NCBI RefSeq assembly: GCF_019797745.1
Contig: NZ_VOSI01000003.1
Location: 372,001 to 436,000 of the forward strand
DNA length: 64,000 bases
Direction: 5' to 3'
From: Edaphocola aurantiacus
GTDB taxonomy: Bacteria > Bacteroidota > Bacteroidia > Chitinophagales > Chitinophagaceae
Made by a program: the position numbers and the translations under genes. The notes below the pieces were generated by a model. It saw only the letters and a list, made by a program, of their open reading frames with translations, had not been told where the DNA came from and did no database searches. Position 1 is the stretch's first letter, and every line of letters starts with the position of its first letter. Positions 1-64,000 of this stretch are shown here, one piece after another.

Positions 1-1751
1 ATATAAAAAGAGATAATTTTCCAAAGATCATTCACCAGAGCAGCGCTACCGGCATGCAGGCTATTCCTACAACCGGCGTCGCTCAGGGTATTGCCTATAT
101 TGAATCTCAGCAACTGAGAACCTTCGATACACCTCCTGTTGTGGTGTGTTCTTTCGGCGACGGCAGCGTTACCGAAGGTGAGGTAAGTGAGGCCTTCCAG
201 TTTGCGGCATTACATCAGCTGCCGGTTATATTCCTGGTACAGGACAATGACTGGGGTATATCTGTGTCCAGCGATGAGGCCAGAACAATGACGGCTTATG
301 AATTTATTGAAGGATTTAAAGGTATTGAACGCCTGACCGTAGACGGCAGCCAGTTCGAACCTTCATATAATACCATGAAGGAGGCCTTCGATTATGTACG
401 GGAGCAGCGTAAACCAATACTGGTGCATGCTACCGTGCCATTGATTGGTCACCATACTTCCGGTGTGCGCAGAGAATGGTATCGTACCGAAGATGACCTG
501 GAGAAACACCGCCTGGATGATCCGGGACCAAAACTGAAGCAACGCCTGATAGAACTGGGTGTAACGGTAGCGGAACTGGATAAGATCGAAGCAGAAGAAA
601 CTGAATTTATTGCAGCAGAATTTGACCGTGCTGTGAATGCACCTGATCCGGAACTGTCAACTGTTTCTGATCACGTATTTGCTCCGCTGGAGATCACTGA
701 AGAGCGCGGTACACGTGTACCTGAAGGTGGTGAAAAAGTAGTGATGGTAGATGCCGCACTGCATGCCATTGAAGAGGTAATGCGTAAGCACCCCGAAGCC
801 CTGTTTTACGGACAGGATGTGGGTGGCCGTATCGGCGGTGTATTCAGAGAGGCCGCAACACTGGCACAGAAATTCGGAGATGAGCGTGTATTTAATACCG
901 CTATCCAGGAGGCTTATATCATCGGTTCTACCGTAGGTATGAGTGCTGTGGGCCTGAAACCGATTGTAGAAGTACAGTTCGCCGATTATATTTATCCGGG
1001 TCTGAACCAGCTGGTAACAGAGATTTCTAAATCCTGCTACCTGAGCTGCGGTAAATTCCCGGTAAGCAACATCATCCGTGTGCCGATTGGTGCTTACGGT
1101 GGTGGTGGTCCTTATCACAGTGGTAGTGTGGAAAGTACACTGGCTACGATTAAAGGAATCAAGATTGCCTACCCATCCAATGCTGCTGACCTTAAAGGAT
1201 TGATGAAAGCTGCATTCTACGACAATAACCCTGTCGTAATGCTGGAACATAAAGGCCTGTACTGGAGCAAGGTTCCGGGTACAGAAGCTGCCAAAACGAT
1301 CGAACCTGCCGAGGATTACATCCTGCCGTTTGGTATTGGTAATGTAGTGTTGAAAGCAGATGAGGAGCAGGTTGATAACGGAGAGAGTGTATGTATCATT
1401 ACTTATGGTATGGGTGTACACTGGGCTACTGCAGCAGCTAAACAACATGTTGGTAAAGTAGAGGTGGTGGATCTGAGAACAATCTTCCCGCTGGATGAGG
1501 CACTGGTATATGAAACTGTGAAAAAACATGGTAAATGTATCGTCCTGACTGAAGAGCAGCTGAATAACTCATTTGCGGAAGCCCTGGCCGGACGCATTGC
1601 CCAGGAGTGTTTCCGTAACCTGGATGCCCCTGTACAAACCATCGGCGCCCTTAACCTGCCGGCTGTACCATTGAATGTGGGTCTGGAAGCTGAAATGCTG
1701 CCTAACGCGCAGAAAGTAGCGGATAAGATTGCGTATTTGCTGTCTTATTAG
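1..1751 (+). CDS. 2-oxoacid dehydrogenase E1, fused alpha/beta subunits (5' partial)
   Basis: The reading frame is open from base 3, so the gene enters from outside the window and its N-terminal part is missing. The visible product resembles thiamine-diphosphate-dependent E1 of branched-chain or other 2-oxoacid dehydrogenase complexes. The first ~200 residues are the end of the alpha (dehydrogenase E1) domain, with GDGSVTEGE and QDNDWGIS typical of the ThDP/Mg binding region. After a linker rich in Glu, the beta part (transketolase-like pyrimidine-binding, then C-terminal domain) starts near VMVDAALHAIEEV and includes GQDVGGRIGGVFR and YGGGGPYHSGS. Alpha and beta are fused in one chain, a common arrangement in Bacteroidota. 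Complex partners E2 and E3 are not in the window. Substrate (2-oxoisovalerate versus pyruvate) cannot be decided from this fragment. The gene ends 94 bp before rpmE2. Confidence 0.93.
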   Translation, partial: IKRDNFPKIIHQSSATGMQAIPTTGVAQGIAYIESQQLRTFDTPPVVVCSFGDGSVTEGEVSEAFQFAALHQLPVIFLVQDNDWGISVSSDEARTMTAYEFIEGFKGIERLTVDGSQFEPSYNTMKEAFDYVREQRKPILVHATVPLIGHHTSGVRREWYRTEDDLEKHRLDDPGPKLKQRLIELGVTVAELDKIEAEETEFIAAEFDRAVNAPDPELSTVSDHVFAPLEITEERGTRVPEGGEKVVMVDAALHAIEEVMRKHPEALFYGQDVGGRIGGVFREAATLAQKFGDERVFNTAIQEAYIIGSTVGMSAVGLKPIVEVQFADYIYPGLNQLVTEISKSCYLSCGKFPVSNIIRVPIGAYGGGGPYHSGSVESTLATIKGIKIAYPSNAADLKGLMKAAFYDNNPVVMLEHKGLYWSKVPGTEAAKTIEPAEDYILPFGIGNVVLKADEEQVDNGESVCIITYGMGVHWATAAAKQHVGKVEVVDLRTIFPLDEALVYETVKKHGKCIVLTEEQLNNSFAEALAGRIAQECFRNLDAPVQTIGALNLPAVPLNVGLEAEMLPNAQKVADKIAYLLSY

Positions 1752-1758
1752 AAAAATA

Positions 1759-1828
1759 TTTGTGTAAATAGGAATATTTATATAATTTTGCAATCTTAAT
1801 TGTACAATTGTATGGCTAGAAACCATAC
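1759..1828 (+). promoter_or_regulatory. rpmE2 promoter and leader hairpin
   Basis: A Bacteroidota-type promoter is visible: TTTG at 1759-1762, a 20-bp spacer and TAATTTTG at 1783-1790 (consensus TAnnTTTG). The ~50-nt leader that would follow holds a small palindrome AATTGTACAATT (1798-1809) and a hairpin GTATGG/CCATAC (1810-1828) just before the L31 start. L31 leaders regulate autogenously in other phyla; here that is only inference. Confidence 0.6.
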
Positions 1829-1845
1829 GCTAAATAAAAAATAAA

Positions 1846-2094
1846 ATGAAAAAAGGTACACATCCGGAAAATTATCGTTTCGTAGTCTTCAAAGATATGT
1901 CTAACGAGTCTACTTTCTTAACTAAATCAACTACTCATACTACTGAGACAATTACTTGGGAAGATGGTAAAGAATATCCGTTGATCAAAGTTGAGATCTC
2001 TAATACTTCTCACCCTTTCTACACTGGTAAATCAGTATTCGTAGATACAGCGGGTCGTATCGAAAAATTCAAAAAACGTTACGAGAAGAAATAA
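1846..2094 (+). CDS. rpmE2: 50S ribosomal protein L31, type B
   Basis: This 82-residue protein is ribosomal protein L31 of the B type. It starts [19 protein letters not shown] and ends in a basic tail (KFKKRYEKK). It has no cysteines, so it is the zinc-independent (C-minus) form that lacks the CXXC zinc ribbon. In many bacteria that form replaces the zinc-binding paralogue under zinc limitation; in Bacteroidota it is often the only L31, so no zinc regulation should be assumed. Length and ends match the family. The gene has its own promoter upstream and a strong terminator directly downstream, so it is monocistronic. Confidence 0.96.
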
Positions 2095-2110
2095 TTCAAT
2101 ATTTTTTGCA

Positions 2111-2143
2111 AAACTGCGGCCGAAAAACGGCCGCAGTTTTTTT
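2111..2143 (+). terminator. Rho-independent terminator of rpmE2
   Basis: Perfect stem AAACTGCGGCCG / CGGCCGCAGTTT with a short A-rich loop, followed by a T run, 17 bp after the rpmE2 stop. Confidence 0.9.
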
Positions 2144-2179
2144 ATGGGCTATATTTGCCATCGCAAATAACTTTACTTC

Positions 2180-2851
2180 ATGAGAAAAATTATACAACTG
2201 GCGCTCATTGTTTTATGCAGCATCATGTTCAGTTCCTGTTTTGAAACCGTTGAAGAGATTAACCTGAATAGTGATGGTAGCGGCCGCATGATCCTTACCC
2301 TGAATGTATCGCAGAGCAAGGCTAAGGTAGCCTCGCTGATGAAACTGAAAACAGTAAACGGATACAAAGTGCCCAGCCAGCAGGAAATTGTGGCCGAACT
2401 GAATAAAACCGCTGCAGCCTTAAGAAATATGCCGGGCATCAGCAATGTGAAAACCACTAATGATTTCTCTAATTACATTTTTACTGTCTCCTTCGACTTC
2501 AAAGAGGTATCTAATATCAATACCGCTTCAACAAAGATCCTGCAGCAGTATAAAATACCGGCATACAACATAGCCCGTTACCAGTATAACAAAGCGGCCA
2601 AAACATTTATCAAAACATACCAGCTGAACCCGGAAACGAAGAAGCAATATATGGACCTGAAACAGGAAGATAAAGAAGTGTTTAAGAATGCACTGTATAC
2701 CTCTGTATACAGATTTGATGCACCGGTAAAAGCTCAGACCAATAAAGAAGCCAAGCTATCCGGGTCTAAAAAAGCAGTTATGTTTCGTACCGCCATTACC
2801 AATATTGTCAACTACGGAACCTCCGTTAATAATACTATCATTTTACAATAA
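2180..2851 (+). CDS. Lipoprotein of unknown function
   Basis: The 223-residue product begins with a lipoprotein signal peptide: a basic start, a hydrophobic core and a lipobox MFSSC, so Cys20 would be the lipidated residue. The mature part reads like a surface-exposed beta/alpha domain with no motif I recognise. It is the first of three genes in the same direction (2180, 2861, 4984) with a 9-bp gap and then an overlap, which points to an operon and a common envelope role. A TATATTTG -7 box lies at 2150-2157, right behind the rpmE2 terminator. Function not assigned. Confidence 0.75.
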   Translation: MRKIIQLALIVLCSIMFSSCFETVEEINLNSDGSGRMILTLNVSQSKAKVASLMKLKTVNGYKVPSQQEIVAELNKTAAALRNMPGISNVKTTNDFSNYIFTVSFDFKEVSNINTASTKILQQYKIPAYNIARYQYNKAAKTFIKTYQLNPETKKQYMDLKQEDKEVFKNALYTSVYRFDAPVKAQTNKEAKLSGSKKAVMFRTAITNIVNYGTSVNNTIILQ

Positions 2852-2860
2852 TATCCCATC

Positions 2861-4990
2861 ATGAAAAAGATTACCTACCTGATTGCAATGGGTGCCTTAC
2901 TGCCCATCGCAGCCAACGCACAACAAAACGAAATACCTGCCCCGAAAAGAGCTGATTATGTTGTAGAGATCAACCTTCCCTATATATTTTCACAGACAGA
3001 TATACATCATATTGATCAGTCGGAGAGTGCCCGTTCTCTATACGAAGCCCTGTTCGATCTGAATCATAATTATGAATCAGACAAGGATATCACTCAGTCC
3101 GGTATCGACCATCAGCGCAAAGCTTATATGCACTTTGTGATGACGGACAGTGTAAACTATGAAGTGCGCCTGTTACCGATTGCCAATGTAGATCTGTTCA
3201 AAAAAGTAATGGATGTAAACGAGCGCAAGCAGTCTAAAGAAATAAACGGTGGCCGTATCTTCTTTATTAAAGACAGCGATAAAAGATTGTTTATAGCCAA
3301 CTCTGGTGCATACGGTATCTTAATTGATGGAAGTGAGCGCTACAGAGCATTTGAGGATAGTGTACGTGCAGCCCGTTATGGTATTACGCCGGTTGAGTAC
3401 AGTGATTACTATCTGAATGAAGACGAAGAGGTGACAGAAGCCACAGCAGTAGAGATCGCTCCACCACCACCGCCGCCACCTGTAGTACCGAAAAACAAAA
3501 AGAAACAAGGTGCCAAGACTGAAATGACAAAGGTTGTGGAAATTGCCCCACCTCCGCCACCACCACCGTCAAAAGTAGCAATAGTAACTTATGAAGGAAG
3601 TAAGGAAGAAGAGGCAGCAGAAGCTGTTGAAGCCGCTGCAGTGGCCGCATATGAGGATGCTGCAGCCGTAGCTGTAGCAGTAGATTCAGCTGCACCATAT
3701 CCTATGGAAGCGCCTATGGTTATCGAAAGCCCGGTAGCGTACAGCAGTAACTTTGACCAGGAGCGCTATAATGCAGACCGCGAAGTATATGAGCGCAAAG
3801 TAGATTCTGTAATGAATATCTGGCAGGAACAGTTCCTGGAAAATATGGTTATGGCCAATACAGGTACATACCAGCAGCTGAACTATTTCAAAGACCTGGA
3901 GCGTCCTAAAGCGAATAGTGCTTTTACTGTTTATATGAATGCTTCTGCCTCTCCGGTTACCTCCTGGATGGGATACTTTTACGGAGTAAACAGCTGGTTC
4001 AGAGAGCAGCATCAGGAACAGAAAACCAGTGAGGATAACTGGGTAATGTTGCAGCTTAATTTTGAAAGCAATGCCGTTAAAGTAAACGCGGTAACCCATA
4101 CCGATGAACGCAACGGAAAACGCATCAGCCGTATTTATAAACGCAAACTGAATCCGAAATTTGCCCGCTACATTAACAGCAGCAATGATATTGGTGTACT
4201 GGCTATGGCCTTCAATACACAGAATTACCTGGAAGAAATGCCGGGTATTGTAAAGGATGCCTTCAACCAGCTAAACACTTACGGAAGCCAGGAAGCAACC
4301 CTGCTGGCCGATGTATTCAGCCTGGTGGTCGATGAAAAAGCTATTGGCAAAGCCATCAGCGGTGATGCTGCTTTTGTGTTTACCAACATCAAGAAGAAGT
4401 CATACAAGACGATAGAATATATCTGGGATGAGGAAACTTATGCCTCTACAGAAAAAGAAGTGGAGCGCCAGGAGAACTTACCGAACTTCCTGCTGATGTT
4501 TACCACAAAAGATGATAATATATTCCATAAACTGCTGGACTATGCTACTGAAAAGAACCTGATGGTCCTGGAAAACGGGATTTATAAAATCAGTGATAAG
4601 AAAAGCTACGATCCATTTGATTACTACTGCCTGATCAAAGACGGTATTGTATTCATCGGTACCGATGCCGCAGAAATGCAGGCCATCAAAGACGGCGCAC
4701 AACGTGGCGGACTGACCAAAGCAGACAAGCGTTTACTGATGAAGCACAATGGATCGGGATGGTTCTATGCCAATAAACTGGTAGATAAGATCATGGAGGA
4801 AGAAGATGGTTCTATGCGTAAACTGCGCATGAATAAACTACTGAATAATGTAGGACAGATGCAGTTTGCCACAGAGAAAAACAAGAAAGGACGTGTAGAG
4901 GCCAATTATATCCTGAACATTCCGAATCAGCGTACAAACTCTCTGGAATACCTGATCTATTTACTGGATGATATGAGAAAGGCATGGTAA
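2861..4990 (+). CDS. Exported protein with duplicated proline-rich linker
   Basis: A 709-residue protein with a signal peptide (MKKITYLIAM..., cleavage after ANA-QQ). Residues ~200-300 form a low-complexity linker: two copies of an EIAPPPPPPP stretch separated by a Lys-rich segment, then a Glu/Ala-rich stretch. The flanking N- and C-terminal regions look folded, and the C-terminal half has the look of large periplasmic DUF4836-type proteins of Bacteroidota, but I cannot confirm that family by eye. It sits second in the three-gene operon; its stop overlaps the next start (ATGGTAA), so translation is probably coupled. Function unknown; the linker suggests spanning or reaching across the periplasm. 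Confidence 0.7.
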   Translation: MKKITYLIAMGALLPIAANAQQNEIPAPKRADYVVEINLPYIFSQTDIHHIDQSESARSLYEALFDLNHNYESDKDITQSGIDHQRKAYMHFVMTDSVNYEVRLLPIANVDLFKKVMDVNERKQSKEINGGRIFFIKDSDKRLFIANSGAYGILIDGSERYRAFEDSVRAARYGITPVEYSDYYLNEDEEVTEATAVEIAPPPPPPPVVPKNKKKQGAKTEMTKVVEIAPPPPPPPSKVAIVTYEGSKEEEAAEAVEAAAVAAYEDAAAVAVAVDSAAPYPMEAPMVIESPVAYSSNFDQERYNADREVYERKVDSVMNIWQEQFLENMVMANTGTYQQLNYFKDLERPKANSAFTVYMNASASPVTSWMGYFYGVNSWFREQHQEQKTSEDNWVMLQLNFESNAVKVNAVTHTDERNGKRISRIYKRKLNPKFARYINSSNDIGVLAMAFNTQNYLEEMPGIVKDAFNQLNTYGSQEATLLADVFSLVVDEKAIGKAISGDAAFVFTNIKKKSYKTIEYIWDEETYASTEKEVERQENLPNFLLMFTTKDDNIFHKLLDYATEKNLMVLENGIYKISDKKSYDPFDYYCLIKDGIVFIGTDAAEMQAIKDGAQRGGLTKADKRLLMKHNGSGWFYANKLVDKIMEEEDGSMRKLRMNKLLNNVGQMQFATEKNKKGRVEANYILNIPNQRTNSLEYLIYLLDDMRKAW

Positions 4991-6282
4991 AAAAGATTGT
5001 CATTTCCATTCTGGTTATTGCGGTATTGATTGCGGTAAGTGTATGGGGATTTATGTATTATAAACGGACACAGTCCTTTAATATTGCCGTCCCCACAACT
5101 GCGGTAAATGCCGTGCGTATTAATGTAGAACAGATCGGAATAGATCTCTTGCTTTCCGGAGGTGCTGAAACATCCGGACAAAAGAAAAGTGGGGAAAAGG
5201 AAAAATACGGATTGGAATTACCGTTTAATGTATTCCTGTTCGGACTTAAGGATATGCCTTCAGGTTTTATGCTGAGCCGCTGGGAAATCAGTAATAATGG
5301 CGATTTTCAGGCTTTTCTGAAAACCAGCTTTGATTACAGTAATGGCGTTTTTGTACATAAAAGCAAACTATTCTGTTGCATCTATAATGAAAAGACTGTT
5401 ATCCTGATGACGAGCACCCGGCCGGATGAGAAAATGATGGCCGCAGCAAAAGCATATTTGTCTGGATTAAATACAGTTGCTTTAGCAGATAATAGCAAAT
5501 GGAACAACTTGCGTAGTGCAACTGATGATATATCAATTGCCGGGGATATGGGCAGTGGATACCTTAATTTTGAAAAAGGACGTATCCGTACACACTGGAC
5601 GGATACAGATACCACAAAACGCAATACTGTCATCGCTGCGCCACAGGATAAGGCACTGGCCCTGCATTCTGGTGCTAATTTGGTAGCCGACCTGTCCGGT
5701 CTGCTCAAAGAACGTACCGATAGTGTGCATTGGGACCGGTTACAAACGGTATTTAGTAAAGGTTATACCCTGTATATCAAGGGGACAGAAAGCCAGCAGG
5801 AATCTGTAGTGACCTACGATTTTGATGATAATTTTGAAAAGGTTGCGAAGGTAAGTGTACATCAAAAGCAAGTGCCCGGCGTATACCTGCACACCACATT
5901 GGCCAGCCCGGAAAGCCTTACCATACTGCAACAGGAATCGGTAATTACTCCGCCGGATAGCATTTCTAAAAACATATTCCCTTTATTTGGCTTGCAATAT
6001 GCCGTACATAATGGAGAACAATTTCTGGTGAGCAGTAACATTTCCGCTGCAGATCTTAAACCGGAAACCGTTACCGATGGGGGATTGTATTTGTCCTTAT
6101 GGTGTAATGTAGACCAGTTGCGCAGTTTGCCTGTCTTTTCCGATGCAGCAGTTTACCTGAAGCCTTTTAAAACGCTGCAACTACAAGGCCGTAAAAACGG
6201 AAGTAAAAATAATTATGATGTAGAACTGATCTTTACCGATCAGCAAAAATATGCCTTAAAACAAGTACTGGACTTGTTTTAA
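4984..6282 (+). CDS. Membrane-anchored protein of unknown function
   Basis: A 432-residue protein with one N-terminal transmembrane segment (residues ~4-24, IVISILVIAVLIAVSVWGFM) and a large, presumably periplasmic, remainder without recognised catalytic motifs. The start ATG overlaps the preceding stop by 7 bases. Its 3' end overlaps the convergent mqnA gene by 4 bp (6279-6282). As the last gene of the lipoprotein/linker-protein operon it probably works with them at the cell envelope. I do not recognise the family; repeated short beta-strand patterns are all that can be seen. Confidence 0.65.
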   Translation: MVKKIVISILVIAVLIAVSVWGFMYYKRTQSFNIAVPTTAVNAVRINVEQIGIDLLLSGGAETSGQKKSGEKEKYGLELPFNVFLFGLKDMPSGFMLSRWEISNNGDFQAFLKTSFDYSNGVFVHKSKLFCCIYNEKTVILMTSTRPDEKMMAAAKAYLSGLNTVALADNSKWNNLRSATDDISIAGDMGSGYLNFEKGRIRTHWTDTDTTKRNTVIAAPQDKALALHSGANLVADLSGLLKERTDSVHWDRLQTVFSKGYTLYIKGTESQQESVVTYDFDDNFEKVAKVSVHQKQVPGVYLHTTLASPESLTILQQESVITPPDSISKNIFPLFGLQYAVHNGEQFLVSSNISAADLKPETVTDGGLYLSLWCNVDQLRSLPVFSDAAVYLKPFKTLQLQGRKNGSKNNYDVELIFTDQQKYALKQVLDLF

Positions 6283-7025
6283 GGCATTTCCTTTAAGTAT
6301 TGAAGAAATAACTCCAATCCTTTACGTTTATTATCATCCAGCTGATAGCGGATATTTTGTCTATAATAGGTATCCAGGCTATATTCCGGGAATGGATTTG
6401 CCGCGATCACCTCATCAATATGCTGCAGTCCCAAAGCATTTGCTTCACTGAACTCACGGATGAAATCTTCAGGAAGCGCCTTGTTGGCAATCCATGCCGC
6501 AAATACGAAGTCATAGCCGGTAAAGGCTTTCCAATGTTCTGCAAGGTCATAGATATAAGGGAAGTGGTGATTGGCTTTTAAGGCACGATCACCGATAATA
6601 ACTGCTGCTGTAGTACCTTGTACATGATCGATAAAATCTTCAGGTGCAGGTAGTATGACCACATCTTTTTTCCAGTGATGTTTTAATAAAATCTCTGCCA
6701 GTTTTACAGAAGTACGGGATTGGTAATCCATATAGATCTGTTCTACCTCTTCCAGCGGGCAATGACTGTAAATACATACCGAGGCAACCGGGCCGTCTGC
6801 AGCAATACAATAGTCGGTAACGATCTGTGCATCAGGGATAGTCAGGATAGCGGCAGTAGACACAAGGCCTATATCTGTAGTGTCGTTCTGTAATTGGGCA
6901 GCAATTTGCGAAGGGTAGGCAACATTCAGGTCTATGCGGGATAAGACAGGGTGGCGTTCAATGCCATATAATAGCGGTTTTGTATTCAGATAGCTTACCG
7001 CAGTAACTTTTATGTTCCGATTCAA
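6279..7025 (-). CDS. mqnA: Menaquinone biosynthesis protein MqnA (chorismate dehydratase)
   Basis: The 248-residue product resembles MqnA, which dehydrates chorismate to 3-enolpyruvylbenzoate in the first step of the futalosine route to menaquinone. It has the family start VTAVSYLNTKPLLYGIE, the segment DIGLVSTAAI and the periplasmic-binding-protein-like fold pattern (YMDYQSRTSVKLAEILL, IIGDRAL). The length is normal. The start is a TTG; no ATG lies in a better position, and a TAATTTTG -7 box is found shortly upstream on the minus strand. It is divergent from rnhA. Other mqn genes are not in this window. The 3' end overlaps the facing gene by 4 bp. Confidence 0.9.
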   Translation of the reverse strand: MNRNIKVTAVSYLNTKPLLYGIERHPVLSRIDLNVAYPSQIAAQLQNDTTDIGLVSTAAILTIPDAQIVTDYCIAADGPVASVCIYSHCPLEEVEQIYMDYQSRTSVKLAEILLKHHWKKDVVILPAPEDFIDHVQGTTAAVIIGDRALKANHHFPYIYDLAEHWKAFTGYDFVFAAWIANKALPEDFIREFSEANALGLQHIDEVIAANPFPEYSLDTYYRQNIRYQLDDNKRKGLELFLQYLKEMP

Positions 7026-7080
7026 AATTGTACTTTTGCCGCCAAAATTACCTTTAATTTACTAAACGCAACGCTTTAAT

Positions 7081-7545
7081 TTGTCATTAATCATCTACAC
7101 AGACGGCGCATCCAGAGGCAACCCGGGCAGGGGAGGATACGGTATTATTCTCCAATGGGGTTCAGTCAAAAAAGAACTGTCACAAGGCTATCGCCTGACC
7201 ACCAATAATCGCATGGAATTACTCGCGGTGATTGTAGCCATGGAGGTGCTTACCCGTCCCGGCCTGCAGATCATGGTCTATTCCGATTCTAAATATGTGA
7301 TTGACTCCGTTGAAAAAGGCTGGGTATTCGGCTGGGAGAAAAAAGGCTTTGAAGGAAAGAAAAACCCGGATCTGTGGCAGCGTTTTTTGAAGCTGTACCG
7401 TAAACATGAGGTAAGGTTCCATTGGGTAAAAGGCCATGCCGATAATCCATACAACAACCGCTGTGATGTATTGGCTACAACCGCTGCCGATGGCGGAAAC
7501 CTGCTGGTAGATGCAGTATATGAACAGGAGTTTTATGCAAAATAA
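7081..7545 (+). CDS. rnhA: Ribonuclease HI
   Basis: A 154-residue RNase HI that cuts the RNA strand of RNA:DNA hybrids. The catalytic carboxylates are visible: Asp in IYTDGASRGNPG, Glu in NNRMELLAV, Asp in VYSDSKYV and Asp in the C-terminal NNRCDVLA; the HWVKGHAD loop with its His is also present. The basic handle region (GWEKKGFEGKKNPDLW) is kept, as in E. coli RnhA. The gene begins with TTG in line with the family's N-terminus. It is divergent from mqnA with a 55-bp shared promoter region and ends in a very strong hairpin. Confidence 0.95.
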   Translation: MSLIIYTDGASRGNPGRGGYGIILQWGSVKKELSQGYRLTTNNRMELLAVIVAMEVLTRPGLQIMVYSDSKYVIDSVEKGWVFGWEKKGFEGKKNPDLWQRFLKLYRKHEVRFHWVKGHADNPYNNRCDVLATTAADGGNLLVDAVYEQEFYAK

Positions 7546-7554
7546 ACATCAATT

Positions 7555-7608
7555 TATTATTATAATAGAAGAGCCGGGCATATGCCCGGCTCTTCTATTA
7601 TAATAATA
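7555..7608. terminator. Bidirectional terminator (54-bp perfect palindrome)
   Basis: A perfect 54-bp palindrome centred between 7581 and 7582 (core GAGCCGGGCATATGCCCGGC). It lies between convergent rnhA and the porin gene; the A/T-rich outer arms supply a T run in both directions, so it serves both. Confidence 0.88.
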
Positions 7609-7621
7609 TTTCTTATTCACG

Positions 7622-9640
7622 TTAGTTCATCATAACCCAGTTGAATCCCAGGCGCAGGTATACATTCGGAGCCGGATAGCCCGGTGCCTGCATTACATTC
7701 TTAGTCCAGAACAGTTGCTGCAGCTGGTCTCCGGTAACAAAAGCCCTCAGTCGTTTTACTTTGAAATTAAAGAAAGCCGATAACTCCGGTCTGTTGTTGA
7801 TCAGTATATTATCCTGATAGTAGAACTGGTTGTAGAAAGGGCTGTAGCCATCGGCATAATATGCGGTATGGTATCTGCCTTCAAGCCCCAGGTAAGCATC
7901 CAGTCTTCCTTTAAAGATGGGTAGTTTATACGCCAGCTGATGGCGCAGCATCAAAACAGGTACATGTACCGGTGCATTGTTGGTAGCCTGCTGCCATACT
8001 GCTTCATTGTCCAGGTCAAACGCTCCGAAGGTAAATCGCTTACGGGCCGATAACTGCAGGATAGAAAATGCAGGACTGTATTGCTCAAAATGCTGATCAC
8101 TGTTCAGGAAAATATAGTTCGAGATCAGTTGATTACTCAGATTTACATCCAGCTTCCAGCGGTCGATCAGCAATCTGCCGTATACCTTTGTTGTCGTTTG
8201 TTTATCGAAGGAGTTATTTAATTCAAAAAAATTGGTCCTGAATTTTTGGGTATAGTATGCAGGATCGTTGATTGATTGCATAGCGCCCAGAGTGATTTGC
8301 CCCAAATTGAGGAATCGCTTGGATAAAGTCCCCGAAACATTCAAATTGCCCGCTGATTGCCCCAGGAAGAAAAAACTTGCATTGGCCAGGTAGGTCCATT
8401 GCTCAGGTTTTAAGGCCTCTTTTCCGATCTGTCCGAATAAATAGACGTTGTCGAAATTGAACAGAGAGTCTTTGATGTTCGGAATGTATGCAATCGTACG
8501 GAAAAAATCTTTACGATAGCCAATACCAGCTTCTATCTTCACTTGCTGGCTGTCCTTGCCCAGAAAGGTGTTGAGCGAAAATTTATTGTCAAGGCTAGTC
8601 CAGTTCTGAATTGACTTCAGGGTATCAGATACCTTAAAACTAAAATTGCCGGCATACAGGTAATTTACAGAATCAGGACTACCATCAATAAATTGGTGAC
8701 GGGTATGATCCAGGCTGATGACATGTTTAATAGAGAATCGCGGGGTGAAGCTGTAGGTCACCTTTGTGGAGTCATTATTGTAGATTGAGTCCTTTTTTCC
8801 CCAGGCATAGCTGTTCTCCAGAAAAAAAAGATTGTTCCGCTGACGATTGTAGACATCGGATCTTGTTGCTGCAATGCCTTGATTATCAAACCTTACTGGA
8901 ATGCTAATGCGATTCCTGTATAATGGCTCAGTTAAAAAACTGTCATTTCGGATGCCGCCGTTCTCATCTTGTTTGAAATTGTTAAATATTATACCGAATT
9001 TTGTGCGCAGCCGTTCATTCTGACTTTTATAGTTGGTGCTGAAGAAACCATTAAATCCCGAAGTGCGTTGCAGGTTGAAAAAACCATCAGACACGTTATT
9101 CGCCAGTTTAAAGGTAAAGTTCCAGCGGGGATTAATGTTTTGTGTGTGCATCAGCTCAACCCATTGCAGTTGTTTGCTGCCCAGCATAAAAGAGAATGAA
9201 GTGTATGGTCGGGTAGTGTGAATGAAAGGGAGGCTGTCGATTGTGTATTTATACACATCCCATCCATTATAACCAAGGTACATTCCCGGACGGGTATTTG
9301 TGGTAAACATCAGATTTCTGGCTGTTGTACCCCAGTTGCCAAGGTCTTTGTACCACACCGGTTGCGTATACTGATTGCGATGAAAAAATAATAAGGAACT
9401 GTCGAAATAATGCGGCACTTCACTATTATAATATGTATATTGTATACGGGCAGGCGCTTCGTCCCAGTCCGTGTTCTTTTTCTTCTGTAGTGCCGTATCT
9501 TTGGCCGCCTGTGCAAACGGGTTTGCCTCAGCGGTGCTGGTCGTGGGGCTGATTTGGGCCCGGAGTGGAGTATAGGAAAGAGAACAGGCGAAAAACAGTA
9601 ATAGAGAAACGTACAGTCTTAAAGTCATGGTTGGGCACAA
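7622..9640 (-). CDS. Putative porin (outer-membrane beta-barrel)
   Basis: A 672-residue outer-membrane protein. After a signal peptide ending in LRAQ comes a 40-residue polar region (DWDEAPARIQYTYYNSEVPHYFDSSLLFFHR) and then a long run of alternating aromatic/polar strands typical of a beta-barrel, finishing with GFNWVMMN. The opening region and length fit the Bacteroidota putative-porin family (Porin_10). It is a single gene, convergent with rnhA, with an AT-rich 240-bp upstream region. Substrate unknown. Confidence 0.8.
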   Translation of the reverse strand: MCPTMTLRLYVSLLLFFACSLSYTPLRAQISPTTSTAEANPFAQAAKDTALQKKKNTDWDEAPARIQYTYYNSEVPHYFDSSLLFFHRNQYTQPVWYKDLGNWGTTARNLMFTTNTRPGMYLGYNGWDVYKYTIDSLPFIHTTRPYTSFSFMLGSKQLQWVELMHTQNINPRWNFTFKLANNVSDGFFNLQRTSGFNGFFSTNYKSQNERLRTKFGIIFNNFKQDENGGIRNDSFLTEPLYRNRISIPVRFDNQGIAATRSDVYNRQRNNLFFLENSYAWGKKDSIYNNDSTKVTYSFTPRFSIKHVISLDHTRHQFIDGSPDSVNYLYAGNFSFKVSDTLKSIQNWTSLDNKFSLNTFLGKDSQQVKIEAGIGYRKDFFRTIAYIPNIKDSLFNFDNVYLFGQIGKEALKPEQWTYLANASFFFLGQSAGNLNVSGTLSKRFLNLGQITLGAMQSINDPAYYTQKFRTNFFELNNSFDKQTTTKVYGRLLIDRWKLDVNLSNQLISNYIFLNSDQHFEQYSPAFSILQLSARKRFTFGAFDLDNEAVWQQATNNAPVHVPVLMLRHQLAYKLPIFKGRLDAYLGLEGRYHTAYYADGYSPFYNQFYYQDNILINNRPELSAFFNFKVKRLRAFVTGDQLQQLFWTKNVMQAPGYPAPNVYLRLGFNWVMMN

Positions 9641-9802
9641 ATTCTGTTAAACCAATTGGTTTGAAGGGCAAAGCTAAGTTAATTACGGTATTTATTAAGT
9701 AAATATTGTATGGGAACAAATATAATATTAGCGATTATATGTCCCGGCTGGCACGAGGTTTGAGGGTATAATAAATAAAATAAAGAATGAAATTAGTATT
9801 TT

Positions 9803-9818
9803 GTTAACCTAGGTTAAC
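9803..9818. promoter_or_regulatory. Operator-like palindrome before acyl-CoA dehydrogenase
   Basis: GTTAACCTAGGTTAAC is a perfect 16-bp palindrome. A -7-like TATATTTT (9838-9845) follows 19 bp later, so the dyad sits on the -33 region. Related sites occur at 11370-11385 and 12495-12502. Confidence 0.6.
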
Positions 9819-9881
9819 GGAATTCAACGAAACACGGTATATTTTTACGATAATAATTAAGTAGTATAATTTGAAAATTAT

Positions 9882-11333
9882 ATGGGCTCTTCATCGGTTA
9901 CTATAGATAAGCATCATACTCAAGAAACGGTTACCTTTCTTCACACGATAGAATCTATAATGCAAACGCATTATAGGTCTAATACATTTCCGAATGAAGC
10001 ATTTCCACGTGAAGACTGGAAAAGGCTGACGGACAATGGTTTGCTGCTTTCTATGATCCCGGTTGAATATGGAGGAAGAGACAGTCACGAAGAGATCTGC
10101 GCATTGATTGAAATAATGGCAAAATATAATCTGCCATTAAGCATGTATACAATGATTATAACATTACTGTTCATCAGGAATGTTGCTAAATACGGATCTC
10201 AGGAGCTTAAAGACGAAGTATTACCTTTATTCAGTACCGAGGCATTAGTTGGCGGCTTTGCACTTACAGAGCCACACTGCGGCTCTAACCTGTCCCGTAT
10301 GTGTACGGTATATCGCCAGGAGGCAGACGGCAGGTATCATATTACCGGTCAGAAACACTGGCAGGCATTCAGTCTCAGTGCAGACTGGTGGCTGATTGCC
10401 GCTAAAAATGCAGAGAATAATAACGAATTCGGTTATTTTATCGTCAAGCGCAGCGAGGGATTCAGAAATGTTGAAGAATATAATGCATTAGGACTTAAAG
10501 CGATTGATTATGGTCGTAATGAGATCGATGCATATGTACCGGCTTATCGCCGTCTGAATGTATCTGCAGAACGCCTTGACGGAGCAATAGATATGCTCTG
10601 TGCTTCACGCCTTAGTATGTGCGCTATGTCCAGCGGCTTTATTGGCCGTATATATGAGGAAGCCACAGAAAGAGCGGCACAGCGTAAAATCGGTAACGGT
10701 GCGCTGCAGGATATCGCTTATGTACAATATCGTTTGAAGCTGATCGGATCCGGTAAAACAATATCACAGGCTTTACTTTCATTTGTAAGCCGTTATAATG
10801 ATTTCCGTAATGTACTTACGGAGAATTTTTTCGAGGCGCAGGCGATCAAAGCACTATCTACAGATAAGATGCTGGAAGGAGCCTTGAACTATCAGCAGAT
10901 ATGCGGTGGAGATGGTTATCGTTATAATGCTCCGAATAACAGTGCAGCATATGCGCTCCTGGACAGCAGGGTGTATACTGTCTTCGACGGAACCAACGAT
11001 TTACTGTACCAGCAGATTACGGAGTATTGCCTGAAGCTAAGTGAAGGTATTCCGGTATCCCGTTTCCTGGCTACTTATGATAAGACCCGTTTCGGATTGA
11101 AACATGCCAATTTTGATCTTTCCATTTTAGATAAAAACGAAAATCAGGCGCAAAAAGTATTTAACGGACAGATAATTGCCCGTATATTTGGTCTTAATTG
11201 CCTGAACGATGTCATGCAATTAGACGAGGTTCAACGTCCGTTCGAATATGATGAATATATCAATGCAGTATCTTTCCTGATCGCTGACATAAAGAAGATT
11301 ATCATGGAATCGGAATGTTTCAGCCGCATTTAG
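9882..11333 (+). CDS. Acyl-CoA dehydrogenase family protein
   Basis: A 483-residue flavoprotein of the acyl-CoA dehydrogenase fold. The three family domains are visible: helical N-domain, middle beta-domain (GGFALTEPHCGSN, ITGQKHWQ) and C-terminal helical domain with the FAD/adenine motif QICGGDGYRYNAP. At the place of the usual MCAD-type catalytic Glu (YEGT) the sequence reads FDGTND, so the base would be Asp369. It is therefore either an enzyme using Asp, one whose base lies elsewhere, or an ACAD-like oxidase/monooxygenase. A 110-residue C-terminal extension beyond that motif is longer than in short-chain ACADs. It has its own palindromic operator; an alpha-oxoamine synthase and TetR gene follow downstream, which suggests a modified-acyl pathway (inference). 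Confidence 0.85.
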   Translation: MGSSSVTIDKHHTQETVTFLHTIESIMQTHYRSNTFPNEAFPREDWKRLTDNGLLLSMIPVEYGGRDSHEEICALIEIMAKYNLPLSMYTMIITLLFIRNVAKYGSQELKDEVLPLFSTEALVGGFALTEPHCGSNLSRMCTVYRQEADGRYHITGQKHWQAFSLSADWWLIAAKNAENNNEFGYFIVKRSEGFRNVEEYNALGLKAIDYGRNEIDAYVPAYRRLNVSAERLDGAIDMLCASRLSMCAMSSGFIGRIYEEATERAAQRKIGNGALQDIAYVQYRLKLIGSGKTISQALLSFVSRYNDFRNVLTENFFEAQAIKALSTDKMLEGALNYQQICGGDGYRYNAPNNSAAYALLDSRVYTVFDGTNDLLYQQITEYCLKLSEGIPVSRFLATYDKTRFGLKHANFDLSILDKNENQAQKVFNGQIIARIFGLNCLNDVMQLDEVQRPFEYDEYINAVSFLIADIKKIIMESECFSRI

Positions 11334-11369
11334 CAGAAAAGAAAGAAAAAAATAATTTTTTTTCAATCT

Positions 11370-11385
11370 GTTAACCTAAGTTAAA
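11370..11385. promoter_or_regulatory. Second operator-like site (imperfect)
   Basis: GTTAACCTAAGTTAAA differs at two positions from the perfect palindrome at 9803. It precedes TATCTTTG (11407-11414) at the same -33-like distance seen at the other two sites. Confidence 0.45.
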
Positions 11386-11529
11386 TAAATTGTTGAAACA
11401 GTTATTTATCTTTGTTGTAGAATTAAGTTAAAGAGGTAGCTGAAAAGCAAGTGTAGCCTGACTTTGAATGATGAAACTTAATTCCCATAAATTTGTACTC
11501 TTCATACAGCTCATATTTAAATCTGTAAA

Positions 11530-11553
11530 GAAAGCCCCTTTTTAGGGGCTTTA
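11530..11553 (+). terminator. Hairpin AAAGCCCC/GGGGCTTT
   Basis: Stem AAAGCCCC / GGGGCTTT with loop TTTTTA. It could end either a long 3' UTR of the acyl-CoA dehydrogenase (about 200 nt after its stop) or a separate small RNA started near 11421. Confidence 0.6.
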
Positions 11554-11739
11554 TGATTTTATACAAGGGCTATTATTTCTATATCATTATAAACGATGCC
11601 GTTAACTTAAAAGTTTTTGTTATCTTAGTCAAATTTTCACACCCTTTCAGGTAAATAAAAGGGTAAAATTTACTGGCTAAAGATTGTTTTTTTGGTTTGG
11701 AGGTGTGATTGTAATTTTGCAAATAATATCAACTTGTGT

Positions 11740-12363
11740 ATGGAACTAGAGTTTGTGGCCTTAGCCAACTACTTAGAAAATCATTTAAAACTGAGCAAAG
11801 AAGATGTAGCACTTTCTTTACCCTACTGGAAGAAGTTCTCTTATAAAAAAGGAGAATATTTTAACCAGTACGGAAATGTTTGTCAACACTTGGGCTTTAT
11901 AGTATCCGGAATTTTCCGTACATACTATATTGATGACAACCTTAAAGAAAATACTGTATTTATCTATACTCCAAACGAATTCGTAACCGCTTTCCGCAGT
12001 ATGGTGCAACGCATACCCTGTATCTATTATGTACAGGCGCTGGTGCCTTCTTATATTGTGAGCATCCACATCAATGACCTGGAGTCACTCTACAGTAAAT
12101 CAAAAGGATGGGAAAGAGTAGGACGTGCGATTGCGGAGGATGCGTTTTATAAATTACTGAACCGCATGGAAAACCTGGTTTTCCTGAATGCAGAAGATCG
12201 GTACAAGCAATTCCTGGAGAATTTCCCTGATTTGCCGGACCTGATTCCGCAATATCATATTGCTTCCTTCCTTGGTATTGAGAATCCTTCACTCAGCCGT
12301 ATCAAAAACAGGCTTAAGACCGTAGGTACTAAAGTTGCCAATGGAGACCAGGAGGAAAATTAA
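11740..12363 (+). CDS. Crp/Fnr-family transcriptional regulator
   Basis: A 207-residue protein with an N-terminal cyclic-nucleotide-binding-like beta-roll (KKFSYKKGEYFNQYGNVCQHLGFIVSG...FRTYY) and a C-terminal winged helix whose recognition region is IASFLGIENPSLSRIKNRL. I start it at 11740 (MELEFVALANYL) instead of 11692 because the 16 extra residues do not fit the family. It resembles the large group of Bacteroidota Crp-like regulators without an obvious cAMP site (no RSA pair in the phosphate-binding cassette). Target genes are unknown; a GTTAAC site lies 130 bp upstream. Monocistronic, with a hairpin right after the stop. Confidence 0.85.
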   Translation: MELEFVALANYLENHLKLSKEDVALSLPYWKKFSYKKGEYFNQYGNVCQHLGFIVSGIFRTYYIDDNLKENTVFIYTPNEFVTAFRSMVQRIPCIYYVQALVPSYIVSIHINDLESLYSKSKGWERVGRAIAEDAFYKLLNRMENLVFLNAEDRYKQFLENFPDLPDLIPQYHIASFLGIENPSLSRIKNRLKTVGTKVANGDQEEN

Positions 12364-12394
12364 TTCATAAATAAGTATTGAAATTATTAATTGT

Positions 12395-12425
12395 CATTAA
12401 TGCTCCCAGGCCGGGAGCATTAATG
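12395..12425 (+). terminator. Terminator of the Crp-like gene
   Basis: 13-bp stem CATTAATGCTCCC / GGGAGCATTAATG with loop AGGCC, 31 bp after the stop; no strong T run. Confidence 0.65.
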
Positions 12426-12448
12426 ATTTAGATTCAAATATTTATATA

Positions 12449-12530
12449 CTTGGGTTAACAATTATGCGTATAAATGTGAAACTTATCTTGCAATTAGGTT
12501 AATTATATCACAATAAAAGGATTACTTTTA
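12449..12530 (+). promoter_or_regulatory. Promoter region of the alpha-oxoamine synthase
   Basis: Two half-sites resemble the 9803 palindrome: TTGGGTTAAC (12450-12459) and TAGGTTAA (12495-12502). The second is followed after 20 bp by a -7-like TACTTTTA (12523-12530), the same spacing as at the acyl-CoA dehydrogenase promoter. Confidence 0.45.
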
Positions 12531-12554
12531 TCATACACTAATAAATTTTGGGGT

Positions 12555-13817
12555 ATGAACGTGAAAAGTACATTCGAAAACGCGTCCTTTAAGGACTTTG
12601 AGAATATTCCGGGTATGGGAATATTTGAGCGGGCTAAAGAGCTTAATGCCTTTCTTTTATACTTGAAAGAAAACAACAGGCATCATTACAGGAAGATCAA
12701 TTATGATATGTCGGGGCCAATGGTAAGGCATATTGGACCTGATGGAAAAGAAAAGGAATTGCTCAATCTTGTGAGCAACGATTACCTTGGCTTTTCGCAA
12801 CACCCGGCCGTAAAGAAGGCTGCTATCGATAGTATTCAGCAATATGGAACGGGCGCCGGATCTTCTCCGCTTATCGGTGGTCATTATGATTATCATGAAG
12901 AACTGGAGCGAAAGCTATGTCATTTCTTTGGTCGTCCGGAAGGCTGCTCTCTTGTATTTACCACTGGCTATACTGCTAATAGTGCCACTTTACAGGCGCT
13001 CTTGCAGAAAGAGGATATTGCGATTATGGATATGGCAGTGCATGCCAGTGTGTATGAGGGGTGTTTGCTGACCAATACCAAGCGCTTTCTGCATAATAAC
13101 CTGGAGATGCTGGAGATGGCATTGAAAGATGCACAGTTCAAATATCGGAATAAACTGGTAATCATTGACGGTATATATTCGCAGGACGGGGATATGGCAC
13201 ATGTGCGGGAGATCCTGCAGCTATGCAGACAATATGGTGCTTTGCTGATGCTGGATGATGCACATGGTATCGGTGTAATCGGAGCAAACGGAAGAGGAGT
13301 GCTGGAACATCTGGACCTCCTGCAGGAGATAGATATCATTACCGGAACACTGAGTAAGTCTTTTGGTAATATTGGTGGATTTGTGATCTCTTCTCCGGAA
13401 ATGATCGCCTTCCTGCAGTATCAGTCGCGGCAATATGCATTCTCTGCGGCAGCGACACCGGCTATAAGTGGTGTAGTAAAGGCACTGGAACTATTTGATG
13501 AGGAGCCTATATGGCGTCATCGACTGAGAGAGAACATTGAATATTTTAAAAAAGGACTGACTGATATGGGATTGGATGTGGGTAATACCTGCTCAGCCAT
13601 TATCCCGGTAAAAATAGGCGATCCGCATAAAACAGGGCAGGTGGGAAAGATGCTTCTGGAGTTTGGAATATATGCCAATCCTATACTTTATCCTGCCGTG
13701 TCTAAGAAGGATGCCCGTATACGAATGAGTTTAATGGCTACACATAATTGTGAACAATTAGGTAAAGCCCTTGAAGCATTTGAATTTATAAATAAAAAGT
13801 TGGAACTTGCAAATTGA
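12555..13817 (+). CDS. Alpha-oxoamine synthase (PLP-dependent acyl-CoA:amino acid C-acyltransferase)
   Basis: A 420-residue fold-type I PLP enzyme of the group that holds BioF, Kbl, serine palmitoyltransferase, cysteate acyltransferase and CqsA. These condense an acyl thioester with an amino acid. Visible marks: LLNLVSNDYLGFSQHP, GTGAGSSPLIGGHYDYHEELE, the cofactor-binding LDDAHGIG (His237) and the Schiff-base Lys268 in GTLSKSFGNIGG. A ~50-residue N-terminal extension precedes the core, unlike BioF or Kbl. There are no biotin genes around, so BioF is unlikely. With a dedicated acyl-CoA dehydrogenase-like gene and a TetR gene nearby, a role in a long-chain amino-lipid or an aminoketone signal is plausible. 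The substrates cannot be read from the sequence. Confidence 0.85.
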   Translation: MNVKSTFENASFKDFENIPGMGIFERAKELNAFLLYLKENNRHHYRKINYDMSGPMVRHIGPDGKEKELLNLVSNDYLGFSQHPAVKKAAIDSIQQYGTGAGSSPLIGGHYDYHEELERKLCHFFGRPEGCSLVFTTGYTANSATLQALLQKEDIAIMDMAVHASVYEGCLLTNTKRFLHNNLEMLEMALKDAQFKYRNKLVIIDGIYSQDGDMAHVREILQLCRQYGALLMLDDAHGIGVIGANGRGVLEHLDLLQEIDIITGTLSKSFGNIGGFVISSPEMIAFLQYQSRQYAFSAAATPAISGVVKALELFDEEPIWRHRLRENIEYFKKGLTDMGLDVGNTCSAIIPVKIGDPHKTGQVGKMLLEFGIYANPILYPAVSKKDARIRMSLMATHNCEQLGKALEAFEFINKKLELAN

Positions 13818-13855
13818 AAGGGTATTAATAGTAATAATACGATAATTTAGAAGTA

Positions 13856-14542
13856 ATGAAAACAATGAATAAGGAATCCCAGGAGAAAGTTACAAAAGCG
13901 CGTAAAGTAACGGATGGCGCTATTCGTAACAAAGCTCGTACTAAGAGAAAACTGCTTGATGCAGTAGGAGAGGTCTTGCGTACGAAGGGCTACACCGGTT
14001 TAACTATTCGCAACATCATTGAGACTGCTGGAGTAGACAGAAGGTTAATCTATCTGTATTTCGGAGGAGTAGATCAGTTAATTGAGACTTATCTGAATGA
14101 AAAGGATTACTGGATGAGCCAGATCAGTCCGAAGACGCAGGCGATTATGGAAGCCGCCGACAACTTCGGTCAGAATGAAATTACTGCCATCTTACATACC
14201 ATGTTTGATGAGGTATTTCAGTCTGCTGATTTGCAAAAAATCCTCAATTGGGAAATCAGTGAATTTCAACCAAGATTAAGAGAGCTGGCAGATAACCGTG
14301 AAGAGTTAGGCAAGCATTTATTTAAACTTACCGATGCAAACTTTGCTAAGACAGATATTAACCTGAGAGCCATGATGGCTGTACAGATCGCAGGTATATA
14401 CTATCTTATTCTTCATGCTTTATCAAACGGGAGTACGTTCTGTGAGATTGACCTGAATGCTCCTAAAGGCAGAAAGGCGATTAAAACAGCACTGTCCAAA
14501 ATGATGGAGCTGATTTACAAAGAAGCGGAGAGTCAAAAGTAA
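13856..14542 (+). CDS. TetR-family transcriptional regulator
   Basis: A 228-residue protein with the TetR N-terminal helix-turn-helix near residues 30-75 (KRKLLDAVGEVLRTKGYTGLTIRNIIETAGVDRRLIYLYFGGVDQLIETYL) and an all-helical ligand/dimer domain after it. It follows the alpha-oxoamine synthase by 38 bp in the same direction and has no clear promoter of its own, so the two are probably co-transcribed. It is the obvious candidate to bind the GTTAACCTAGGTTAAC-type palindromes found before the acyl-CoA dehydrogenase and the synthase, though the nearby Crp-like protein is an alternative. A strong terminator follows. Confidence 0.88.
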   Translation: MKTMNKESQEKVTKARKVTDGAIRNKARTKRKLLDAVGEVLRTKGYTGLTIRNIIETAGVDRRLIYLYFGGVDQLIETYLNEKDYWMSQISPKTQAIMEAADNFGQNEITAILHTMFDEVFQSADLQKILNWEISEFQPRLRELADNREELGKHLFKLTDANFAKTDINLRAMMAVQIAGIYYLILHALSNGSTFCEIDLNAPKGRKAIKTALSKMMELIYKEAESQK

Positions 14543-14570
14543 TTCCTCTTTTCTTAATCAAAGATATAGC

Positions 14571-14613
14571 ACCCCTTATACAGGTTATTCTCAACCTGTA
14601 TAAGGGGTTTTTT
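14571..14613 (+). terminator. Terminator of synthase-tetR operon
   Basis: Perfect 16-bp stem ACCCCTTATACAGGTT / AACCTGTATAAGGGGT and a T run, 28 bp after the tetR stop. Confidence 0.9.
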
Positions 14614-14772
14614 GCCTTTAATTTAGTTGGTTTGATAATTTATTTTGATATAAAGTATTGATTATAATTAAAAAATACATAACAAAAATAGTATATTTTA
14701 TTTTAGATTGTTTTAAGATTAGAAATAGATACTGAATAGATTAACTCCGTCGTTTCTATAAAAAAAGACTAT

Positions 14773-15201
14773 ATGGATAAAGAATACAGTATACATACCG
14801 GCTATGAGGCTATGGATATTGCGGCCATACACCACTACTTATCACAAGAGAGCTATTGGGCAAAAGGTATACCTTTTGAAACGGTACAGCGATCTTTGCA
14901 GCATTCATTTTGTATCGGTGTCTTTACCGGGGGGAGGCAGATCGGGTTTGCCCGGCTGGTAACGGATTACAGCACATTTGGCTACCTGGCAGATGTCTAT
15001 ATTCTGCCTGCACACAGAGGTAAAGGGCTTTCTAAAGAAATGATGCAATACATCATGGACCTGGACTGGATGGCTGGTTTGAGAAGAATCATGCTGGCTA
15101 CACTTGATGCCCATGGCCTTTATCAGCAATTTGGCTTTAAAGTCACAGAGACTCCTGAGCGAATCATGGAACGTAGAAAAGAACAGGCTTATACCAAATA
15201 G
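14773..15201 (+). CDS. GNAT-family N-acetyltransferase
   Basis: A 142-residue single-domain GNAT acyltransferase. Motif A, the acetyl-CoA pyrophosphate loop, is seen as VYILPAHRGKGLSKEMM (pattern R-G-K-G). It is preceded by the beta strands GRQIGFARLVTDYSTFGYLADV and followed by LATLDAHGLYQQFGF. The pattern is like small GNATs of unknown or amino-group substrates. It stands alone between the TetR gene and a leftward reductase, with an AT-rich promoter region. Its last codons and stop lie inside a hairpin. Substrate unknown. Confidence 0.88.
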   Translation: MDKEYSIHTGYEAMDIAAIHHYLSQESYWAKGIPFETVQRSLQHSFCIGVFTGGRQIGFARLVTDYSTFGYLADVYILPAHRGKGLSKEMMQYIMDLDWMAGLRRIMLATLDAHGLYQQFGFKVTETPERIMERRKEQAYTK

Positions 15202-15214
15202 GTATAAGCCTGTT
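15182..15214. terminator. Hairpin across the GNAT stop codon
   Basis: Perfect 14-bp stem AACAGGCTTATACC / GGTATAAGCCTGTT with loop AAATA; it covers the last codons and the TAG. No T run follows, so it may stabilise the 3' end instead of ending transcription. Confidence 0.55.
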
Positions 15215-15428
15215 GCTGTCCGCATACCGCAATAACGGTTACGATATAGGGACAGTCTGAGGTTTAGGTTTTAATTATTTTGAAGTAAATGAAAACGGTG
15301 TGTGATAGGGTTTAGTCCGTGTGCTATTATTCTTTTTTGTCCCATGCAAAGGTAGGATCGCATATCCGGATACCAGAGGGTGTTTTACCCGTATTTTTAC
15401 CGGGGTTTCACCCCTATGCGCACAAAAC

Positions 15429-16379
15429 CTATACCAGTCGCTGTTTTAGTAATGCTTCATTCAGTTCCCTGTTAAGTGCTGCACCCGCCATAGATCCGCT
15501 GTATACTGCTTGTGCAACAGAGCGCATGCCAGAACTGTTATCCCCGCAGGCATAGACTCCTGCTATAGAAGTCTGCTGCACCATATCAATAACAATATGA
15601 CCTTGTTCTGTAAGAGCACAGCCCAGGTTTGCGGCAATGGTACTATGCTGGACAAAAGGCAGGCGTGCATACATAGCCGGTAATGCAAGTTTGGTGTCAT
15701 CATCAAAAATAATCTCCTCCAGTTTGCCTTCCTTATGCCTGATCGAGGCCAGTGGCTGCTCTATAATATGTATAGACAACTTTCGCAGCTGGCTGATCTG
15801 CTCTTCAGTCATGGTAACCGGACCATTGGTCAGCAGGTATAATTCTTTGCTCCAGTTGTACAGCAGCATGGCAAATTCAAAAGCCATTTTCCCGTTTGCC
15901 AGTATAGCTGTAGGCTGGCTATGGTATTCATATCCGTGACAGTACGGGCAGTGAATAACAGAGATGCCCCAGCATTCGGCGATACCTGGTATCTCCGGCA
16001 TCATATCCTTAATACCCGTTGCCAGCACCAGTCTGTGGCTTTTGTACAGGTCTCCTGAAGCTGTTGTTGTGGTAAAGAGGCTTGCATCATTTACACTATT
16101 AATGGCGATGTCTTTGCAAAGACTAATGGTCGGGTAGGCGAGCACCTGCTCCAGTGCTATGGCAGACAGTTCTGCAGGTGTACTTCCGTCACGGGTCAGG
16201 AAGTTATGCGAGTGCGGTGTCTGACGATTACAGGGCATGCCGCTGTCAATGATCAGTACCTTACGCAATGCCCTGCCAAGGGCCATTGCAGCCGATAAAC
16301 CTGCATAGCTGCCGCCGATAACGACTGCATCATAGAGGATTTCGGTAGAGGGTTGCTGTGTATTTATTTCTTGTATCAT
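15429..16379 (-). CDS. Thioredoxin-reductase-like NAD(P)/FAD oxidoreductase
   Basis: A 316-residue pyridine nucleotide-disulfide oxidoreductase of the thioredoxin reductase type: FAD motif VVIGGSYAGLSAAMALGRA near residue 20, second glycine-rich stretch, redox pair CPYC within VIHCPYCHGYEYH, and the C-terminal FAD motif GVYACGDNSSGMRSVAQAVYSG. An insert after CPYC (HGYEYHSQP) marks it as one of the TrxR-like proteins distinct from classic TrxB (GFYRG or CATCDG). It is divergent from a Fur-family gene, and two identical inverted boxes lie between them, so it is probably a target of that regulator. Its partner disulfide protein is unknown. Confidence 0.85.
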   Translation of the reverse strand: MIQEINTQQPSTEILYDAVVIGGSYAGLSAAMALGRALRKVLIIDSGMPCNRQTPHSHNFLTRDGSTPAELSAIALEQVLAYPTISLCKDIAINSVNDASLFTTTTASGDLYKSHRLVLATGIKDMMPEIPGIAECWGISVIHCPYCHGYEYHSQPTAILANGKMAFEFAMLLYNWSKELYLLTNGPVTMTEEQISQLRKLSIHIIEQPLASIRHKEGKLEEIIFDDDTKLALPAMYARLPFVQHSTIAANLGCALTEQGHIVIDMVQQTSIAGVYACGDNSSGMRSVAQAVYSGSMAGAALNRELNEALLKQRLV

Positions 16380-16429
16380 AATTCAGATTTTTAATGGAGG
16401 ATTAACGATTGCTGCAGTATCTTTGCTAA

Positions 16430-16481
16430 TGCAACTTAGTTGCAAAAATAAAGCTTCATTATTAATTGCAACTAAGTTGCA
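16430..16481. promoter_or_regulatory. Two Fur-family operator boxes in the divergent promoter
   Basis: TGCAACTTAGTTGCA (16430-16444) and TGCAACTAAGTTGCA (16467-16481) are exact reverse complements of each other; each is also a 7-1-7 palindrome. Their starts are 37 bp apart in the 122-bp gap between the reductase and the Fur-family gene. The second box lies 21 bp before the fur-like ATG and is probably autoregulatory. Confidence 0.75.
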
Positions 16482-16501
16482 TTAATAAAATTTGTGTTAA
16501 A

Positions 16502-16888
16502 ATGAGCAACTCAAGAAATACTATAGCGCGTACAGAGATACTGAACCTGATTAGGGAAGCGGGAGAAGCCTTGTCCCATGCAGATTTGCAGGCATCTCTA
16601 GGCGATTTGTGTAACCGTGTTACGATCTACAGGGTGCTGGACCGTTTGCTGGAGGAGCACCTGATCCATAAGATCGCAGATGTAGATGGTAATATTACCT
16701 ATGCGGCCTGTCACGATTGTAGTGGTCGTCATTTGCATAACCATATTCACTTCCGTTGTGAAGAGTGTCAATCTGTAACCTGCCTGAACCAGGTAGAGCC
16801 CGAGTTTAAGTTACCGAGACAGTATGTAGTACATAGCATGAACTTTACCGTATCCGGTCTGTGTCCCAAATGTTCCGGTAAGCGATGA
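16502..16888 (+). CDS. Fur-family transcriptional repressor
   Basis: A 128-residue Fur/Zur/PerR-type protein. The winged helix is at residues ~8-70 (ALSHADLQASLGDLCNRVTIYRVLDRLLEEHLIHKI). The metal-binding part has HDCSGRHLHNHIHFRCEECQ and two cysteine pairs (CEEC and CPKC) for the structural zinc. I start it at 16502 (MSNSRNTIARTEIL), because the 12 upstream in-frame residues run through an operator box. The sensed metal cannot be decided; the short form and the lack of the usual N-terminal region fit Zur-like members of Bacteroidota. It is divergent from a TrxR-like gene. Confidence 0.88.
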   Translation: MSNSRNTIARTEILNLIREAGEALSHADLQASLGDLCNRVTIYRVLDRLLEEHLIHKIADVDGNITYAACHDCSGRHLHNHIHFRCEECQSVTCLNQVEPEFKLPRQYVVHSMNFTVSGLCPKCSGKR

Positions 16889-17074
16889 AAGCAGGTTCAG
16901 GCTCAATAATGTGTTACTTCAGCCTCAAATGAATGTAAAGGCTTGGAAATGCAGGGATCGGCTTATTCTTTTGTAGTCCGGATGTGCAGCAGGTCTTAAT
17001 ACTCATTGCATAAAACTTCCGGCAATACTCTGTAAAAGCATTTTCAACATACCCAAAAACAGAAAACACACACC

Positions 17075-17104
17075 AACCCGGTCATCCCTTTGGCCGGGTT
17101 TTTT
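17075..17104 (+). terminator. Terminator, Fur-family gene side
   Basis: Stem AACCCGGTCA / TGGCCGGGTT with a T run, about 190 bp after the fur-like stop. The 16889-17074 stretch between them shows no gene. Confidence 0.75.
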
Positions 17105-17185
17105 ATGCCCTGCAGACTGGTTTTGATAACAGCACTTTAATGGACAGATGTGGGATTTTTACGGCAAAATGCGTATGTTAGCAAT

Positions 17186-17977
17186 ATGATCGTGAACCAT
17201 AGATTAGGTATTACTTTATCCGGTGGCGGATTCAGAGGGGTAGCCCATCTGGGAGTACTGCAATTCCTTTCAGAGCTGGGTATTTCAGCGAATGAACTGT
17301 CCGGAACCAGTGCCGGTGCGCTTATAGGTGCATTGATTGCTGAAGGGTACAAACCACTGGAGATATTACAGTTCTGTAAGGATGAAAAATTCTTCAGCTA
17401 TTCCGATCTCCTGTCTGCCAGGCGCAGTGGTTTGTTTAATACCATTGTATTTGAGCGTATCGTCAAGAAGTATATTCCCCACGATAGTTTCGAAGGATTA
17501 AAAATACCCCTTTATGTATCCGTTACCGATCTGACCAATGCAGCATCACTTATGTTCAACCAGGGATCATTATCCTTTGCCATTAAATGTTCCTGTTCCT
17601 TTCCGCTGATCTTTCAACCCGTAAAATATAAAGAAGATGTGTATCTCTGTGACGGAGGTATTATGAATAATTTCCCCGTAGAACAGATGCGGGCTTCCTG
17701 TAATAAAGTGATCGGGATAAATGTGAACCCGATTAGCCGCATGGAAGGCAATATCAGTTATAAAGAAGTGATCGGCCGTATTATCCGTATCGCAACCTCA
17801 AGGCTGTATAATATCGGGGAGAAGCAATGTGATATCTACATACAGCCGGATGAGATTAACCATTACGGCACATTTGACTCCAAGAAAATACAAGAGATCT
17901 ATGACCTGGGCTATCGCTATGCACAGGAATTTGAAGAAGCCTTCCTGGAGCTGAAGGCCTCACTGCAAAAGCCATAA
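17186..17977 (+). CDS. Patatin-like phospholipase
   Basis: A 263-residue patatin-family acyl hydrolase. The oxyanion-hole glycines (LSGGGFRGVAHLG), the nucleophile elbow GTSAG and the Asp of the dyad (DGGIMNNFP) are all in place, so it should be active on phospholipids or other acyl esters. No signal peptide is seen, so it is cytoplasmic or membrane-surface. I start it at 17186 (MIVNHRLGITLSGGG) because family members begin shortly before the oxyanion motif. It is a single gene; the stop codon lies within a 49-bp hairpin. Confidence 0.92.
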   Translation: MIVNHRLGITLSGGGFRGVAHLGVLQFLSELGISANELSGTSAGALIGALIAEGYKPLEILQFCKDEKFFSYSDLLSARRSGLFNTIVFERIVKKYIPHDSFEGLKIPLYVSVTDLTNAASLMFNQGSLSFAIKCSCSFPLIFQPVKYKEDVYLCDGGIMNNFPVEQMRASCNKVIGINVNPISRMEGNISYKEVIGRIIRIATSRLYNIGEKQCDIYIQPDEINHYGTFDSKKIQEIYDLGYRYAQEFEEAFLELKASLQKP

Positions 17978-18020
17978 CATTCAGGGCGCCCGGCATAGCC
18001 GGGCGCCCTGAATGTTATGG
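17972..18020. terminator. 23-bp perfect hairpin over the patatin stop
   Basis: Arms 17972-17994 and 17998-18020 pair perfectly around loop ATA; the GC-rich core is GGGCGCCCGGC. It overlaps the stop codon and has no T run. Confidence 0.7.
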
Positions 18021-18065
18021 GGAGTTTACAATTTTTACATTTTTTTGTGAAGTAGTATATTGTTC

Positions 18066-18088
18066 GTACGAAAAGTTTCGTACCTTTG
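18066..18088 (+). promoter_or_regulatory. BlaI-type operator overlapping the -7 box
   Basis: GTACGAAAAGTTTCGTAC (18066-18083) is a perfect inverted repeat with 8-bp arms. It overlaps the -7 box TACCTTTG (18081-18088) in front of the blaI-like ATG at 18094, so binding there would block RNA polymerase. Confidence 0.75.
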
Positions 18089-18093
18089 GTTTC

Positions 18094-18492
18094 ATGCGTA
18101 CAAAACAACAACATAAATCCACCTCCGAACCAACCAAGGCAGAGCTGGAAATACTGAATGTACTGTGGGAACACGGCAGTGCTTCCGTGCGTTTTGTGAA
18201 CGACCGGTTGAATGAAAGCCGGGAAGTAAATTATACCACCACCTTAAAGCTCATGCAGATCATGGTGGAGAAAGGTATCCTGACGCGCGATGAAAGTAGT
18301 ATGAAACATACTTACAGTGTGGCGGAGGCCGAGCAGGATACCAAAGCACATTTGCTGGACAAATTTGTAGAGACTTTGTATAAAGGTTCGGCCAGTAAAC
18401 TCGTTATGCAATTACTGGGCAATAAACGCACCTCTTCTAAAGACCTGGAAGAGATCCGTAAAATGCTCGATAAAATGGACCCTAAGCAATAA
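18094..18492 (+). CDS. BlaI/MecI/CopY-family repressor
   Basis: A 132-residue penicillinase-repressor-type regulator. The winged helix is near residues 10-85 (PTKAELEILNVLWEHGSASVRFVNDRL...VNYTTTLKLMQIMVEKGILTRD) and the C-terminal dimerisation helices follow. It is 25 bp upstream of a BlaR1-like M56 peptidase, the usual partner that cleaves this type of repressor after sensing a signal. A perfect dyad overlaps its own promoter, so it is likely autoregulated. No beta-lactamase gene follows; the third gene is an outer-membrane receptor-like protein. Confidence 0.9.
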   Translation: MRTKQQHKSTSEPTKAELEILNVLWEHGSASVRFVNDRLNESREVNYTTTLKLMQIMVEKGILTRDESSMKHTYSVAEAEQDTKAHLLDKFVETLYKGSASKLVMQLLGNKRTSSKDLEEIRKMLDKMDPKQ

Positions 18493-18517
18493 TTTTTTAA
18501 CCGGTAAACAGATCACC

Positions 18518-19966
18518 ATGAATTCAATCCCTTCCGGCCTGATCAAAGCGGTATATCACAGCCTGGCACATTCTCTGTGGCAGGGCATGTTGCTGGCTTT
18601 GCTGACGGCAATCATCATCGGCACTACCCGAAAAGCCGCACCAGCAAAGCGATACAATCTTTTATTAGGAACACTGCTCTTATTTATACTGGGCAGCACT
18701 TTTACCTTTATATACCAGTTACAAGATATCAGCCATTACCGGGTATCGATAAGTGTTACACACGGATCTGATCTTTCTTTTGCGGCATGGATGCAGCAGC
18801 TCACTGATCGTATGATGGCCTGGCCTTATGTGGGCCAATTCACTTATTGGTTGAACACACATGCCGGTCTGATTGTGCTGGTCTGGCTTTCTGTTATTTG
18901 TCTGCGTATGCTGCAACTGGCACTGGGCCTGAATCGTATGCGATCCTTACGCCGCAGTGCAGCAGATGCTGTTCCTGCCGAATGGAAACATTATGTACAA
19001 CAAACAGCACAAACATTAGGCATTCATCGTGGTGTACAGCTGGCCATTTCCGGTCTTACCAAAGTGCCGCTGACACTGGGTTATTTCAAACCATTAATAC
19101 TGGTGCCTGCCGGTTTACTGGCAAGGGTTTCTCCTGCAGACCTGGAGGCTATACTGGCGCACGAACTCGCGCATATCCGCCGCAGAGATTACCTGGTCAA
19201 CCTTTTACAGCATATTGTTGAAACTGTATATTTCTTTAATCCTGCAGTGTGGTGGATATCCTCGCTACTGCGGGCAGAGAGGGAGCATTGCTGTGATGAT
19301 GTCGCTATTGCGCTGACGCAAAATAAGAAACAATACCTGCAGGCACTGGTTGCCTGTGAGGAATATGCAATAGCTACACCAGCCTATGCCTTATCCTTTG
19401 CAGGTAGAGGGCATCAGCTGAAGGATCGTGTGCTGCGCCTGGTTTCCGGATACAACCGAAAGGGTAATCGTGCCGAAAAAGCAATCCTGAGCATGTGTCT
19501 TTGTACCCTCATACTGGCTGCTACAGCATTATATAGTTACACTTATAAACCTTTACCGGCGTCTGGTACACCGGCTGCAACAGCCAGCAATATTATCCCA
19601 CCTGCATTACCGGGTTTAGCGACCGAAGCAGATGTCTGTCCGCCGCCGCCGGCAAAAACAACAAGCAAGGAGGCGCATGCTGAAACAGCTGTGGCCAATA
19701 ATATGACCCTTTCCACAGCTGCCGTATCCGGTACTGCAGCAAAAGATACTAATCCTGTAGAGACTGTTGTGGTAGAGATGGAAAAGGATGGATTAGTAGC
19801 GGTCAACGCACCGAATGTACAAGTGCGGATCAGTAATAATGTTGTGGTCGTGAATGGCATTACCATAGGAGCGGATCTGTCGCGAAAATACCAGGATCAC
19901 TATGTGGCCTTAAGCGGTACAGAGGGAGACTGGCAGGTCAATTACGAACGAGAGACTACAAATTAA
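18518..19966 (+). CDS. M56-family (BlaR1-like) membrane metallopeptidase
   Basis: A 482-residue protein with several N-terminal transmembrane helices and the zinc protease motif HELAHIRRRD (HExxH) in an ILAHELAH context, followed by ERECC-like AEREHCCDD. This is the BlaR1/MecR1 peptidase core (M56). A further transmembrane segment (LSMCLCTLILAATALYSY) leads to a C-terminal periplasmic tail of ~130 residues that is Ala/Pro/Thr-rich and lacks the penicillin-binding sensor domain of BlaR1. So the signal is not a beta-lactam in an obvious way. It is presumably the protease that inactivates the BlaI-like repressor encoded just upstream. Confidence 0.88.
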   Translation: MNSIPSGLIKAVYHSLAHSLWQGMLLALLTAIIIGTTRKAAPAKRYNLLLGTLLLFILGSTFTFIYQLQDISHYRVSISVTHGSDLSFAAWMQQLTDRMMAWPYVGQFTYWLNTHAGLIVLVWLSVICLRMLQLALGLNRMRSLRRSAADAVPAEWKHYVQQTAQTLGIHRGVQLAISGLTKVPLTLGYFKPLILVPAGLLARVSPADLEAILAHELAHIRRRDYLVNLLQHIVETVYFFNPAVWWISSLLRAEREHCCDDVAIALTQNKKQYLQALVACEEYAIATPAYALSFAGRGHQLKDRVLRLVSGYNRKGNRAEKAILSMCLCTLILAATALYSYTYKPLPASGTPAATASNIIPPALPGLATEADVCPPPPAKTTSKEAHAETAVANNMTLSTAAVSGTAAKDTNPVETVVVEMEKDGLVAVNAPNVQVRISNNVVVVNGITIGADLSRKYQDHYVALSGTEGDWQVNYERETTN

Positions 19967-20006
19967 ACAACCCATTTTACCCGAATAATTTAATTCAAAT
20001 CATCAC

Positions 20007-22457
20007 ATGAATAAACTGTTTACCCAAACGGTCCTGGTATCTTCTGCCCTGGCCGCAAGCCTGAATGGCGCTGCCCAGCAGCAATCATCTGCTGTTAACG
20101 GCAAGGTTTCCGACCATACCGCACAAGCCTTAATGGCGGTTACTGCAGCACTGATCAGCCCGGACGAATCAACTGTTATCAAATCGACCATGAGCGATGA
20201 AAACGGTCAGTATGTGCTGGATGCCGTACCCGACGGACTGTACCGTATCTGGCTCAGTGCAGTCGGTTATGAAGAATATAAAAGTGATACCTTCCGTGTC
20301 AGTGGTGCTACAATACAATTACCAGCTGTGCAATTAAAGCAGGGCAATGGTTTGCTGAAAGAAGTGAGTGTGGTGGCCAGGCCTCCCTTTGTAGAACAGA
20401 AAGTAGATCGTACGGTGGTGAATGTAGATGCTTTGATTGGTAATGCAGGCAGTTCCGCACTGGATGCACTGGAGAAGTCTCCCGGTGTACGGGTAGATCA
20501 GAACGGAGGCATTAGTCTGAAAGGTAAGCCCGGTGTTATGGTCTTTATTGATGATAAACCCACGTATATGTCCGGCACACAATTACAGGATTACCTGCGT
20601 TCTATGCCGGCTTCCAGCCTGGAAAAAATTGAGCTGATGCCCAATCCGCCAGCCCGGTATGATGCGGCAGGTAGTGGCGGGGTGATTAATATCCGTACCA
20701 AAAAGAACAAGGCCAATGGCTTTAACGGGAACGTAAGCCTGGGGCTGAACCAGGGACAGTATACCCGCAGCAATAATAGCCTGAACCTGAACTGGAGAAA
20801 GAACAAGGTAAATGTCTTTGCCAGCCTGGGTTATAGCCATCAGAACAGTTTTAATGACCTGGATATATACCGCCGGTATAAAGATACCGATGAAAGTACC
20901 CGTTCCTTCTTTGAACAGAATACCTATATCCGCCGTAAAGGAGATGGGTATACCGGTAGAGTAGGAGCAGACTTCTACCAGGATGAGCATAATACCTGGG
21001 GCGTACAATTCAACGGACAACTAAACCAGGGTAAACAGGTCAATGATAATACCAGTAATCTATTAAATTCCGGCCGTCAGACCGATTCTGTGATCAAAGC
21101 ATTGAATACGGAAAAAGACCAGTTTCGTAATGTGGGCGTCAATGCCAATTACCGCCATCGCTTCGATAATGCAGGTCATGAATGGACAGCAGACCTGGAT
21201 TATATCCGCTACCGCACCCATAACGATCAGCTCTTCCTCAATACCACTTATATGCCCGATGGTGCAGTATCGCAGCGTGATCAGCTGAATGGTAATCTGC
21301 CTTCGGATATTTATATCTATTCCGTAAAGACCGACTATACCCGTCCGACCAAAAGCGGATTTGTGATCAGCGCAGGTTTGAAATCAAGCTACATCAAGAC
21401 CGATAACCTGGCAGAGTACTTGTATACCAAAGACAATGTAACTACACCGGATTACGATAAGAGCAATAACTTTATTTACAAGGAGAATATCAATGCCGCG
21501 TATATCAATACCAATAAGGAATTCAACCGTTTCTCCGTGCAGGCGGGTTTGCGCATGGAGCATACTTTATCGGACGGACATCAGTTGGGTAATGCGATGA
21601 AGCCGGACTCCACCTTCCGCAGAGAGTACCTGAGCCTGTTTCCTACACTGTATATGAATTATAAACTGGATAGTGCATCTAAACACCAGGTGAATCTGAA
21701 TTACGGCCGCCGCATCAATCGTCCGTATTACCAGGATATGAATCCGTTTATTTCGCCATTGGATAAGTTTACCTATTATGTCGGAAACCCTTTCCTGAAG
21801 CCCTCTTTCACCAATAGCATAGCCCTGTCTTATATCTATAATAACCGCATTACGGTAACCATGTCTTATGGTCGTACGCGCAATGAAGTACAGGAAACCA
21901 TTGAGATGATTGGCAATACCTATTTTAGCCGTCCGGGTAATATCGGTCGCAATGTAGTGAAGAGTATTTCTGTAGATGCCAACCTGGAGCCACTTTCCTG
22001 GCTTACCCTGAGTGCGTATACAGAATTATGTAACATCCATTCCCGCAGTAATTTCTATACGGGCATACTGGACAATAAAGGTACTTACTGGTTTGTCCAA
22101 CCTATGGCACAGGCCCGTCTGGGCAAAGGCTGGACGGCAGAGCTGAGTGGCCGCTATATCACTGATGTGACCACAGCACAGTTTGTGATCCTGAGTAATG
22201 GTGGTGTAAATGCAGGCCTGCAAAAGGCTATAGGCAAACAAGCCACCTTGAAATTAGGTGTGAATGATATCTTCTATACCAATGCCAATAACGGTATTAT
22301 CAATAACCTCTACCTGACCGATGCGCACTGGACCAATAAACTGGATACCCGTCAGGCCATACTTAGCTTCAGCTATCGTTTTGGTAAAGCAATGAACAAT
22401 GACCGCAAACATACTGCTACCGGTGCGGAGACCGAGCAGGATAGGGTGAAGAAGTAA
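20007..22457 (+). CDS. Outer-membrane beta-barrel receptor-like protein
   Basis: An 816-residue outer-membrane protein with a signal peptide (...LAASLNGAAQQ). After it comes a carboxypeptidase-regulatory-like beta domain (~30-115, VNGKVSDHTAQALMAVTAAL...), then a plug domain (VVNVDALIGNAGSSALDALEKSPGV...GSGGVINIRTKK), then a large barrel. The order fits the Bacteroidota outer-membrane beta-barrel family related to TonB-dependent receptors. It lies 40 bp behind the M56 peptidase in the same direction and is probably the regulated output of the BlaI/M56 pair. Ligand unknown. It ends at a strong bidirectional terminator. Confidence 0.85.
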   Translation: MNKLFTQTVLVSSALAASLNGAAQQQSSAVNGKVSDHTAQALMAVTAALISPDESTVIKSTMSDENGQYVLDAVPDGLYRIWLSAVGYEEYKSDTFRVSGATIQLPAVQLKQGNGLLKEVSVVARPPFVEQKVDRTVVNVDALIGNAGSSALDALEKSPGVRVDQNGGISLKGKPGVMVFIDDKPTYMSGTQLQDYLRSMPASSLEKIELMPNPPARYDAAGSGGVINIRTKKNKANGFNGNVSLGLNQGQYTRSNNSLNLNWRKNKVNVFASLGYSHQNSFNDLDIYRRYKDTDESTRSFFEQNTYIRRKGDGYTGRVGADFYQDEHNTWGVQFNGQLNQGKQVNDNTSNLLNSGRQTDSVIKALNTEKDQFRNVGVNANYRHRFDNAGHEWTADLDYIRYRTHNDQLFLNTTYMPDGAVSQRDQLNGNLPSDIYIYSVKTDYTRPTKSGFVISAGLKSSYIKTDNLAEYLYTKDNVTTPDYDKSNNFIYKENINAAYINTNKEFNRFSVQAGLRMEHTLSDGHQLGNAMKPDSTFRREYLSLFPTLYMNYKLDSASKHQVNLNYGRRINRPYYQDMNPFISPLDKFTYYVGNPFLKPSFTNSIALSYIYNNRITVTMSYGRTRNEVQETIEMIGNTYFSRPGNIGRNVVKSISVDANLEPLSWLTLSAYTELCNIHSRSNFYTGILDNKGTYWFVQPMAQARLGKGWTAELSGRYITDVTTAQFVILSNGGVNAGLQKAIGKQATLKLGVNDIFYTNANNGIINNLYLTDAHWTNKLDTRQAILSFSYRFGKAMNNDRKHTATGAETEQDRVKK

Positions 22458-22462
22458 GAAGT

Positions 22463-22502
22463 AGAAAGAGCGTTGTATCTATGTACAACGCTCTTTCTCT
22501 TT
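22463..22502. terminator. Bidirectional terminator
   Basis: 15-bp perfect stem AGAAAGAGCGTTGTA / TACAACGCTCTTTCT with loop TCTATG, between the convergent receptor and YdeI-like genes. Confidence 0.88.
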
Positions 22503-22504
22503 TA

Positions 22505-23074
22505 TTAATTCCCCATTACCTGCTCCAAAATCCCCGCAATCCTTTTCTGTCTTGTTTCAGGGCGCTTGGCGGCAATAAGCTGGTATAGGATACCTTTCTT
22601 CACGGTTTTACTGAGTTTATGGAAGGCATCGATAGCACCGGGAGTAGCGTCCAGGGCGCATTGCAGATCTTCGGGAATAATCATGGCCTCTACAGAATCC
22701 AGTATGGTCCAGGAGCCGTTTTGTTTCGCCAGGTCTATACTGGTCTGTCCGGCGGGCATCATTAACCCGGTTTCGATCAACCGGCTCACTTTATCTTTAT
22801 TGATATTAGACCAGACGCTGCTTGGTTTGCGGCGGGTGAAATACTGCATGAAACGATCTTCTCCGGCAGATACACGGGTGCCGTCAATCCATCCGAAACA
22901 GAGGGCCTCATCTACAGCATCACTCCAGCTGAGGCTGGGCGTTCCTGATTTTTGTTTATAGCAAACCAGCCAGATCGATGTGGCCTGCTGGTGATGGGTT
23001 TCCAGCCAGCGGCGCCAGTCTGCACGATTAGGGGCGTAATAGGTAGCATGCTCCGGTATATTGCTGTAGTCCAT
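22505..23074 (-). CDS. YdeI/OmpD-associated family protein
   Basis: A 189-residue cytoplasmic protein of the YdeI family, recognisable by RADWRRWLETHHQQATSIWLVCYKQKSGTPSLSWSDAVDEALCFGWIDG and a C-terminal segment FHKLSKTVKKGILYQLIAAKRPETRQKRIAGIL (the OmdA/bacteriocin-protection C-terminal region). Family members are linked to stress or antibiotic tolerance but the molecular function is unknown. The gene is alone, facing the receptor gene. Confidence 0.85.
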   Translation of the reverse strand: MDYSNIPEHATYYAPNRADWRRWLETHHQQATSIWLVCYKQKSGTPSLSWSDAVDEALCFGWIDGTRVSAGEDRFMQYFTRRKPSSVWSNINKDKVSRLIETGLMMPAGQTSIDLAKQNGSWTILDSVEAMIIPEDLQCALDATPGAIDAFHKLSKTVKKGILYQLIAAKRPETRQKRIAGILEQVMGN

Positions 23075-23145
23075 ATGAATGTATTTTGATACAAAGATAC
23101 TATTGCCGGAGACAAGGGTATGTCAGCAGTAAAGGAGGTGTTATA

Positions 23146-25077
23146 TTATTTTCCCTGACTCAAGGGTACCTCCACACTTAATGCAGTCCCGTTTTTAGTA
23201 GATTCTATAGCCATTGTACCATTCATATCCTGTATCCTGTTCTGTAAGGATTGCAGTCCCAGGCTTTTGGTTTGGGGTAGCGCATATACATCAAAACCCT
23301 TACCATTATCGTTGATCTGTAAAGAAAGCATACCTTCATCTGCATACATAAACAGCTGTACTTTGTATGCTCCGGAATGCTTCAGTATATTGATAAATGC
23401 TTCCTGTATAATACGCAGCAGCTCAATTTTTATGCGATGCGATACCTTTTGAAGAGAGGGATTATCTATGTCAATTGTTTTCTCGAACTGCTGTTCGGGC
23501 AAGGCATAACTTGCCAGTTTCTGTACACTCTCCGCAAAAGAATCCTGTTCTTCTTTAGCCCCTTCGGTATACCATTCATGGCTTTTCTGCCGGGTATTCT
23601 GGTAAGCATTTTTTACCTTTAGATTAATGGTTTCTAAGCGCTCCTGCTGTTTATGATCCTGTTCATCCAGGAGCTGTAGTTCTATAAAGTAACCCAGAGA
23701 GGCCAGCTGGCCTGCAAGATCATCATGTAATTCCATGCCCAGTCTTTTCTGTATGGCATTTGCCCTGATTTCCAGTTCCGCTATTTCTATCTGGGTCAGC
23801 TGCCGCAGTGTTTCAATTTTTTTTCGTGCATTTCTGTCCTTCCGCTTCATGTACAGGTACAAGAGGATTATCGCACTTACTGCGAGCAGGGCGGCAATCG
23901 CAACGATGATATTCCGTTTTTGCTTCTGGGCTTTCAATTGTAATATCTCACCCTGTTTCTCCTCAGCAATCAGCCGGGCGTACATATTATTATTGATATC
24001 CGCCATTTTAAGGCCGATTACCGAATCATTTATTTCATAGGCCCCTAGGAGATCGGTATATGCCTGAGCATAATGATGATCCAATGCATTGACAGTAGCA
24101 CTGTAGCGCAATTGTGCCGTTCCGTCGCCCGGATCGTTTTTGTTGATCTTTTGGGCCAAAAGCTGCATATAATACCTGCTGCTGTCTGGCTGTTTTTGGG
24201 CGATAAAGAAATCGATGTATTTGCGGATGAGCGCCCGTTCTGCCGATCGTGCCCATATCTGCCTGATCTCATCACTGGTCCGGACAAGCGTACGGCTGCT
24301 GTCTAATATGCTCTTGGCATGGTTTATGTCTTTCAGCATCAATGCTGCGGTATACCGTACCTGGTAATTCAAATACAAACATTGTTTGAGCTTGCCCTGG
24401 TCCGCTATATTTTTAAAACTGAGTTGCTGATATATTTTCCCGGATATATCCACTATAGTCCTGACCATTGAAGCGTCCTGTTCCCGTGCATATAGTCTCG
24501 ATACATTATTCAGGATGGTCATGGCATTCAGGCTCGTATTGACCGGGACATCCTGGTTCCTGATCAGTTGTGGCAGCTGTTTCAGAAAGGGAAGTATATT
24601 TATAAAGACCGCTTTGCGCTTGTCTATATTTAGTCGTTCATTACTACCATAGACAACCAGCAGGAATCTGGGCTCATTGAGTGAGGGGAAATAGGGTTTT
24701 GTTTTTTGTAATTCCTGTTCTGATTTTTGCAAATAATAAAGTGATGCCCCTTCCTGGTGGGTAAATGATGTATGGTTGGCCAGTATGCTATAGTACTTTA
24801 CCCGGTAAGGCTGGTACTGCTTTTTACCCCAGGCTATCTTTTGATAAAGAGTCATATATTTGGGGAAATCGGGTTCTTTTAAATAGCTTTCTGATAAGGC
24901 CTCTGCCTTATTCAGATAAGCGGTATCGCTTAGTTTGCCCTGCTTATATTGTTGTTCTAAAGTAGTCCAGTCTTTCTGATTTGTTTGTGCGGAAAGCGGA
25001 TATTGCAGGCATATGAACAGGAAAAGGAGGCAGACTATCCGAAGGCAAGGACGATATGTGGCGGCGGAAGGAAACAT
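23146..25077 (-). CDS. Sensor histidine kinase of the NarL/DesK type (HisKA_3)
   Basis: A 643-residue kinase with a signal peptide (...LQYPLSAQ), a ~330-residue periplasmic helical region with TPR-like pattern, one transmembrane segment (IIVAIAALLAVSAIILLYLYM), a coiled coil, then the HisKA_3 dimerisation/phosphoacceptor site with His451 in ELHDDLAGQLASLGYF and a HATPase domain (LRIIQEAFINILKHSG, NDNGKGFD, SLGLQSLQNRIQDMNG). It lies 62 bp downstream of a LuxR-type response regulator on the same strand; the two form a two-component system. The TPR-like sensory region suggests sensing through protein or peptide contact. Signal unknown. Confidence 0.9.
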   Translation of the reverse strand: MFPSAATYRPCLRIVCLLFLFICLQYPLSAQTNQKDWTTLEQQYKQGKLSDTAYLNKAEALSESYLKEPDFPKYMTLYQKIAWGKKQYQPYRVKYYSILANHTSFTHQEGASLYYLQKSEQELQKTKPYFPSLNEPRFLLVVYGSNERLNIDKRKAVFINILPFLKQLPQLIRNQDVPVNTSLNAMTILNNVSRLYAREQDASMVRTIVDISGKIYQQLSFKNIADQGKLKQCLYLNYQVRYTAALMLKDINHAKSILDSSRTLVRTSDEIRQIWARSAERALIRKYIDFFIAQKQPDSSRYYMQLLAQKINKNDPGDGTAQLRYSATVNALDHHYAQAYTDLLGAYEINDSVIGLKMADINNNMYARLIAEEKQGEILQLKAQKQKRNIIVAIAALLAVSAIILLYLYMKRKDRNARKKIETLRQLTQIEIAELEIRANAIQKRLGMELHDDLAGQLASLGYFIELQLLDEQDHKQQERLETINLKVKNAYQNTRQKSHEWYTEGAKEEQDSFAESVQKLASYALPEQQFEKTIDIDNPSLQKVSHRIKIELLRIIQEAFINILKHSGAYKVQLFMYADEGMLSLQINDNGKGFDVYALPQTKSLGLQSLQNRIQDMNGTMAIESTKNGTALSVEVPLSQGK

Positions 25078-25139
25078 AAAAAATGATTTGTGGTATTGCC
25101 GGGAATGTTTAATTCATTTGAATACAAACTACAGGCCGC

Positions 25140-25808
25140 TTATATCAGGTGATGGTCATAGGCATACTTCACCAGTCCGACGGCAGAATGAATATTGAGT
25201 TTCTGCATCAGGTTTCTCTTGTGTGTCATAATAGTTACAGGGCTGATGTGCAGCATTTCTGCAATGACTCTGGTCTGGTGCCCTGCGGCGATAAGGCGCA
25301 ATACTTCCAGCTCTTTCTTTGTAAGGGTGCTGTTTTCTATAAATAATACGCTGGCCGCCAGTCTGCCGCTCAGGTCGCTGCTGATATATTTCCGGCCTTT
25401 ATATGTATTTTCTAAAGCCATTTTAATCTCATCTCTGCTCACTCCCTTACTGATATACCCGTTTGCGCCCAGTGCAAAACACTCTTTTACAGTATGGGTA
25501 TCCTTAACACTACTCACAATCAGTATAATCAGGTCTGGGTACTGTTTATGGATGTGCCGGATGAAATCATTGACCTGTTCTCCGGGCATCAGCAGATCTG
25601 TCAATACAAAATCATAATGCTGTTGCTGCAGGTAATTTGCGGCTTTCTCCAGTGTATCTGCGGCATGAATAATACTGCCTTCCGGTAGCATTTTATCTAA
25701 TAGAGAACAAAACCCTTCAGCGACTAAAGAGTGGTCATCTATCAGTAAGATATTAACGGCGGGTATGTCTATTTTTTGATACACTTGAACTACAAAACTA
25801 CAATACAT
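25140..25808 (-). CDS. NarL/FixJ-type response regulator
   Basis: A 222-residue regulator with a receiver domain (acidic pair in NILLIDDHS, phospho-acceptor Asp in FVLTDLLMPG, Lys in YISKGVS) and a C-terminal LuxR-type helix-turn-helix (LTKKELEVLRLIAAGHQTRVIAEMLHISPVTIMTHKRNLMQKL). The start at 25808 adds about 15 residues before the receiver domain; there is no closer ATG, though a GTG or TTG inside could be used. It is followed by its cognate HisKA_3 kinase. Target genes are unknown; the divergent Kelch/T9SS gene at 25946 is a candidate. Confidence 0.9.
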   Translation of the reverse strand: MYCSFVVQVYQKIDIPAVNILLIDDHSLVAEGFCSLLDKMLPEGSIIHAADTLEKAANYLQQQHYDFVLTDLLMPGEQVNDFIRHIHKQYPDLIILIVSSVKDTHTVKECFALGANGYISKGVSRDEIKMALENTYKGRKYISSDLSGRLAASVLFIENSTLTKKELEVLRLIAAGHQTRVIAEMLHISPVTIMTHKRNLMQKLNIHSAVGLVKYAYDHHLI

Positions 25809-25945
25809 ATATCACTTTTTATCTACTATAAATGGAGTATTTATATCATGGTTATGATGATCAAATTACCTCTTATGGCTGATTGGATGCCAGTCTGCTG
25901 ATTTTGAAATTTGTATTTCCTTAAAAACCATTTTAAACAACGTAA

Positions 25946-28072
25946 ATGAAATCGATGTACAAATCTTTTAAAAATGCAAAAACCTGGCTTCTCTGCTTAT
26001 CCATAGGTCTGCCCATGACCCGGGTGAGCGCCCAGGAAATTACTGCAAATACACCCTGGGTGTGGATGGGTGGTGATACAACCGTAGGACAGCCCGGATT
26101 ATATGGTACAAAAGGTATACCCGGTCCGAACAATAAACCCGGTGCCCGCAGTCAGGCGGCATCCTGGACAGATTCCCTGGGCAATTTCTGGCTATTCGGA
26201 GGCAGGGTGTACAGTACGACGGTAACCGAGGCATTGCGAAATGATCTGTGGTGCTATAGTCCATTTTCCAAACAATGGACCTGGGTCTCCGGAGATTCTA
26301 CCGTAAATGGTGCAGCCGTGACCGGTACGCCGGGCATACCTGCAGCAACGAATACCCCCTCAGCCCGCAGTCTGATCAACTACTGGACCGACAAGGACGG
26401 AATGTTCTGGGTATTTGGTGGGGTGATTACGCCTACTGCAGCTACACGTGGCAATGATTTATGGAAGTTTAACCCTTATGCCCGGCAATGGACGCTGGTC
26501 AGGGGCAATCCTGCTACACAGGACACTTTAGGCGTTTACGGAACCCTGGGCACAGCAGCAGCTGGTAATACACCGGGCGGCAGATCGGCAGCAACCTGCT
26601 GGGCAGATGCCAGCGGAAATTTATGGCTCTTTGGCGGCCAGGGCAAGGCCAGCACAGGTGCTGCTGCAACGGGACTATCGGACTGGTGGAAGTATAATAT
26701 CAGCGCTAACCAGTGGACATGGATGGGAGGACCCAATGTGTCCAGTCCCGCAGCTAATTATGGTACCCAGGGCGTAATGAGTCCTTCCAATATTCCGGGC
26801 GGCAGATACCTCGCGGTAAGCTGGAAAGATACCGCCGGTAATTTCTGGATGATGGGCGGTGTGGGCTATGTAACCACCACATCCGGTATGCTAAATGACC
26901 TCTGGAAGTTTAACCCTGCGCTGAACCAATGGGTATGGATGCAGGGTACTAATGTGATTAATGATCCGGGGCTGTATATCAGCAGGGGAATTAGTTCGCC
27001 CGAAAGAAGACCTAAAACCAGGAGAACAACCACTACCTGGACCGATATGTCCGGTAATCTCTGGCTCTTCGGAGGCACAACAAGTACTTTTATGACCAAT
27101 GCGGTGAATGATATATGGAAATATGATGTTGCGGTCAATCAATGGACATGGGTGAAAGGGGATAGTACCAATAATATTGCCCCGGTTTATAATACCCTGG
27201 GTGTGGCCAGTCCGTCAAATGAGGTTGGCGGCCGGGGTACAGAAGTGGCCTGGAGAAGCATCAAAAGCAATAACGTGTGGGTGTTCGGAGGGCATTTCCC
27301 ACCTTATGCTACCCGTAATGATCTGTGGAAGATAGAAGCATGTACACCTATTGCATCCCTGCCTTTAATCACAGGACAGGATACCGTTTGTGCGGGAGAT
27401 ACCGTTACCTATACCATGCCTGGTATATCCAATGCCCTGACGTACCTCTGGAATGTGCCTGCGGGCTGGAGCAGTACCTTGAATGCGAATACTATTTCCG
27501 TTGTACCGAACAATACTGGCGGGTCATTAAGTGTAAAAGTAGTCAGTGTCTGTATGGATACCTCGAATATACAGGTCAAGAATATTGTGGTGAGCACCAT
27601 TGCTACTCCGGTGATCAGCCAATCCGGTTCTGGTGGCGCTATAAGTCTGTCTGTCAGCAGTACCTATGCTGCCTATCAGTGGTATCTTAACGGGACAATT
27701 ATTCCCGGAGCCACAGCGGCTACGTACATACCTGCGGCCAATGGTATATACACTGTTGAGGTGCGAACAGCATTTGGTTGCCGGAGTATGTCTGCCGGTG
27801 TTAATGTGAATACCCTGAGTCTTAACGATCTGCAGGCTAAAGCCGGAATCAGTATTTATCCTAATCCGGTCGTGACTGAGCTGATGATATCCTCCCTGGT
27901 AGATGTACAGCTTGCTGTGGCAGATGTACAGGGGAAAGTATTGATCAGGCAATCTTTTAAAGCAGGTGATCATGCGGTGGATTGCTCCGCCTTGTCTTCG
28001 GGCTTGTATTATGTAACCTTCAGTACAAAAGATGGTGCGTTTATCCAGACCCTTAAAGTTGTGAAAAAGTAA
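25946..28072 (+). CDS. Kelch-like repeat surface protein with T9SS sorting domain
   Basis: A 708-residue secreted protein. A signal peptide ends near VSAQ. Six or so repeats of ~65 residues follow, each with a W-T-D-x-x-G-N-x-W-L-F-G-G core and N-D-L-W-K-Y/F, then W-T-W; this is the pattern of Kelch-type beta-propeller blades. After residue ~475 come an Ig/PKD-like beta domain (GQDTVCAGDTVTYTMPG) and a second short one. The end (SISIYPNPVVTELMISS ... TLKVVKK) is a type A T9SS C-terminal sorting domain, so it is secreted through the type IX system and attached to the surface. Ligand or partner unknown. Confidence 0.88.
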   Translation: MKSMYKSFKNAKTWLLCLSIGLPMTRVSAQEITANTPWVWMGGDTTVGQPGLYGTKGIPGPNNKPGARSQAASWTDSLGNFWLFGGRVYSTTVTEALRNDLWCYSPFSKQWTWVSGDSTVNGAAVTGTPGIPAATNTPSARSLINYWTDKDGMFWVFGGVITPTAATRGNDLWKFNPYARQWTLVRGNPATQDTLGVYGTLGTAAAGNTPGGRSAATCWADASGNLWLFGGQGKASTGAAATGLSDWWKYNISANQWTWMGGPNVSSPAANYGTQGVMSPSNIPGGRYLAVSWKDTAGNFWMMGGVGYVTTTSGMLNDLWKFNPALNQWVWMQGTNVINDPGLYISRGISSPERRPKTRRTTTTWTDMSGNLWLFGGTTSTFMTNAVNDIWKYDVAVNQWTWVKGDSTNNIAPVYNTLGVASPSNEVGGRGTEVAWRSIKSNNVWVFGGHFPPYATRNDLWKIEACTPIASLPLITGQDTVCAGDTVTYTMPGISNALTYLWNVPAGWSSTLNANTISVVPNNTGGSLSVKVVSVCMDTSNIQVKNIVVSTIATPVISQSGSGGAISLSVSSTYAAYQWYLNGTIIPGATAATYIPAANGIYTVEVRTAFGCRSMSAGVNVNTLSLNDLQAKAGISIYPNPVVTELMISSLVDVQLAVADVQGKVLIRQSFKAGDHAVDCSALSSGLYYVTFSTKDGAFIQTLKVVKK

Positions 28073-28097
28073 ACACAGAATCACAGCTCATTTCTCT

Positions 28098-28132
28098 ATA
28101 TGGCGCTCTGGATACAGAGCGCCATATCTTTT
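28098..28132 (+). terminator. Terminator of the Kelch-like gene
   Basis: 13-bp stem ATATGGCGCTCTG / CAGAGCGCCATAT, loop GATA, then CTTTT. Confidence 0.88.
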
Positions 28133-28328
28133 AAGTCTACTATAAACAGAGTAGTTTTCTCATTTTATTCTGATAAAGATTCCCCTGTTTGCAGGATTGT
28201 TCAGGCCTTTTAATTATAAGAATTTTGCATTTCTTAATATGAAACGATTGCCCCCAAACCGCTCTGGTATGGGTACCGTATCGTGGAGTTGAGTTGTATA
28301 AAGAGTAATGATTAAATACTAAATTGAA

Positions 28329-29876
28329 ATGAAAACATTTTGTCTTTTTGTGTCCATGCTTGCTGCAGGTATATGCCATGCACAGACTATCCTGAAATTT
28401 GGTGCAACCGGCGGCCCCGCCGGAGCAGGTACAAGAAAAGGGGCGGGGGCAGACATTACGGCTAAAACCATCATCTTTACAGATGGCAGCACAAATGCCC
28501 TGGCAGTACCTCCAACCACCGTTACATTCAGTCTCAGTAATCAGCAGTTTGGGCCCGGTTCGGTACAGGGCATACCTGCTGCCAGTGCTGCATCCTTTGG
28601 TAATGCAAGTAATACTGTTATTGATACACAGTTTACACCCGTATCATATTACAGGAGGATGGATTACATCGGGTCTCCTGCCGATACCATGTTTACGCCC
28701 TGTTATAGCTGTGCAGCAGGAAGCGGAGCAATGGCGACAACCAGTTACGGGGTGTACCTGTGCAGCACAACTGATGCTTTTATCAATGATACGGGTGCAA
28801 ATATACAAGCCTTAAATTCCCGGGTGTATATGGCAGATCTTACGATCAGTTTTAGTCGCCCGGTAAATAACCCCGTATTGCAGCTTTCGGGTCTGGGCGG
28901 AAACCATTATTATTTCTCCGGAGGTAAGACCTACACACAGGGCTTTGCCACGGAATTCGATTTAGTAACACCGGGACTAAGCCTTTCCAGATTATCAGGC
29001 AATGCGGTGCTTAGTGTAGGATCAACCTCTATCGGTAATTCAGCTACACTGATCGCAGGAAGTGCGCAGGGGAGTACTGGCTCTGTGCCTAATGGCCCTC
29101 TACGCTACGCTGCAAGCGGAAGTGTGGCTATACTGGGTACAAATATCACATCAGTTACCTTCAAGGTCTATACCCGAGGAGATGGAGGACTGGTGACTAA
29201 TGATGCCACAGGCGCGGTAACTACGGCCAATGCCGGACTCGGTCCCATATGGGCAGCCAGTCCTTTAAGTACCTCATATGCCGGATCTACCGTAAGTACG
29301 GATAATTATATCCTGGGCATATCTTTAGAAAAAGAAGCTGTGGTGTTGCCGGTGATCCTAAAGTCTTTTGAAAGTGCAAAAACCAATAATTGTACCACGC
29401 AGCTGACCTGGGAAACGGGCCGTGAAATTAATGCCGCCTATTTTGAGGTCCAGGAAAGCAAAGACGGGATGGCATTTAAGCATATCGGAAAAGTAAATGC
29501 GCAGAATCTGGCAACAGGTAGTCATTATCAGTTTACAGATGATGCAGGAAGTGATGTGGCGCATTATTACCGCTTATTGATGGTCGATCTGGATGGGCAT
29601 ACAGATTATAGTAACATTATCAAGACAGACGGATGTCTCAACAGGGAAGCTATTAATATTTATCCCAATCCGGTGCAGGACCAACTGAACATTGAGGGCC
29701 TGAAAGGAGATGTAACGATCGGCCTCAGCAATGCGACAGGTCAGAGCTTATATACACTTAAAACCGGCAACAGCAAGGCTACAATTGAAGTAGAGCACCT
29801 ATCTCCCGGCATATATTTCATAACAATTACAAATACATCCGGAACCATGCTGCGGACTAAATTTATTAAAAACTAA
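28329..29876 (+). CDS. Secreted protein with T9SS type A sorting domain
   Basis: A 515-residue secreted protein: a signal peptide (MKTFCLFVSMLAAGICHAQ), a ~300-residue Gly/Ser/Thr-rich beta domain with no recognised catalytic motif, a fibronectin-like segment after LPVILKSFESAKTNNCTTQLTWETGREINAAYFEVQESKDG (a very common pre-sorting-domain module in Bacteroidota), and the sorting domain INIYPNPVQDQLNIEG...TKFIKN. It is cargo of the type IX secretion system. The N-terminal domain could be an adhesin or matrix protein; I cannot name it. Confidence 0.85.
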   Translation: MKTFCLFVSMLAAGICHAQTILKFGATGGPAGAGTRKGAGADITAKTIIFTDGSTNALAVPPTTVTFSLSNQQFGPGSVQGIPAASAASFGNASNTVIDTQFTPVSYYRRMDYIGSPADTMFTPCYSCAAGSGAMATTSYGVYLCSTTDAFINDTGANIQALNSRVYMADLTISFSRPVNNPVLQLSGLGGNHYYFSGGKTYTQGFATEFDLVTPGLSLSRLSGNAVLSVGSTSIGNSATLIAGSAQGSTGSVPNGPLRYAASGSVAILGTNITSVTFKVYTRGDGGLVTNDATGAVTTANAGLGPIWAASPLSTSYAGSTVSTDNYILGISLEKEAVVLPVILKSFESAKTNNCTTQLTWETGREINAAYFEVQESKDGMAFKHIGKVNAQNLATGSHYQFTDDAGSDVAHYYRLLMVDLDGHTDYSNIIKTDGCLNREAINIYPNPVQDQLNIEGLKGDVTIGLSNATGQSLYTLKTGNSKATIEVEHLSPGIYFITITNTSGTMLRTKFIKN

Positions 29877-29892
29877 CCTGCATTATATGTAC

Positions 29893-29927
29893 TAAAAGCT
29901 GTCTCCATACCCTGAGGCAGCTTTTTT
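29893..29927 (+). terminator. Terminator after the T9SS cargo gene
   Basis: Stem AAAAGCTG.CTC / GAG.CAGCTTTT with one mismatch and a T run, about 20 bp after the stop. Confidence 0.8.
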
Positions 29928-30179
29928 ATTTGTTATATGGTCTTGATGAAACTATAGCTTTCCTTCGGCTCGAAAGGGATGCATATTTTGAGCAATGTTC
30001 TTTTTAGGGTTTAGTTAGCAGATGTGCTGCATCTCCTTCACAGTGTATACAGGTCAGGCTAATGCTGCTTTTATTTTCCGGTTAACATAGTGCAACAAAG
30101 ATCAATTTTATGAAACATATTGTTCTTTTACTATGTTTACTGTTCTATTTGACTTATTTTTATTCAAATAATCTCTCGT
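29928..30179. other. Intergenic region without a recognisable gene
   Basis: About 250 bp between the terminator and the next start. Nothing structured was seen. A short ATG frame at 30110 with a hydrophobic start runs into the hydrolase gene in another frame and is probably chance. Confidence 0.5.
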
Positions 30180-31379
30180 ATGAAAGCAGCATTACCACTA
30201 CTCATGCTCTGCTGTACATTGCTCTTCGGAGCCTGTACCAAAAATCATACCCCCAACGATACCCAGGCCCGGGGTAGCCTTATTTCCTCCACCAAGATAG
30301 GACATCTTACTGCTGCAGAAATTGCTGCTCATGCAGATAAATTCAATGCGCAACCTATGGTGAGCCATGGAGTAACCTATCATTCCATTACCTACCGGAC
30401 GGTATATAAAGGACAGCCTATAGATTCGCGGGGGCTGCTGCTGATCCCTGACAATGCTGATACGACCTATCTTTTGGCTTATTTTCATGGTACCCATCTG
30501 CCTATCAACCTTGGCGAATTTTATCAATCCAAATTTGAATCGCCCTCTAATTACGACGGGCGCAGTACGGGATTCCTGGAGACTCGTAATATAGCCCTGA
30601 TCTGGGCTTCGGCCGGTTATACGGTATTCCTGCCCGACTATATCGGGTTTGGAGCTACCAGCGATAAAGAGCATCCTTACCTGATGTATCCCGAAATGTT
30701 CAAATGCAATATAGACGGACTGCTGGCCGCGAAGAAATTTATCCAGAACCAGGGAACAGTCTACGACAACCGTATCTTCCTCAGCGGCTGGTCGCAGGGT
30801 GGGGGCGCCTGTCTTTCGGCACATAAGTACATACAGGAGCAATATGCTTCCGACTTTACCGTTACGGCAAGCTCAGGCCTGGCAGGACCATATAATTTTA
30901 AGGGCTTTATCGATACCATTCTGTCTAAACGTAATGATGAACTGAACATCATCAATATCTTTTCCTGGGGTGTATACAGTCTGAACAAATTCTCCGATAA
31001 GCTGCAACGCCCTACAGATCAGATTTTTTCCTATCCGGTATACGATCAGTACGCCGCGATTTTTCCTCCATCCAAAACACCTTCAAAAGTGCTGAATGAG
31101 TATTTTCTCAAACGCATTATGGATGGTACAGATACTAAATTTGTACAGGTGATGGAAGAGAATACTTATGATCATGGCTGGAAGCCGGTAGGCAAAGTCT
31201 TCCTGCATCATGGAGAGGCAGATAATGTTGTATACTATTTTAATTCTACTGATGCACGGGACGGGCTCACCGCAGCTGGTGGTGATGTAACCCTGCACAG
31301 CTATCCGGGTGGTACCCACGATTCTGAATTGGAAAATTATGTACGCAATACCCTGACTGATTTTAATGCTTTAAAATAA
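30180..31379 (+). CDS. Lipoprotein alpha/beta hydrolase
   Basis: A 399-residue lipoprotein (lipobox LFGAC, Cys19) with the alpha/beta-hydrolase fold. The nucleophile elbow is GWSQGG (Ser205). The acid and base of the triad are probably the Asp in HHGEADNVVY and the His in GGTHDSE near the C-terminus. An HG oxyanion motif occurs in AYFHGTHLP. It is likely an esterase or lipase-like enzyme held in the outer or inner membrane facing the periplasm or the surface. It lies 6 bp before a PorP/SprF-like gene, so the two are co-transcribed. Substrate unknown. Confidence 0.85.
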   Translation: MKAALPLLMLCCTLLFGACTKNHTPNDTQARGSLISSTKIGHLTAAEIAAHADKFNAQPMVSHGVTYHSITYRTVYKGQPIDSRGLLLIPDNADTTYLLAYFHGTHLPINLGEFYQSKFESPSNYDGRSTGFLETRNIALIWASAGYTVFLPDYIGFGATSDKEHPYLMYPEMFKCNIDGLLAAKKFIQNQGTVYDNRIFLSGWSQGGGACLSAHKYIQEQYASDFTVTASSGLAGPYNFKGFIDTILSKRNDELNIINIFSWGVYSLNKFSDKLQRPTDQIFSYPVYDQYAAIFPPSKTPSKVLNEYFLKRIMDGTDTKFVQVMEENTYDHGWKPVGKVFLHHGEADNVVYYFNSTDARDGLTAAGGDVTLHSYPGGTHDSELENYVRNTLTDFNALK

Positions 31380-31385
31380 ATACCG

Positions 31386-32249
31386 ATGAAGAAAATATAC
31401 CTGTTTGCCGCTACACTCTGTGCTGCCGTTACAGCTATGTATGCTCAGAATACTTTGCGCCCCGGTATTTATTACCACAACATGCATTACTATAATGCGG
31501 CTGCGGGCCTGGATGATACGGCAGCAAAGGCTTCTGTAGACATCTATGCGCGGAATAAATTTGTGCAGGATGAAAACAAAGATACCTGGGAGAAGCCATT
31601 GAACCTGTACCTGAATCATATCTATAATCTGGATCAGAAGAACTCGTTTAATGTATCTTATCTCTATGACGGATACTCCTTCTATAAACGGAATATCATA
31701 TATCTTGGCTATAGCCGTACCCTTTGCTGGGGGCGGGATAACCGCCTGAGCCTGGGCATAAGGCCGGTACTCAATTTCAATAGCATCAACCCTGATCAGC
31801 TCGGCCTGGGACCCGTATTGGATACCCGTTTTCGGTTTAATGCAGATCTTGATCTTGGTGCCCAATACCAGTGGAAAGGGCTTACTGCCGGAGTGGGATA
31901 CAAGAACCTGTTTGCCAGCTCGGTTAAGGAAGATGGGCTGGACCTGATCAAAGACCAGCGCGAACTGTATGTCAATCTCTCTTATGATTTCAGGTTGTTT
32001 AAACGTAAAGTAGGACTGGCACCATTCCTACTCTTCTACTCAGAAAGAAATATGAACCTTGATGCAGGTTTGAACCTGAGCTTTAAGGACAGGATACAGG
32101 TCTCCTATGCCCTCAGGATACTGGAGCTGCGCAGTATTTATACTGTACGTGCCCGGATCGATAAACGCTTCCAGGTAGGGCTTGCGTTGGATCATTCATC
32201 GTTGTACACTGATGTAAATATGGATGTATTGCTGGGATACCGGTTTTAG
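31386..32249 (+). CDS. PorP/SprF-family type IX secretion membrane protein
   Basis: A 287-residue outer-membrane barrel with a signal peptide (...TAMYAQ). It shows the family pattern: RPGIYYHNMHYYNAAAGL near the N-terminus, regularly spaced amphipathic strands with aromatic ends and the terminal strand MDVLLGYRF. Many PorP/SprF paralogues lie next to one specific secreted or surface partner and assist its attachment. Here the co-transcribed neighbour is a lipoprotein hydrolase without a T9SS sorting domain, while two T9SS cargo proteins are encoded just upstream. It may assist one of those. Confidence 0.8.
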   Translation: MKKIYLFAATLCAAVTAMYAQNTLRPGIYYHNMHYYNAAAGLDDTAAKASVDIYARNKFVQDENKDTWEKPLNLYLNHIYNLDQKNSFNVSYLYDGYSFYKRNIIYLGYSRTLCWGRDNRLSLGIRPVLNFNSINPDQLGLGPVLDTRFRFNADLDLGAQYQWKGLTAGVGYKNLFASSVKEDGLDLIKDQRELYVNLSYDFRLFKRKVGLAPFLLFYSERNMNLDAGLNLSFKDRIQVSYALRILELRSIYTVRARIDKRFQVGLALDHSSLYTDVNMDVLLGYRF

Positions 32250-32331
32250 ATAACTCTTTTACCCTTTGCCTGTTCGTTTTATCGACCGAAACGTTAGTGG
32301 ATCGGAAGTATCTCCCTTTGTATCTTGTTTT

Positions 32332-32427
32332 AGGAGATTTCTCGACGTCGCTTTGCTGTGCTCGAAATGACGGGAACAATCACCTCGTCATCCCGACCGG
32401 AGCCCTGGCGGAATGGAGAGATCTCCT
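32332..32427. repeat. Palindromic intergenic repeat element
   Basis: Arms AGGAGATTTCTC (32332-32343) and GAGAGATCTCCT (32416-32427) pair with one mismatch, with an inner ATGACG / CGTCAT pair. This layout matches a class of dispersed intergenic palindromes common in Bacteroidota genomes. It occupies most of the 325-bp gap 32250-32574 together with the terminator that follows. No second copy was found in this window. Confidence 0.6.
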
Positions 32428-32515
32428 TTTCTAGCAGGAATTCTTTAGCGCATGGCAAATGCACTCCATTTTGAAGGCGCAAGTTGCAAACCTGCGCCAG
32501 ACTGGAACGCTTAAC

Positions 32516-32555
32516 ACAACAAAAGAGGCTACCCACGGGCAGCCTCTTTTGTTGT
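32516..32555. terminator. Terminator between convergent genes
   Basis: 15-bp perfect stem ACAACAAAAGAGGCT / AGCCTCTTTTGTTGT, loop of 10. The T-rich right arm serves the plus strand; the mirrored left arm serves the minus-strand gene at 32575. Confidence 0.85.
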
Positions 32556-32574
32556 AAATATATTTTTCAGGATA

Positions 32575-33129
32575 TTATGCCTGCTGGTACATCACCATTT
32601 TAGCTTCGTTATTGATCATCTCCAGTGCGATCTCTGTAGGAGTCGCATCTTCACGGGTCATAATGAAGTTAATGATACGGGCATTCAGCTCCTTGGCATC
32701 ATCTTCCGGTTTAAGGCTTTGTGCAATCTGGTTGATCATTGCGATCTCTTGCTCCTTAACGGAGATAACGGTATTCCAAACCTGTGGAGACACATATATC
32801 TGCTGTGACATATTGTGTTCAAACTCTGTTTTGATCTGCTCTACGGTTAAAGCCTGCAACTCGCTAACTGTCATACCTTTGACATACAGTCTCGGTACCA
32901 GGTTGCGCGGATGTGCTCTTTCGATAAACAGGATCAGGCGCTCGTATGCCTGCAGGCGCAGACGCAGGGTAGTACCTTGTCCTTCGCGGAATACAGCCAG
33001 TTGTTTGCGTTTAAACTCACCCACCAGGAATTTATTGACGATCACTACAGAAGCGATCAGTACAATAATGGCTGGAATGATGTATTTCAGTATTTCAAAA
33101 ATTTGTGCTCCTATGCTCATGGGATGCAA
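32575..33129 (-). CDS. Membrane-anchored conserved protein of unknown function
   Basis: A 184-residue protein with one N-terminal transmembrane helix (residues ~12-34, LKYIIPAIIVLIASVVIVNKFLV) followed by a basic stretch and an all-helical cytoplasmic domain (LRLRLQAYERLILFIERAHPRNLVPRL...). This resembles a conserved Bacteroidota family without known role (I believe DUF7935, not certain). It is 15 bp downstream of the aldehyde dehydrogenase gene, on the same strand. Function unknown. Confidence 0.75.
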   Translation of the reverse strand: MHPMSIGAQIFEILKYIIPAIIVLIASVVIVNKFLVGEFKRKQLAVFREGQGTTLRLRLQAYERLILFIERAHPRNLVPRLYVKGMTVSELQALTVEQIKTEFEHNMSQQIYVSPQVWNTVISVKEQEIAMINQIAQSLKPEDDAKELNARIINFIMTREDATPTEIALEMINNEAKMVMYQQA

Positions 33130-33144
33130 TATATAATTTTAATA

Positions 33145-34677
33145 TTACAGATCAAATTTAATACCCTGTGCTAATGGCAGGCTGGTGCTGTAGTTGATCG
33201 TATTGGTCTGACGACGCATATACGCTCTCCAGGCATCAGAACCGCTCTCGCGACCACCACCTGTTTCTTTCTCACCACCGAATGCACCACCGATCTCAGC
33301 ACCGCTGGTACCGATATTTACGTTGGCAATACCGCAGTCGCTACCCGCTGCACTCAGGAACAATTCTGCTTCGCGCAGGTTTGTAGTCATGATGGCAGAA
33401 GATAAGCCCTGGGGCACTTCATTCTGGATAGCAATAGCCTCGTCCAGTGTGCTGTATTTGATTAAATACAGGATAGGTGCAAAGGTCTCGGTATGTACTA
33501 CTTCGAAGTTATGCTCTGCCTCGATCACACAAGGTTTTACATAACAACCGCTTTCGTAACCTTTACCGGACAGTACACCGCCTTTCACAACGATCTTACC
33601 GCCTTCCAGTTCAGCCGCTTTGATCGCTGCTTCGTACAGGGCTACTGCATCTTTATCGATCAGTGGTCCTACGTGGTTTTTAGTATCCAGCGGATCACCG
33701 ATTTTCAGTTGCTTGTATGCATTTACAATTTTCTTTTTCAGTTCTTCGTATTTGCTTTCGTGGATGATCAGTCTTCTGGTAGTGGTACATCTCTGTCCTG
33801 CAGTACCTACAGCACCGAAGATGGCACCGATCAGGGTCATTTCCAGATCTGCATTTTCTGTAACGATGATGGCATTGTTACCACCCAGCTCCAGTAAAGA
33901 ACGACCCAGGCGACCTGCTACTGCTTTAGCCACTTCCTTACCCATGCGGGTAGAACCGGTAGCAGAAACGATAGGTACGCGCTCATCATGGCTCATCAGT
34001 TCACCGATCTCACGGCCACCGATTACCAGTCCGCTTACACCTTCTGGCACACCGTTTGCTTTGAATACCTGTGCAATGATTTTCTGACAGGCTACAGCAG
34101 TTAAAGGTGTTTTTTCTGAAGGTTTCCAGATACACACGTCACCACAAACCCATGCCAGGGCTGTATTCCAGCTCCATACCGCAACCGGGAAGTTGAATGC
34201 AGAGATGATACCGCAGATACCCAGCGGATGCCATTGCTCATACATTCTGTGGCCCGGACGCTCACTGTGTGTAGTCATACCATATAACTGACGGGATAAT
34301 CCTACGGCGAAGTCACAGATATCAATCATTTCCTGTACTTCACCCAGGCCTTCCTGCAGGCTTTTACCCATTTCGTAAGAAACCAGGGCTCCTAAATTGT
34401 CTTTTTGTTTACGCAGTGCATCACCAAACTGACGAACGATCTCGCCGCGTTTCGGAGCAGGGATCATTCTCCATTCCTGGAATGCATCTTGCGCTTTGGC
34501 TACTACTTTCTCATAATCTTTAGCAGATGTCTGCTTTACAGAGGCAATCAGTTTGCCATCTACAGGTGAAAAAGAGTCCAGGTTGGCGCCTGTGCTTTTC
34601 AGCCATTTACTTCCGGTTGAAGTACCTTCATTAACTTTGTCAATGCCTAAAGCAGCCAGTATTTTTTTAGTATTCAT
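33145..34677 (-). CDS. Aldehyde dehydrogenase, ALDH7-type (aminoadipate-semialdehyde dehydrogenase-like)
   Basis: A 510-residue NAD-dependent aldehyde dehydrogenase. Key residues are visible: the oxyanion Asn in ISAFNFPVAVWSWN, the general base Glu in LLELGGNNAI and the catalytic Cys in GQRCTTTRRL; cofactor contact in WKPSEKTP. The context (GNNA, ETGGGRESGSDAWRAYMRR at the end) is like ALDH7/antiquitin, which oxidises alpha-aminoadipate semialdehyde in lysine breakdown. I start it at 34677 (MNTKKILAAL), because the 11 residues before are not family-like. The lysine pathway is not represented in the neighbourhood, so the physiological substrate stays open. Confidence 0.92.
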   Translation of the reverse strand: MNTKKILAALGIDKVNEGTSTGSKWLKSTGANLDSFSPVDGKLIASVKQTSAKDYEKVVAKAQDAFQEWRMIPAPKRGEIVRQFGDALRKQKDNLGALVSYEMGKSLQEGLGEVQEMIDICDFAVGLSRQLYGMTTHSERPGHRMYEQWHPLGICGIISAFNFPVAVWSWNTALAWVCGDVCIWKPSEKTPLTAVACQKIIAQVFKANGVPEGVSGLVIGGREIGELMSHDERVPIVSATGSTRMGKEVAKAVAGRLGRSLLELGGNNAIIVTENADLEMTLIGAIFGAVGTAGQRCTTTRRLIIHESKYEELKKKIVNAYKQLKIGDPLDTKNHVGPLIDKDAVALYEAAIKAAELEGGKIVVKGGVLSGKGYESGCYVKPCVIEAEHNFEVVHTETFAPILYLIKYSTLDEAIAIQNEVPQGLSSAIMTTNLREAELFLSAAGSDCGIANVNIGTSGAEIGGAFGGEKETGGGRESGSDAWRAYMRRQTNTINYSTSLPLAQGIKFDL

Positions 34678-34819
34678 AAGATATAAAATGCAATGATTTA
34701 CAGTGGGCAAATATAACAGTAATTATTCAAATACCTTGTTTAAATATTCGTCAATAAACGAATATGCACCACCAAAATCATAAAGATATTTGTGGTGCAT
34801 ATTGCGAAAAAGGTAAGCT

Positions 34820-37800
34820 TTACTGACGGGTTACTTTCAGTGCCTCCACAACGGTGGTCAGTACTTCGGTAATATGCTGCAAAGCATCTTCAACCACGGC
34901 ATCGGCCATTTCGGTCTCTGCACGATTTTCCAGCAGCAGGATATCTCTCCTGAGGGTACTGATACCCATATTCAGTATAGAAGGTTTTAATTTATGTGCC
35001 ACAGCCCCCAGTTGTGTGAAGTTCTGTTGTGTGTAGGCCTCTTGTAATTGTACCAGTGATTCCGGTACGATCTTGATAAAGAGGTTCACCATACGCTCCA
35101 GGAATACTTCATCACCATCGGCCATATCCCGCAGCTTACCCAGGTCATAAAGGGCATCTGCTTCCGGCTCGGCACTTGTTTTCTGTACAAAGTTTTTGCG
35201 CTCTCCGTGATTTACCCAGGCAAATATGATCCTTACCAGGTCCTCCTCATCAAAAGGCTTAGCCAGGTAATCGTTCATCCCTGCTTCCAGACATTTACTG
35301 CGCTCACTGTTATAAGCACTGGCGGTGAGTGCAATAATCGGAATCTCCAGCTGTAACTGGTGGCGTATATATCTTGTCGCCTGTACACCATCCATCAGAG
35401 GCATCTGCACATCCATCAGTATAACATCATATGCTGCATCTTTTTGCAGCATCTCCACCGCTATACGTCCGTTTTCTGCCTCTTCAACTATAGCGCCGCG
35501 CTGGTTCATTATGGTTTTAGCCAGCAGGCGATTCATCTCATTATCCTCTACCAGCAGCACTCTGCAGCCCTGCAGCGCACTTTCGTCAACCGTAGAGTTA
35601 CGGGCAGCCAGTACAGGGTCCAGTGTGCCATAATCAAACAACAGGGAGAAGGAGATGGTTGTACCCACGCCTTTGGCAGAGTCTACTTCAATCGTTCCGC
35701 CCATTAATTCGACCAGCTGTTTCGTTATATTCATACCCAGTCCGGTACCCCCGAACCTGCGGGTAACACTTTCATCTTCCTGCGTGAATTTTTCGAAAAG
35801 ATGTTCCTTAAACTCTTCATTCATACCAATACCGGTATCCTTAATCCGGAATGATACACATTGCTGATCGTGCTCCGTCACTGGTTCCAGTGCACAGATG
35901 ATGTGTACTGTTCCTTTTTCGGTAAACTTGATCGCATTACCTACAAGATTGATCAGCACCTGGTTGATCCGGAACGGATCGCCCCAAACGGCCCTGTGGA
36001 TACCCGGCTCCCAGTCGATATGCAGTTGTATCCCTTTCTCACTGGCTTTATATTCCAGTATATGGGCAACGTTCTGTACGACCTGGTGCAGGTCAAAGGT
36101 GATATGCTCCAGGATGATCTTACCGGACTCGATCTTAGACAGATCCAGCAGGTCGTTAATGATCACGAGGAGGTTATTGGATGCAGAACTGATCGTATCC
36201 AGGAACAGCTTCTGCTGTTTATCTAAATGAGTTTTCTGTAACAGTCGGCTGATACCCAGGATCGCATTCATCGGCGTCCTGATCTCGTGACTGATATTGG
36301 CAAGGAATACCTCTTTGGCATAAGAGGATTGCTCTGCCGCAGCTTTGGCTTTGCGCAGCTCTGCTTCCAGTTGTTTTTGCGGGGTAATGTCGAGGTGTAT
36401 ACCTATCGATCCTTTAAACTCACCCTCACTATTAATGACCGGTGCACCGCTGATCAGCCACCATTTGCGCTGGCCGTTTTTGTTCACTACACGCAGTTCA
36501 TAAGCATCGGATATACCTTTGCTTCTGCGTTCCATGATTTCCTGTGCCTGTACATTATCTACACCTCTCATCAGCAGCGTACCCACATTTTCACCAATCA
36601 GTTCTTCCGGCGGATAGCCACTCATTTCGGAGAAGGAGTTATTTACAAACTTCACTTTCTCGTCGCGGTCTACTTCAACCAGGCCAAGATTCATATTGGC
36701 AATAATATTACGATACTTCTCTTCACTCTCCCTTAATCCCTTCTCAGCCTGTATCCTCTGTGTAATGTCCTGCGCAAAACCAATGATGTAAGGTTGCGCC
36801 CCATCCTCATTAACCATATAGTTCTGGTACAGCAGGTGTATGAGTTTATGGCCTTTTTTATAAGCCGTCATAATGCCCTCGGCACGACCTTCGGCTAATA
36901 TTTTGGATAAGTAGAGGTTATTGAATGCTGCTCTTTTGCCATGCGGCAGCAACACATTTATATTTCGGCCGATCAGCTCCGCCTTGCTGTATCCGAATAC
37001 GGAAATAGCCGTAGGGTTAACATCGATCAGCTTACCCTCCAGGTCATGTGTACAGATCAGTGCCTGGCTGTTATTGAATATACTTTTATACTTGGCTTCA
37101 CTCTGTTTTACCTTTTCTTCAATTTTCTTGCGTTCGGTCAGGTTGAAGCCGTATACCACCATAATATCCAGTGTTCCGTCGGCCTTATAAATAGGGTGCA
37201 GTATACGCAGGTGGTATTCTACCTCACCGTCAGGGCGGGTGATCACCTCTTCCCATTCTCTGCGCACGCCACCTTTTATGGTTTCATTAAAGCGTTGCAT
37301 GCGTTCTGCAACATGCTCTACAGGTCTTCCGCGGTATTCGGCATATTCTATCTCGGTCTTACCGATGATCCATTTGCGGATTTCTTCATTCTTGATCGCA
37401 CTGGGATTGATAAACAGGTAACGGTGATCGGCATCAATGATGGCAATATCTGCCGGTATCTGGTTCAGGATGCGCTCATAAAATGCGCGCTGTATCTCCA
37501 GTTGTTTCTCCGTCTCTACACGGCGCTTGATCTCTTCGGTCAGGAAGTTGGCCAGATCTGATACTTCTGAGGTGCCCTCTTCAGTCATAGGCTGATCTCC
37601 TTTAAGAGAAACCAGTGCTGAGCGCAGCTGCTGTATAGAGTCGTTCTTTACTTCAAGTTCATGCTTAAGCTGATCATTGACACTCAGGTATTCTTCTTCT
37701 GTAATACGGAATGCCCTTTCGGAAAGTTGCAGATCCCGTTCAAAAGACTCGTAAGAATTATGTACTGCCTGAATAAACGCCTGCAATTCCTCGTTGTCCT

Positions 37801-37858
37801 TGCAGGACTCCGGCAGGTATTTATTCAATTGCCTTTGCAGTAATCTATTCAGCTTCAT
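34820..37858 (-). CDS. Hybrid sensor histidine kinase (3 PAS, HisKA, HATPase, REC, Hpt)
   Basis: A 1012-residue soluble multi-step phosphorelay kinase. It begins with ~110 residues of coiled coil and contains three PAS domains (about 115-240, 250-370, 375-495), with no transmembrane segment. The HisKA site is His524 (ANISHEIRTPMN); the ATPase domain has NLVGNAIKFTEKG, DTGIGM and FGGTGLGMNI. Asp816 (ILMDVQMPLMDG) is the receiver phospho-acceptor, and an Hpt domain carries His955 (GAVAHKLKPS). The start overlaps the end of the FIST gene by 14 bp; an NtrC-type regulator lies upstream. The kinase probably phosphorylates that regulator through Hpt, using the FIST protein as a partner sensor. It faces ALDH only at its 3' side. 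Confidence 0.93.
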   Translation of the reverse strand: MKLNRLLQRQLNKYLPESCKDNEELQAFIQAVHNSYESFERDLQLSERAFRITEEEYLSVNDQLKHELEVKNDSIQQLRSALVSLKGDQPMTEEGTSEVSDLANFLTEEIKRRVETEKQLEIQRAFYERILNQIPADIAIIDADHRYLFINPSAIKNEEIRKWIIGKTEIEYAEYRGRPVEHVAERMQRFNETIKGGVRREWEEVITRPDGEVEYHLRILHPIYKADGTLDIMVVYGFNLTERKKIEEKVKQSEAKYKSIFNNSQALICTHDLEGKLIDVNPTAISVFGYSKAELIGRNINVLLPHGKRAAFNNLYLSKILAEGRAEGIMTAYKKGHKLIHLLYQNYMVNEDGAQPYIIGFAQDITQRIQAEKGLRESEEKYRNIIANMNLGLVEVDRDEKVKFVNNSFSEMSGYPPEELIGENVGTLLMRGVDNVQAQEIMERRSKGISDAYELRVVNKNGQRKWWLISGAPVINSEGEFKGSIGIHLDITPQKQLEAELRKAKAAAEQSSYAKEVFLANISHEIRTPMNAILGISRLLQKTHLDKQQKLFLDTISSASNNLLVIINDLLDLSKIESGKIILEHITFDLHQVVQNVAHILEYKASEKGIQLHIDWEPGIHRAVWGDPFRINQVLINLVGNAIKFTEKGTVHIICALEPVTEHDQQCVSFRIKDTGIGMNEEFKEHLFEKFTQEDESVTRRFGGTGLGMNITKQLVELMGGTIEVDSAKGVGTTISFSLLFDYGTLDPVLAARNSTVDESALQGCRVLLVEDNEMNRLLAKTIMNQRGAIVEEAENGRIAVEMLQKDAAYDVILMDVQMPLMDGVQATRYIRHQLQLEIPIIALTASAYNSERSKCLEAGMNDYLAKPFDEEDLVRIIFAWVNHGERKNFVQKTSAEPEADALYDLGKLRDMADGDEVFLERMVNLFIKIVPESLVQLQEAYTQQNFTQLGAVAHKLKPSILNMGISTLRRDILLLENRAETEMADAVVEDALQHITEVLTTVVEALKVTRQ

Positions 37859-38984
37859 AAAAGGTAGTTATTGTCATGGTTTGATTGTGCAGGCTGCAGG
37901 GGCCATGCTGGAGCAGGGGAGCGATCTCTCCGTAGGAGTAAAAACCAATGATGGGTGTTTTACCACCGAAAACATCATTGATGGCTTCCGGTCCTTCTTC
38001 AATACGGTCTTTCAGGATCAGTTTCCTTCCTACGCAACTGATCAGTAAAGCCAGTTGCGGTACTTCTTTATGCATTGCCAGGGCTTGTCTGGCGGCCGAT
38101 GCAGCGGAGAAAATGATCTTATCAAAATTGGCCCGCATAAAACGGACATTGGCACCCAGGGGTATATCTCCGGCAAAGGTCATCGATCCTTCTTCCTGAT
38201 CTATAGATAAAATGGTACGCACCACCTGCTCTCCGGTCTCCGGTAAGGTTACCGAAAGCGGGAAGAGTAAAGCTGCACCCGGTAAGAGTTCCGCCTCGGG
38301 GCCTAAATATTTTTTATATAATTCCAATGCATTTTTTCCGTCGATTTCATACAGGATATTCGCTTTCGATCCGGTTACTTTCTTCTCCAGACCAAAAGTT
38401 TCAAACCCGCCTCCAGAGCCGTGAGACACCTTCAGGTCAGGGCCGTAAAAGCCTATACCGGCGATTACACCTTCTTTCGGTTGTTCATTCAATCCAACTA
38501 AGGTATCCTTGAAGCGATTACCGTCGCCGGCCAGTCCGCCGGTAACGGATACATTCTTAATGGCAATATGATTCAGGGCTTTGGTCAGTTCGCTGCCGTT
38601 TACTTTGCTTCCGTCAGATAATACTAAAAAGGCTGTAAGATCCTCTTTGGGAAAGGATTCCAGCAGACGCAGACCAGCATCATAACTACTTTCTCCCTCG
38701 GTAATGGTAATCGACCTTGTCTTAATCAATGTGGTCGAGAATCGTATGGCTACTACAGCAATGCTGTTTTCATACACCTCAGTATCGAATATTTCGCCGG
38801 CAGTAGAGCAGAGTACAATTTCTGCATGCGGAAACATTTTCCGAAGATCCCGGTAACAGTCATCCTCCAGTAAGTATTCTTTGGCACTGAATGCCAGGAC
38901 AAGTTGCACAGAATCGGGGTCCAAAGCCTGGTTATCTTTGCCGGCCCACTTTCCGGAATGATATAAGTAGCGTTCTACGATCAT
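37845..38984 (-). CDS. FIST-domain signalling protein
   Basis: A 379-residue protein with a FIST N domain (QLVLAFSAKEYLLEDDCYRDLRKMFPHAEIVLCSTAGEIF...GGLAGDG) and a FIST C domain (ALELYKKYLGPEA..., LLISCVGRKLIL..., GFYSYGEIAP). FIST domains are predicted small-ligand (amino-acid-like) sensors found beside kinases and methyl-accepting proteins. There is no signal peptide. It lies 26 bp behind the sigma-54 regulator gene and overlaps the hybrid kinase gene by 14 bp, which suggests it feeds a signal into that kinase. In other bacteria (for example NosP, a FIST protein that binds haem and NO) such proteins control an adjacent hybrid kinase; whether this one binds a cofactor cannot be seen. Confidence 0.9.
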   Translation of the reverse strand: MIVERYLYHSGKWAGKDNQALDPDSVQLVLAFSAKEYLLEDDCYRDLRKMFPHAEIVLCSTAGEIFDTEVYENSIAVVAIRFSTTLIKTRSITITEGESSYDAGLRLLESFPKEDLTAFLVLSDGSKVNGSELTKALNHIAIKNVSVTGGLAGDGNRFKDTLVGLNEQPKEGVIAGIGFYGPDLKVSHGSGGGFETFGLEKKVTGSKANILYEIDGKNALELYKKYLGPEAELLPGAALLFPLSVTLPETGEQVVRTILSIDQEEGSMTFAGDIPLGANVRFMRANFDKIIFSAASAARQALAMHKEVPQLALLISCVGRKLILKDRIEEGPEAINDVFGGKTPIIGFYSYGEIAPLLQHGPCSLHNQTMTITTFYEAE

Positions 38985-39010
38985 TGAGGTATAAGTATTA
39001 ACAACGTTTA

Positions 39011-40369
39011 TTAAATAACGATGGCTTTGTCCTTGATCAATTTGTAGATAGTAGATTTGCCAATATCCAGTTTATCCGCAACCCGTACCACATTATTATC
39101 ATACTTGCGCAGATAGGCCGAAATAATATCAATCGTATATTCCTGCAAAGTCTTCTCCTCATAGATCAGGCCTCTCTTAGAGGTGCCAACAGGCGTAAAG
39201 GTAATATCTTCTTCCCGTATTTCCCCATCGGATGACATGACTGCAGCAAGCTCTATTATAGCTTTCAGCTCACGTACATTGCCGGGATAAGGATAACTCA
39301 TGAGTTTGTTCTTGGCAGCAGTATTAATCGTTAATGCAGGTAGTTTGTTGGCTTTACAAAACTCTTCCAGGAAAGACTTCGCTAAGAGAATGATATCGCT
39401 CTCCCGGTCTCTCAATGGAGGCAGGGTAAGCGGCAGACCGATGAGCCGGTAGTACAGATCTTCTCTGAAAGTATCTTCCTGTACTGCCTGTGCCAGGTCT
39501 CTGTGCGTTGCGGTAATGATCCTTACATCCAGTTTGATGCGCTCATTGCCGCCAACACGTACCAGTTCGCGTTCCTGTATCACCCGCAGCAGTTTCGCTT
39601 GCAGGCTGAGGTCCAGTTCCGCAATTTCGTCCAGGAAAAGGGTGCCCTGGTGCGCTTGTTCAAAGCGGCCGATCTTACGGGCAACAGCACCGGTAAAGGA
39701 TCCTTTTTCATGTCCGAAGAGTTCACTTTCGATCAGCTCTTTAGGTATCGCAGCCATATTCACTGCCACAAAAGATTTAGCGTTCCGGTTAGAGTTGTAG
39801 TGTATCGCTTTGGCCACTACTTCCTTACCGGTACCGGTCTCTCCGGAGATAGATACATTGATATTGGTATGCCTTGCTTTTTCCATCATCTGGAATACTT
39901 TCTGCATGGCTGTACTATTTCCCTTGATCATTTTGTCCGGGCTGAAACGCTGTCCCAGCTCCTGTTTCAGGTGATCAACCTCTTCTTTTAATTCCTGGTG
40001 CTCACGTATACGGAGCACCGCATTCCAGAGCAGGTCTTTGGTATGCTCGTCTTTAGGTATATAGTCTCTGGCACCGGCCCTGAGCAGGCCGATGGCAGTA
40101 CTGATGTCTTCCTGTGCACTGATGATGACAACGGGAATAGTATCATCAGTCTGCAATATTTTTTTCAGTACTGTAGTTCCGTTACCATCCGGCAAGCCAT
40201 AGTCCAGGGTAATTAATCCCGGCTTCTGATGCAGGTTGGCAAGGCACTCTTTGGCAGTGGTATAACGACACAATTCATACTCCGGATTCATGGATAAATA
40301 ATACTCCAGCATCTCCCCGTACCAAGGGTCATCATCCACTATAAAAATCTTAAATTTTCCTTTACTCAT
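39011..40369 (-). CDS. Sigma-54-dependent response regulator (NtrC family)
   Basis: A 452-residue regulator: receiver domain (FIVDDD, phospho-acceptor Asp56 in ITLDYGLPDG, Lys106), AAA+ domain and a Fis-type helix-turn-helix at the end (NNVVRVADKLDIGKSTIYKLIKDK). Within AAA+: Walker A GETGTGKE (176-183), the sigma-54 contact loop GSFTGA (223-228, Ala to Ser at position two of GAFTGA), Walker B GTLFLDEIAE and arginine finger REDLYYRL. All needed for ATP-driven opening of sigma-54 promoters is present. It is the first gene of the regulator-FIST-kinase operon and is divergent from five units that each carry a sigma-54 promoter with paired upstream sites. It is therefore the likely activator of those sRNA genes. 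Confidence 0.95.
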   Translation of the reverse strand: MSKGKFKIFIVDDDPWYGEMLEYYLSMNPEYELCRYTTAKECLANLHQKPGLITLDYGLPDGNGTTVLKKILQTDDTIPVVIISAQEDISTAIGLLRAGARDYIPKDEHTKDLLWNAVLRIREHQELKEEVDHLKQELGQRFSPDKMIKGNSTAMQKVFQMMEKARHTNINVSISGETGTGKEVVAKAIHYNSNRNAKSFVAVNMAAIPKELIESELFGHEKGSFTGAVARKIGRFEQAHQGTLFLDEIAELDLSLQAKLLRVIQERELVRVGGNERIKLDVRIITATHRDLAQAVQEDTFREDLYYRLIGLPLTLPPLRDRESDIILLAKSFLEEFCKANKLPALTINTAAKNKLMSYPYPGNVRELKAIIELAAVMSSDGEIREEDITFTPVGTSKRGLIYEEKTLQEYTIDIISAYLRKYDNNVVRVADKLDIGKSTIYKLIKDKAIVI

Positions 40370-40427
40370 TTTTGATTCATCTATCTATATATAAAAGTAG
40401 TGCATATACTTTATATTAACGATTTTT

Positions 40428-40532
40428 TTCCAGAATATAGAAAAATTTTCCAAAAAATGGAATACATTGTATGATAATTAATTTTTAAATAATTGATTAT
40501 CAGTTATTTTAAAGTTTGGCACGGAATTGGCA
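40428..40532 (+). promoter_or_regulatory. Sigma-54 promoter and enhancers, unit 1
   Basis: Enhancers: TTCC-N7-AGAA (40428-40442) and TTCC-N7-GGAA (40448-40462), 20 bp apart. A conserved ATTGATTATCAG (40492-40503), perhaps an IHF/HU-like bend site. The -24 element TGGCAC (40517-40522) and -12 TTGGCA, with GG at 40518 and GC at 40530 exactly 12 bp apart as sigma-54 requires. It shares the intergenic region with the response regulator gene. Confidence 0.9.
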
Positions 40533-40542
40533 TATACTTAAT

Positions 40543-40737
40543 TGAGCAAAGACATCAAATTACAGATTTTGAATGTGGGTTGTATGATTTTATTTGAAGT
40601 ATGAAGCAATTTTTATTATTCTTCTTTGCGGATCAAAACGGAGCTGTGTGATCTGTATCTAAAGAAATTTTATGGCAAACCATAACACATAGAGGAGTAA
40701 ATGCAAGCGTCAAAGTTTCCACTTGGACGCTTTTTTT
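40543..40737 (+). ncRNA. Array small RNA, unit 1
   Basis: Predicted from the -12 box (+1 near 40543) to the T run at 40737, about 195 nt. Stem H1 pairs GCGGAUCA with UGAUCUGU (40628-40655 region); hairpin H2 is UUAUGG-caaa-CCAUAA (40670-40685); then the purine stretch AGAGGAGUAAAUGC and the terminator AAGCGUC...GACGCUU (40705-40732). It differs from the other units by a diverged 5' part. No conserved reading frame. Function unknown. Confidence 0.85.
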
Positions 40738-40771
40738 ATGCGTTATGTTGAAACACAACATTTTATCCTTT

Positions 40772-40876
40772 TTCCTTTACAGAGAAATATATTCCGGAAT
40801 ATGGAACATATTATTAAATAATAAGAAATTAAATTATTGATTGTCAATTAATTTCAGGTTTGGCACGGCTTTGGTA
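40772..40876 (+). promoter_or_regulatory. Sigma-54 promoter and enhancers, unit 2
   Basis: TTCC-N7-AGAA (40772-40786) and TTCC-N7-GGAA (40792-40806), 20 bp apart; ATTGATTGTCAA (40836-40847); -24 TGGCAC (40861-40866). The -12 dinucleotide reads GT (40874-40875) instead of GC, which may weaken it. Confidence 0.85.
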
Positions 40877-40886
40877 TATAGTATTA

Positions 40887-41071
40887 TGTAAGCAGTTAAG
40901 AAACTTTACAGGTTTAAGTATATAAGTTAATTGAAGTATGAAGTAAAACAATTCTTCTTTACAGATCGCGCGGAGCTGTATGATTTGTAGCAAAAGCTTT
41001 TATGGGTAATCCATAATACATAGAGGAGTAAATGCAAGGGCGTCGAAGTTTCTACTTCGACGCATATTTTT
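40887..41071 (+). ncRNA. Array small RNA, unit 2
   Basis: About 185 nt. Carries the sibling blocks CUUUACAGGUUUAA, UUGAAGUAUGAAGU, CUUCUUUACAGAUC; stem H1 ACAGAUC/GAUUUGU; H2 UUAUGG-guaau-CCAUAA; AGAGGAGUAAAUGC; terminator GCGUCGAAGU-uucu-ACUUCGACGC (41040-41063). A promoterless related module follows after 24 bp. Confidence 0.87.
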
Positions 41072-41094
41072 AAAAGAGGGTTCAACCCCGCTTT

Positions 41095-41191
41095 CTTTAC
41101 AGTAAGGTAAGACCTTAAAAGAGCATATGTAAACCATAACATATAGAGGAGTAGTAATCGCCGGAGTGTTCACTCTGGCGATCTTTTTTTT
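41095..41191 (+). ncRNA. Promoterless 3' module related to the array RNAs (2b)
   Basis: Keeps the order of the 3' half of the siblings with changed sequence: CUUUACAG, hairpin UAAGGU-aa-ACCUUA, hairpin AUAUGU/ACAUAU containing ACCAUAA, AGAGGAGUAGUAAUC, and a terminator AUCGCCGGAGU-guuc-ACUCUGGCGAU with a 9-T run. No sigma-54 box or enhancers precede it; it could be reached by readthrough from unit 2 or be a decayed copy. Confidence 0.6.
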
Positions 41192-41254
41192 TAGACAGTA
41201 AGGACGCATGTAAAATTCAAACTGACTATCCGCATGTAGGTAACTATTTTCTTC

Positions 41255-41634
41255 GTCCTTTTGTCCGGCAACAAAAGGACCAAAAGTGCCTTTGTTTTCA
41301 TCAAGGCGATTGCGGGCACCGCCATTTTGTATCGTTGCGTGCATTGATCGTCTGAGCTTAACGTGTGAGGCGTTCACTGCTCAACGATCGCAGCTCCAAC
41401 CAAAATGGCTATCGCTGCGATGAAAACAATAAGCGATCCGTACTGTACAGATCGCTCGAAAGGCCTTATAAATCCGGCGTTAAGAAAATCATTGGCTCGG
41501 TCGATCAAGTCGGAAACCACTGTCTGAACGTAGTGAGTCTGGTTTGCGGCCGGCCGACACATTGATTTTTAGCCAGGAATTTATACAGCCTTGATTTTTT
41601 GGCGCTACCTTTTGCATCAAGGCAAAAGGTAGCA
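41255..41634. repeat. Structured intergenic element with 173-bp dispersed repeat (copy A)
   Basis: 41462-41634 recurs inverted at 60941-61113 with about ten differences over 173 bp by my reading. The element begins with hairpin GTCCTTTTGT/ACAAAAGGAC (41255-41280), has a long inverted pair TTGTTTTCATC (41292-41302) / GATGAAAACAA (41419-41429) with inner GCCATTTTG / CAAAATGGC, and ends in hairpin GCTACCTTTTG/CAAAAGGTAGC (41604-41633). It separates array units 2b and 3. No protein-coding sense is evident. Confidence 0.8.
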
Positions 41635-41708
41635 AAAGATATAAATAGACTATTTAAATCATAATATTAGTTCTTGTTTCCTTTAAGCGGGTACTCAGTG
41701 AATGCAAT

Positions 41709-41812
41709 TTCCAAAGAACAGAACCTGGTTCCCGAAAATGGAACACATGACCGAAGTTTATTTTATAAATAGTTGATTATCAGCTTCCATAAATTGTGGC
41801 ACGGCTTTGGCA
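41709..41812 (+). promoter_or_regulatory. Sigma-54 promoter and enhancers, unit 3
   Basis: TTCC-N7-AGAA (41709-41723), TTCC-N7-GGAA (41729-41743), GTTGATTATCAG (41772-41783), -24 TGGCAC (41797-41802) and -12 with GC at 41810-41811: full consensus. Confidence 0.9.
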
Positions 41813-41822
41813 TATACTATTA

Positions 41823-42009
41823 TGTTATCAGTTATAAACTTTACAGATTTAAATAGGAGAGTGTTTATTTGAAGTTTAGTTAACCTATTTCTTCTTTACA
41901 GATCAAAACAGAGCTGTATGATTTGTTAAATGCTTTTATGGCTCAGGCCATAATCATAGAGGAGGTAAATGCATAAGCGTCGGGGTTTCTACTCCGACGC
42001 TTTACTTTT
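41823..42009 (+). ncRNA. Array small RNA, unit 3
   Basis: About 187 nt. Sibling blocks CUUUACAGAUUUAA, UUGAAGU and UUCUUCUUUACAGAUCAAAA; H1 UACAGAUCA/UGAUUUGU; H2 UUAUGGC-ucag-GCCAUAA; AGAGGAGGUAAAUGC, here a full anti-anti-SD-like AGGAGG; terminator AAGCGUCGGGGU-uucu-ACUCCGACGCUU (41975-42002). Confidence 0.9.
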
Positions 42010-42086
42010 ATTGGGCATTTATTTTTCGTAGCGTCACCTCAACGGCTTATGCTCCGGGGTACATAATACGGTTATCACAGTTCATT

Positions 42087-42191
42087 TTCCAAGGTGCAGA
42101 ATATAATTCCTGAAAATGGAATATATAAATGGTTGTTTTATTTGTAAGTTATTGATTATCAAATTAAATAAATTGTGGCACAGCTTTGGTA
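42087..42191 (+). promoter_or_regulatory. Sigma-54 promoter and enhancers, unit 4
   Basis: TTCC-N7-AGAA (42087-42101), TTCC-N7-GGAA (42107-42121), ATTGATTATCAA (42151-42162), -24 TGGCAC (42176-42181); the -12 dinucleotide is GT (42189-42190) as in unit 2. Confidence 0.85.
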
Positions 42192-42201
42192 TATACTATT
42201 A

Positions 42202-42384
42202 TGTAAGCGGTTAAACTTTACAGATTTAAATAGGAGAGTGTTTATTTGAAGTGTAACTAATTATTTTGTACAGATCACAATGAAGGCTGTGTGATGTGTA
42301 AAAAGCTTTTATGGCTCAGGCCATAATCATAGAGGAGGTAAATGCAAAAAGCGTCGGGGTGTCTACTCCGACGTTTTACGTTTT
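42202..42384 (+). ncRNA. Array small RNA, unit 4
   Basis: About 183 nt, closest to unit 3. H1 is UACAGAUCACA/UGUGAUGUGUA with one mismatch; H2 UUAUGGC-ucag-GCCAUAA; AGAGGAGGUAAAUGC; terminator GCGUCGGGGU-gucu-ACUCCGACG with a weak T-rich tail. Confidence 0.88.
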
Positions 42385-42416
42385 GGTACTACATCTTAAA
42401 AGATACAAAGTGCATT

Positions 42417-42521
42417 TTCCAAAGTACAGAATATAATTCCCAGAAATGGAACAAATTGGCTATTGTGTACTTTGTAAATTATTGATTATCAGCTTAAATA
42501 AATTGTGGCACGGCTTTGGCA
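42417..42521 (+). promoter_or_regulatory. Sigma-54 promoter and enhancers, unit 5
   Basis: TTCC-N7-AGAA (42417-42431), TTCC-N7-GGAA (42437-42451), ATTGATTATCAG (42481-42492), -24 TGGCAC (42506-42511), -12 GC at 42519-42520: full consensus. Confidence 0.9.
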
Positions 42522-42531
42522 TATAGTATTA

Positions 42532-42720
42532 TGTAGGCGGTTAAACTTTACAGATTTAAGTATAATGCTATTTGAAGTATGAAGTGATTATTCTTCTTTA
42601 CAGATCAAAACGAGAGCTGTGTGATTGTAATAAAATAACTTTTATGGCGGCTAACCATAATTTATTAGAGGAGTAAATGAAAAAGGAGTCAAAGTATCTA
42701 CTTTGACTCCTCATTTTTTT
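42532..42720 (+). ncRNA. Array small RNA, unit 5
   Basis: About 189 nt. CUUUACAGAUUUAA, UUUGAAGUAUGAAGU, CUUCUUUACAGAUCAAAAC; H1 UACAGAUCA/UGAUUGUA; H2 UUAUGG...CCAUAA with a 7-nt loop; AGAGGAGUAAAUGA; terminator AGGAGUCAAAGU-aucu-ACUUUGACUCCU and a 7-T run. It ends 13 bp before the convergent methyltransferase stop, so the terminator may serve both strands. Confidence 0.9.
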
Positions 42721-42732
42721 ATACAATAATGA

Positions 42733-43494
42733 TTACTTCCTGACTATATACAGGATCTCTTTACGATCCAGACGGTACTGTTCTACCAGCACAGGATCAA
42801 GCCTGCTGACCAGGTCATTCTCCTCAACGGAGAAGCCCGCAGCCCGTAGCTTATCGGGATAATCCCGGCCATACAGGCGTACATGATCTTTCTGCCAATA
42901 ATGTATTTCTCTTAACTCATCGGTATTATAACGTTCATCTTCCAAGGTGAATGCGCTATGGTAATCGACAGGCACCTGTAATATTGCCCAGCCTCCCGGT
43001 TTTAGTATACGGTATAATTCCTTCATACACTGCTTATCATCCTCTACATGCTCCAGCACATGATTACAGAAAATCACCTCAAAGCTATTGTCCTCAAAAG
43101 GTGCATGATGCAGGTCGAAATGTATATCTGCTATAGGCGAATTATAATCTGCGGTAATATATTGCTCTTGTTTCAGCTTGCGGAACCGTTTATAAAAACA
43201 CTGCTCCGGTGCAATATGCAGTACCTTAGCGTTGGACGTAAAAAAATCGGTTTCCTGCTGCAGGTATAACCACATGAGCCGGTGCCGCTCCAGTGAAAGC
43301 GTGCCTGGTGCCAGCACATTGTGACGTTTGGTTTGCGCGACCTGTCCGTAAGGCAGGAAGCTGCGGTATGATTTACCATTGATCGGGTCGGTAAAGCGAT
43401 TGCCCTGGTACAGTAATTCTAAAATACTGCGCAGGCGTACGCTGAGTTCGATTAATACAGGGCGGGGTAGAACTCTTAATAAATAGTGATACAT
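42733..43494 (-). CDS. Class I SAM-dependent methyltransferase
   Basis: A 253-residue methyltransferase of the Methyltransf_11 type. Motif I is degenerate (KVLHIAPEQCFYKRFRK, in place of the glycine-rich loop), followed by ITADYNSPIADIHFDLHHAPFEDNSFEVIFCNHVLEHVEDD (motifs II/post-I) and LKPGGWAILQVPV. The N-terminal ~60 residues are helical with a possible small binding site. The substrate is unknown. It is convergent with the last sRNA unit; no functional link is implied. Confidence 0.85.
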   Translation of the reverse strand: MYHYLLRVLPRPVLIELSVRLRSILELLYQGNRFTDPINGKSYRSFLPYGQVAQTKRHNVLAPGTLSLERHRLMWLYLQQETDFFTSNAKVLHIAPEQCFYKRFRKLKQEQYITADYNSPIADIHFDLHHAPFEDNSFEVIFCNHVLEHVEDDKQCMKELYRILKPGGWAILQVPVDYHSAFTLEDERYNTDELREIHYWQKDHVRLYGRDYPDKLRAAGFSVEENDLVSRLDPVLVEQYRLDRKEILYIVRK

Positions 43495-43688
43495 GGGTCG
43501 ATGATTTGCCCCTATGACCCCGATGATTAAAAATACCCTTGCTCTGACGGGATATTTTTTTTAGTTTTTATTTATGGTAAAAGCGAACTCTCGGCTTACA
43601 TCGATACATTGTCTATTTTTCTGCTCTGTATATAATGAAACAACTGTGTACCCGTTATCTTTATACAGATTTGCTGATATACTTTATG

Positions 43689-44537
43689 ATGAACCGCAGA
43701 AAATTTATGCGTTATTGCCTGGCTCTTGGTGCCGGCGGATTAGGACTGGGCTTATATTCATGGCAGGTTGAACCGTATTGGGTAGATTGGGTAAAGCTGC
43801 CAATGCCGGTGCGTCATCTGCCCGCTGCACTGGTCGGGAAGACACTGATGCAGATCAGTGATATTCATATCGGCAAACGGTTTAACTACGACTATATCAT
43901 TAAAACCTTCAAAGAAGCGCAGGCGCTGCAGCCCGATTTTGTGGTCTTTACCGGAGATTATGTCAGTACATATAAGGATAAGGTATTGTTCCATTCCCTG
44001 GAAGAGGTAATGCAGCATGCACCCAAAGGGCGTCTCGGTACTTTAGGCATCATGGGTAATCATGATTACGGCAAAAAATTTGCAGAGAAAGAAGTAGGCA
44101 ATGAGGTCGCTGCATTGTTGCAGCAACTGGGCATTCATATGCTGCGCAATGAGCAGCAGGAATATGCAGGACTTAACTTTATAGGCTTTGATGATTACTG
44201 GGGGCCATATTTTGATCCGGGGAAAGTAATGAATGCATATAATCCGGAACAGGCCGGTATTGTTTTGTGCCACAACCCGGATGTTTGCGACCTGGATGTC
44301 TGGAATGGTTATAAGGGATGGATACTGGCCGGACATACACATGGCGGACAGGCCAAGCCACCATTTCTGGATCCCTTGATCCTTCCGGTAAAGAACAAAA
44401 GATACACTTCCGGTAAGATTGAACTGGAGGAGGAGCGTACTCTGTACATTAACCGTGCCTTAGGGCACCTGTGGCCCCTGAGGTTTAATGTAAGGCCGGA
44501 GGTAACGCTGTTTAGCCTGGAGCCTGCTATTGTATAA
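43689..44537 (+). CDS. Metallophosphoesterase (YaeI-like)
   Basis: A 282-residue calcineurin-like phosphoesterase. The metal-binding motifs are all present: DIHIGKR (D-x-H), FTGDYV (GD), GNHDYG (GNHD), LCHNPD (H) and AGHTHGGQ (GHxH). The N-terminus is a membrane anchor or signal with a basic start and hydrophobic core (MNRRKFMRYCLALGAGGLGLGLY), with a Tat-like RRKF pair. I start it at 43689 for that reason. Relatives include YaeI (phosphodiester hydrolase) and UDP-diacylglucosamine hydrolase-like lipid enzymes; the exact substrate is open. Confidence 0.9.
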   Translation: MNRRKFMRYCLALGAGGLGLGLYSWQVEPYWVDWVKLPMPVRHLPAALVGKTLMQISDIHIGKRFNYDYIIKTFKEAQALQPDFVVFTGDYVSTYKDKVLFHSLEEVMQHAPKGRLGTLGIMGNHDYGKKFAEKEVGNEVAALLQQLGIHMLRNEQQEYAGLNFIGFDDYWGPYFDPGKVMNAYNPEQAGIVLCHNPDVCDLDVWNGYKGWILAGHTHGGQAKPPFLDPLILPVKNKRYTSGKIELEEERTLYINRALGHLWPLRFNVRPEVTLFSLEPAIV

Positions 44538-44543
44538 AAAACA

Positions 44544-44572
44544 ATACCGGCCACCACAAGGACGACCGGTAT
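44544..44572. terminator. Weak hairpin between convergent genes
   Basis: ATACCGG (44544-44550) pairs with CCGGTAT (44566-44572) around a 15-nt loop between the phosphoesterase and the DUF1304 gene; no T run. Confidence 0.3.
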
Positions 44573-44611
44573 ACTAACCCCTAATGTAATTATTCTATAT
44601 CAACATGCTGA

Positions 44612-44983
44612 TTATCTGGCCAGTAATACAAACAATAAAGCCAGTATGGCGGGTAATGCCTGTACGAAAAATATCTTTTTTGTTGCGGAAAACGCACCGT
44701 AGAGCCCTGCTACAATTACACAGGAAAGGAAGAAGATACCTACATTAACCGACCATACAGGGTCGGAGATCAGCAATGACCAGATCAGTCCGGCGGCCAG
44801 AAATCCGTTGTATAATCCCTGGTTAGCGGCCAGGCCTTTGGTAGGCTTAAACAGGGCTTCCGGTAAGGCACTTTTGAAGGTCTTTTTGCCGGCTGTTTCC
44901 CAGGCAAACATTTCCATCCACAGGATGTACAGATGTTCCAGGGCTACTACGGCAACTAATATATTGGCGATTACAGACAGCAT
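44612..44983 (-). CDS. DUF1304 family membrane protein
   Basis: A 123-residue protein with four predicted membrane helices (IANILVAVVALEHLYILWMEMF, NGFLAAGLIWSLLI, VGIFFLSCVIVAGLYGAF, ALPAILALLFVLLA). The MEMFAWE segment after helix one and GLAANQGLYNGFLAAG are hallmarks of the DUF1304 family. Family members often sit beside ohr genes, as here: it follows ohr by 11 bp on the same strand. Its role in peroxide defence is unproven. Confidence 0.88.
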   Translation of the reverse strand: MLSVIANILVAVVALEHLYILWMEMFAWETAGKKTFKSALPEALFKPTKGLAANQGLYNGFLAAGLIWSLLISDPVWSVNVGIFFLSCVIVAGLYGAFSATKKIFFVQALPAILALLFVLLAR

Positions 44984-44994
44984 AGGATATGTTT

Positions 44995-45417
44995 TTAGTT
45001 ATTGGTTACAGTTATTAATACTTCCATATTATTACGGGTAGCATTAGAGTAAGGACAAATCTGGTGCGCTTTGTCTGCCAGCATTTGCGCCTCTTCTGTG
45101 CTTACACCGGGAATATTGATCTCCAGGTTTGCCGCCAGTCCGAATGCACCATTACCAATCTGACCAATGCTCACTTTGGCCATTACACTTGTCTCGCCGG
45201 TTGTTGTACCACTCATCTGGATCACTCTGTTTAATGCACTGTCAAAACAAGCGGCATAGCCAGCTGCAAATAATTGTTCAGGGTTGGTATGATCGTTATT
45301 GGCACCACCCAGTTCTTTAGGCATTCTGACAGTCAGATCCAGTACACCATTATCGGTACGTACCTCGCCGTTACGGCCTCCTTTTGCAGTAGCTACTGCT
45401 GTATACAATGTTTTCAT
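44995..45417 (-). CDS. ohr: Organic hydroperoxide resistance protein Ohr
   Basis: A 140-residue OsmC/Ohr-family thiol peroxidase that reduces organic hydroperoxides. The two active cysteines are seen in AGYAACFDSAL and HQICPYSNATR, and the motif TNPEQLFAAGYAACF is Ohr-like. It is in the order ohrR-ohr-DUF1304 on the minus strand and is presumably repressed by the MarR-type gene immediately upstream. Confidence 0.93.
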   Translation of the reverse strand: MKTLYTAVATAKGGRNGEVRTDNGVLDLTVRMPKELGGANNDHTNPEQLFAAGYAACFDSALNRVIQMSGTTTGETSVMAKVSIGQIGNGAFGLAANLEINIPGVSTEEAQMLADKAHQICPYSNATRNNMEVLITVTNN

Positions 45418-45447
45418 TTATTAGTGTTTTTATATTTGTGAACTTAT

Positions 45448-45867
45448 TTATCTGTTTAACATTTTTTCTGCCAGTTGTTTCAATTGCTGCATTTCCTCCA
45501 GGCTTAGTCCCATACTTTCCAGCATCTGGTGCGGAATCGAACAGGCCATTTCTTTCATTGCCCTGCCGGATGGGGTAAGGCTGATATTTACTACACGTTC
45601 ATCTGCTTTACTTCTCTTACGAATGATCAATCCTTTCAGTTCCAGTCTTTTCAGCAGTGGGGTAAGGGTGCCACTATCCAGTTTCAGCAGCGCCCCCAGC
45701 TGATTCACCGTTTGGGTATCATGTTCCCACAATACCATCATCACCAGATATTGTGGATAGGTAATATCCAGCTCATCCAGCATGGGGCGGTAATATTGTA
45801 TAATCTGCCGGGATAGGGCATAAATGGGAAAACATACCTGGTTTTCTAAAAGAAGGGCTTCCTGCAT
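45448..45867 (-). CDS. ohrR: MarR-family regulator OhrR
   Basis: A 139-residue MarR-fold repressor. Cys12 in LLENQVCFPIYALSR corresponds to the peroxide-sensing N-terminal cysteine of OhrR; the winged helix is at ~50-100 (VNQLGALLKLDSGTLTPLLKRLELKGLIIRKRSKADERVVNISLT). It is 30 bp upstream of ohr and transcribed with it. A 46-bp palindrome in its promoter is the probable operator. Confidence 0.93.
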   Translation of the reverse strand: MQEALLLENQVCFPIYALSRQIIQYYRPMLDELDITYPQYLVMMVLWEHDTQTVNQLGALLKLDSGTLTPLLKRLELKGLIIRKRSKADERVVNISLTPSGRAMKEMACSIPHQMLESMGLSLEEMQQLKQLAEKMLNR

Positions 45868-45901
45868 AATCGTTTCTCTTAATCTTCAATGCAAAAGTAG
45901 T

Positions 45902-45947
45902 ATATTTTTTAAAATTAAATTGTACACAACTTAATTTTAAAAAATAT
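45902..45947. promoter_or_regulatory. Candidate OhrR operator
   Basis: A 46-bp inverted repeat centred at 45924.5 with a single mismatched pair besides the central one (core TTAAATTGTACACAACTTAA). It lies 34 bp upstream of the ohrR start and is far larger than a typical MarR site, so it may hold two overlapping sites. Confidence 0.7.
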
Positions 45948-46029
45948 TAACAAAGAAAGGGGATGGGGAGCACATATAGGAACATGAGAATATTTTGTTA
46001 GTTTTGTTATCAACCCCTTATCCATACGC

Positions 46030-46584
46030 TTGCCTGATTTTGAACATATATACAAACAGCATTTTGAATCTTTATATCGTTATGCCTTTACGATTGTTAA
46101 AGATTCAGCGCTGGCACAGGATATCACCCAAGATGTGTTCCTGAATTTTTATCATGTATGGATACAACAGGAAACGGAAGTGCAGAATGCAAGAGCCTAT
46201 CTATACAGAAGTATTCACAACCATGCACTGAAACAGATCCGGAACAGCAGCCGGCAGGAAACCCTTGGCCGGAACTTCTCTGCCCAGCAGCAATCTACTC
46301 CTAACAAAGAAGAAGAACTGATCGACCAGCATACCCGCACAGAATTTTACCGTATGGCCAATGAGATCCTGGATAGTCTGCCACCGCAATGCCGCATTGT
46401 ATTTGAGAAGAGCCGTATGGAGCATAAAAAATATGAGGAGATTGCAGAAGAGCTGCACATCTCTACCAAAACTGTAGAAGGGCATATCTCCAAAGCCCTT
46501 AAGCTCATTCGTTCTTTCCTGCAGGGACAACCGCAATCTACTATTACCACCATGCTATTTATATTATTCATATGCCGCAAGTAA
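46030..46584 (+). CDS. ECF-type RNA polymerase sigma factor
   Basis: A 184-residue sigma-70-family protein of the ECF group: region 2 (FESLYRYAFTIVKDSALAQDITQDVFLNFY) and region 4 (LPPQCRIVFEKSRMEHKKYEEIAEELHISTKTVEGHISKALKLIR). It starts with TTG. The stop overlaps the FecR gene by 13 bp, so sigma and anti-sigma are translationally coupled. This is the usual Bacteroidota cell-surface signalling layout. A C-terminal hydrophobic tail (TTMLFILFICRK) is odd and may be due to the overlap. Confidence 0.93.
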   Translation: MPDFEHIYKQHFESLYRYAFTIVKDSALAQDITQDVFLNFYHVWIQQETEVQNARAYLYRSIHNHALKQIRNSSRQETLGRNFSAQQQSTPNKEEELIDQHTRTEFYRMANEILDSLPPQCRIVFEKSRMEHKKYEEIAEELHISTKTVEGHISKALKLIRSFLQGQPQSTITTMLFILFICRK

Positions 46585-47492
46585 GTTTCGAACTCCTGCT
46601 TAAGTACATGGATGGCAAAGCCAGTCCGGAGGAAGCGATGCTCATCGATGACTGGTGTGCTGCAGACTTGCGCCATAAAGAATATTTTGACCAATTATTC
46701 CTGACCTGGAACCAGCAGGACCAATACCTGCAGGCCGATCCGGATCATAGCCTACAGCAGTTAAAGGCGAAGCTGCCCGTAAATAATGATGCAACTGCTC
46801 CGAAAAAGCGCCGTTTTGCTATGGCGAAAATTGCGGCTGCTATACTGGTACCGGCATTACTGGTAACCTGGTATTTCATCAGCCAAAAGGGTAACAGGCC
46901 ATACCTTACACAAGGTGAGACGCACTTTTTTGCTATTGATACCAGCATATTGCTGAACAGCGATCACCGTATCGATTGCCAAACGGGCAGCGCTATCGCA
47001 TTCAACATCAAAGACAATATCCTAAATGCAGGGTTTACCGGTACAGGGCAGTTCAGCATCAGTCATAAGGAAGGGCAAAGACTGTTCTTACACCTGAATG
47101 ATACGCTGAGCCTGGAAGATGTCGGCACGCGTTTCCTGCTGAGCAATACTAATGATAGTGTTGTAGTACGGGTACAGGAAGGAACCGTAGCTTTGTATAT
47201 GCCATCAGATACCATTCTGCTGGCTGCAGGGCAATCTATACGACTGATGCCACCGGCAAGGTTTGCACCTTATGCCGACTTTAACCTCAGGAATATCTCC
47301 TTACAGGAAGCCGTACAGATTATACAGCAGCGACTGGGCTATACTATCCGTATCAGTAGCGCAGCGCTCAAAGAAGAGCGGATAGATCTGGTAGCCGATC
47401 ATGCCGGTATAGATGAGGTGCTGCAGATGCTGAGTGCCACTATTTCCTGCAAGGTTAAAAAAGAAAACGACACTGTTTATTCCCTGTACTGA
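46572..47492 (+). CDS. FecR-family anti-sigma factor
   Basis: A 306-residue anti-sigma factor: cytoplasmic N-terminal sigma-binding part (LLKYMDGKASPEEAMLIDDWC), one transmembrane helix (AKIAAAILVPALLVTWYFI), FecR beta domain (TQGETHFFAIDTSILLNSDHRI...), and a C-terminal STN-like subdomain (NISLQEAVQIIQQRLGYTIRISS) that would receive a signal in the periplasm. It controls the overlapping sigma factor gene. The next gene encodes an STN-carrying barrel that could be the signal donor. Confidence 0.92.
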   Translation: MPQVSFELLLKYMDGKASPEEAMLIDDWCAADLRHKEYFDQLFLTWNQQDQYLQADPDHSLQQLKAKLPVNNDATAPKKRRFAMAKIAAAILVPALLVTWYFISQKGNRPYLTQGETHFFAIDTSILLNSDHRIDCQTGSAIAFNIKDNILNAGFTGTGQFSISHKEGQRLFLHLNDTLSLEDVGTRFLLSNTNDSVVVRVQEGTVALYMPSDTILLAAGQSIRLMPPARFAPYADFNLRNISLQEAVQIIQQRLGYTIRISSAALKEERIDLVADHAGIDEVLQMLSATISCKVKKENDTVYSLY

Positions 47493-47496
47493 TCCT

Positions 47497-48657
47497 ATGC
47501 GTTATATCATTAGCCTCATTTTTTGCTGTCTGTTTACAATGAACATGCATGCTCAGGTATACCTGGCCAATAAAGTGGTCAATCTGCCCAAAGGCAGGTA
47601 TACACTTTATGAGCTGATGCAGGAGGTGAAGCACCAAAAGCAACTTTCCTTTTCTTACAATGCGAAGGCCTTGAATGGCGATATGGTTATCGTACTGAAA
47701 GGACAATATACAGACATGGATCAGCTCTTTGCCCATCTCCGGAAGCAATACCATATCGGGCACCACATAGTAGGCAAACATATTGTACTATATAAAACAA
47801 AAGGCCGGAAAAAGGCACAACGAAAAAACATTTCCACAGTAGTCAAAACGGGTACGCGGAAGGATACCATATTGTCAAAAGTAGCCATCAGTCCGGAAGC
47901 ATTCATTGGCCCGCTGGTCTGGGAACCCAGTGTGCATACACTTTCAGACAGCAGTTCGCAGATTGTTCCGGCTGGTGCAACAGCGCTTGCTGAAAGTAGT
48001 GTGAATACCCGTGAGCTGTTCCGCTCCAAAGGCTTAAGAGCAGCGCCATTTCGACCGGCACTGGCATTGCGCCCTTTTGCAGAAGCGATGCTGTATGCCG
48101 ATGAGTTATTCTACCTGAATCCGCAATTGTCTGTCGGCACAAATGGTCTGTATGTTTCCCTGTCTTATGCATACCGCAATACCGGTGCGCATCTGCGTTA
48201 TGGAATTGGTTACCGGCAGGAGCTTGATGCTAAAAGCACGGTACGCGTGTATGCGAGCTGGGGTCAGCCTAAAGCCAGTACAAGCGTTTTTTATGACTCC
48301 ATAATTCCACCGGATTCGCTGACGATACGCATAGAGAATACGGTCCGTAGCGAGGCTAATCTCTTTAAAGCCGGCCTGGTTTATGAATATGCACTCAGCA
48401 AAACAGTCGGGCTACAGGTTGGTATTGTGTTTAACCATATGCGTACATGGTTTTATTTCGGAGCCAGCGATCAGACGGTTGCACTGAACAGTTTACCGCC
48501 TCAGCTGGGCATCAGTGATCCTTCCGGTTTTGAAATATTTAAAACACCTTATCAGCTGAGTACAACAATCAGTATGGATAAACCTTCTTATGATAAGTCC
48601 TGGCTTGGGTTTCATGCCGGAATTGTATTCATGCCATTTGCAAAACGGGAGCGATAA
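47497..48657 (+). CDS. STN-domain outer-membrane barrel protein
   Basis: A 386-residue protein: a signal peptide (MRYIISLIFCCLFTMNMHAQ), an STN (secretin/TonB short N-terminal) domain at ~20-95 (YTLYELMQEVKHQKQLSFSYNAKALNGDMVIVLKGQYTDMDQLFAHLRK), a basic linker, and a ~230-residue amphipathic beta-rich region ending AGIVFMPFA, consistent with a small barrel. I start at 47497 because the extra 21 residues are not signal-like. It lies 4 bp behind fecR. An STN domain on a small barrel is unusual; normally it is on a SusC/TonB-dependent receptor. It may be the signal transducer for the FecR protein. Confidence 0.75.
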   Translation: MRYIISLIFCCLFTMNMHAQVYLANKVVNLPKGRYTLYELMQEVKHQKQLSFSYNAKALNGDMVIVLKGQYTDMDQLFAHLRKQYHIGHHIVGKHIVLYKTKGRKKAQRKNISTVVKTGTRKDTILSKVAISPEAFIGPLVWEPSVHTLSDSSSQIVPAGATALAESSVNTRELFRSKGLRAAPFRPALALRPFAEAMLYADELFYLNPQLSVGTNGLYVSLSYAYRNTGAHLRYGIGYRQELDAKSTVRVYASWGQPKASTSVFYDSIIPPDSLTIRIENTVRSEANLFKAGLVYEYALSKTVGLQVGIVFNHMRTWFYFGASDQTVALNSLPPQLGISDPSGFEIFKTPYQLSTTISMDKPSYDKSWLGFHAGIVFMPFAKRER

Positions 48658-48674
48658 ATATCGCTCCCGTTTTG
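48641..48674. terminator. Hairpin over the STN-barrel stop codon
   Basis: Perfect 14-bp stem CAAAACGGGAGCGA / TCGCTCCCGTTTTG, loop TAAATA containing the stop. It also precedes the convergent MFS gene's 3' end. Confidence 0.75.
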
Positions 48675-48704
48675 TTTAATATCGTTTAAGTATCTAAAGC
48701 TGTA

Positions 48705-50009
48705 CTATTCGTGATGCTCCTCGAATTTGAAGTTACGTAACTGTGGTGTGCGGAAATAGGTTATCGCTACAATCAGTAAGGTAATACAGCCGCCTGTTAC
48801 AATAGCGGGTACCGTGCCCAGCCAGCTGGCCATCATCCCGCTTTCAAAATCGCCCAGCTCATTGGAAGAACTGATAAACATACTGTTTACAGAGGCCACC
48901 CGTCCACGCATCTCGTCTGGTGTAACCAGCTGCAGGATGGTGCTTCTGATCACAACACTTACCCCGTCAAACATACCCGAAAGCAGGATGCAGAAGAAGG
49001 AGAGAAAGAAATTGGTAGACAATCCAAAGCCGATAATACAGAGCCCGAAGCCCGCCACACAGGCAAAAAGCTTTTTGCCGGGATTGGTTTTTAAGGGAAG
49101 AAATGCGAGTATACCCAGCGTCAACAGCGAGCCTATACCGGTCGCAGAGCGCAATACACCAAAGGCCGTCGGTCCGCTGAAAAAGCTGCCGTCAGCCGGA
49201 AATAGTTCCTGCTGAATAGCCGGTAGCAGGGCAATAGCCCCTCCGAACAATACAGAGAACATATCCAGCAATTGTGCGCCTAATAAGGTTGGTGTTTTGA
49301 ATACGAAACGTAAACCTTCGCCAATACTTTTCAGTACCGGCTCCCGCTCTTTCTGCAGGATAGGTTTGGGTTTGATGCCTATGGCCGGTAAGAGCAGTAG
49401 TATTTCTATGACTACCACGGTAGTCATACCGGTGATGGGTCCTGATAAAGCAATGATTGCACCAGATATGAGCGGTCCCAGCACGGCACCCAATTGCCAG
49501 GCCATACTGGCCCAGCTCACCCCGTTAGGGTACTGGTTTTTGGGAATCAGCAGACTGACCAGCGAAAAAGAAGTAGGTCCCAGAAATGCACGGATAATAC
49601 CACCAAGGAAGATAACCAGGTATATAAGGACTATGCGAAGATCATGCGTCAGGTGCTCCGCGGCAATAGGTGTGGAAAGGTATAAAAGCCCCGCACCAAG
49701 GAAGATATAGGCTGTAATGATCTGGATCATCAGCTTTCGCTTCTCCCGCAGATCGACCAGATAACCAGCAAAAAAAGAGCTGCCTATTACCGGGATTACC
49801 TCTGCAAGGCCCACCATAGCCAGGGCTACTTTACTATGCCCGGTAATCTGGTAAATCCAATAGGTAATAACAGTAAACTGCAGACTCAGGGCAAAGATCA
49901 GTCCGAAACGGATGACCAGATAGTAGAGGAACTCTTTGTTCTTCAGCGACTCATTCTTCGCCAGGAAGGTTCGTGCAAAGCTCACAGGAAATAATTTAGA
50001 AAAAGACAC
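48705..50009 (-). CDS. MFS transporter
   Basis: A 434-residue membrane protein with about 12 predicted helices and MFS signature stretches (AGYLVDLREKRKLMI between helices 2 and 3; GMFDGVSVVIRSTILQLVTPDEMRGRVASVNSMF in the second half). The overall pattern is like the EntS/multidrug-exporter group of MFS proteins. It is a single gene. Substrate not predictable. Confidence 0.9.
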   Translation of the reverse strand: MSFSKLFPVSFARTFLAKNESLKNKEFLYYLVIRFGLIFALSLQFTVITYWIYQITGHSKVALAMVGLAEVIPVIGSSFFAGYLVDLREKRKLMIQIITAYIFLGAGLLYLSTPIAAEHLTHDLRIVLIYLVIFLGGIIRAFLGPTSFSLVSLLIPKNQYPNGVSWASMAWQLGAVLGPLISGAIIALSGPITGMTTVVVIEILLLLPAIGIKPKPILQKEREPVLKSIGEGLRFVFKTPTLLGAQLLDMFSVLFGGAIALLPAIQQELFPADGSFFSGPTAFGVLRSATGIGSLLTLGILAFLPLKTNPGKKLFACVAGFGLCIIGFGLSTNFFLSFFCILLSGMFDGVSVVIRSTILQLVTPDEMRGRVASVNSMFISSSNELGDFESGMMASWLGTVPAIVTGGCITLLIVAITYFRTPQLRNFKFEEHHE

Positions 50010-50094
50010 AAAGGTACAGATTTGGCAGATTGAGCATCAATCATTTTTGCTAATTAGGGTATATTGACAATCTCTGGTTATTTTTGCAGCAGAT

Positions 50095-51033
50095 ATGCAG
50101 GCGACAACTATCAGTGAATATACCCGAACGGTAAAACAACTCAGCAAACAGCTGGGATTTGATTACTGTGGCATTGCGCAGGCACAGCATCTGGATGAGG
50201 ATGCCCGCAGGCTGGAAGCCTGGCTGAACAAGGGCTACCATGCAGGGATGAGTTATATGGAGCGCAATTTCGATCTGCGGACCAATCCCAAACTACTGGT
50301 TCCCGGTGCCCGTTCGGTCATTACGCTGATGATGAATTACTATCCTGAAGCGCAACAGTCTGCAGATGCGCCCAAAATAGCCAAGTATGCTTTCGGAGAG
50401 GATTATCATGAGGTGATCAGGGCTAAATTACATGCCTTCCTGGCCGGATTACGGGAACAGGTGGGTGAGGTAGAGGGGAGAGGATTTGTAGACAGCGCCC
50501 CGGTACTGGAGCGTCGCTGGGCCCAAAAGAGCGGGCTTGGCTGGATCGGCAAAAATGCAAACCTCATTACCAAATCTTCGGGTTCTTTTTACTTCCTGGC
50601 TACGCTGATTGTAGACCTGGAGCTGGATTATGACGATCCGTATGCAAAGGACTTCTGCGGTACTTGTACCCGCTGCCTGGATGCATGCCCTACGCAGGCT
50701 ATTGTATCGCCATCTGTGATTGATGCCAATAAATGTATATCATACCTCACTATTGAGCTGAAGGATGAACTGATCCCGAACGAACTGGCTGGCACCTTCC
50801 AGAACTGGATGTTCGGTTGTGATGTATGCCAGGATGTATGTCCCTGGAACCGTTTTTCCAGTCCCAATACAGAAGAACGTTTTACTCCTATACCAGAAAT
50901 TCTCAATTTTACCACAGGCGACTGGGAGCAGCTGGATGAGGACTTCTTTAAGGTGCTGCTCAGGCATTCCCCGATCAAGCGTTCCAAATGGAAAGGGGTA
51001 CAACGAAACCTGCAGTTCATCAAGACTTCTTAA
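50095..51033 (+). CDS. queG: Epoxyqueuosine reductase
   Basis: A 312-residue enzyme catalysing the last step of queuosine tRNA modification (epoxyqueuosine to queuosine). It binds cobalamin and two [4Fe-4S] clusters; the cysteines are seen in CGTCTRCLDACPT and CDVCQDVCPWN. The catalytic region DSAPVLERRWAQKSGLGWIGKN is conserved. The length is a little under the ~370 of E. coli QueG, as the C-terminal HEAT-like extension is missing; that is common. A TATTTTTG -7 box lies at 50079-50086. Confidence 0.95.
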   Translation: MQATTISEYTRTVKQLSKQLGFDYCGIAQAQHLDEDARRLEAWLNKGYHAGMSYMERNFDLRTNPKLLVPGARSVITLMMNYYPEAQQSADAPKIAKYAFGEDYHEVIRAKLHAFLAGLREQVGEVEGRGFVDSAPVLERRWAQKSGLGWIGKNANLITKSSGSFYFLATLIVDLELDYDDPYAKDFCGTCTRCLDACPTQAIVSPSVIDANKCISYLTIELKDELIPNELAGTFQNWMFGCDVCQDVCPWNRFSSPNTEERFTPIPEILNFTTGDWEQLDEDFFKVLLRHSPIKRSKWKGVQRNLQFIKTS

Positions 51034-51106
51034 AAAAATATCAAAGCGTAGAAAAGACTATGGGAAATAAGTGCTTTTTTGTAACTTTGGCCATTATTTT
51101 TTAATT

Positions 51107-52234
51107 ATGCAACGTATTTATTTCGACAACGCAGCTACTACTGCGCTGGATCCCAAAGTATTAGAAGAAATGCTCCCTTTTCTTACGGAGAAGTTCGGTA
51201 ACCCTAGTTCTATCTATTCATACGGGCGAGAGAGTAAAATGGGCATTGAATCGGCCAGAAAAACCGTTGCTAAAATACTACATACCAAACCAGGTAATAT
51301 ATTTTTCACTTCAGGAGGTACAGAAAGCAGCAACACGGCCATCCGTGCAGCCATCCGTGATCTGGGCTGTAACCACATCATCACATCACCGATCGAGCAC
51401 CATGCTACACTGCACTGTGCAGAATACTGGGAACATCAGGGCATTAAAGTGTCTTATGTAACCATTCTTCCGACCGGACATGTGGACCTGGATTCTTTAC
51501 GTAATTTATTAGCGTCACATACCGAAGGCAGAACATTAGTAACCCTGATGCATGCCAATAATGAGATCGGAAACTTACTGCCTATACAGGAAGTAGGGGA
51601 GATCTGTAAAGAGCATGATGCCGTATTCCACTGCGATACAGTGCAAACAGTAGGTCACTACCCGATAGATCTGTCACAGATCAATGTACACTTTGCTACC
51701 GGTGCAGGACATAAATTCCACGGACCTAAAGGTGTAGGTATCCTGTATATCAGTGATGAAGTAAGCATCAAACCAATGATCAACGGTGGTGGTCAGGAGC
51801 GTAATATGCGTGCCGGTACCGAGAACCTTTATGGTATTGTAGGTTTTGCCAAAGCATTACAAATGGCTACAGAAACCTATGAGCAGGATTCTACTTATAT
51901 CCGCAGCCTGAAGAAATATATGGCAGAGCAATTGCCGCAGCAGCTTGGCGATGTATCTTTCAATGGTGATTGGGACGGACAATCTCTGTACACAGTACTG
52001 AATGCATCTTTCCCTAAAACGGAAAAATCGGAAATGTTACTGATGAGCCTGGATATGGCCGGCATCTGTGTATCCGGCGGCAGCGCCTGCTCCAGTGGGG
52101 CCAGTGTAGGCAGCCATGTGATCAACTGCATTGATCCGGGCAGCGACAGGGTACCGGTGAGATTCTCTTTCTGCAAACACAATACCACAGCAGAGATTGA
52201 TACGGTTATTGAAAAATTAAAAGAAATACTTTAA
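51107..52234 (+). CDS. Cysteine desulfurase (NifS/IscS family)
   Basis: A 375-residue PLP enzyme that takes sulfur from cysteine for Fe-S clusters and tRNA thiolation. The PLP lysine is in ATGAGHKFHGPKG, the catalytic Cys in GGSACSSGASVGSHV; IYFDNAATTALDPKV starts the protein, so the ATG at 51107 is preferred over the upstream one. The cysteine loop is of the short type I (IscS/NifS) kind. A -7 box TAACTTTG lies at 51082-51089. No scaffold gene follows. Confidence 0.94.
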   Translation: MQRIYFDNAATTALDPKVLEEMLPFLTEKFGNPSSIYSYGRESKMGIESARKTVAKILHTKPGNIFFTSGGTESSNTAIRAAIRDLGCNHIITSPIEHHATLHCAEYWEHQGIKVSYVTILPTGHVDLDSLRNLLASHTEGRTLVTLMHANNEIGNLLPIQEVGEICKEHDAVFHCDTVQTVGHYPIDLSQINVHFATGAGHKFHGPKGVGILYISDEVSIKPMINGGGQERNMRAGTENLYGIVGFAKALQMATETYEQDSTYIRSLKKYMAEQLPQQLGDVSFNGDWDGQSLYTVLNASFPKTEKSEMLLMSLDMAGICVSGGSACSSGASVGSHVINCIDPGSDRVPVRFSFCKHNTTAEIDTVIEKLKEIL

Positions 52235-52243
52235 TCATAAATA

Positions 52244-52271
52244 AATAAGTGCCCGGTTTCGGGCATTTATT
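52244..52271 (+). terminator. Terminator of the cysteine desulfurase gene
   Basis: Stem AATAAGTGCCCG / CGGGCATTTATT (one G-U) with loop GTTT, 10 bp after the stop. Confidence 0.8.
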
Positions 52272-52312
52272 ATTTCATATACTTCCTAATCTTTAAAGAA
52301 ACGCTGCTTGTT

Positions 52313-53713
52313 TTGAACATAAAACATTTAGGAACAATCATCCGACTAAAGAATAATGCTGCAGTGGCGTACACAAGGAGCTATCTTAAAGATTTATACG
52401 ATCGCACAACAGAAACCAATACACGCCTTAAAACGCAGCTGCTCCAGTTTATTCCATTCCTGGTAGCTTCTCTGGCTACCGGTATTGTTGCTGTGCTGTA
52501 CAGTAAAGTGTTCAGTTATTCCGAAGAATTATCGGGCTACCTGTTCCGGCTGAATAAATACCTGATTTTTGCAGTTACACCCATTTGCTTTTTACTCTCC
52601 TGGTGGCTGGTGCGCCGATTTGCACCCTATGCCAAGGGTAGTGGGATACCGCAGGTAATGGCTGCAGTCGAACTACGTAAACCACAGGAGCGCAAACTTA
52701 TTCGCCGTTTCCTGAGCCTGCGTATCATCATTGTAAAGATCTTATCCAGTGCTGTTAAGGTAGTCGGCGGAGGAATAGCCGGTCGCGAAGGCCCTACGAT
52801 ACAGATTGCCAGTTCTATTTTTTACCAGGTACACAAATGGCTTCCCAAATGGTGGCCTCCCATATCTCAAAGCAATATCCTTATTGCCGGTGCGGCATCT
52901 GGCCTCGCAGCGGCCTTTAATACACCATTAGGCGGTATTATTTTTGCAATAGAAGAGCTTTCAAAGTTTCATGTCAAACATTATAAATCACCCCTGTTTA
53001 TTGCCGTTATTGTAGCGGGATTAACGGCGCAGGGACTGGGCGGATCTTATCTTTACCTTGGTTATCCTAAGCTGGATAGCAGTGAATGGTTGCTGACAGC
53101 CGGAGTAATCGTTACTGCTATTGTTGCTGGATTTTTCGGCAGCAAGATGTGTGTACTCCTGCTCAAAGTGATGCAGTTGTTCCGACGGTTTACCCGTACC
53201 TGGCAACAGGTCGCAATAGTTATTTTTTGTGGTCTTTTTGTAGCCACCTTTATATTCTTTCTGGGCACAGAGGCTATGGGGTCCGGTAAGGAATTAATGG
53301 AACGTACCTTATTTACGAGCAACAAATCCGTAGAATGGTATACTCCCTTTGTGCGGATGAATGGTCTTATTGCATCATTCAGTTTTGGCGGTGCAGGAGG
53401 TGTATTTGCACCATCACTCAGCTCAGGAGCCTCGATAGGAGCTTTTCTCGCAGAATGGATGCACTTTACGGGACCAGAGGCCAATCTGCTGATCCTGATT
53501 GGTATGACCGCATTCCTGACCGGGGTGACAAGGGCTCCGTTTACCTCGGCCATTATCATTTTTGAAATGACGGACCGGCACAGTGTGATCTTTTTCCTTT
53601 TGCTGGGCGCAATCATTGCCAATGTGATCGCCAGCTTTGCCGACAAACATCCATTCTACGACCGTTTAAAAGCCATGTACCTGAAAGAAGTTAAGCCTGC
53701 TGAAATGGTTTAA
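52313..53713 (+). CDS. ClC-family chloride channel/transporter
   Basis: A 466-residue membrane protein. The ClC selectivity motifs are present: GSGIPQVMAA (GSGIP), GGGIAGREGPTIQ (GREGP) and FGGAGGVFAPSLSSGASIG (GxFxP). About ten helices follow the pattern of ClC transporters; the CBS domains of eukaryotic members are missing. The start is taken as TTG at 52313; a start further in (around residue 13, GTG) is also possible. It is a single gene; the gating glutamate of GREGP is present, so proton/chloride exchange is more likely than a pure channel. Confidence 0.92.
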   Translation: MNIKHLGTIIRLKNNAAVAYTRSYLKDLYDRTTETNTRLKTQLLQFIPFLVASLATGIVAVLYSKVFSYSEELSGYLFRLNKYLIFAVTPICFLLSWWLVRRFAPYAKGSGIPQVMAAVELRKPQERKLIRRFLSLRIIIVKILSSAVKVVGGGIAGREGPTIQIASSIFYQVHKWLPKWWPPISQSNILIAGAASGLAAAFNTPLGGIIFAIEELSKFHVKHYKSPLFIAVIVAGLTAQGLGGSYLYLGYPKLDSSEWLLTAGVIVTAIVAGFFGSKMCVLLLKVMQLFRRFTRTWQQVAIVIFCGLFVATFIFFLGTEAMGSGKELMERTLFTSNKSVEWYTPFVRMNGLIASFSFGGAGGVFAPSLSSGASIGAFLAEWMHFTGPEANLLILIGMTAFLTGVTRAPFTSAIIIFEMTDRHSVIFFLLLGAIIANVIASFADKHPFYDRLKAMYLKEVKPAEMV

Positions 53714-53764
53714 ATTCCGTAATATTGTGTGTATACCACAATCACATATACAACATTGAATCGC

Positions 53765-55147
53765 ATGAAAAAAACCGTATTCAGCCTGCTTCTGGCAGCA
53801 GTCAGCCCGTTTATGCTTTGGGCACAGGGTATCAAATTTGAAGAAGGTACTTTTACAGAAGCTTTGGCTAAAGCTAAGAAAGAAAATAAGATTGTTTTTG
53901 TAGACATCTATACTACCTGGTGTGGACCATGTAAAAAAATGGCCAAGGAGTTTTTTCCTACCCAGGAAGCAGGAGATAAATACAATACTGCTTTTGTCAA
54001 TTATAAGATAGATGCTGAAAAAGGAGAGGGTATACAGGTTGCACAGAAGTATAATGTGAGTGGCTACCCAACCAGTTTGTACCTGAAACCTGATGGTTCT
54101 GTAGTCTATACCAGCATGGGCATCAGCGATCTGGACGGATTCCTGCATAATGCTGATGTGGCTATTGAGGAAAATAAAGATCCGCACAACTGGGACTGGT
54201 ATGCTGTAAGCTTTAAAAAAGGCAACGAGACAAAAGACTTCCTGACGCAGTACCTGCAGAAAGCGAAACGCTTGGGTAAAGAAAATGATGCTGCCCTGGA
54301 TAAATATGTAACCAAATATGTCAATGCTAAAAACCCGGCCGATAAAGACCTGGTTTACCTGGCAGACAACATTCAAACGATAGACAATAAGGCTTATGCA
54401 TTACTGTCTGACCATACAGATAAGATCAATGCACTAAAATCAAAAGAAGTGCCTGATTTCTTCAACAACTTTACCAGCACCTTGCTGGTACCTACAGCTG
54501 AAAAGTTAGGTAAGGAAGGTGCCATTGCCCGCTTCGATGCTACTGTGCGTCCTATTGTAGAGCGCAGCAGTAAAACTCCGGATGCTGATATGATGTTCTA
54601 TCGCGAATATTTCTACAGAGCGAAAGGAGATAAAGCAGCGATGCAGAAGTTCCGCATGGAGAAAGGACAATTCCTGAGCAGCAGAACTGCTGAAGCATAT
54701 GCCAATGATGATGAGGTGAAGAAAGGAGAGACTATTGCTTCTATGAAGAACCAGATGATCGCGGCCAATGTGCCAGCAGAACAGCAACAGGCGCAGATTG
54801 CACGCGTACTGGAGCAAAACCCGATGATTAATAATATGATTTCTTTTAATGCAGCCAATGATCTGAATGAACTGGCATGGGGCATTTACGAAGGTAAAGA
54901 TCAGGCACAATATAAAACAGCATTGCAATGGAGCAAAAGATCAGTTGAATTGATTGGTAGCGCTAATCCTTCTATGCGTGCAGCGTGTATGGATACCTAT
55001 GCACACCTTTTATTTGCCAACGGAGAGAAAGAAGAGGCGATTAAACAGGAAACTGCTGCCATCGAATTACTGAAAGCTGCTGAAGTAACAGACGGTTTGG
55101 AAGAGATGGAAGAAGTACTGAATAATATGAAGGCCGGTAAATTATAA
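53765..55147 (+). CDS. Secreted thioredoxin-fold protein
   Basis: A 460-residue exported protein with a signal peptide (MKKTVFSLLLAAVSPFMLWAQ). A thioredoxin domain lies at ~22-140 with the active site TTWCGPCKKMA and the cis-Pro in VSGYPTSLYL. The remaining 300 residues are all-helical with a TPR-like ending (QWSKRSVELIGSANPSMRAACMDTYAHLLFANGEKEEAIKQETAAIEL). It is probably a periplasmic disulfide reductase or a chaperone with substrate-binding helices. I start it at 53765 (MKKTVF...), the only choice giving a signal peptide. Confidence 0.88.
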   Translation: MKKTVFSLLLAAVSPFMLWAQGIKFEEGTFTEALAKAKKENKIVFVDIYTTWCGPCKKMAKEFFPTQEAGDKYNTAFVNYKIDAEKGEGIQVAQKYNVSGYPTSLYLKPDGSVVYTSMGISDLDGFLHNADVAIEENKDPHNWDWYAVSFKKGNETKDFLTQYLQKAKRLGKENDAALDKYVTKYVNAKNPADKDLVYLADNIQTIDNKAYALLSDHTDKINALKSKEVPDFFNNFTSTLLVPTAEKLGKEGAIARFDATVRPIVERSSKTPDADMMFYREYFYRAKGDKAAMQKFRMEKGQFLSSRTAEAYANDDEVKKGETIASMKNQMIAANVPAEQQQAQIARVLEQNPMINNMISFNAANDLNELAWGIYEGKDQAQYKTALQWSKRSVELIGSANPSMRAACMDTYAHLLFANGEKEEAIKQETAAIELLKAAEVTDGLEEMEEVLNNMKAGKL

Positions 55148-55170
55148 AAAAATAGTAATCATTCTTTATT

Positions 55171-55203
55171 AAGGGCTCTGCCGGCATCGCCGGCAGAGCC
55201 CTT
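55171..55203 (+). terminator. Terminator of the thioredoxin-fold gene
   Basis: Perfect 15-bp stem AAGGGCTCTGCCGGC / GCCGGCAGAGCCCTT, loop ATC, followed by ATCTTT. Confidence 0.85.
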
Positions 55204-55253
55204 ATCTTTGCCGGCGTGCTAAACCATCAATATAGATAAAAGAGTATATACAT

Positions 55254-55958
55254 ATGAAAGCGAACCTATTTTTAATACTGATCATCACTTTCTGTTCAGG
55301 AAGCTGCGCGTTATTAAAGAAGTCTTCCAAAACAGAATTTACAGATGCATTTTACATACAGCATACCGATTCCTCCCATAGCAAGGTCTATGTGGATATA
55401 GCGGATGATGATCTGCGGGTTCATAAAACGGTAGCAAATACACACCTCGCAGATACCAGCCTTGCCCCGCTTATATTCCCAATGGTATTGCAGGATAATA
55501 CACAGATGCTTACCACCTTCAGCAGGCATACTTTTGATGCTGATGTGCTGACGATTCCTTTAAAATACCGTCCGGCACGCAAGGGAATGGCGCCACAACT
55601 GAATACCAATTTGAACGGTGCATTGTACCTGGGTTATCGTACCGATCTGTACCGGGTCAATTACGAGAAAAGCCCCCTGGGAAAGGCTCAGCGCAACATC
55701 AATCACTTCGGTTTTTCCGTCGGGTTATTTACCGGGGCGGGCAATACAGCCATCAATACCTATACAACTACCAATCCGGCCATGCCCGATTATGATGGCA
55801 TTGTATGGTCCAGGGGTATTGCCGGTATTATAGCCGTCAACCGTTTTACAGTCGGCATTTCTTCCGGTTATGATTACCTGCTGGACCGCAACCGTAAAGA
55901 CTGGATGTACCAGAACAGAATATGGTATGGTCTGGCCTTTGGACTGAATCTTAACTAA
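55254..55958 (+). CDS. Lipoprotein of unknown function
   Basis: A 234-residue lipoprotein (lipobox SGSC, Cys17). The mature part is beta-rich with aromatic strand ends (NGALYLGYRTDLYRVNYEK, FGFSVGLFTGAGNTAIN, FTVGISSGYDYLLDRN, YGLAFGLNLN) and looks like a small outer-membrane-associated barrel or jelly roll. No family recognised. It has no operon partner: a terminator precedes it and rlmI starts 70 bp later with its own promoter. Confidence 0.75.
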   Translation: MKANLFLILIITFCSGSCALLKKSSKTEFTDAFYIQHTDSSHSKVYVDIADDDLRVHKTVANTHLADTSLAPLIFPMVLQDNTQMLTTFSRHTFDADVLTIPLKYRPARKGMAPQLNTNLNGALYLGYRTDLYRVNYEKSPLGKAQRNINHFGFSVGLFTGAGNTAINTYTTTNPAMPDYDGIVWSRGIAGIIAVNRFTVGISSGYDYLLDRNRKDWMYQNRIWYGLAFGLNLN

Positions 55959-56028
55959 TCTGCTAATTAACAATCTGCATATGGGCTATAACCCTAGATA
56001 ACTCGCTTATTTCACGTAATTTTGCGCT

Positions 56029-57198
56029 ATGGCCAAAATTTTTCTAAACAAAAAGATCAGCAGCAGAATTGCAGACGGACACCCCTGGATTTTTAACAAT
56101 GAGATCGGAGACGAAGTAGGTGCTTATGAATCGGGAGATATTGTAGATGTATTTTCTTCTAATGGTTCTTTTGTAGGTAAAGGGTATATCAATCCTTTGT
56201 CGCAGATCAAAGTACGCCTGCTTACCCGCAAGCAGGAAGAGATCAATGACGAATTCTTTTTACATAAAATACAGAAGGCCTGGGCTTACCGCCAGCGACT
56301 GGGATATATTGAAAACTGCCGCCTGATCTTCGGAGAGGCAGATGATTTACCGGCGCTGATCATTGATAAGTTCAATGACTATTTCGTGATCCAGACTATG
56401 TCTCTGGGTATCGAACGCTGGAAAGGTGCTATTGTAAAGGCTTTGAATACTATTTTCAAGCCGAAGGGTATTTATGAAAGAAATGATGTACCGGTACGCG
56501 AACTGGAGGGCATGGAGCAGGTTAAAGGCTTCCTGAGCGATCCGTTTGATACCAATATCATCATCAATGAAAACGGACTTAAGTTTCACGTTGATATCGT
56601 AAACGGACAAAAAACCGGCTACTTCCTCGATCAGCAGGATAACCGCCGTGCGATTGCTCCTGTGGTGAAAGATGCAGATGTTTTAGAGGCGTTCTGTTAT
56701 ACTGGTACTTTTGCCAACCATGCAGCTCGTTATGGTGCTAAAAGTGTACTGGGACTGGACATTTCGGACAAGGCCATTGATACGGCAAGACGTAATGCAG
56801 AACTGAACGGCTTTAGTGATATCTGTTCATTTGAATGTGTAAATGCATTTGATGTACTGAAGAAATGGGTAAAAGAGGGCAGACGTTTTGATACGGTTAT
56901 GCTGGACCCTCCGGCCTTTACCAAAAGCCGCGCTAATATTCAGAAAGCGGTTACCGGTTATAAAGAAATCAACCTGCGCGGTATGAAACTGCTGAAGCCT
57001 GGTGGATTCCTGGTAACGGCATCCTGTACCAACCTGGTACCTCCGGATATGTTCCTGAAAACAATCGAAGCTGCGGCTAAAGATGCCAAAAAGCAGATCA
57101 GACAGGTAACCTGGCAAACCCAGGCTGCCGATCACCCGATTGTGTGGAACGTACCGAATACGCAGTACCTGAAATTCTTAATTGTAGAAGTAAACTAA
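56029..57198 (+). CDS. rlmI: 23S rRNA (cytosine-C5) methyltransferase, RlmI-like
   Basis: A 389-residue methyltransferase: a PUA domain at the N-terminus (FLNKKISSRIADGHPWIFNNEI), an EEHEE-like domain and a Rossmann SAM-binding domain (AFCYTGTFANHAARYGAKSVLGLDIS, motif IV LDPPAFTKS, ASCTNLV with the catalytic Cys). The order and length fit RlmI, which methylates C1962 of 23S rRNA. It has a TAATTTTG -7 box at 56017-56024, so the mRNA is near leaderless. It is 1 bp ahead of paaD, so the two are co-transcribed. Confidence 0.92.
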   Translation: MAKIFLNKKISSRIADGHPWIFNNEIGDEVGAYESGDIVDVFSSNGSFVGKGYINPLSQIKVRLLTRKQEEINDEFFLHKIQKAWAYRQRLGYIENCRLIFGEADDLPALIIDKFNDYFVIQTMSLGIERWKGAIVKALNTIFKPKGIYERNDVPVRELEGMEQVKGFLSDPFDTNIIINENGLKFHVDIVNGQKTGYFLDQQDNRRAIAPVVKDADVLEAFCYTGTFANHAARYGAKSVLGLDISDKAIDTARRNAELNGFSDICSFECVNAFDVLKKWVKEGRRFDTVMLDPPAFTKSRANIQKAVTGYKEINLRGMKLLKPGGFLVTASCTNLVPPDMFLKTIEAAAKDAKKQIRQVTWQTQAADHPIVWNVPNTQYLKFLIVEVN

Positions 57199-57199
57199 T

Positions 57200-57685
57200 A
57201 TGTGGTCTAAGGAGCAGATAGAATCCTGGCTGGAAACGGTGACTGACCCGGAGATACCAACAGTAAGCATTGCTGAAATGGGTATACTCAGGGAGGTGAC
57301 TGTAGTAAACGAAGATACCGTTCGGGTCACCATTACCCCTACCTACAGCGGCTGTCCGGCTATGGATATTATTGCCATGCAGATACGGATGACTTTACTG
57401 GGTAGAGGCGTAAAGCAGGTGCATATTGAGCAGCAGTTAAGTCCGGCCTGGACTACAGACTGGATCACGGAAAGTGGTCGTGCCAAAATGCTGGCCCTGA
57501 ATATTGTGCCGCCGGTGCGTGGCTCAAAAGATGACCTGGGCCTGTTCGAGGAGGATGAAGTACCTTGTCCGCACTGCGGTAGTGTACATACCGAATTGAT
57601 AAGCCGCTTCGGGGCTACGAGTTGTAAATCAATGTATCGTTGCCTGGACTGCAAAGAGCCCTTCGAACATTTTAAGTGCCATTAA
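57200..57685 (+). CDS. paaD: Phenylacetyl-CoA epoxidase subunit PaaD
   Basis: A 161-residue protein with the MIP18/DUF59 domain (EQIESWLETVTDPEIPTVSIAEMGILREV...TPTYSGCPAMDII) and a C-terminal zinc-ribbon-like part (CPHCG, CLDC, FKCH). That is PaaD (also called PaaJ), thought to help mature the iron centre of the PaaABCE epoxygenase. It is followed by paaY after 17 bp. The other paa genes are not in this window. Confidence 0.93.
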   Translation: MWSKEQIESWLETVTDPEIPTVSIAEMGILREVTVVNEDTVRVTITPTYSGCPAMDIIAMQIRMTLLGRGVKQVHIEQQLSPAWTTDWITESGRAKMLALNIVPPVRGSKDDLGLFEEDEVPCPHCGSVHTELISRFGATSCKSMYRCLDCKEPFEHFKCH

Positions 57686-57702
57686 AAAAAGATTTATAGC
57701 AT

Positions 57703-58299
57703 ATGATATACGAATTCAAAGGTTTTATACCGGTAGTGCATCCGACTGCTTTTGTACACCCGCAGGCAATTGTAACGGGTAATGTTATTATTGGGAAGGA
57801 CGTATATATCGGACCGGGAGCGGCATTGCGCGGCGACTGGGGCGGTATTGAGATTGCAGATGGTTGTAATGTACAGGAAAACTGTACGATACATATGTTT
57901 CCCGGTGTTACCGTTAAGCTGGATGAAAGTGCCCATATCGGTCACGGTGCCATCATTCATGGTGCCCATATCGGCCGCAACTGCCTGATCGGGATGAATG
58001 CGGTGATTATGGATGATGTAGAGGTAGGCGAGGAGAGCATTGTAGGGGCATTATCCTTTATCAATGCCAATACCATTATTCCCCGCAGAAGCCTGGTTGT
58101 CGGTAATCCGGCCAAGATCATTAAAGAAGTGAGCGATGATATGATTGCCTGGAAAACAAAAGGAACTCAATTATACCAGAGCCTGCCGTTGGATATGCAA
58201 CAACACTGGCGTGCCTGTGAACCACTGAGCGAAATGCCGGCTGATCGCCCTTCTCAGGATATCCTGTTTGAAACCTGGAATACGATTAAGGGTAAATAA
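57703..58299 (+). CDS. paaY: Gamma-carbonic-anhydrase-like thioesterase PaaY
   Basis: A 198-residue left-handed beta-helix protein of hexapeptide repeats (IIGKDVYIGPGAALRGDWGGIEIADGCNVQENCTIHMF...HIGHGAIIHGAHIGRN). The zinc-ligand histidines of gamma-carbonic-anhydrase folds are visible (THIMFP-like IHMF, HIGHGAIIHG). The extra C-terminal ~40 residues are like PaaY, a thioesterase that relieves toxic CoA adducts in phenylacetate catabolism. The co-transcribed paaD supports that name over a plain carbonic anhydrase. Confidence 0.9.
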   Translation: MIYEFKGFIPVVHPTAFVHPQAIVTGNVIIGKDVYIGPGAALRGDWGGIEIADGCNVQENCTIHMFPGVTVKLDESAHIGHGAIIHGAHIGRNCLIGMNAVIMDDVEVGEESIVGALSFINANTIIPRRSLVVGNPAKIIKEVSDDMIAWKTKGTQLYQSLPLDMQQHWRACEPLSEMPADRPSQDILFETWNTIKGK

Positions 58300-58302
58300 A
58301 AC

Positions 58303-58357
58303 ATTCATAATAAAAAAAGCGCAGTACTCAATAGTACTGCGCTTTTTTATTATGAAT
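58303..58357. terminator. Bidirectional terminator
   Basis: Long stem with one bulge: core AAAAAAGCGCAGTACT / AGTACTGCGCTTTTTT, loop CAAT, then ATTATGAAT pairing with ATTCATAAT. It ends rlmI-paaD-paaY and the facing gene. Confidence 0.9.
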
Positions 58358-58365
58358 AAGGAGCA

Positions 58366-59019
58366 TTACTGCTGCTCCCAGAACAGCTGGTACAGCTTAG
58401 GGCATATTGCCTGCATAGTACCGGGCACCTGCTCTCTCCAGTTAATTTCCAGGCCCGGATAATCTTCCGGACGGGTATGTACCTGCGTATAATCAATTGC
58501 AGTATTAAGTTCCTGTTCTGTTTTCTTCTTAAAGATTGTTTCCGGTAAGGTCTGCAGGGCCTCAAAATCAAATGCGCTATTGACATTGGTCTGCACCGCA
58601 AAGGCTATATCATCCGGATGTTGTATGCCTATAGTATAAATCTTTTGTCCGCGCGAGATCAGCCAGCAGCGAAAGAATGTGAAATCTTCTTCTCCGCAGC
58701 CGCCTTTCATAAGGTAAGCCGCACACCATAAAGAAGAACTGTAGCTATCCATCAACAGCTGATCGGTACGCAGTTTGAAGCCGGCCAGTTGCTCCGGTGT
58801 CATTTTTTCAAGGGCTTCTGACAGGTATTCTTCCTGGTCCTCCAGCGTTTCGGTATTTTGCAGGGATGATTCGATCAGTTTCCAGTAAGCCGCTTCCGGC
58901 ATAGGTTCTGTAAAGCCCGGCTGATTATTCGCAATAACTGTATAGGTAGTTGCGTGAGCGGTCTCTGCAGATATGCTGCACAGGCTTAATAAGATTCCTA
59001 AAAATACAGAACGGATCAT
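58366..59019 (-). CDS. DUF4240 family exported protein
   Basis: A 217-residue protein with an N-terminal hydrophobic signal (MIRSVFLGILLSLCSISAETAHA) and a DUF4240-type domain (AAYWKLIESSLQNTETLEDQEEYLSEALEKMTPEQLAGFKLRTDQLLMDSYSSSLWCAAYLMKGGCGEEDFTFFRCWLISRGQKIY). Start chosen at 59019 for the signal peptide. DUF4240 proteins often occur in polymorphic-toxin or immunity contexts, but none is near here. Function unknown. Confidence 0.8.
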   Translation of the reverse strand: MIRSVFLGILLSLCSISAETAHATTYTVIANNQPGFTEPMPEAAYWKLIESSLQNTETLEDQEEYLSEALEKMTPEQLAGFKLRTDQLLMDSYSSSLWCAAYLMKGGCGEEDFTFFRCWLISRGQKIYTIGIQHPDDIAFAVQTNVNSAFDFEALQTLPETIFKKKTEQELNTAIDYTQVHTRPEDYPGLEINWREQVPGTMQAICPKLYQLFWEQQ

Positions 59020-59077
59020 AGGTTTGTTTTTTGAGCAACAAGATAATACCCCTGATCGTAAAACAAAAGAGAATAGG

Positions 59078-59123
59078 ATAAATAAAAAGTCCCGGAACAT
59101 TTGTTCCGGGACTTTTTATTTAT
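59078..59123 (-). terminator. Terminator of ppa
   Basis: 22-bp near-perfect hairpin with core AAAAAGTCCCGGAAC / GTTCCGGGACTTTTT, just after the ppa stop on the minus strand. Confidence 0.9.
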
Positions 59124-59132
59124 GTAAAAGAA

Positions 59133-59669
59133 TTATTTACCAAACTTTACATTGTAGTCAGTGATCGCTTGTTGCAGGATTTCACGTGCTTTTTCTGCAC
59201 CGTGGAAGTCTTGAATCACTACTTCTTTATTCTCCAGGCGCTTATACTCTTCGAAGAATTGTTTTACTTCTTTCAGTAAGTGAGCCGGTAATTCGCTGAT
59301 ATCGTTGATGTGTGCAACGCTCATGTCTTTTTCGCAAACTGCGATCAGTTTATCATCAGCCTCACCCTGGTCAACCATGCGCATTACACCAATGATTTTC
59401 GCAGAAACGATACACATCGGGTGAATGTCTACCTGAGACAATACCAGGATATCCAACGGATCGTTATCATCACAGTAAGTCTTAGGGATAAAACCATAGT
59501 TATGCGGATAGTATACAGAGTGATATAATACTCTGTCCAGGCGCAACATGCCAGAATCTTTATCTAATTCATATTTTGCTCTGGATCCTCTTGGGATCTC
59601 GATGATCGCATCTACTATTTCAGGCGCTTTATCGCCATAGCTTACGGTGTGCCAAGGATTAAATTCCAT
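59133..59669 (-). CDS. ppa: Inorganic pyrophosphatase (family I)
   Basis: A 178-residue soluble pyrophosphatase. The metal-binding core [10 protein letters not shown] and the strand [15 protein letters not shown] are in place, as is [17 protein letters not shown] with its Glu/Lys/Arg. Start chosen at 59669 ([12 protein letters not shown]). Size fits the family. It is a housekeeping gene with its own terminator. Confidence 0.96.
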
Positions 59670-59734
59670 AGTTATCTGAAAAAATTTTTGCAAAAGTAAT
59701 AAAGCATATTCAATAATATGCCATAAGCTTAAAA

Positions 59735-60793
59735 TTATTTGGCCGGGTGCTCATCTGCCACATTAGGCAGGTAAGGATTGCTCTGTTTCCACATCTCGAA
59801 GTTTCTGATAGCATCCTTGAACTGTGTAGCCCAGGCGGTAAAATTCTGAGAGTTATCTACCGCCCCAAACAACCATTGGTTATAAGCATTGAAATGGCCG
59901 TTCTTTACAATGCGGGTCTGGTATGTATATAATGATTGCGGATATTGCTGTGCAAAATGGCTGTTCCAGTATACCAGGAAACGGGTGCGCAACATGGTAA
60001 GGTTATCTACATCAAACCCATCGCTGATGGTGGAAATATTGGTATTAATGGATTGTTTAAAGGCACCGGCAAAATCGTTCTTCTGTTTCTGAGTTGATTT
60101 GCTGTTATTGAATTCCGGCAGGGTATTATCGCTCATCTGGCTGAATACTTTCTTGTATCCATCCAGCAGCATACGCTTCATATCTACCGTCTTGGCCGTA
60201 TACGGCTCCAGGTTAATGAAGGTTTCGGCATAGATCAGTGCCCACATATATTCCCCGTTCTGGAAATATGCCTTGGCCGCATTATAATAATTGGTAGGGT
60301 AGGCAGGTTCTTTCTGAATGCCCGTGTTCCACTCCTTTAAGGCACTGCTGTTATTCTTGGCATCTACAATCAGCAGATTGCCTTTCATATTATACAATAA
60401 GCCGGAATTGGGAAATTTATCCAGTCCTGAGGACACAATTTTCTTTGCTTTGGCGAAATTTCCGTTGGCCTGCTCAATAGCAGCAGCCAGCTGGAAGGTC
60501 TGCTCATCGGCAGAAGGAGAATTCAATACCGGTTCAATCGTCTGTTTTGCACGGTCAAGATCTTTCTTCAGAAAGTAAGTATAGGCCAGATCCCGGCGCA
60601 GCGCAACATTTTCCGGCGCCATGCGGATGGCCTGTGTATACATGGCTGCGGCATTATCAAAATCATTCTGCGACAGGAACTTTCCGGCACTGGTAATGAT
60701 TTGCTGCAGTTCCGGAGAATTTTCAGTTTGTGCAGAAAGGGTAAAAGGATATAAAAATGCCCCCAGGATAAGGGTCATTACAACTTTTCTCAT
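59735..60793 (-). CDS. Exported tetratricopeptide-repeat protein
   Basis: A 352-residue protein with a signal peptide ([22 protein letters not shown]) and several TPR units in the N-terminal 220 residues ([53 protein letters not shown]...). The C-terminal 130 residues are helical without TPR and may be a protein-binding tail. It is a periplasmic scaffold of unknown partner. It is 65 bp upstream of ppa. Confidence 0.85.
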
Positions 60794-60873
60794 GTTCAAC
60801 ATTTGAGCAAATTTATCTTATTTTTTATAAAGCAGGCATCCTGGTATGATAATATATTGATAATACATGAGCA

Positions 60874-60917
60874 TATAGCACAAACCAGGCTCAGAAATGA
60901 GCCTGGTTTGTGCTATA
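60874..60917. terminator. 20-bp hairpin with GAAA tetraloop
   Basis: Perfect stem TATAGCACAAACCAGGCTCA / TGAGCCTGGTTTGTGCTATA with loop GAAA; TTATTG-rich flank. It lies ~290 bp downstream of the TonB receptor stop on the minus strand and is its best terminator. Confidence 0.8.
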
Positions 60918-60940
60918 AAATCTTATTGTTATATATTGAT

Positions 60941-61113
60941 TGCTACCTTTTGCCTTGATGCAAAAGGTAGCGCCAAAAAATCAAGGCTGTATAAATCCCT
61001 GGCTAAAAATCAATGTGTCGGTCGGTCGTAAACCAGACTCACTTCGTTCAGACAATGGTTTGCAACTTTATCGACCGAGCCAATGATTTTCTTGACGCCG
61101 GATTTATAAGGCC
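60941..61113. repeat. 173-bp dispersed repeat (copy B)
   Basis: Inverted copy of 41462-41634 with about ten differences by my reading. It starts with the same TGCTACCTTTTGCCTTGATG hairpin end. It lies in the 404-bp gap 60803-61206, between the TonB receptor stop (61207) and its terminator (60874-60917). The short reading frame across it mirrors one in copy A but with many replaced residues and is not thought to be coding. Confidence 0.85.
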
Positions 61114-61206
61114 GGCCCTAAGCGATCAAAGGATAGCGAAGGTATCAAAGATTATCTACTGCAGTTGGCGTAAGACACAGGATATAGCGGGCATGCAACA
61201 CGTAGC

Positions 61207-63513
61207 CTATTTCAAATTAAGGCGGAAACCGGCATAGATATTTCTGCCCATTCCCGAACCCCATACCAGTGAAGCATCAAAGTTATTACCAAAAGGATTG
61301 GATGCGTCGGTTATCAGCGGATGCTGCATGATATTTCCGATGTTCTCCATGCCCAGGTACACTTCATATTTACCCTCTTTGAATGATTTGTTGATCTGTA
61401 CATTCATCATCCAGTAGCTGGGCGAATGATCAGAACCGTGTACATGCTGCTCATGATCGTTATAGCGTTGTGGCACACGTTTGGCCCCGATCCATTGCAC
61501 GGTATAGTCAAACTTCCAGTCATTGCGGGTGCGGTAACCGATATTGGCAAAGGCTCTTTTGGCCGCTACCAGTGGTTTCTCTTTCAGTCCGCTGTTGTAC
61601 TGTGTTTTGATATCATAGAAGCGGTAGGCCAGGCGAACATCCAGGTTGCGGATCAGTTCATAATCCAGCTGTGCCTGTATGCTGTGCGAATAAGACTTTC
61701 CGTTCAGGTTATAGAAGTTTACCTTGTTGTACTCCTCCATATCTACCACAATCTGGTTGGTGAAATCGGTAAAGTAATAATCTACACCAAAGCTACCGTC
61801 ACGATAGTTCAGTCTGAACTTCTGCGTCAGGTTCAAACCCATATTCCAGGCCACTTCGGGCTTGAAGGGGTAAGTATTACTATTTAACGTACTGATATCA
61901 TTGCCATTGATCATAAATGCACGCGAAGAAGCCATTAGTCCCATATTCTCTGTCAGGAAATTGGCCGTACGCTGTGCTCTTCCTACAGAGGCCCGAATGG
62001 CGGTATTTTCAGCTGGTGCATAACGCAGGTGCAGCCGAGGCGTAAGGAAAGCCCCGAATAGATTATGATAATCGGCCCTCAGTCCGGCTACCATATTGAA
62101 TTTGTTCAGGTACTTATACGCATATTCTGCAAATACTCCCGGTACCACTTCGGTACGTTTCAGTGGCGTACCGGTAAATGTTTCCTGGTAGGCATCATAT
62201 TGAGCGCTTGCCCCACCTTTGACCGTATGATTGGTATTATTGATTATAGTCTGGTAGATATAGTTGGCATAAAAGCTCTGCTGACGGCCATTATAACTAC
62301 GGGCACCATATTGATTATCCTGTTCGTGAATGGTTGCGGCAAGCTGCAACCCCATACTTTTATAAGGCTTTGCCGGAAATACTTTGCCGATCTTGGCCCA
62401 GCCTTCCAGACGATTCACCTTATTTTCATAACCCCATGGATTACCGGCTACCTGTGGTGTACCTTCGGCGTAATTAGTCTGTCCGCCAATAGTATTCAGG
62501 TTAACGACTTTAATGCCGCCCTGGATTTCGAGGCCACGGTCTCCGAAATAAAACCAGCGGTTACTGCCGACAAAGTTATTCCCTCTCGGGTTGTCCAGGA
62601 AGCCATCATTATTCATATCCACCTTCATCCAGTCGGAACGGCCATGGAGCAATACACTTGTACTTAAATGCTTGTTGAAATTATGATTATACACCAGGTT
62701 GCCTTCGGAACGGCCCTGTGTGCTCTGGTAGCCATTGATGAGCCATTTAGGGGCCTTATCTTCAAATGGTTTGATCCATTCCACATTGATCTGTCCGGCA
62801 GTACCCTCATAACCATTTACCACACTACCGGTACCTTTGCTCAGCTGCATGCTTTCGACAAATGTACCCGGAGTAAAGCTAAGGCCGGTAATGGAAGCCA
62901 GTCCGCGGATATCAGGTATATTTTCTCTGGTAAATGTTGTGTATGCTCCCGCCAGACCCAGCATCTGGATTTGCTTATAGCCACTTACTGCATCGGTAAA
63001 GCCGACATCAACAGAAGGAGTAGTTTCAAAACTTTCGCTCAGGTTACAGCAGGCTGCCTTCATCAGTTCGCCGCTGCCGATCTTCTCTACTTTCATAGCG
63101 CCACTCAGGCCGATCTCTGTTGTCTTACGGCGGCTGGTTACCTCTACAGTACCCAGCTCCTTACCTTCTTTAAGGCTGGCCTCCTGCATCTTCACCTCTA
63201 TGGCAGCAGTACCCGCAGCAAGGGAAACCGTTTCTGTGCGGTAGCCCATAAAACTGAATATCAGTTGGCTGGTACCGGCAGGTACCTGTATGGTGAAGGC
63301 TCCGTTCTCGTCCGTAATCTGGTGGTGACGATTGTCCGGGGTATGTATGGTCACACCGATCATACCATCTTTCTGCTGAGCATCAAATACATGACCCGTA
63401 ACTGTTTGCATAGCTACGATCGTGTCTGCCACTGCATCCTGCGCAGATGCCTGGCTGACTGTACCCGATAAACCCAGGGCAAAGACAAAGCTTAATGGGA
63501 TTGCTTTATGCAT
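61207..63513 (-). CDS. TonB-dependent receptor (metal-associated type)
   Basis: A 768-residue outer-membrane receptor: a signal peptide (MHKAIPLSFVFALGLSGTVSQASAQ), a carboxypeptidase-regulatory-like domain (~40-125, VTGHVFDAQQKDGMIGVTIHTP...), plug (SGELMKAACCNLSESFETTPSVDVGFTDAVSGYKQIQMLGLAGAYTTFTREN) and barrel to the end (GMGRNIYAGFRLNLK). The start at 63513 overlaps the HMA-protein stop as TAATG, so translation is coupled. The CCNL pair in the plug and the HMA neighbour suggest a metal, probably copper. Substrate unproven. Confidence 0.92.
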   Translation of the reverse strand: MHKAIPLSFVFALGLSGTVSQASAQDAVADTIVAMQTVTGHVFDAQQKDGMIGVTIHTPDNRHHQITDENGAFTIQVPAGTSQLIFSFMGYRTETVSLAAGTAAIEVKMQEASLKEGKELGTVEVTSRRKTTEIGLSGAMKVEKIGSGELMKAACCNLSESFETTPSVDVGFTDAVSGYKQIQMLGLAGAYTTFTRENIPDIRGLASITGLSFTPGTFVESMQLSKGTGSVVNGYEGTAGQINVEWIKPFEDKAPKWLINGYQSTQGRSEGNLVYNHNFNKHLSTSVLLHGRSDWMKVDMNNDGFLDNPRGNNFVGSNRWFYFGDRGLEIQGGIKVVNLNTIGGQTNYAEGTPQVAGNPWGYENKVNRLEGWAKIGKVFPAKPYKSMGLQLAATIHEQDNQYGARSYNGRQQSFYANYIYQTIINNTNHTVKGGASAQYDAYQETFTGTPLKRTEVVPGVFAEYAYKYLNKFNMVAGLRADYHNLFGAFLTPRLHLRYAPAENTAIRASVGRAQRTANFLTENMGLMASSRAFMINGNDISTLNSNTYPFKPEVAWNMGLNLTQKFRLNYRDGSFGVDYYFTDFTNQIVVDMEEYNKVNFYNLNGKSYSHSIQAQLDYELIRNLDVRLAYRFYDIKTQYNSGLKEKPLVAAKRAFANIGYRTRNDWKFDYTVQWIGAKRVPQRYNDHEQHVHGSDHSPSYWMMNVQINKSFKEGKYEVYLGMENIGNIMQHPLITDASNPFGNNFDASLVWGSGMGRNIYAGFRLNLK

Positions 63514-63875
63514 TAATGGGCGCATTCAGCACCATCATTATATGCGCAGCAGGAAGGAAGTTTTTTGTACTGATCCTTATCGGCCAGTATATCTCCGGCA
63601 TCGTGTCCTTTGCGGGCTATACTTTGTTCGATTGTTTTCAGATCGGTTTTGTCTGAATTATATACCAGTTTCAGTTCCTGGGTTTTCTGATCCCAATCGG
63701 CACGTTTAACTCCTTTAATGTACGCGGCATCTTCAATACGTTTTTTACACATACTGCATACACCTTTTACCTTAATGGTTTCAGATTTGATCTTTGAAGA
63801 CTCCTGTGCAAATGAGGAGATTGGGGTAGAATATATTGTAAATAGGGCCGTTAAGGCTATAATAGACTGTCTCAT
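63513..63875 (-). CDS. Exported heavy-metal-associated (HMA) domain protein
   Basis: A 120-residue protein with a signal peptide (...STPISSFAQ) and an HMA-like domain with a CxxC metal site in KVKGVCSMCKKRIEDAAY. A Cys/His-rich tail (SCCAYNDGAECAH) adds further ligands. Such proteins bind soft metals such as Cu(I) in the periplasm. Its stop overlaps the start of the TonB receptor, so they act as a pair, perhaps in metal uptake or scavenging. Upstream (63876-64000) is an AT-rich promoter region without a visible operator. Confidence 0.9.
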   Translation of the reverse strand: MRQSIIALTALFTIYSTPISSFAQESSKIKSETIKVKGVCSMCKKRIEDAAYIKGVKRADWDQKTQELKLVYNSDKTDLKTIEQSIARKGHDAGDILADKDQYKKLPSCCAYNDGAECAH

Positions 63876-64000
63876 TGTTTAATGAATTATGTATCGGGTT
63901 AGTAAAAAGATTCAAATGAATAATAAACATTCAAGTGAAGCTTTAACCGTAATACACAATGCGCTGAAACAATTTATATAAAGGAATGTCCTGCCAGAGC

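Follow-up and report, generated by a model that had tools for sequence, protein, structure and literature searches.

A tandem array of putative sigma-54-dependent small RNA genes beside an NtrC-type response regulator gene in Edaphocola aurantiacus

Introduction

Sibling small RNAs (sRNAs) under sigma-54 control are well known in Gammaproteobacteria, in which Hfq or a decoy partner explains their action. The same plan is now seen in a genome of the Bacteroidota with no Hfq or CsrA match: in a 64-kb stretch of Edaphocola aurantiacus (Chitinophagaceae), the whole of which was analyzed and is referred to here as the window, five look-alike units were identified at approximately positions 40428–42720, adjoining a gene for an NtrC-type response regulator, with genes for a hybrid kinase and a FIST protein nearby. 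Each unit follows one plan, in which a pair of TTCC-N7-(G/A)GAA palindromes precedes an IHF-like site, followed by a sigma-54 −24/−12 promoter and an RNA of ~190 nt with a terminator. This locus raises the question of whether the units are sRNA genes controlled by the adjacent regulator and, if so, how their RNAs would act. If the reading developed below is true, the array would provide a test bed for multi-copy sRNA action without Hfq or CsrA.

Organization of the array and adjacent genes

The features assigned in the window are listed below. Paired enhancers were located by sequence reading and an enhancer motif scan, IHF-like sites by motif matching, promoters by a promoter motif scan, and RNAs by RNA alignment, to which a terminator scan was added for units 2–5 and a fold for unit 4.

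34820..37858, − strand, hybrid histidine kinase PAS-HisKA-HATPase-REC-Hpt, which presumably phosphorylates the regulator (Pfam; kinase homologue at regulator loci)
37845..38984, − strand, protein with FIST N and FIST C domains, presumed sensor partner (Pfam)
39011..40369, − strand, NtrC-type response regulator (REC + sigma-54 activator AAA+), presumed to activate the units (Pfam Response_reg, Sigma54_activat, AAA_lid_14; GSFTGA in sequence; association with the promoter module)
40428..40462, + strand, unit 1 paired enhancers (40428-40442 imperfect, 40448-40462)
40493..40510, + strand, unit 1 IHF-like site
40517..40532, + strand, unit 1 sigma-54 promoter
40543..40739, + strand, unit 1 RNA with terminator, start inferred ~12 nt after −12
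40772..40806, + strand, unit 2 paired enhancers (40772-40786 imperfect, 40792-40806)
40837..40854, + strand, unit 2 IHF-like site
40861..40876, + strand, unit 2 sigma-54 promoter
40887..41072, + strand, unit 2 RNA with terminator
~41080..41190, + strand, promoterless remnant of the 3′ part of a unit, with terminator (alignment; terminator scan)
41709..41743, + strand, unit 3 paired enhancers (41709-41723 imperfect, 41729-41743)
41773..41790, + strand, unit 3 IHF-like site
41797..41812, + strand, unit 3 sigma-54 promoter
41823..42009, + strand, unit 3 RNA with terminator
42087..42121, + strand, unit 4 paired enhancers (42087-42101 imperfect, 42107-42121)
42152..42169, + strand, unit 4 IHF-like site
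42176..42191, + strand, unit 4 sigma-54 promoter
42202..42383, + strand, unit 4 RNA with terminator
42417..42451, + strand, unit 5 paired enhancers (42417-42431 imperfect, 42437-42451)
42482..42499, + strand, unit 5 IHF-like site
42506..42521, + strand, unit 5 sigma-54 promoter
42532..42718, + strand, unit 5 RNA with terminator

The original prediction placed the units beside a sigma-54 regulator, and this was borne out: the Pfam Sigma54_activat domain matches the response regulator at 237 bits, the GSFTGA loop is kept, as read from the protein sequence, and rpoN is encoded in the genome (one Sigma54_DBD match, 189 bits). Against the NCBIfam LuxO equivalog the regulator scored 329 bits, below the cut-off of 800; the NtrC, AtoC, PEP_resp_reg, and NifA models are among those that outscore LuxO, all below their own cut-offs. 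A homologue of the kinase lies within the analyzed stretch at 20 of the 21 regulator loci. The sole NCBIfam match of the FIST protein is NosP, at 66 bits versus a cut-off of 450, and a PDB sequence search up to E = 1 returned no relative; sensing of NO by this protein was considered and rejected on these grounds, and the parallel with NosP-VpsS-LuxO is one of likeness only.

Promoters and enhancers

The sequence TGGCACRNNNTTGGYATAKA, with up to two mismatches allowed, was found five times in the window, once in each unit and each time with 0 mismatches, while shuffles of the window contained a mean of 0.25 matches and none of 100 reached five. The −24 boxes start at 40517, 40861, 41797, 42176, and 42506, exactly as originally predicted. 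With up to one mismatch, TTCCNNAAAWTGGAA was found six times against 0.40 expected, and five of these matches are the proximal enhancers. The common plan and promoter geometry first predicted for the units hold. Sequence reading and alignment place the distal, imperfect palindrome (TTCC-N7-AGAA) 20 nt upstream of the proximal one. The sigma-54 promoter consensus has GG at −24 and GC at −12, 10 nt apart. All five units contain TGGCACN5TGG[C/T]A, the −12 dinucleotide being GC in three and GT in units 2 and 4, and the genome encodes both rpoN and a sigma-54-competent activator, which places these promoters in the sigma-54 class.

The pattern of enhancer, gap, and promoter occurs at eight places in the E. 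aurantiacus genome and nine in that of E. flava, while the reversed control pattern occurs at 0 and 0. At all 17 places the gap measures 53–54 nt, and the best IHF-like match (0–2 mismatches) ends 13 nt before TGGCA. Outside the array, the promoters in E. aurantiacus belong to a sixth full unit on another contig and to two sites upstream of probable secreted-protein genes. The sixth full unit, like the promoterless remnant within the array, was additional to the original prediction.

Ten palindromes (five imperfect) fall within about 2.0 kb next to the regulator gene, and the array could be imagined as a DNA sink whose enhancers titrate away the regulator protein, with the RNAs as mere by-products. 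However, the −24/−12 boxes, the conserved 190-nt RNA, and the terminators are all kept, although a sink needs none of them, and we regard this explanation as very unlikely.

Predicted transcribed regions

The five RNA bodies, first proposed to be ~185 nt long with a terminator, align over ~190 nt with a mean column identity of 75%. The terminator scan detected nine sites in the window versus 1.3 in shuffles; those on the + strand belong to units 2–5 and, at 41157, to the remnant. The scan missed unit 1, the stem of which contains a mismatch. The fold of unit 4 has a z-score of −3.2. Compensatory changes are found at five of 12 pairs in the terminator helix and at one of 28 pairs in the other helices; the earlier statement that RNA structure is conserved is firmly supported for the terminator helix only. 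Each unit appears to carry its own promoter and terminator, as expected of a stand-alone gene for a trans-acting sRNA, and unit 5 is not a leader because a convergent gene faces it.

Rfam covariance models gave no match in the window at the gathering score, and membership of the unit RNAs in Qrr, GlmY, or another Rfam family was rejected on this basis; nine hits below threshold lie in 40300-42800, none of them to Qrr, GlmY, or CrcZ. The original comparison with LuxO/Qrr, made without any claim of sequence likeness, accordingly holds for the plan alone.

The conserved AGAGGAG(G)UAAAUG could also represent a real ribosome-binding site and start codon, in which case the units would be small-protein genes: AGAGGAG is present in all 13 full units of the two species, and the bases directly after it are UAAAUG or GUAAAUG in 12 units and GUAAAAUG in unit f4. 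However, the frame after the ATG varies by unit because the A-runs differ in length, and it enters the terminator stem. Five of the 13 units (a2, a5, f4, f5, fC9) have a closed ORF of 8 codons or more (9–13 aa) after the ATG, and apart from the siblings a5/f5/fC9 these encode different peptides. When ORFs closed inside a unit are counted, no reading frame is common to all 13, and the most widespread, with a TTG start, occurs in six with differing lengths. The original assertion that no protein frame is conserved is correct in this sense, and the small-protein reading, rejected for want of a common frame, is highly improbable.

Homologous units in Edaphocola

In E. flava, five tandem and two dispersed units were identified, and the same units adjoin the same regulator. 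The RNA family was found in only these two sister species among 195 genomes of the Chitinophagaceae, in a search whose filters lose weak matches; with more sensitive filters, no RNA homologue was found in three other members of the genus. Units and regulator co-occur in two of the five Edaphocola genomes and are both absent from the other three. Between orthologous units of the two species, which are 95.7–98.5% identical, 947 of 980 aligned bases of the RNA are the same, against 219 of 269 in the enhancer–promoter linker. The post-terminator spacers are also alike (664/700), and identity by itself is therefore no proof of selection on the RNA; this likeness stems from the spacer following unit 2 (552/572 identical, 96.5%), most of which consists of a dispersed repeat.

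The repeat, ~470 bp in length, occurs at roughly 40 places genome-wide, including the array and the neighborhoods of the sixth full unit and of a truncated unit. The truncated unit lies upstream of a probable secreted-protein gene. In L112, the leader of another secreted-protein gene in the E. aurantiacus genome, the promoter is retained together with a CTTTACAGATTTA...AATTGAAG module.

The units might accordingly be functionless relics, namely 5′ leaders of lost sigma-54 targets spread with the repeat, as the L112 leader, the position of the truncated unit, and the company of the repeat would suggest. Against this stand the exact geometry at five promoters, the terminator pairing held by compensatory change, and the identity of the orthologous units, although the repeat after unit 2 is equally alike; we consider the relic explanation very unlikely. 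Because RpoN is encoded, GSFTGA is kept, terminators are present, a convergent gene faces unit 5, and the arrangement recurs in E. flava, the sequence data are best accounted for if each unit is an independent sigma-54 sRNA gene, neighboring a response regulator of the sigma-54 type.

Association of the promoter module with the regulator in Chitinophagaceae

When the gap was left free up to 115 nt, a script found nine modules beside regulator orthologues, in nine of 20 loci from other genomes, all with an exact enhancer at a gap of 54 or 73–75. These nine modules and the 17 Edaphocola promoters are unselected sets; the 20 loci L148-L167 were selected partly for a visible TTGAT motif, and counts over 49 promoters, or over 30 “other family” promoters, thus represent a biased sample. 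The IHF-like motif (≤2 mismatches) lies 13–14 nt from the box in four of the nine.

Among 294 Chitinophagaceae genomes, with related genomes counted as independent, enhancer–promoter pairs separated by ~54 or ~74 nt were detected in 31 of the 104 with a regulator orthologue versus six of the 190 without (p 1.3e-10). As these gap classes were chosen after the regulator loci had been viewed, the 21 gap-learning genomes were removed and the test was repeated, giving 18 of 83 versus six of 190 (p 3e-6, related genomes again counted as independent). Genomes having other gaps only showed no association, numbering eight with the regulator and 20 without (p 0.53), or six and 20 minus the learning set (p 0.50); counted by place, other gaps occur 19 times in regulator-bearing and 22 times in other genomes. 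The reversed pattern was found at 18 places in the 294 genomes versus 109 for the true pattern. At the stringency of the pattern, 73 of the 104 regulator-bearing genomes have no module, and six genomes with no regulator match still have one.

In relatives, the promoter precedes genes for receiver-domain proteins, DUF4402 proteins, and ECF-sigma factors, and in the genus g21 it precedes two unrelated non-coding RNAs. The association across genomes indicates that the promoter plan marks a family-wide regulon of this regulator and not RNAs alone. The module, with its two enhancer positions, IHF-like site at a fixed distance, and −24/−12 boxes, allows regulator targets to be predicted across the family.

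Proposed circuit and mode of RNA action

The hybrid kinase would phosphorylate the NtrC-type regulator, with the co-encoded FIST protein probably tuning the kinase. The regulator would then bind the two TTCC-N7-GGAA-like palindromes 20 bp apart, and a bend at the IHF-like site, 19 nt before the −24 box, would bring it to RNA polymerase-sigma-54, which is expected to fire the five promoters, that of the sixth unit, and the two before probable secreted-protein genes. Unlike binding and firing, the fixed geometry of the module and its association with the regulator were computed directly. The predicted products are ~190-nt RNAs comprising a 5′ module, a two-hairpin junction closed by UUCUUCU/AGAGGAG, and a terminator. 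Their most likely role is that of trans-acting regulators that are redundant and add up in dose. Taken as a whole, this chain, from the hybrid kinase (with FIST) through the regulator and sigma-54 to five to six redundant trans-acting RNAs, is probably correct.

The transcriptional circuit is much surer than the step of RNA pairing. We tentatively suggest, at somewhat less than even chances, that the RNAs may pair with ribosome-binding sites via CUUCUUUACAGAU, which could be masked by the internal AGAGGAGUAAAUG. The proposed pairing stretch is exact in seven of 13 units, with one change in three, two in two, and three in one. When the RNA loci and one leader are set aside, the two Edaphocola genomes contain 12 and 16 sites with complementarity to the repeated motif, versus 1 and 0 for the control. 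In these genomes a seed search with RATCTGTAAAG yielded no convincing target among the 16 of these 28 sites inspected; 14 of the 16 fall inside an ORF or antisense to one, with no consistent placement at start codons.

The same circuit could instead produce protein decoys, the copies and the repeated CUUUACAGAU titrating an RNA-binding protein. RsmX/Y/Z, which titrate CsrA, set a precedent for decoys; according to the accessible text of PMC6075780, GlmY, which titrates RapZ, is another. The motif (≤1 mismatch) occurs twice per RNA in ten of the 13 units and in none of 6000 shuffles of the six E. aurantiacus units, conservation extends over the entire RNA and not one short seed, multi-copy genes fit titration, and a genome search returned no Hfq match. 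The repeated motif also speaks for the main reading, and the missing Hfq match against it. However, CsrA, the best-known partner, was not found in a genome search, the control search detecting it in E. coli, B. subtilis, and T. maritima, so a CsrA decoy was rejected; no candidate protein was identified either, and the decoy alternative is unlikely.

Returning to trans-acting regulators, it is conceivable, at close to an even chance, that a Chitinophagaceae sigma-54 regulon, based on a hybrid kinase and NtrC-type regulator and often with FIST, recruited non-coding RNAs more than once, and that in Edaphocola these form a multi-copy array that needs neither Hfq nor CsrA to act in trans and represents a new class of regulatory RNA not covered by Rfam.

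Comparison with known systems

CbrB-CrcZ/CrcY of Pseudomonas resembles the array in that sibling RNAs are under sigma-54 and NtrC-type control; CrcZ carries A-rich Hfq/Crc motifs, whereas Hfq was not found in the Edaphocola genome. Qrr RNAs use Hfq. The accessible main text of a sigma-54 regulon survey (PMC12316311) does not contain “small RNA,” “sRNA,” or “Chitinophag,” and no title on Edaphocola in the literature covered, a scope that excludes most subscription journals, concerns RNA. The Brt RNAs of Bartonella are likewise a genus-specific family; as described in the accessible text, which does not mention a sigma-54 module, they are in tandem with DNA-binding protein genes, unlike the units here (PMC5387305).

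In LuxO-Qrr1-5 of Vibrio, as far as the accessible texts describe it, four to five sibling sRNAs are under one regulator and hybrid kinases signal via an Hpt protein, whereas here Hpt is fused to the kinase; the Qrr genes are distal, not tandem, and the V. cholerae kinase VpsS is paired with NosP (PMC4211561, PMC6769237), described in part of another source as a FIST protein (PMC12570481). The present locus further differs in having no Rfam match, no Hfq match in its genome, and a FIST protein far below the NosP cut-off. In QseE/QseF(GlrR)-GlmY of Enterobacteriaceae, according to the accessible text (PMC6075780), an sRNA gene adjoins its two-component operon and an NtrC-type regulator acts on several UAS, aided by IHF, at a sigma-54 promoter, as is predicted here; there, a single gene takes the place of five, the UAS is TGTN12ACA, and a weak sigma-70 promoter overlaps. 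The unit RNAs do not match the GlmY Rfam family. On the best reading, they would work like QseF-GlmY or LuxO-Qrr while belonging to neither RNA family.

Organization of the array and its neighbours

The predicted features of this region are as follows.

34820..37858, minus strand, PAS-rich hybrid kinase with REC and Hpt domains
37845..38984, minus strand, FIST protein
39011..40369, minus strand, NtrC-type response regulator (REC-AAA+ sigma-54 activator)
40428-42720, array of five RNA units, on the strand opposite to the three genes

All five units of one plan that the original prediction had placed at 40428-42720 were located there, far beyond chance: the 64-kb window contains five exact promoter matches against 0.25 expected, and six matches to the proximal palindrome pattern against 0.40 expected, five of which are the units' own. 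In each unit, an imperfect distal palindrome (TTCC-N7-AGAA) is followed 20 nt further on by the proximal TTCC-N7-GGAA, and an IHF-like element, TTGATNNTCA(A/G), is present in addition to the -24/-12 box. The RNA of each unit, whose presumed start is set by the typical spacing from the -12 box, is approximately 190 nt long and ends in a stem-loop and a T-rich tail; a terminator scan detected units 2-5 and missed unit 1, the stem of which contains a mismatch.

For TTGATNATCAA, the best-matching site in each of the 17 Edaphocola promoters has 0-2 mismatches, and its end lies 13 nt ahead of TGGCA. The IHF consensus used for scoring was WATCARN4TTR. In a partly selected set of 49 promoters, scores of 8 or 9 of 9 cluster 19 nt before TGGCA (22 of 49), with 10 such matches at one of the remaining offsets, 2 and 1 at two others, and none elsewhere; the TTR half is weaker in the Edaphocola promoters (scores of 5-8).

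Copies of the unit and conservation of the RNA

A covariance model built from the five array units was used for genome searches. In the organism's own assembly (G000; 3.69 Mb, eight contigs), it recovered these five and a sixth full unit (G000:C1:407814-408010). At C1:583.6 kb, a truncated unit whose promoter looks intact precedes a gene that probably encodes a secreted protein, and a decayed remnant retaining little beyond the terminator lies at C3:472.2 kb. As for the same array in relatives, Edaphocola flava HME-24, a different species of the same genus, has five tandem and two dispersed units. The model matches 2 of 195 genomes of the family and, with more sensitive filters, 2 of the 5 genomes of the genus, on which basis the predicted array RNA is lineage-specific at the search sensitivity used. 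Weak partial matches on both strands at window 58982-59176 (30 and 22 bits) are possibly terminator-like only.

A non-coding dispersed repeat of approximately 470 bp occurs at window 41191-41690 and 60929-61113, with 45 matches in roughly 40 places in the genome. Copies lie inside the array and close to two other units, at distances of 65 bp (the C1:408 kb unit) and approximately 80 bp (the truncated unit); in E. flava, the repeat is in or near three unit loci (L114, L116 and L117) and 3 kb from a fourth (L115). It may be involved in the copying of units.

Among the 13 full units (six from the own genome and seven from E. flava), no closed protein frame is common to all, as the original prediction had held; the widest, a TTG-start frame, occurs in six units with varying lengths, and the remaining frames are common only to orthologues or close siblings. 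The predicted fold comprises a 5′ part, a two-hairpin junction closed by UUCUUCU/AGAGGAG, and the terminator. The claim that RNA structure is conserved stands firmly for the terminator helix, in which 5 of 12 pairs changed on both sides, and finds almost no paired changes in the other helices (1 of 28 pairs). CUUUACAGAU occurs twice per RNA in 10 of the 13 units (≤1 mismatch), once in unit 4 of the own genome, and is absent at this threshold from unit 1 of both species. Orthologous units of the two species agree at 947/980 positions of the RNA, at 181/190 of the enhancers, at 96/100 of the promoter and at 219/269 of the linker from enhancer to promoter. Past the terminator, agreement is 664/700, a value owed to the spacer that follows unit 2 (552/572); the remaining four spacers add up to 112/128. 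The units are shown, at the level of sequence, to be stand-alone RNA genes.

Association of the promoter module with the regulator

Twenty regulator loci drawn from other family genomes, together with that of E. flava, were fetched and searched; within these stretches, a kinase homologue (>100 bits) was found at 20 of 21 loci and a FIST homologue at 10 of 21. The enhancer-promoter module is also present at 9 of the 20 loci from other genomes; any gap up to 115 nt was allowed, yet all nine have exact enhancers at a gap of 54 or 73-75 nt. Of 294 genomes covered by a pattern search across the family, 65 contain matches, at 109 places in all, compared with 18 places for the reversed pattern. Of 104 genomes carrying the regulator (E ≤ 1e-85), 31 have such places at gaps of 53-55 or 73-75, versus 6 of the 190 lacking it (p 1.3e-10, nominal because the genomes are related, as are the p values below), whereas genomes with other gaps only, the internal control, number 8 versus 20 (p 0.53). 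Once the 21 genomes that first revealed these gaps are excluded, the counts are 18 of 83 versus 6 of 190 (p 3e-6), and 6 versus 20 for the control (p 0.50). The geometry of the predicted module is shown to go with the regulator across the family.

Other outputs of the module

Pfam-confirmed products behind the module include receiver-domain proteins (L159 and L164), a DUF4402 protein (L153), an ECF-type sigma factor (L161) and, from the own genome, a protein bearing a type IX sorting tail (L112). The L010 gene gives a PA14 match only below the cut-off. G020, a genome of another genus that has the regulator, contains two dispersed module promoters (L157 and L158) followed by mutually similar, A/C-rich stretches of approximately 500 nt, which lack a common ORF and do not resemble the Edaphocola RNA. 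In Mucilaginibacter sp. PPCGB 2223, two modules of the same geometry (L083 and L077) precede very short ORFs. These protein outputs, the G020 RNAs and the Mucilaginibacter modules place the module in a regulon that extends beyond the array RNAs and appears to have recruited RNAs on at least two occasions.

Dispersed DUF4402-like secreted-protein genes with CAAACA-rich leaders also lie behind the module, six in G097 (L094 and L148-L152) and four in G171 (L153-L156); Pfam was applied to L153 and the others were called by translation. The L083 ORFs are tandemly repeated, and those of L083 and L077 resemble single membrane helices by eye. At L076 (G079) and L165 (G156), the promoter is sigma-54-like, the enhancer gap is 67, and CAAACA repeats extend over approximately 200 nt downstream, followed by a terminator-like hairpin, with no long ORF between promoter and hairpin; neither genome has a regulator match at E ≤ 1e-85. 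In Flammeovirgaceae and Cytophagales MAGs (L086 and L091), sigma-54 promoters come with short ORFs, after which both loci have GAGGT...TGGTTTTAGTCGA in common and a hairpin of terminator-like form.

Proposed mechanism and comparison with known systems

The kinase would phosphorylate the regulator, which would bind the enhancers and fire the units' promoters; RpoN is encoded in the own genome. The resulting RNAs would act in trans, and the favoured output is pairing through CUUCUUUACAGAU with ribosome-binding sites, because this stretch is kept across the units (7 of 13 have it exactly, three with one change, two with two and one with three), resembles an anti-Shine-Dalgarno sequence, and has an RBS-like complement within the RNA itself. 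The main rival is that the unit RNAs act as decoys. No match to Hfq or CsrA was found in the own genome.

In Vibrio cholerae, NosP is described as acting on VpsS, which feeds LuxU/LuxO (PMC6769237). PMC12570481 outlines NosP as a FIST protein whose gene accompanies those of a kinase and a response regulator; the FIST protein beside the array is NosP-like only distantly. The closest plans are those of QseF-GlmY, outlined as an sRNA beside its two-component system with several UAS, IHF and sigma-54 (PMC6075780), and LuxO-Qrr, with several sibling RNAs (PMC4211561). The LuxO/Qrr likeness noted in the original prediction holds for the plan and does not extend to the RNAs: although its predicted RNAs are members of no RNA family tested, the array resembles both QseF-GlmY and LuxO-Qrr in plan.
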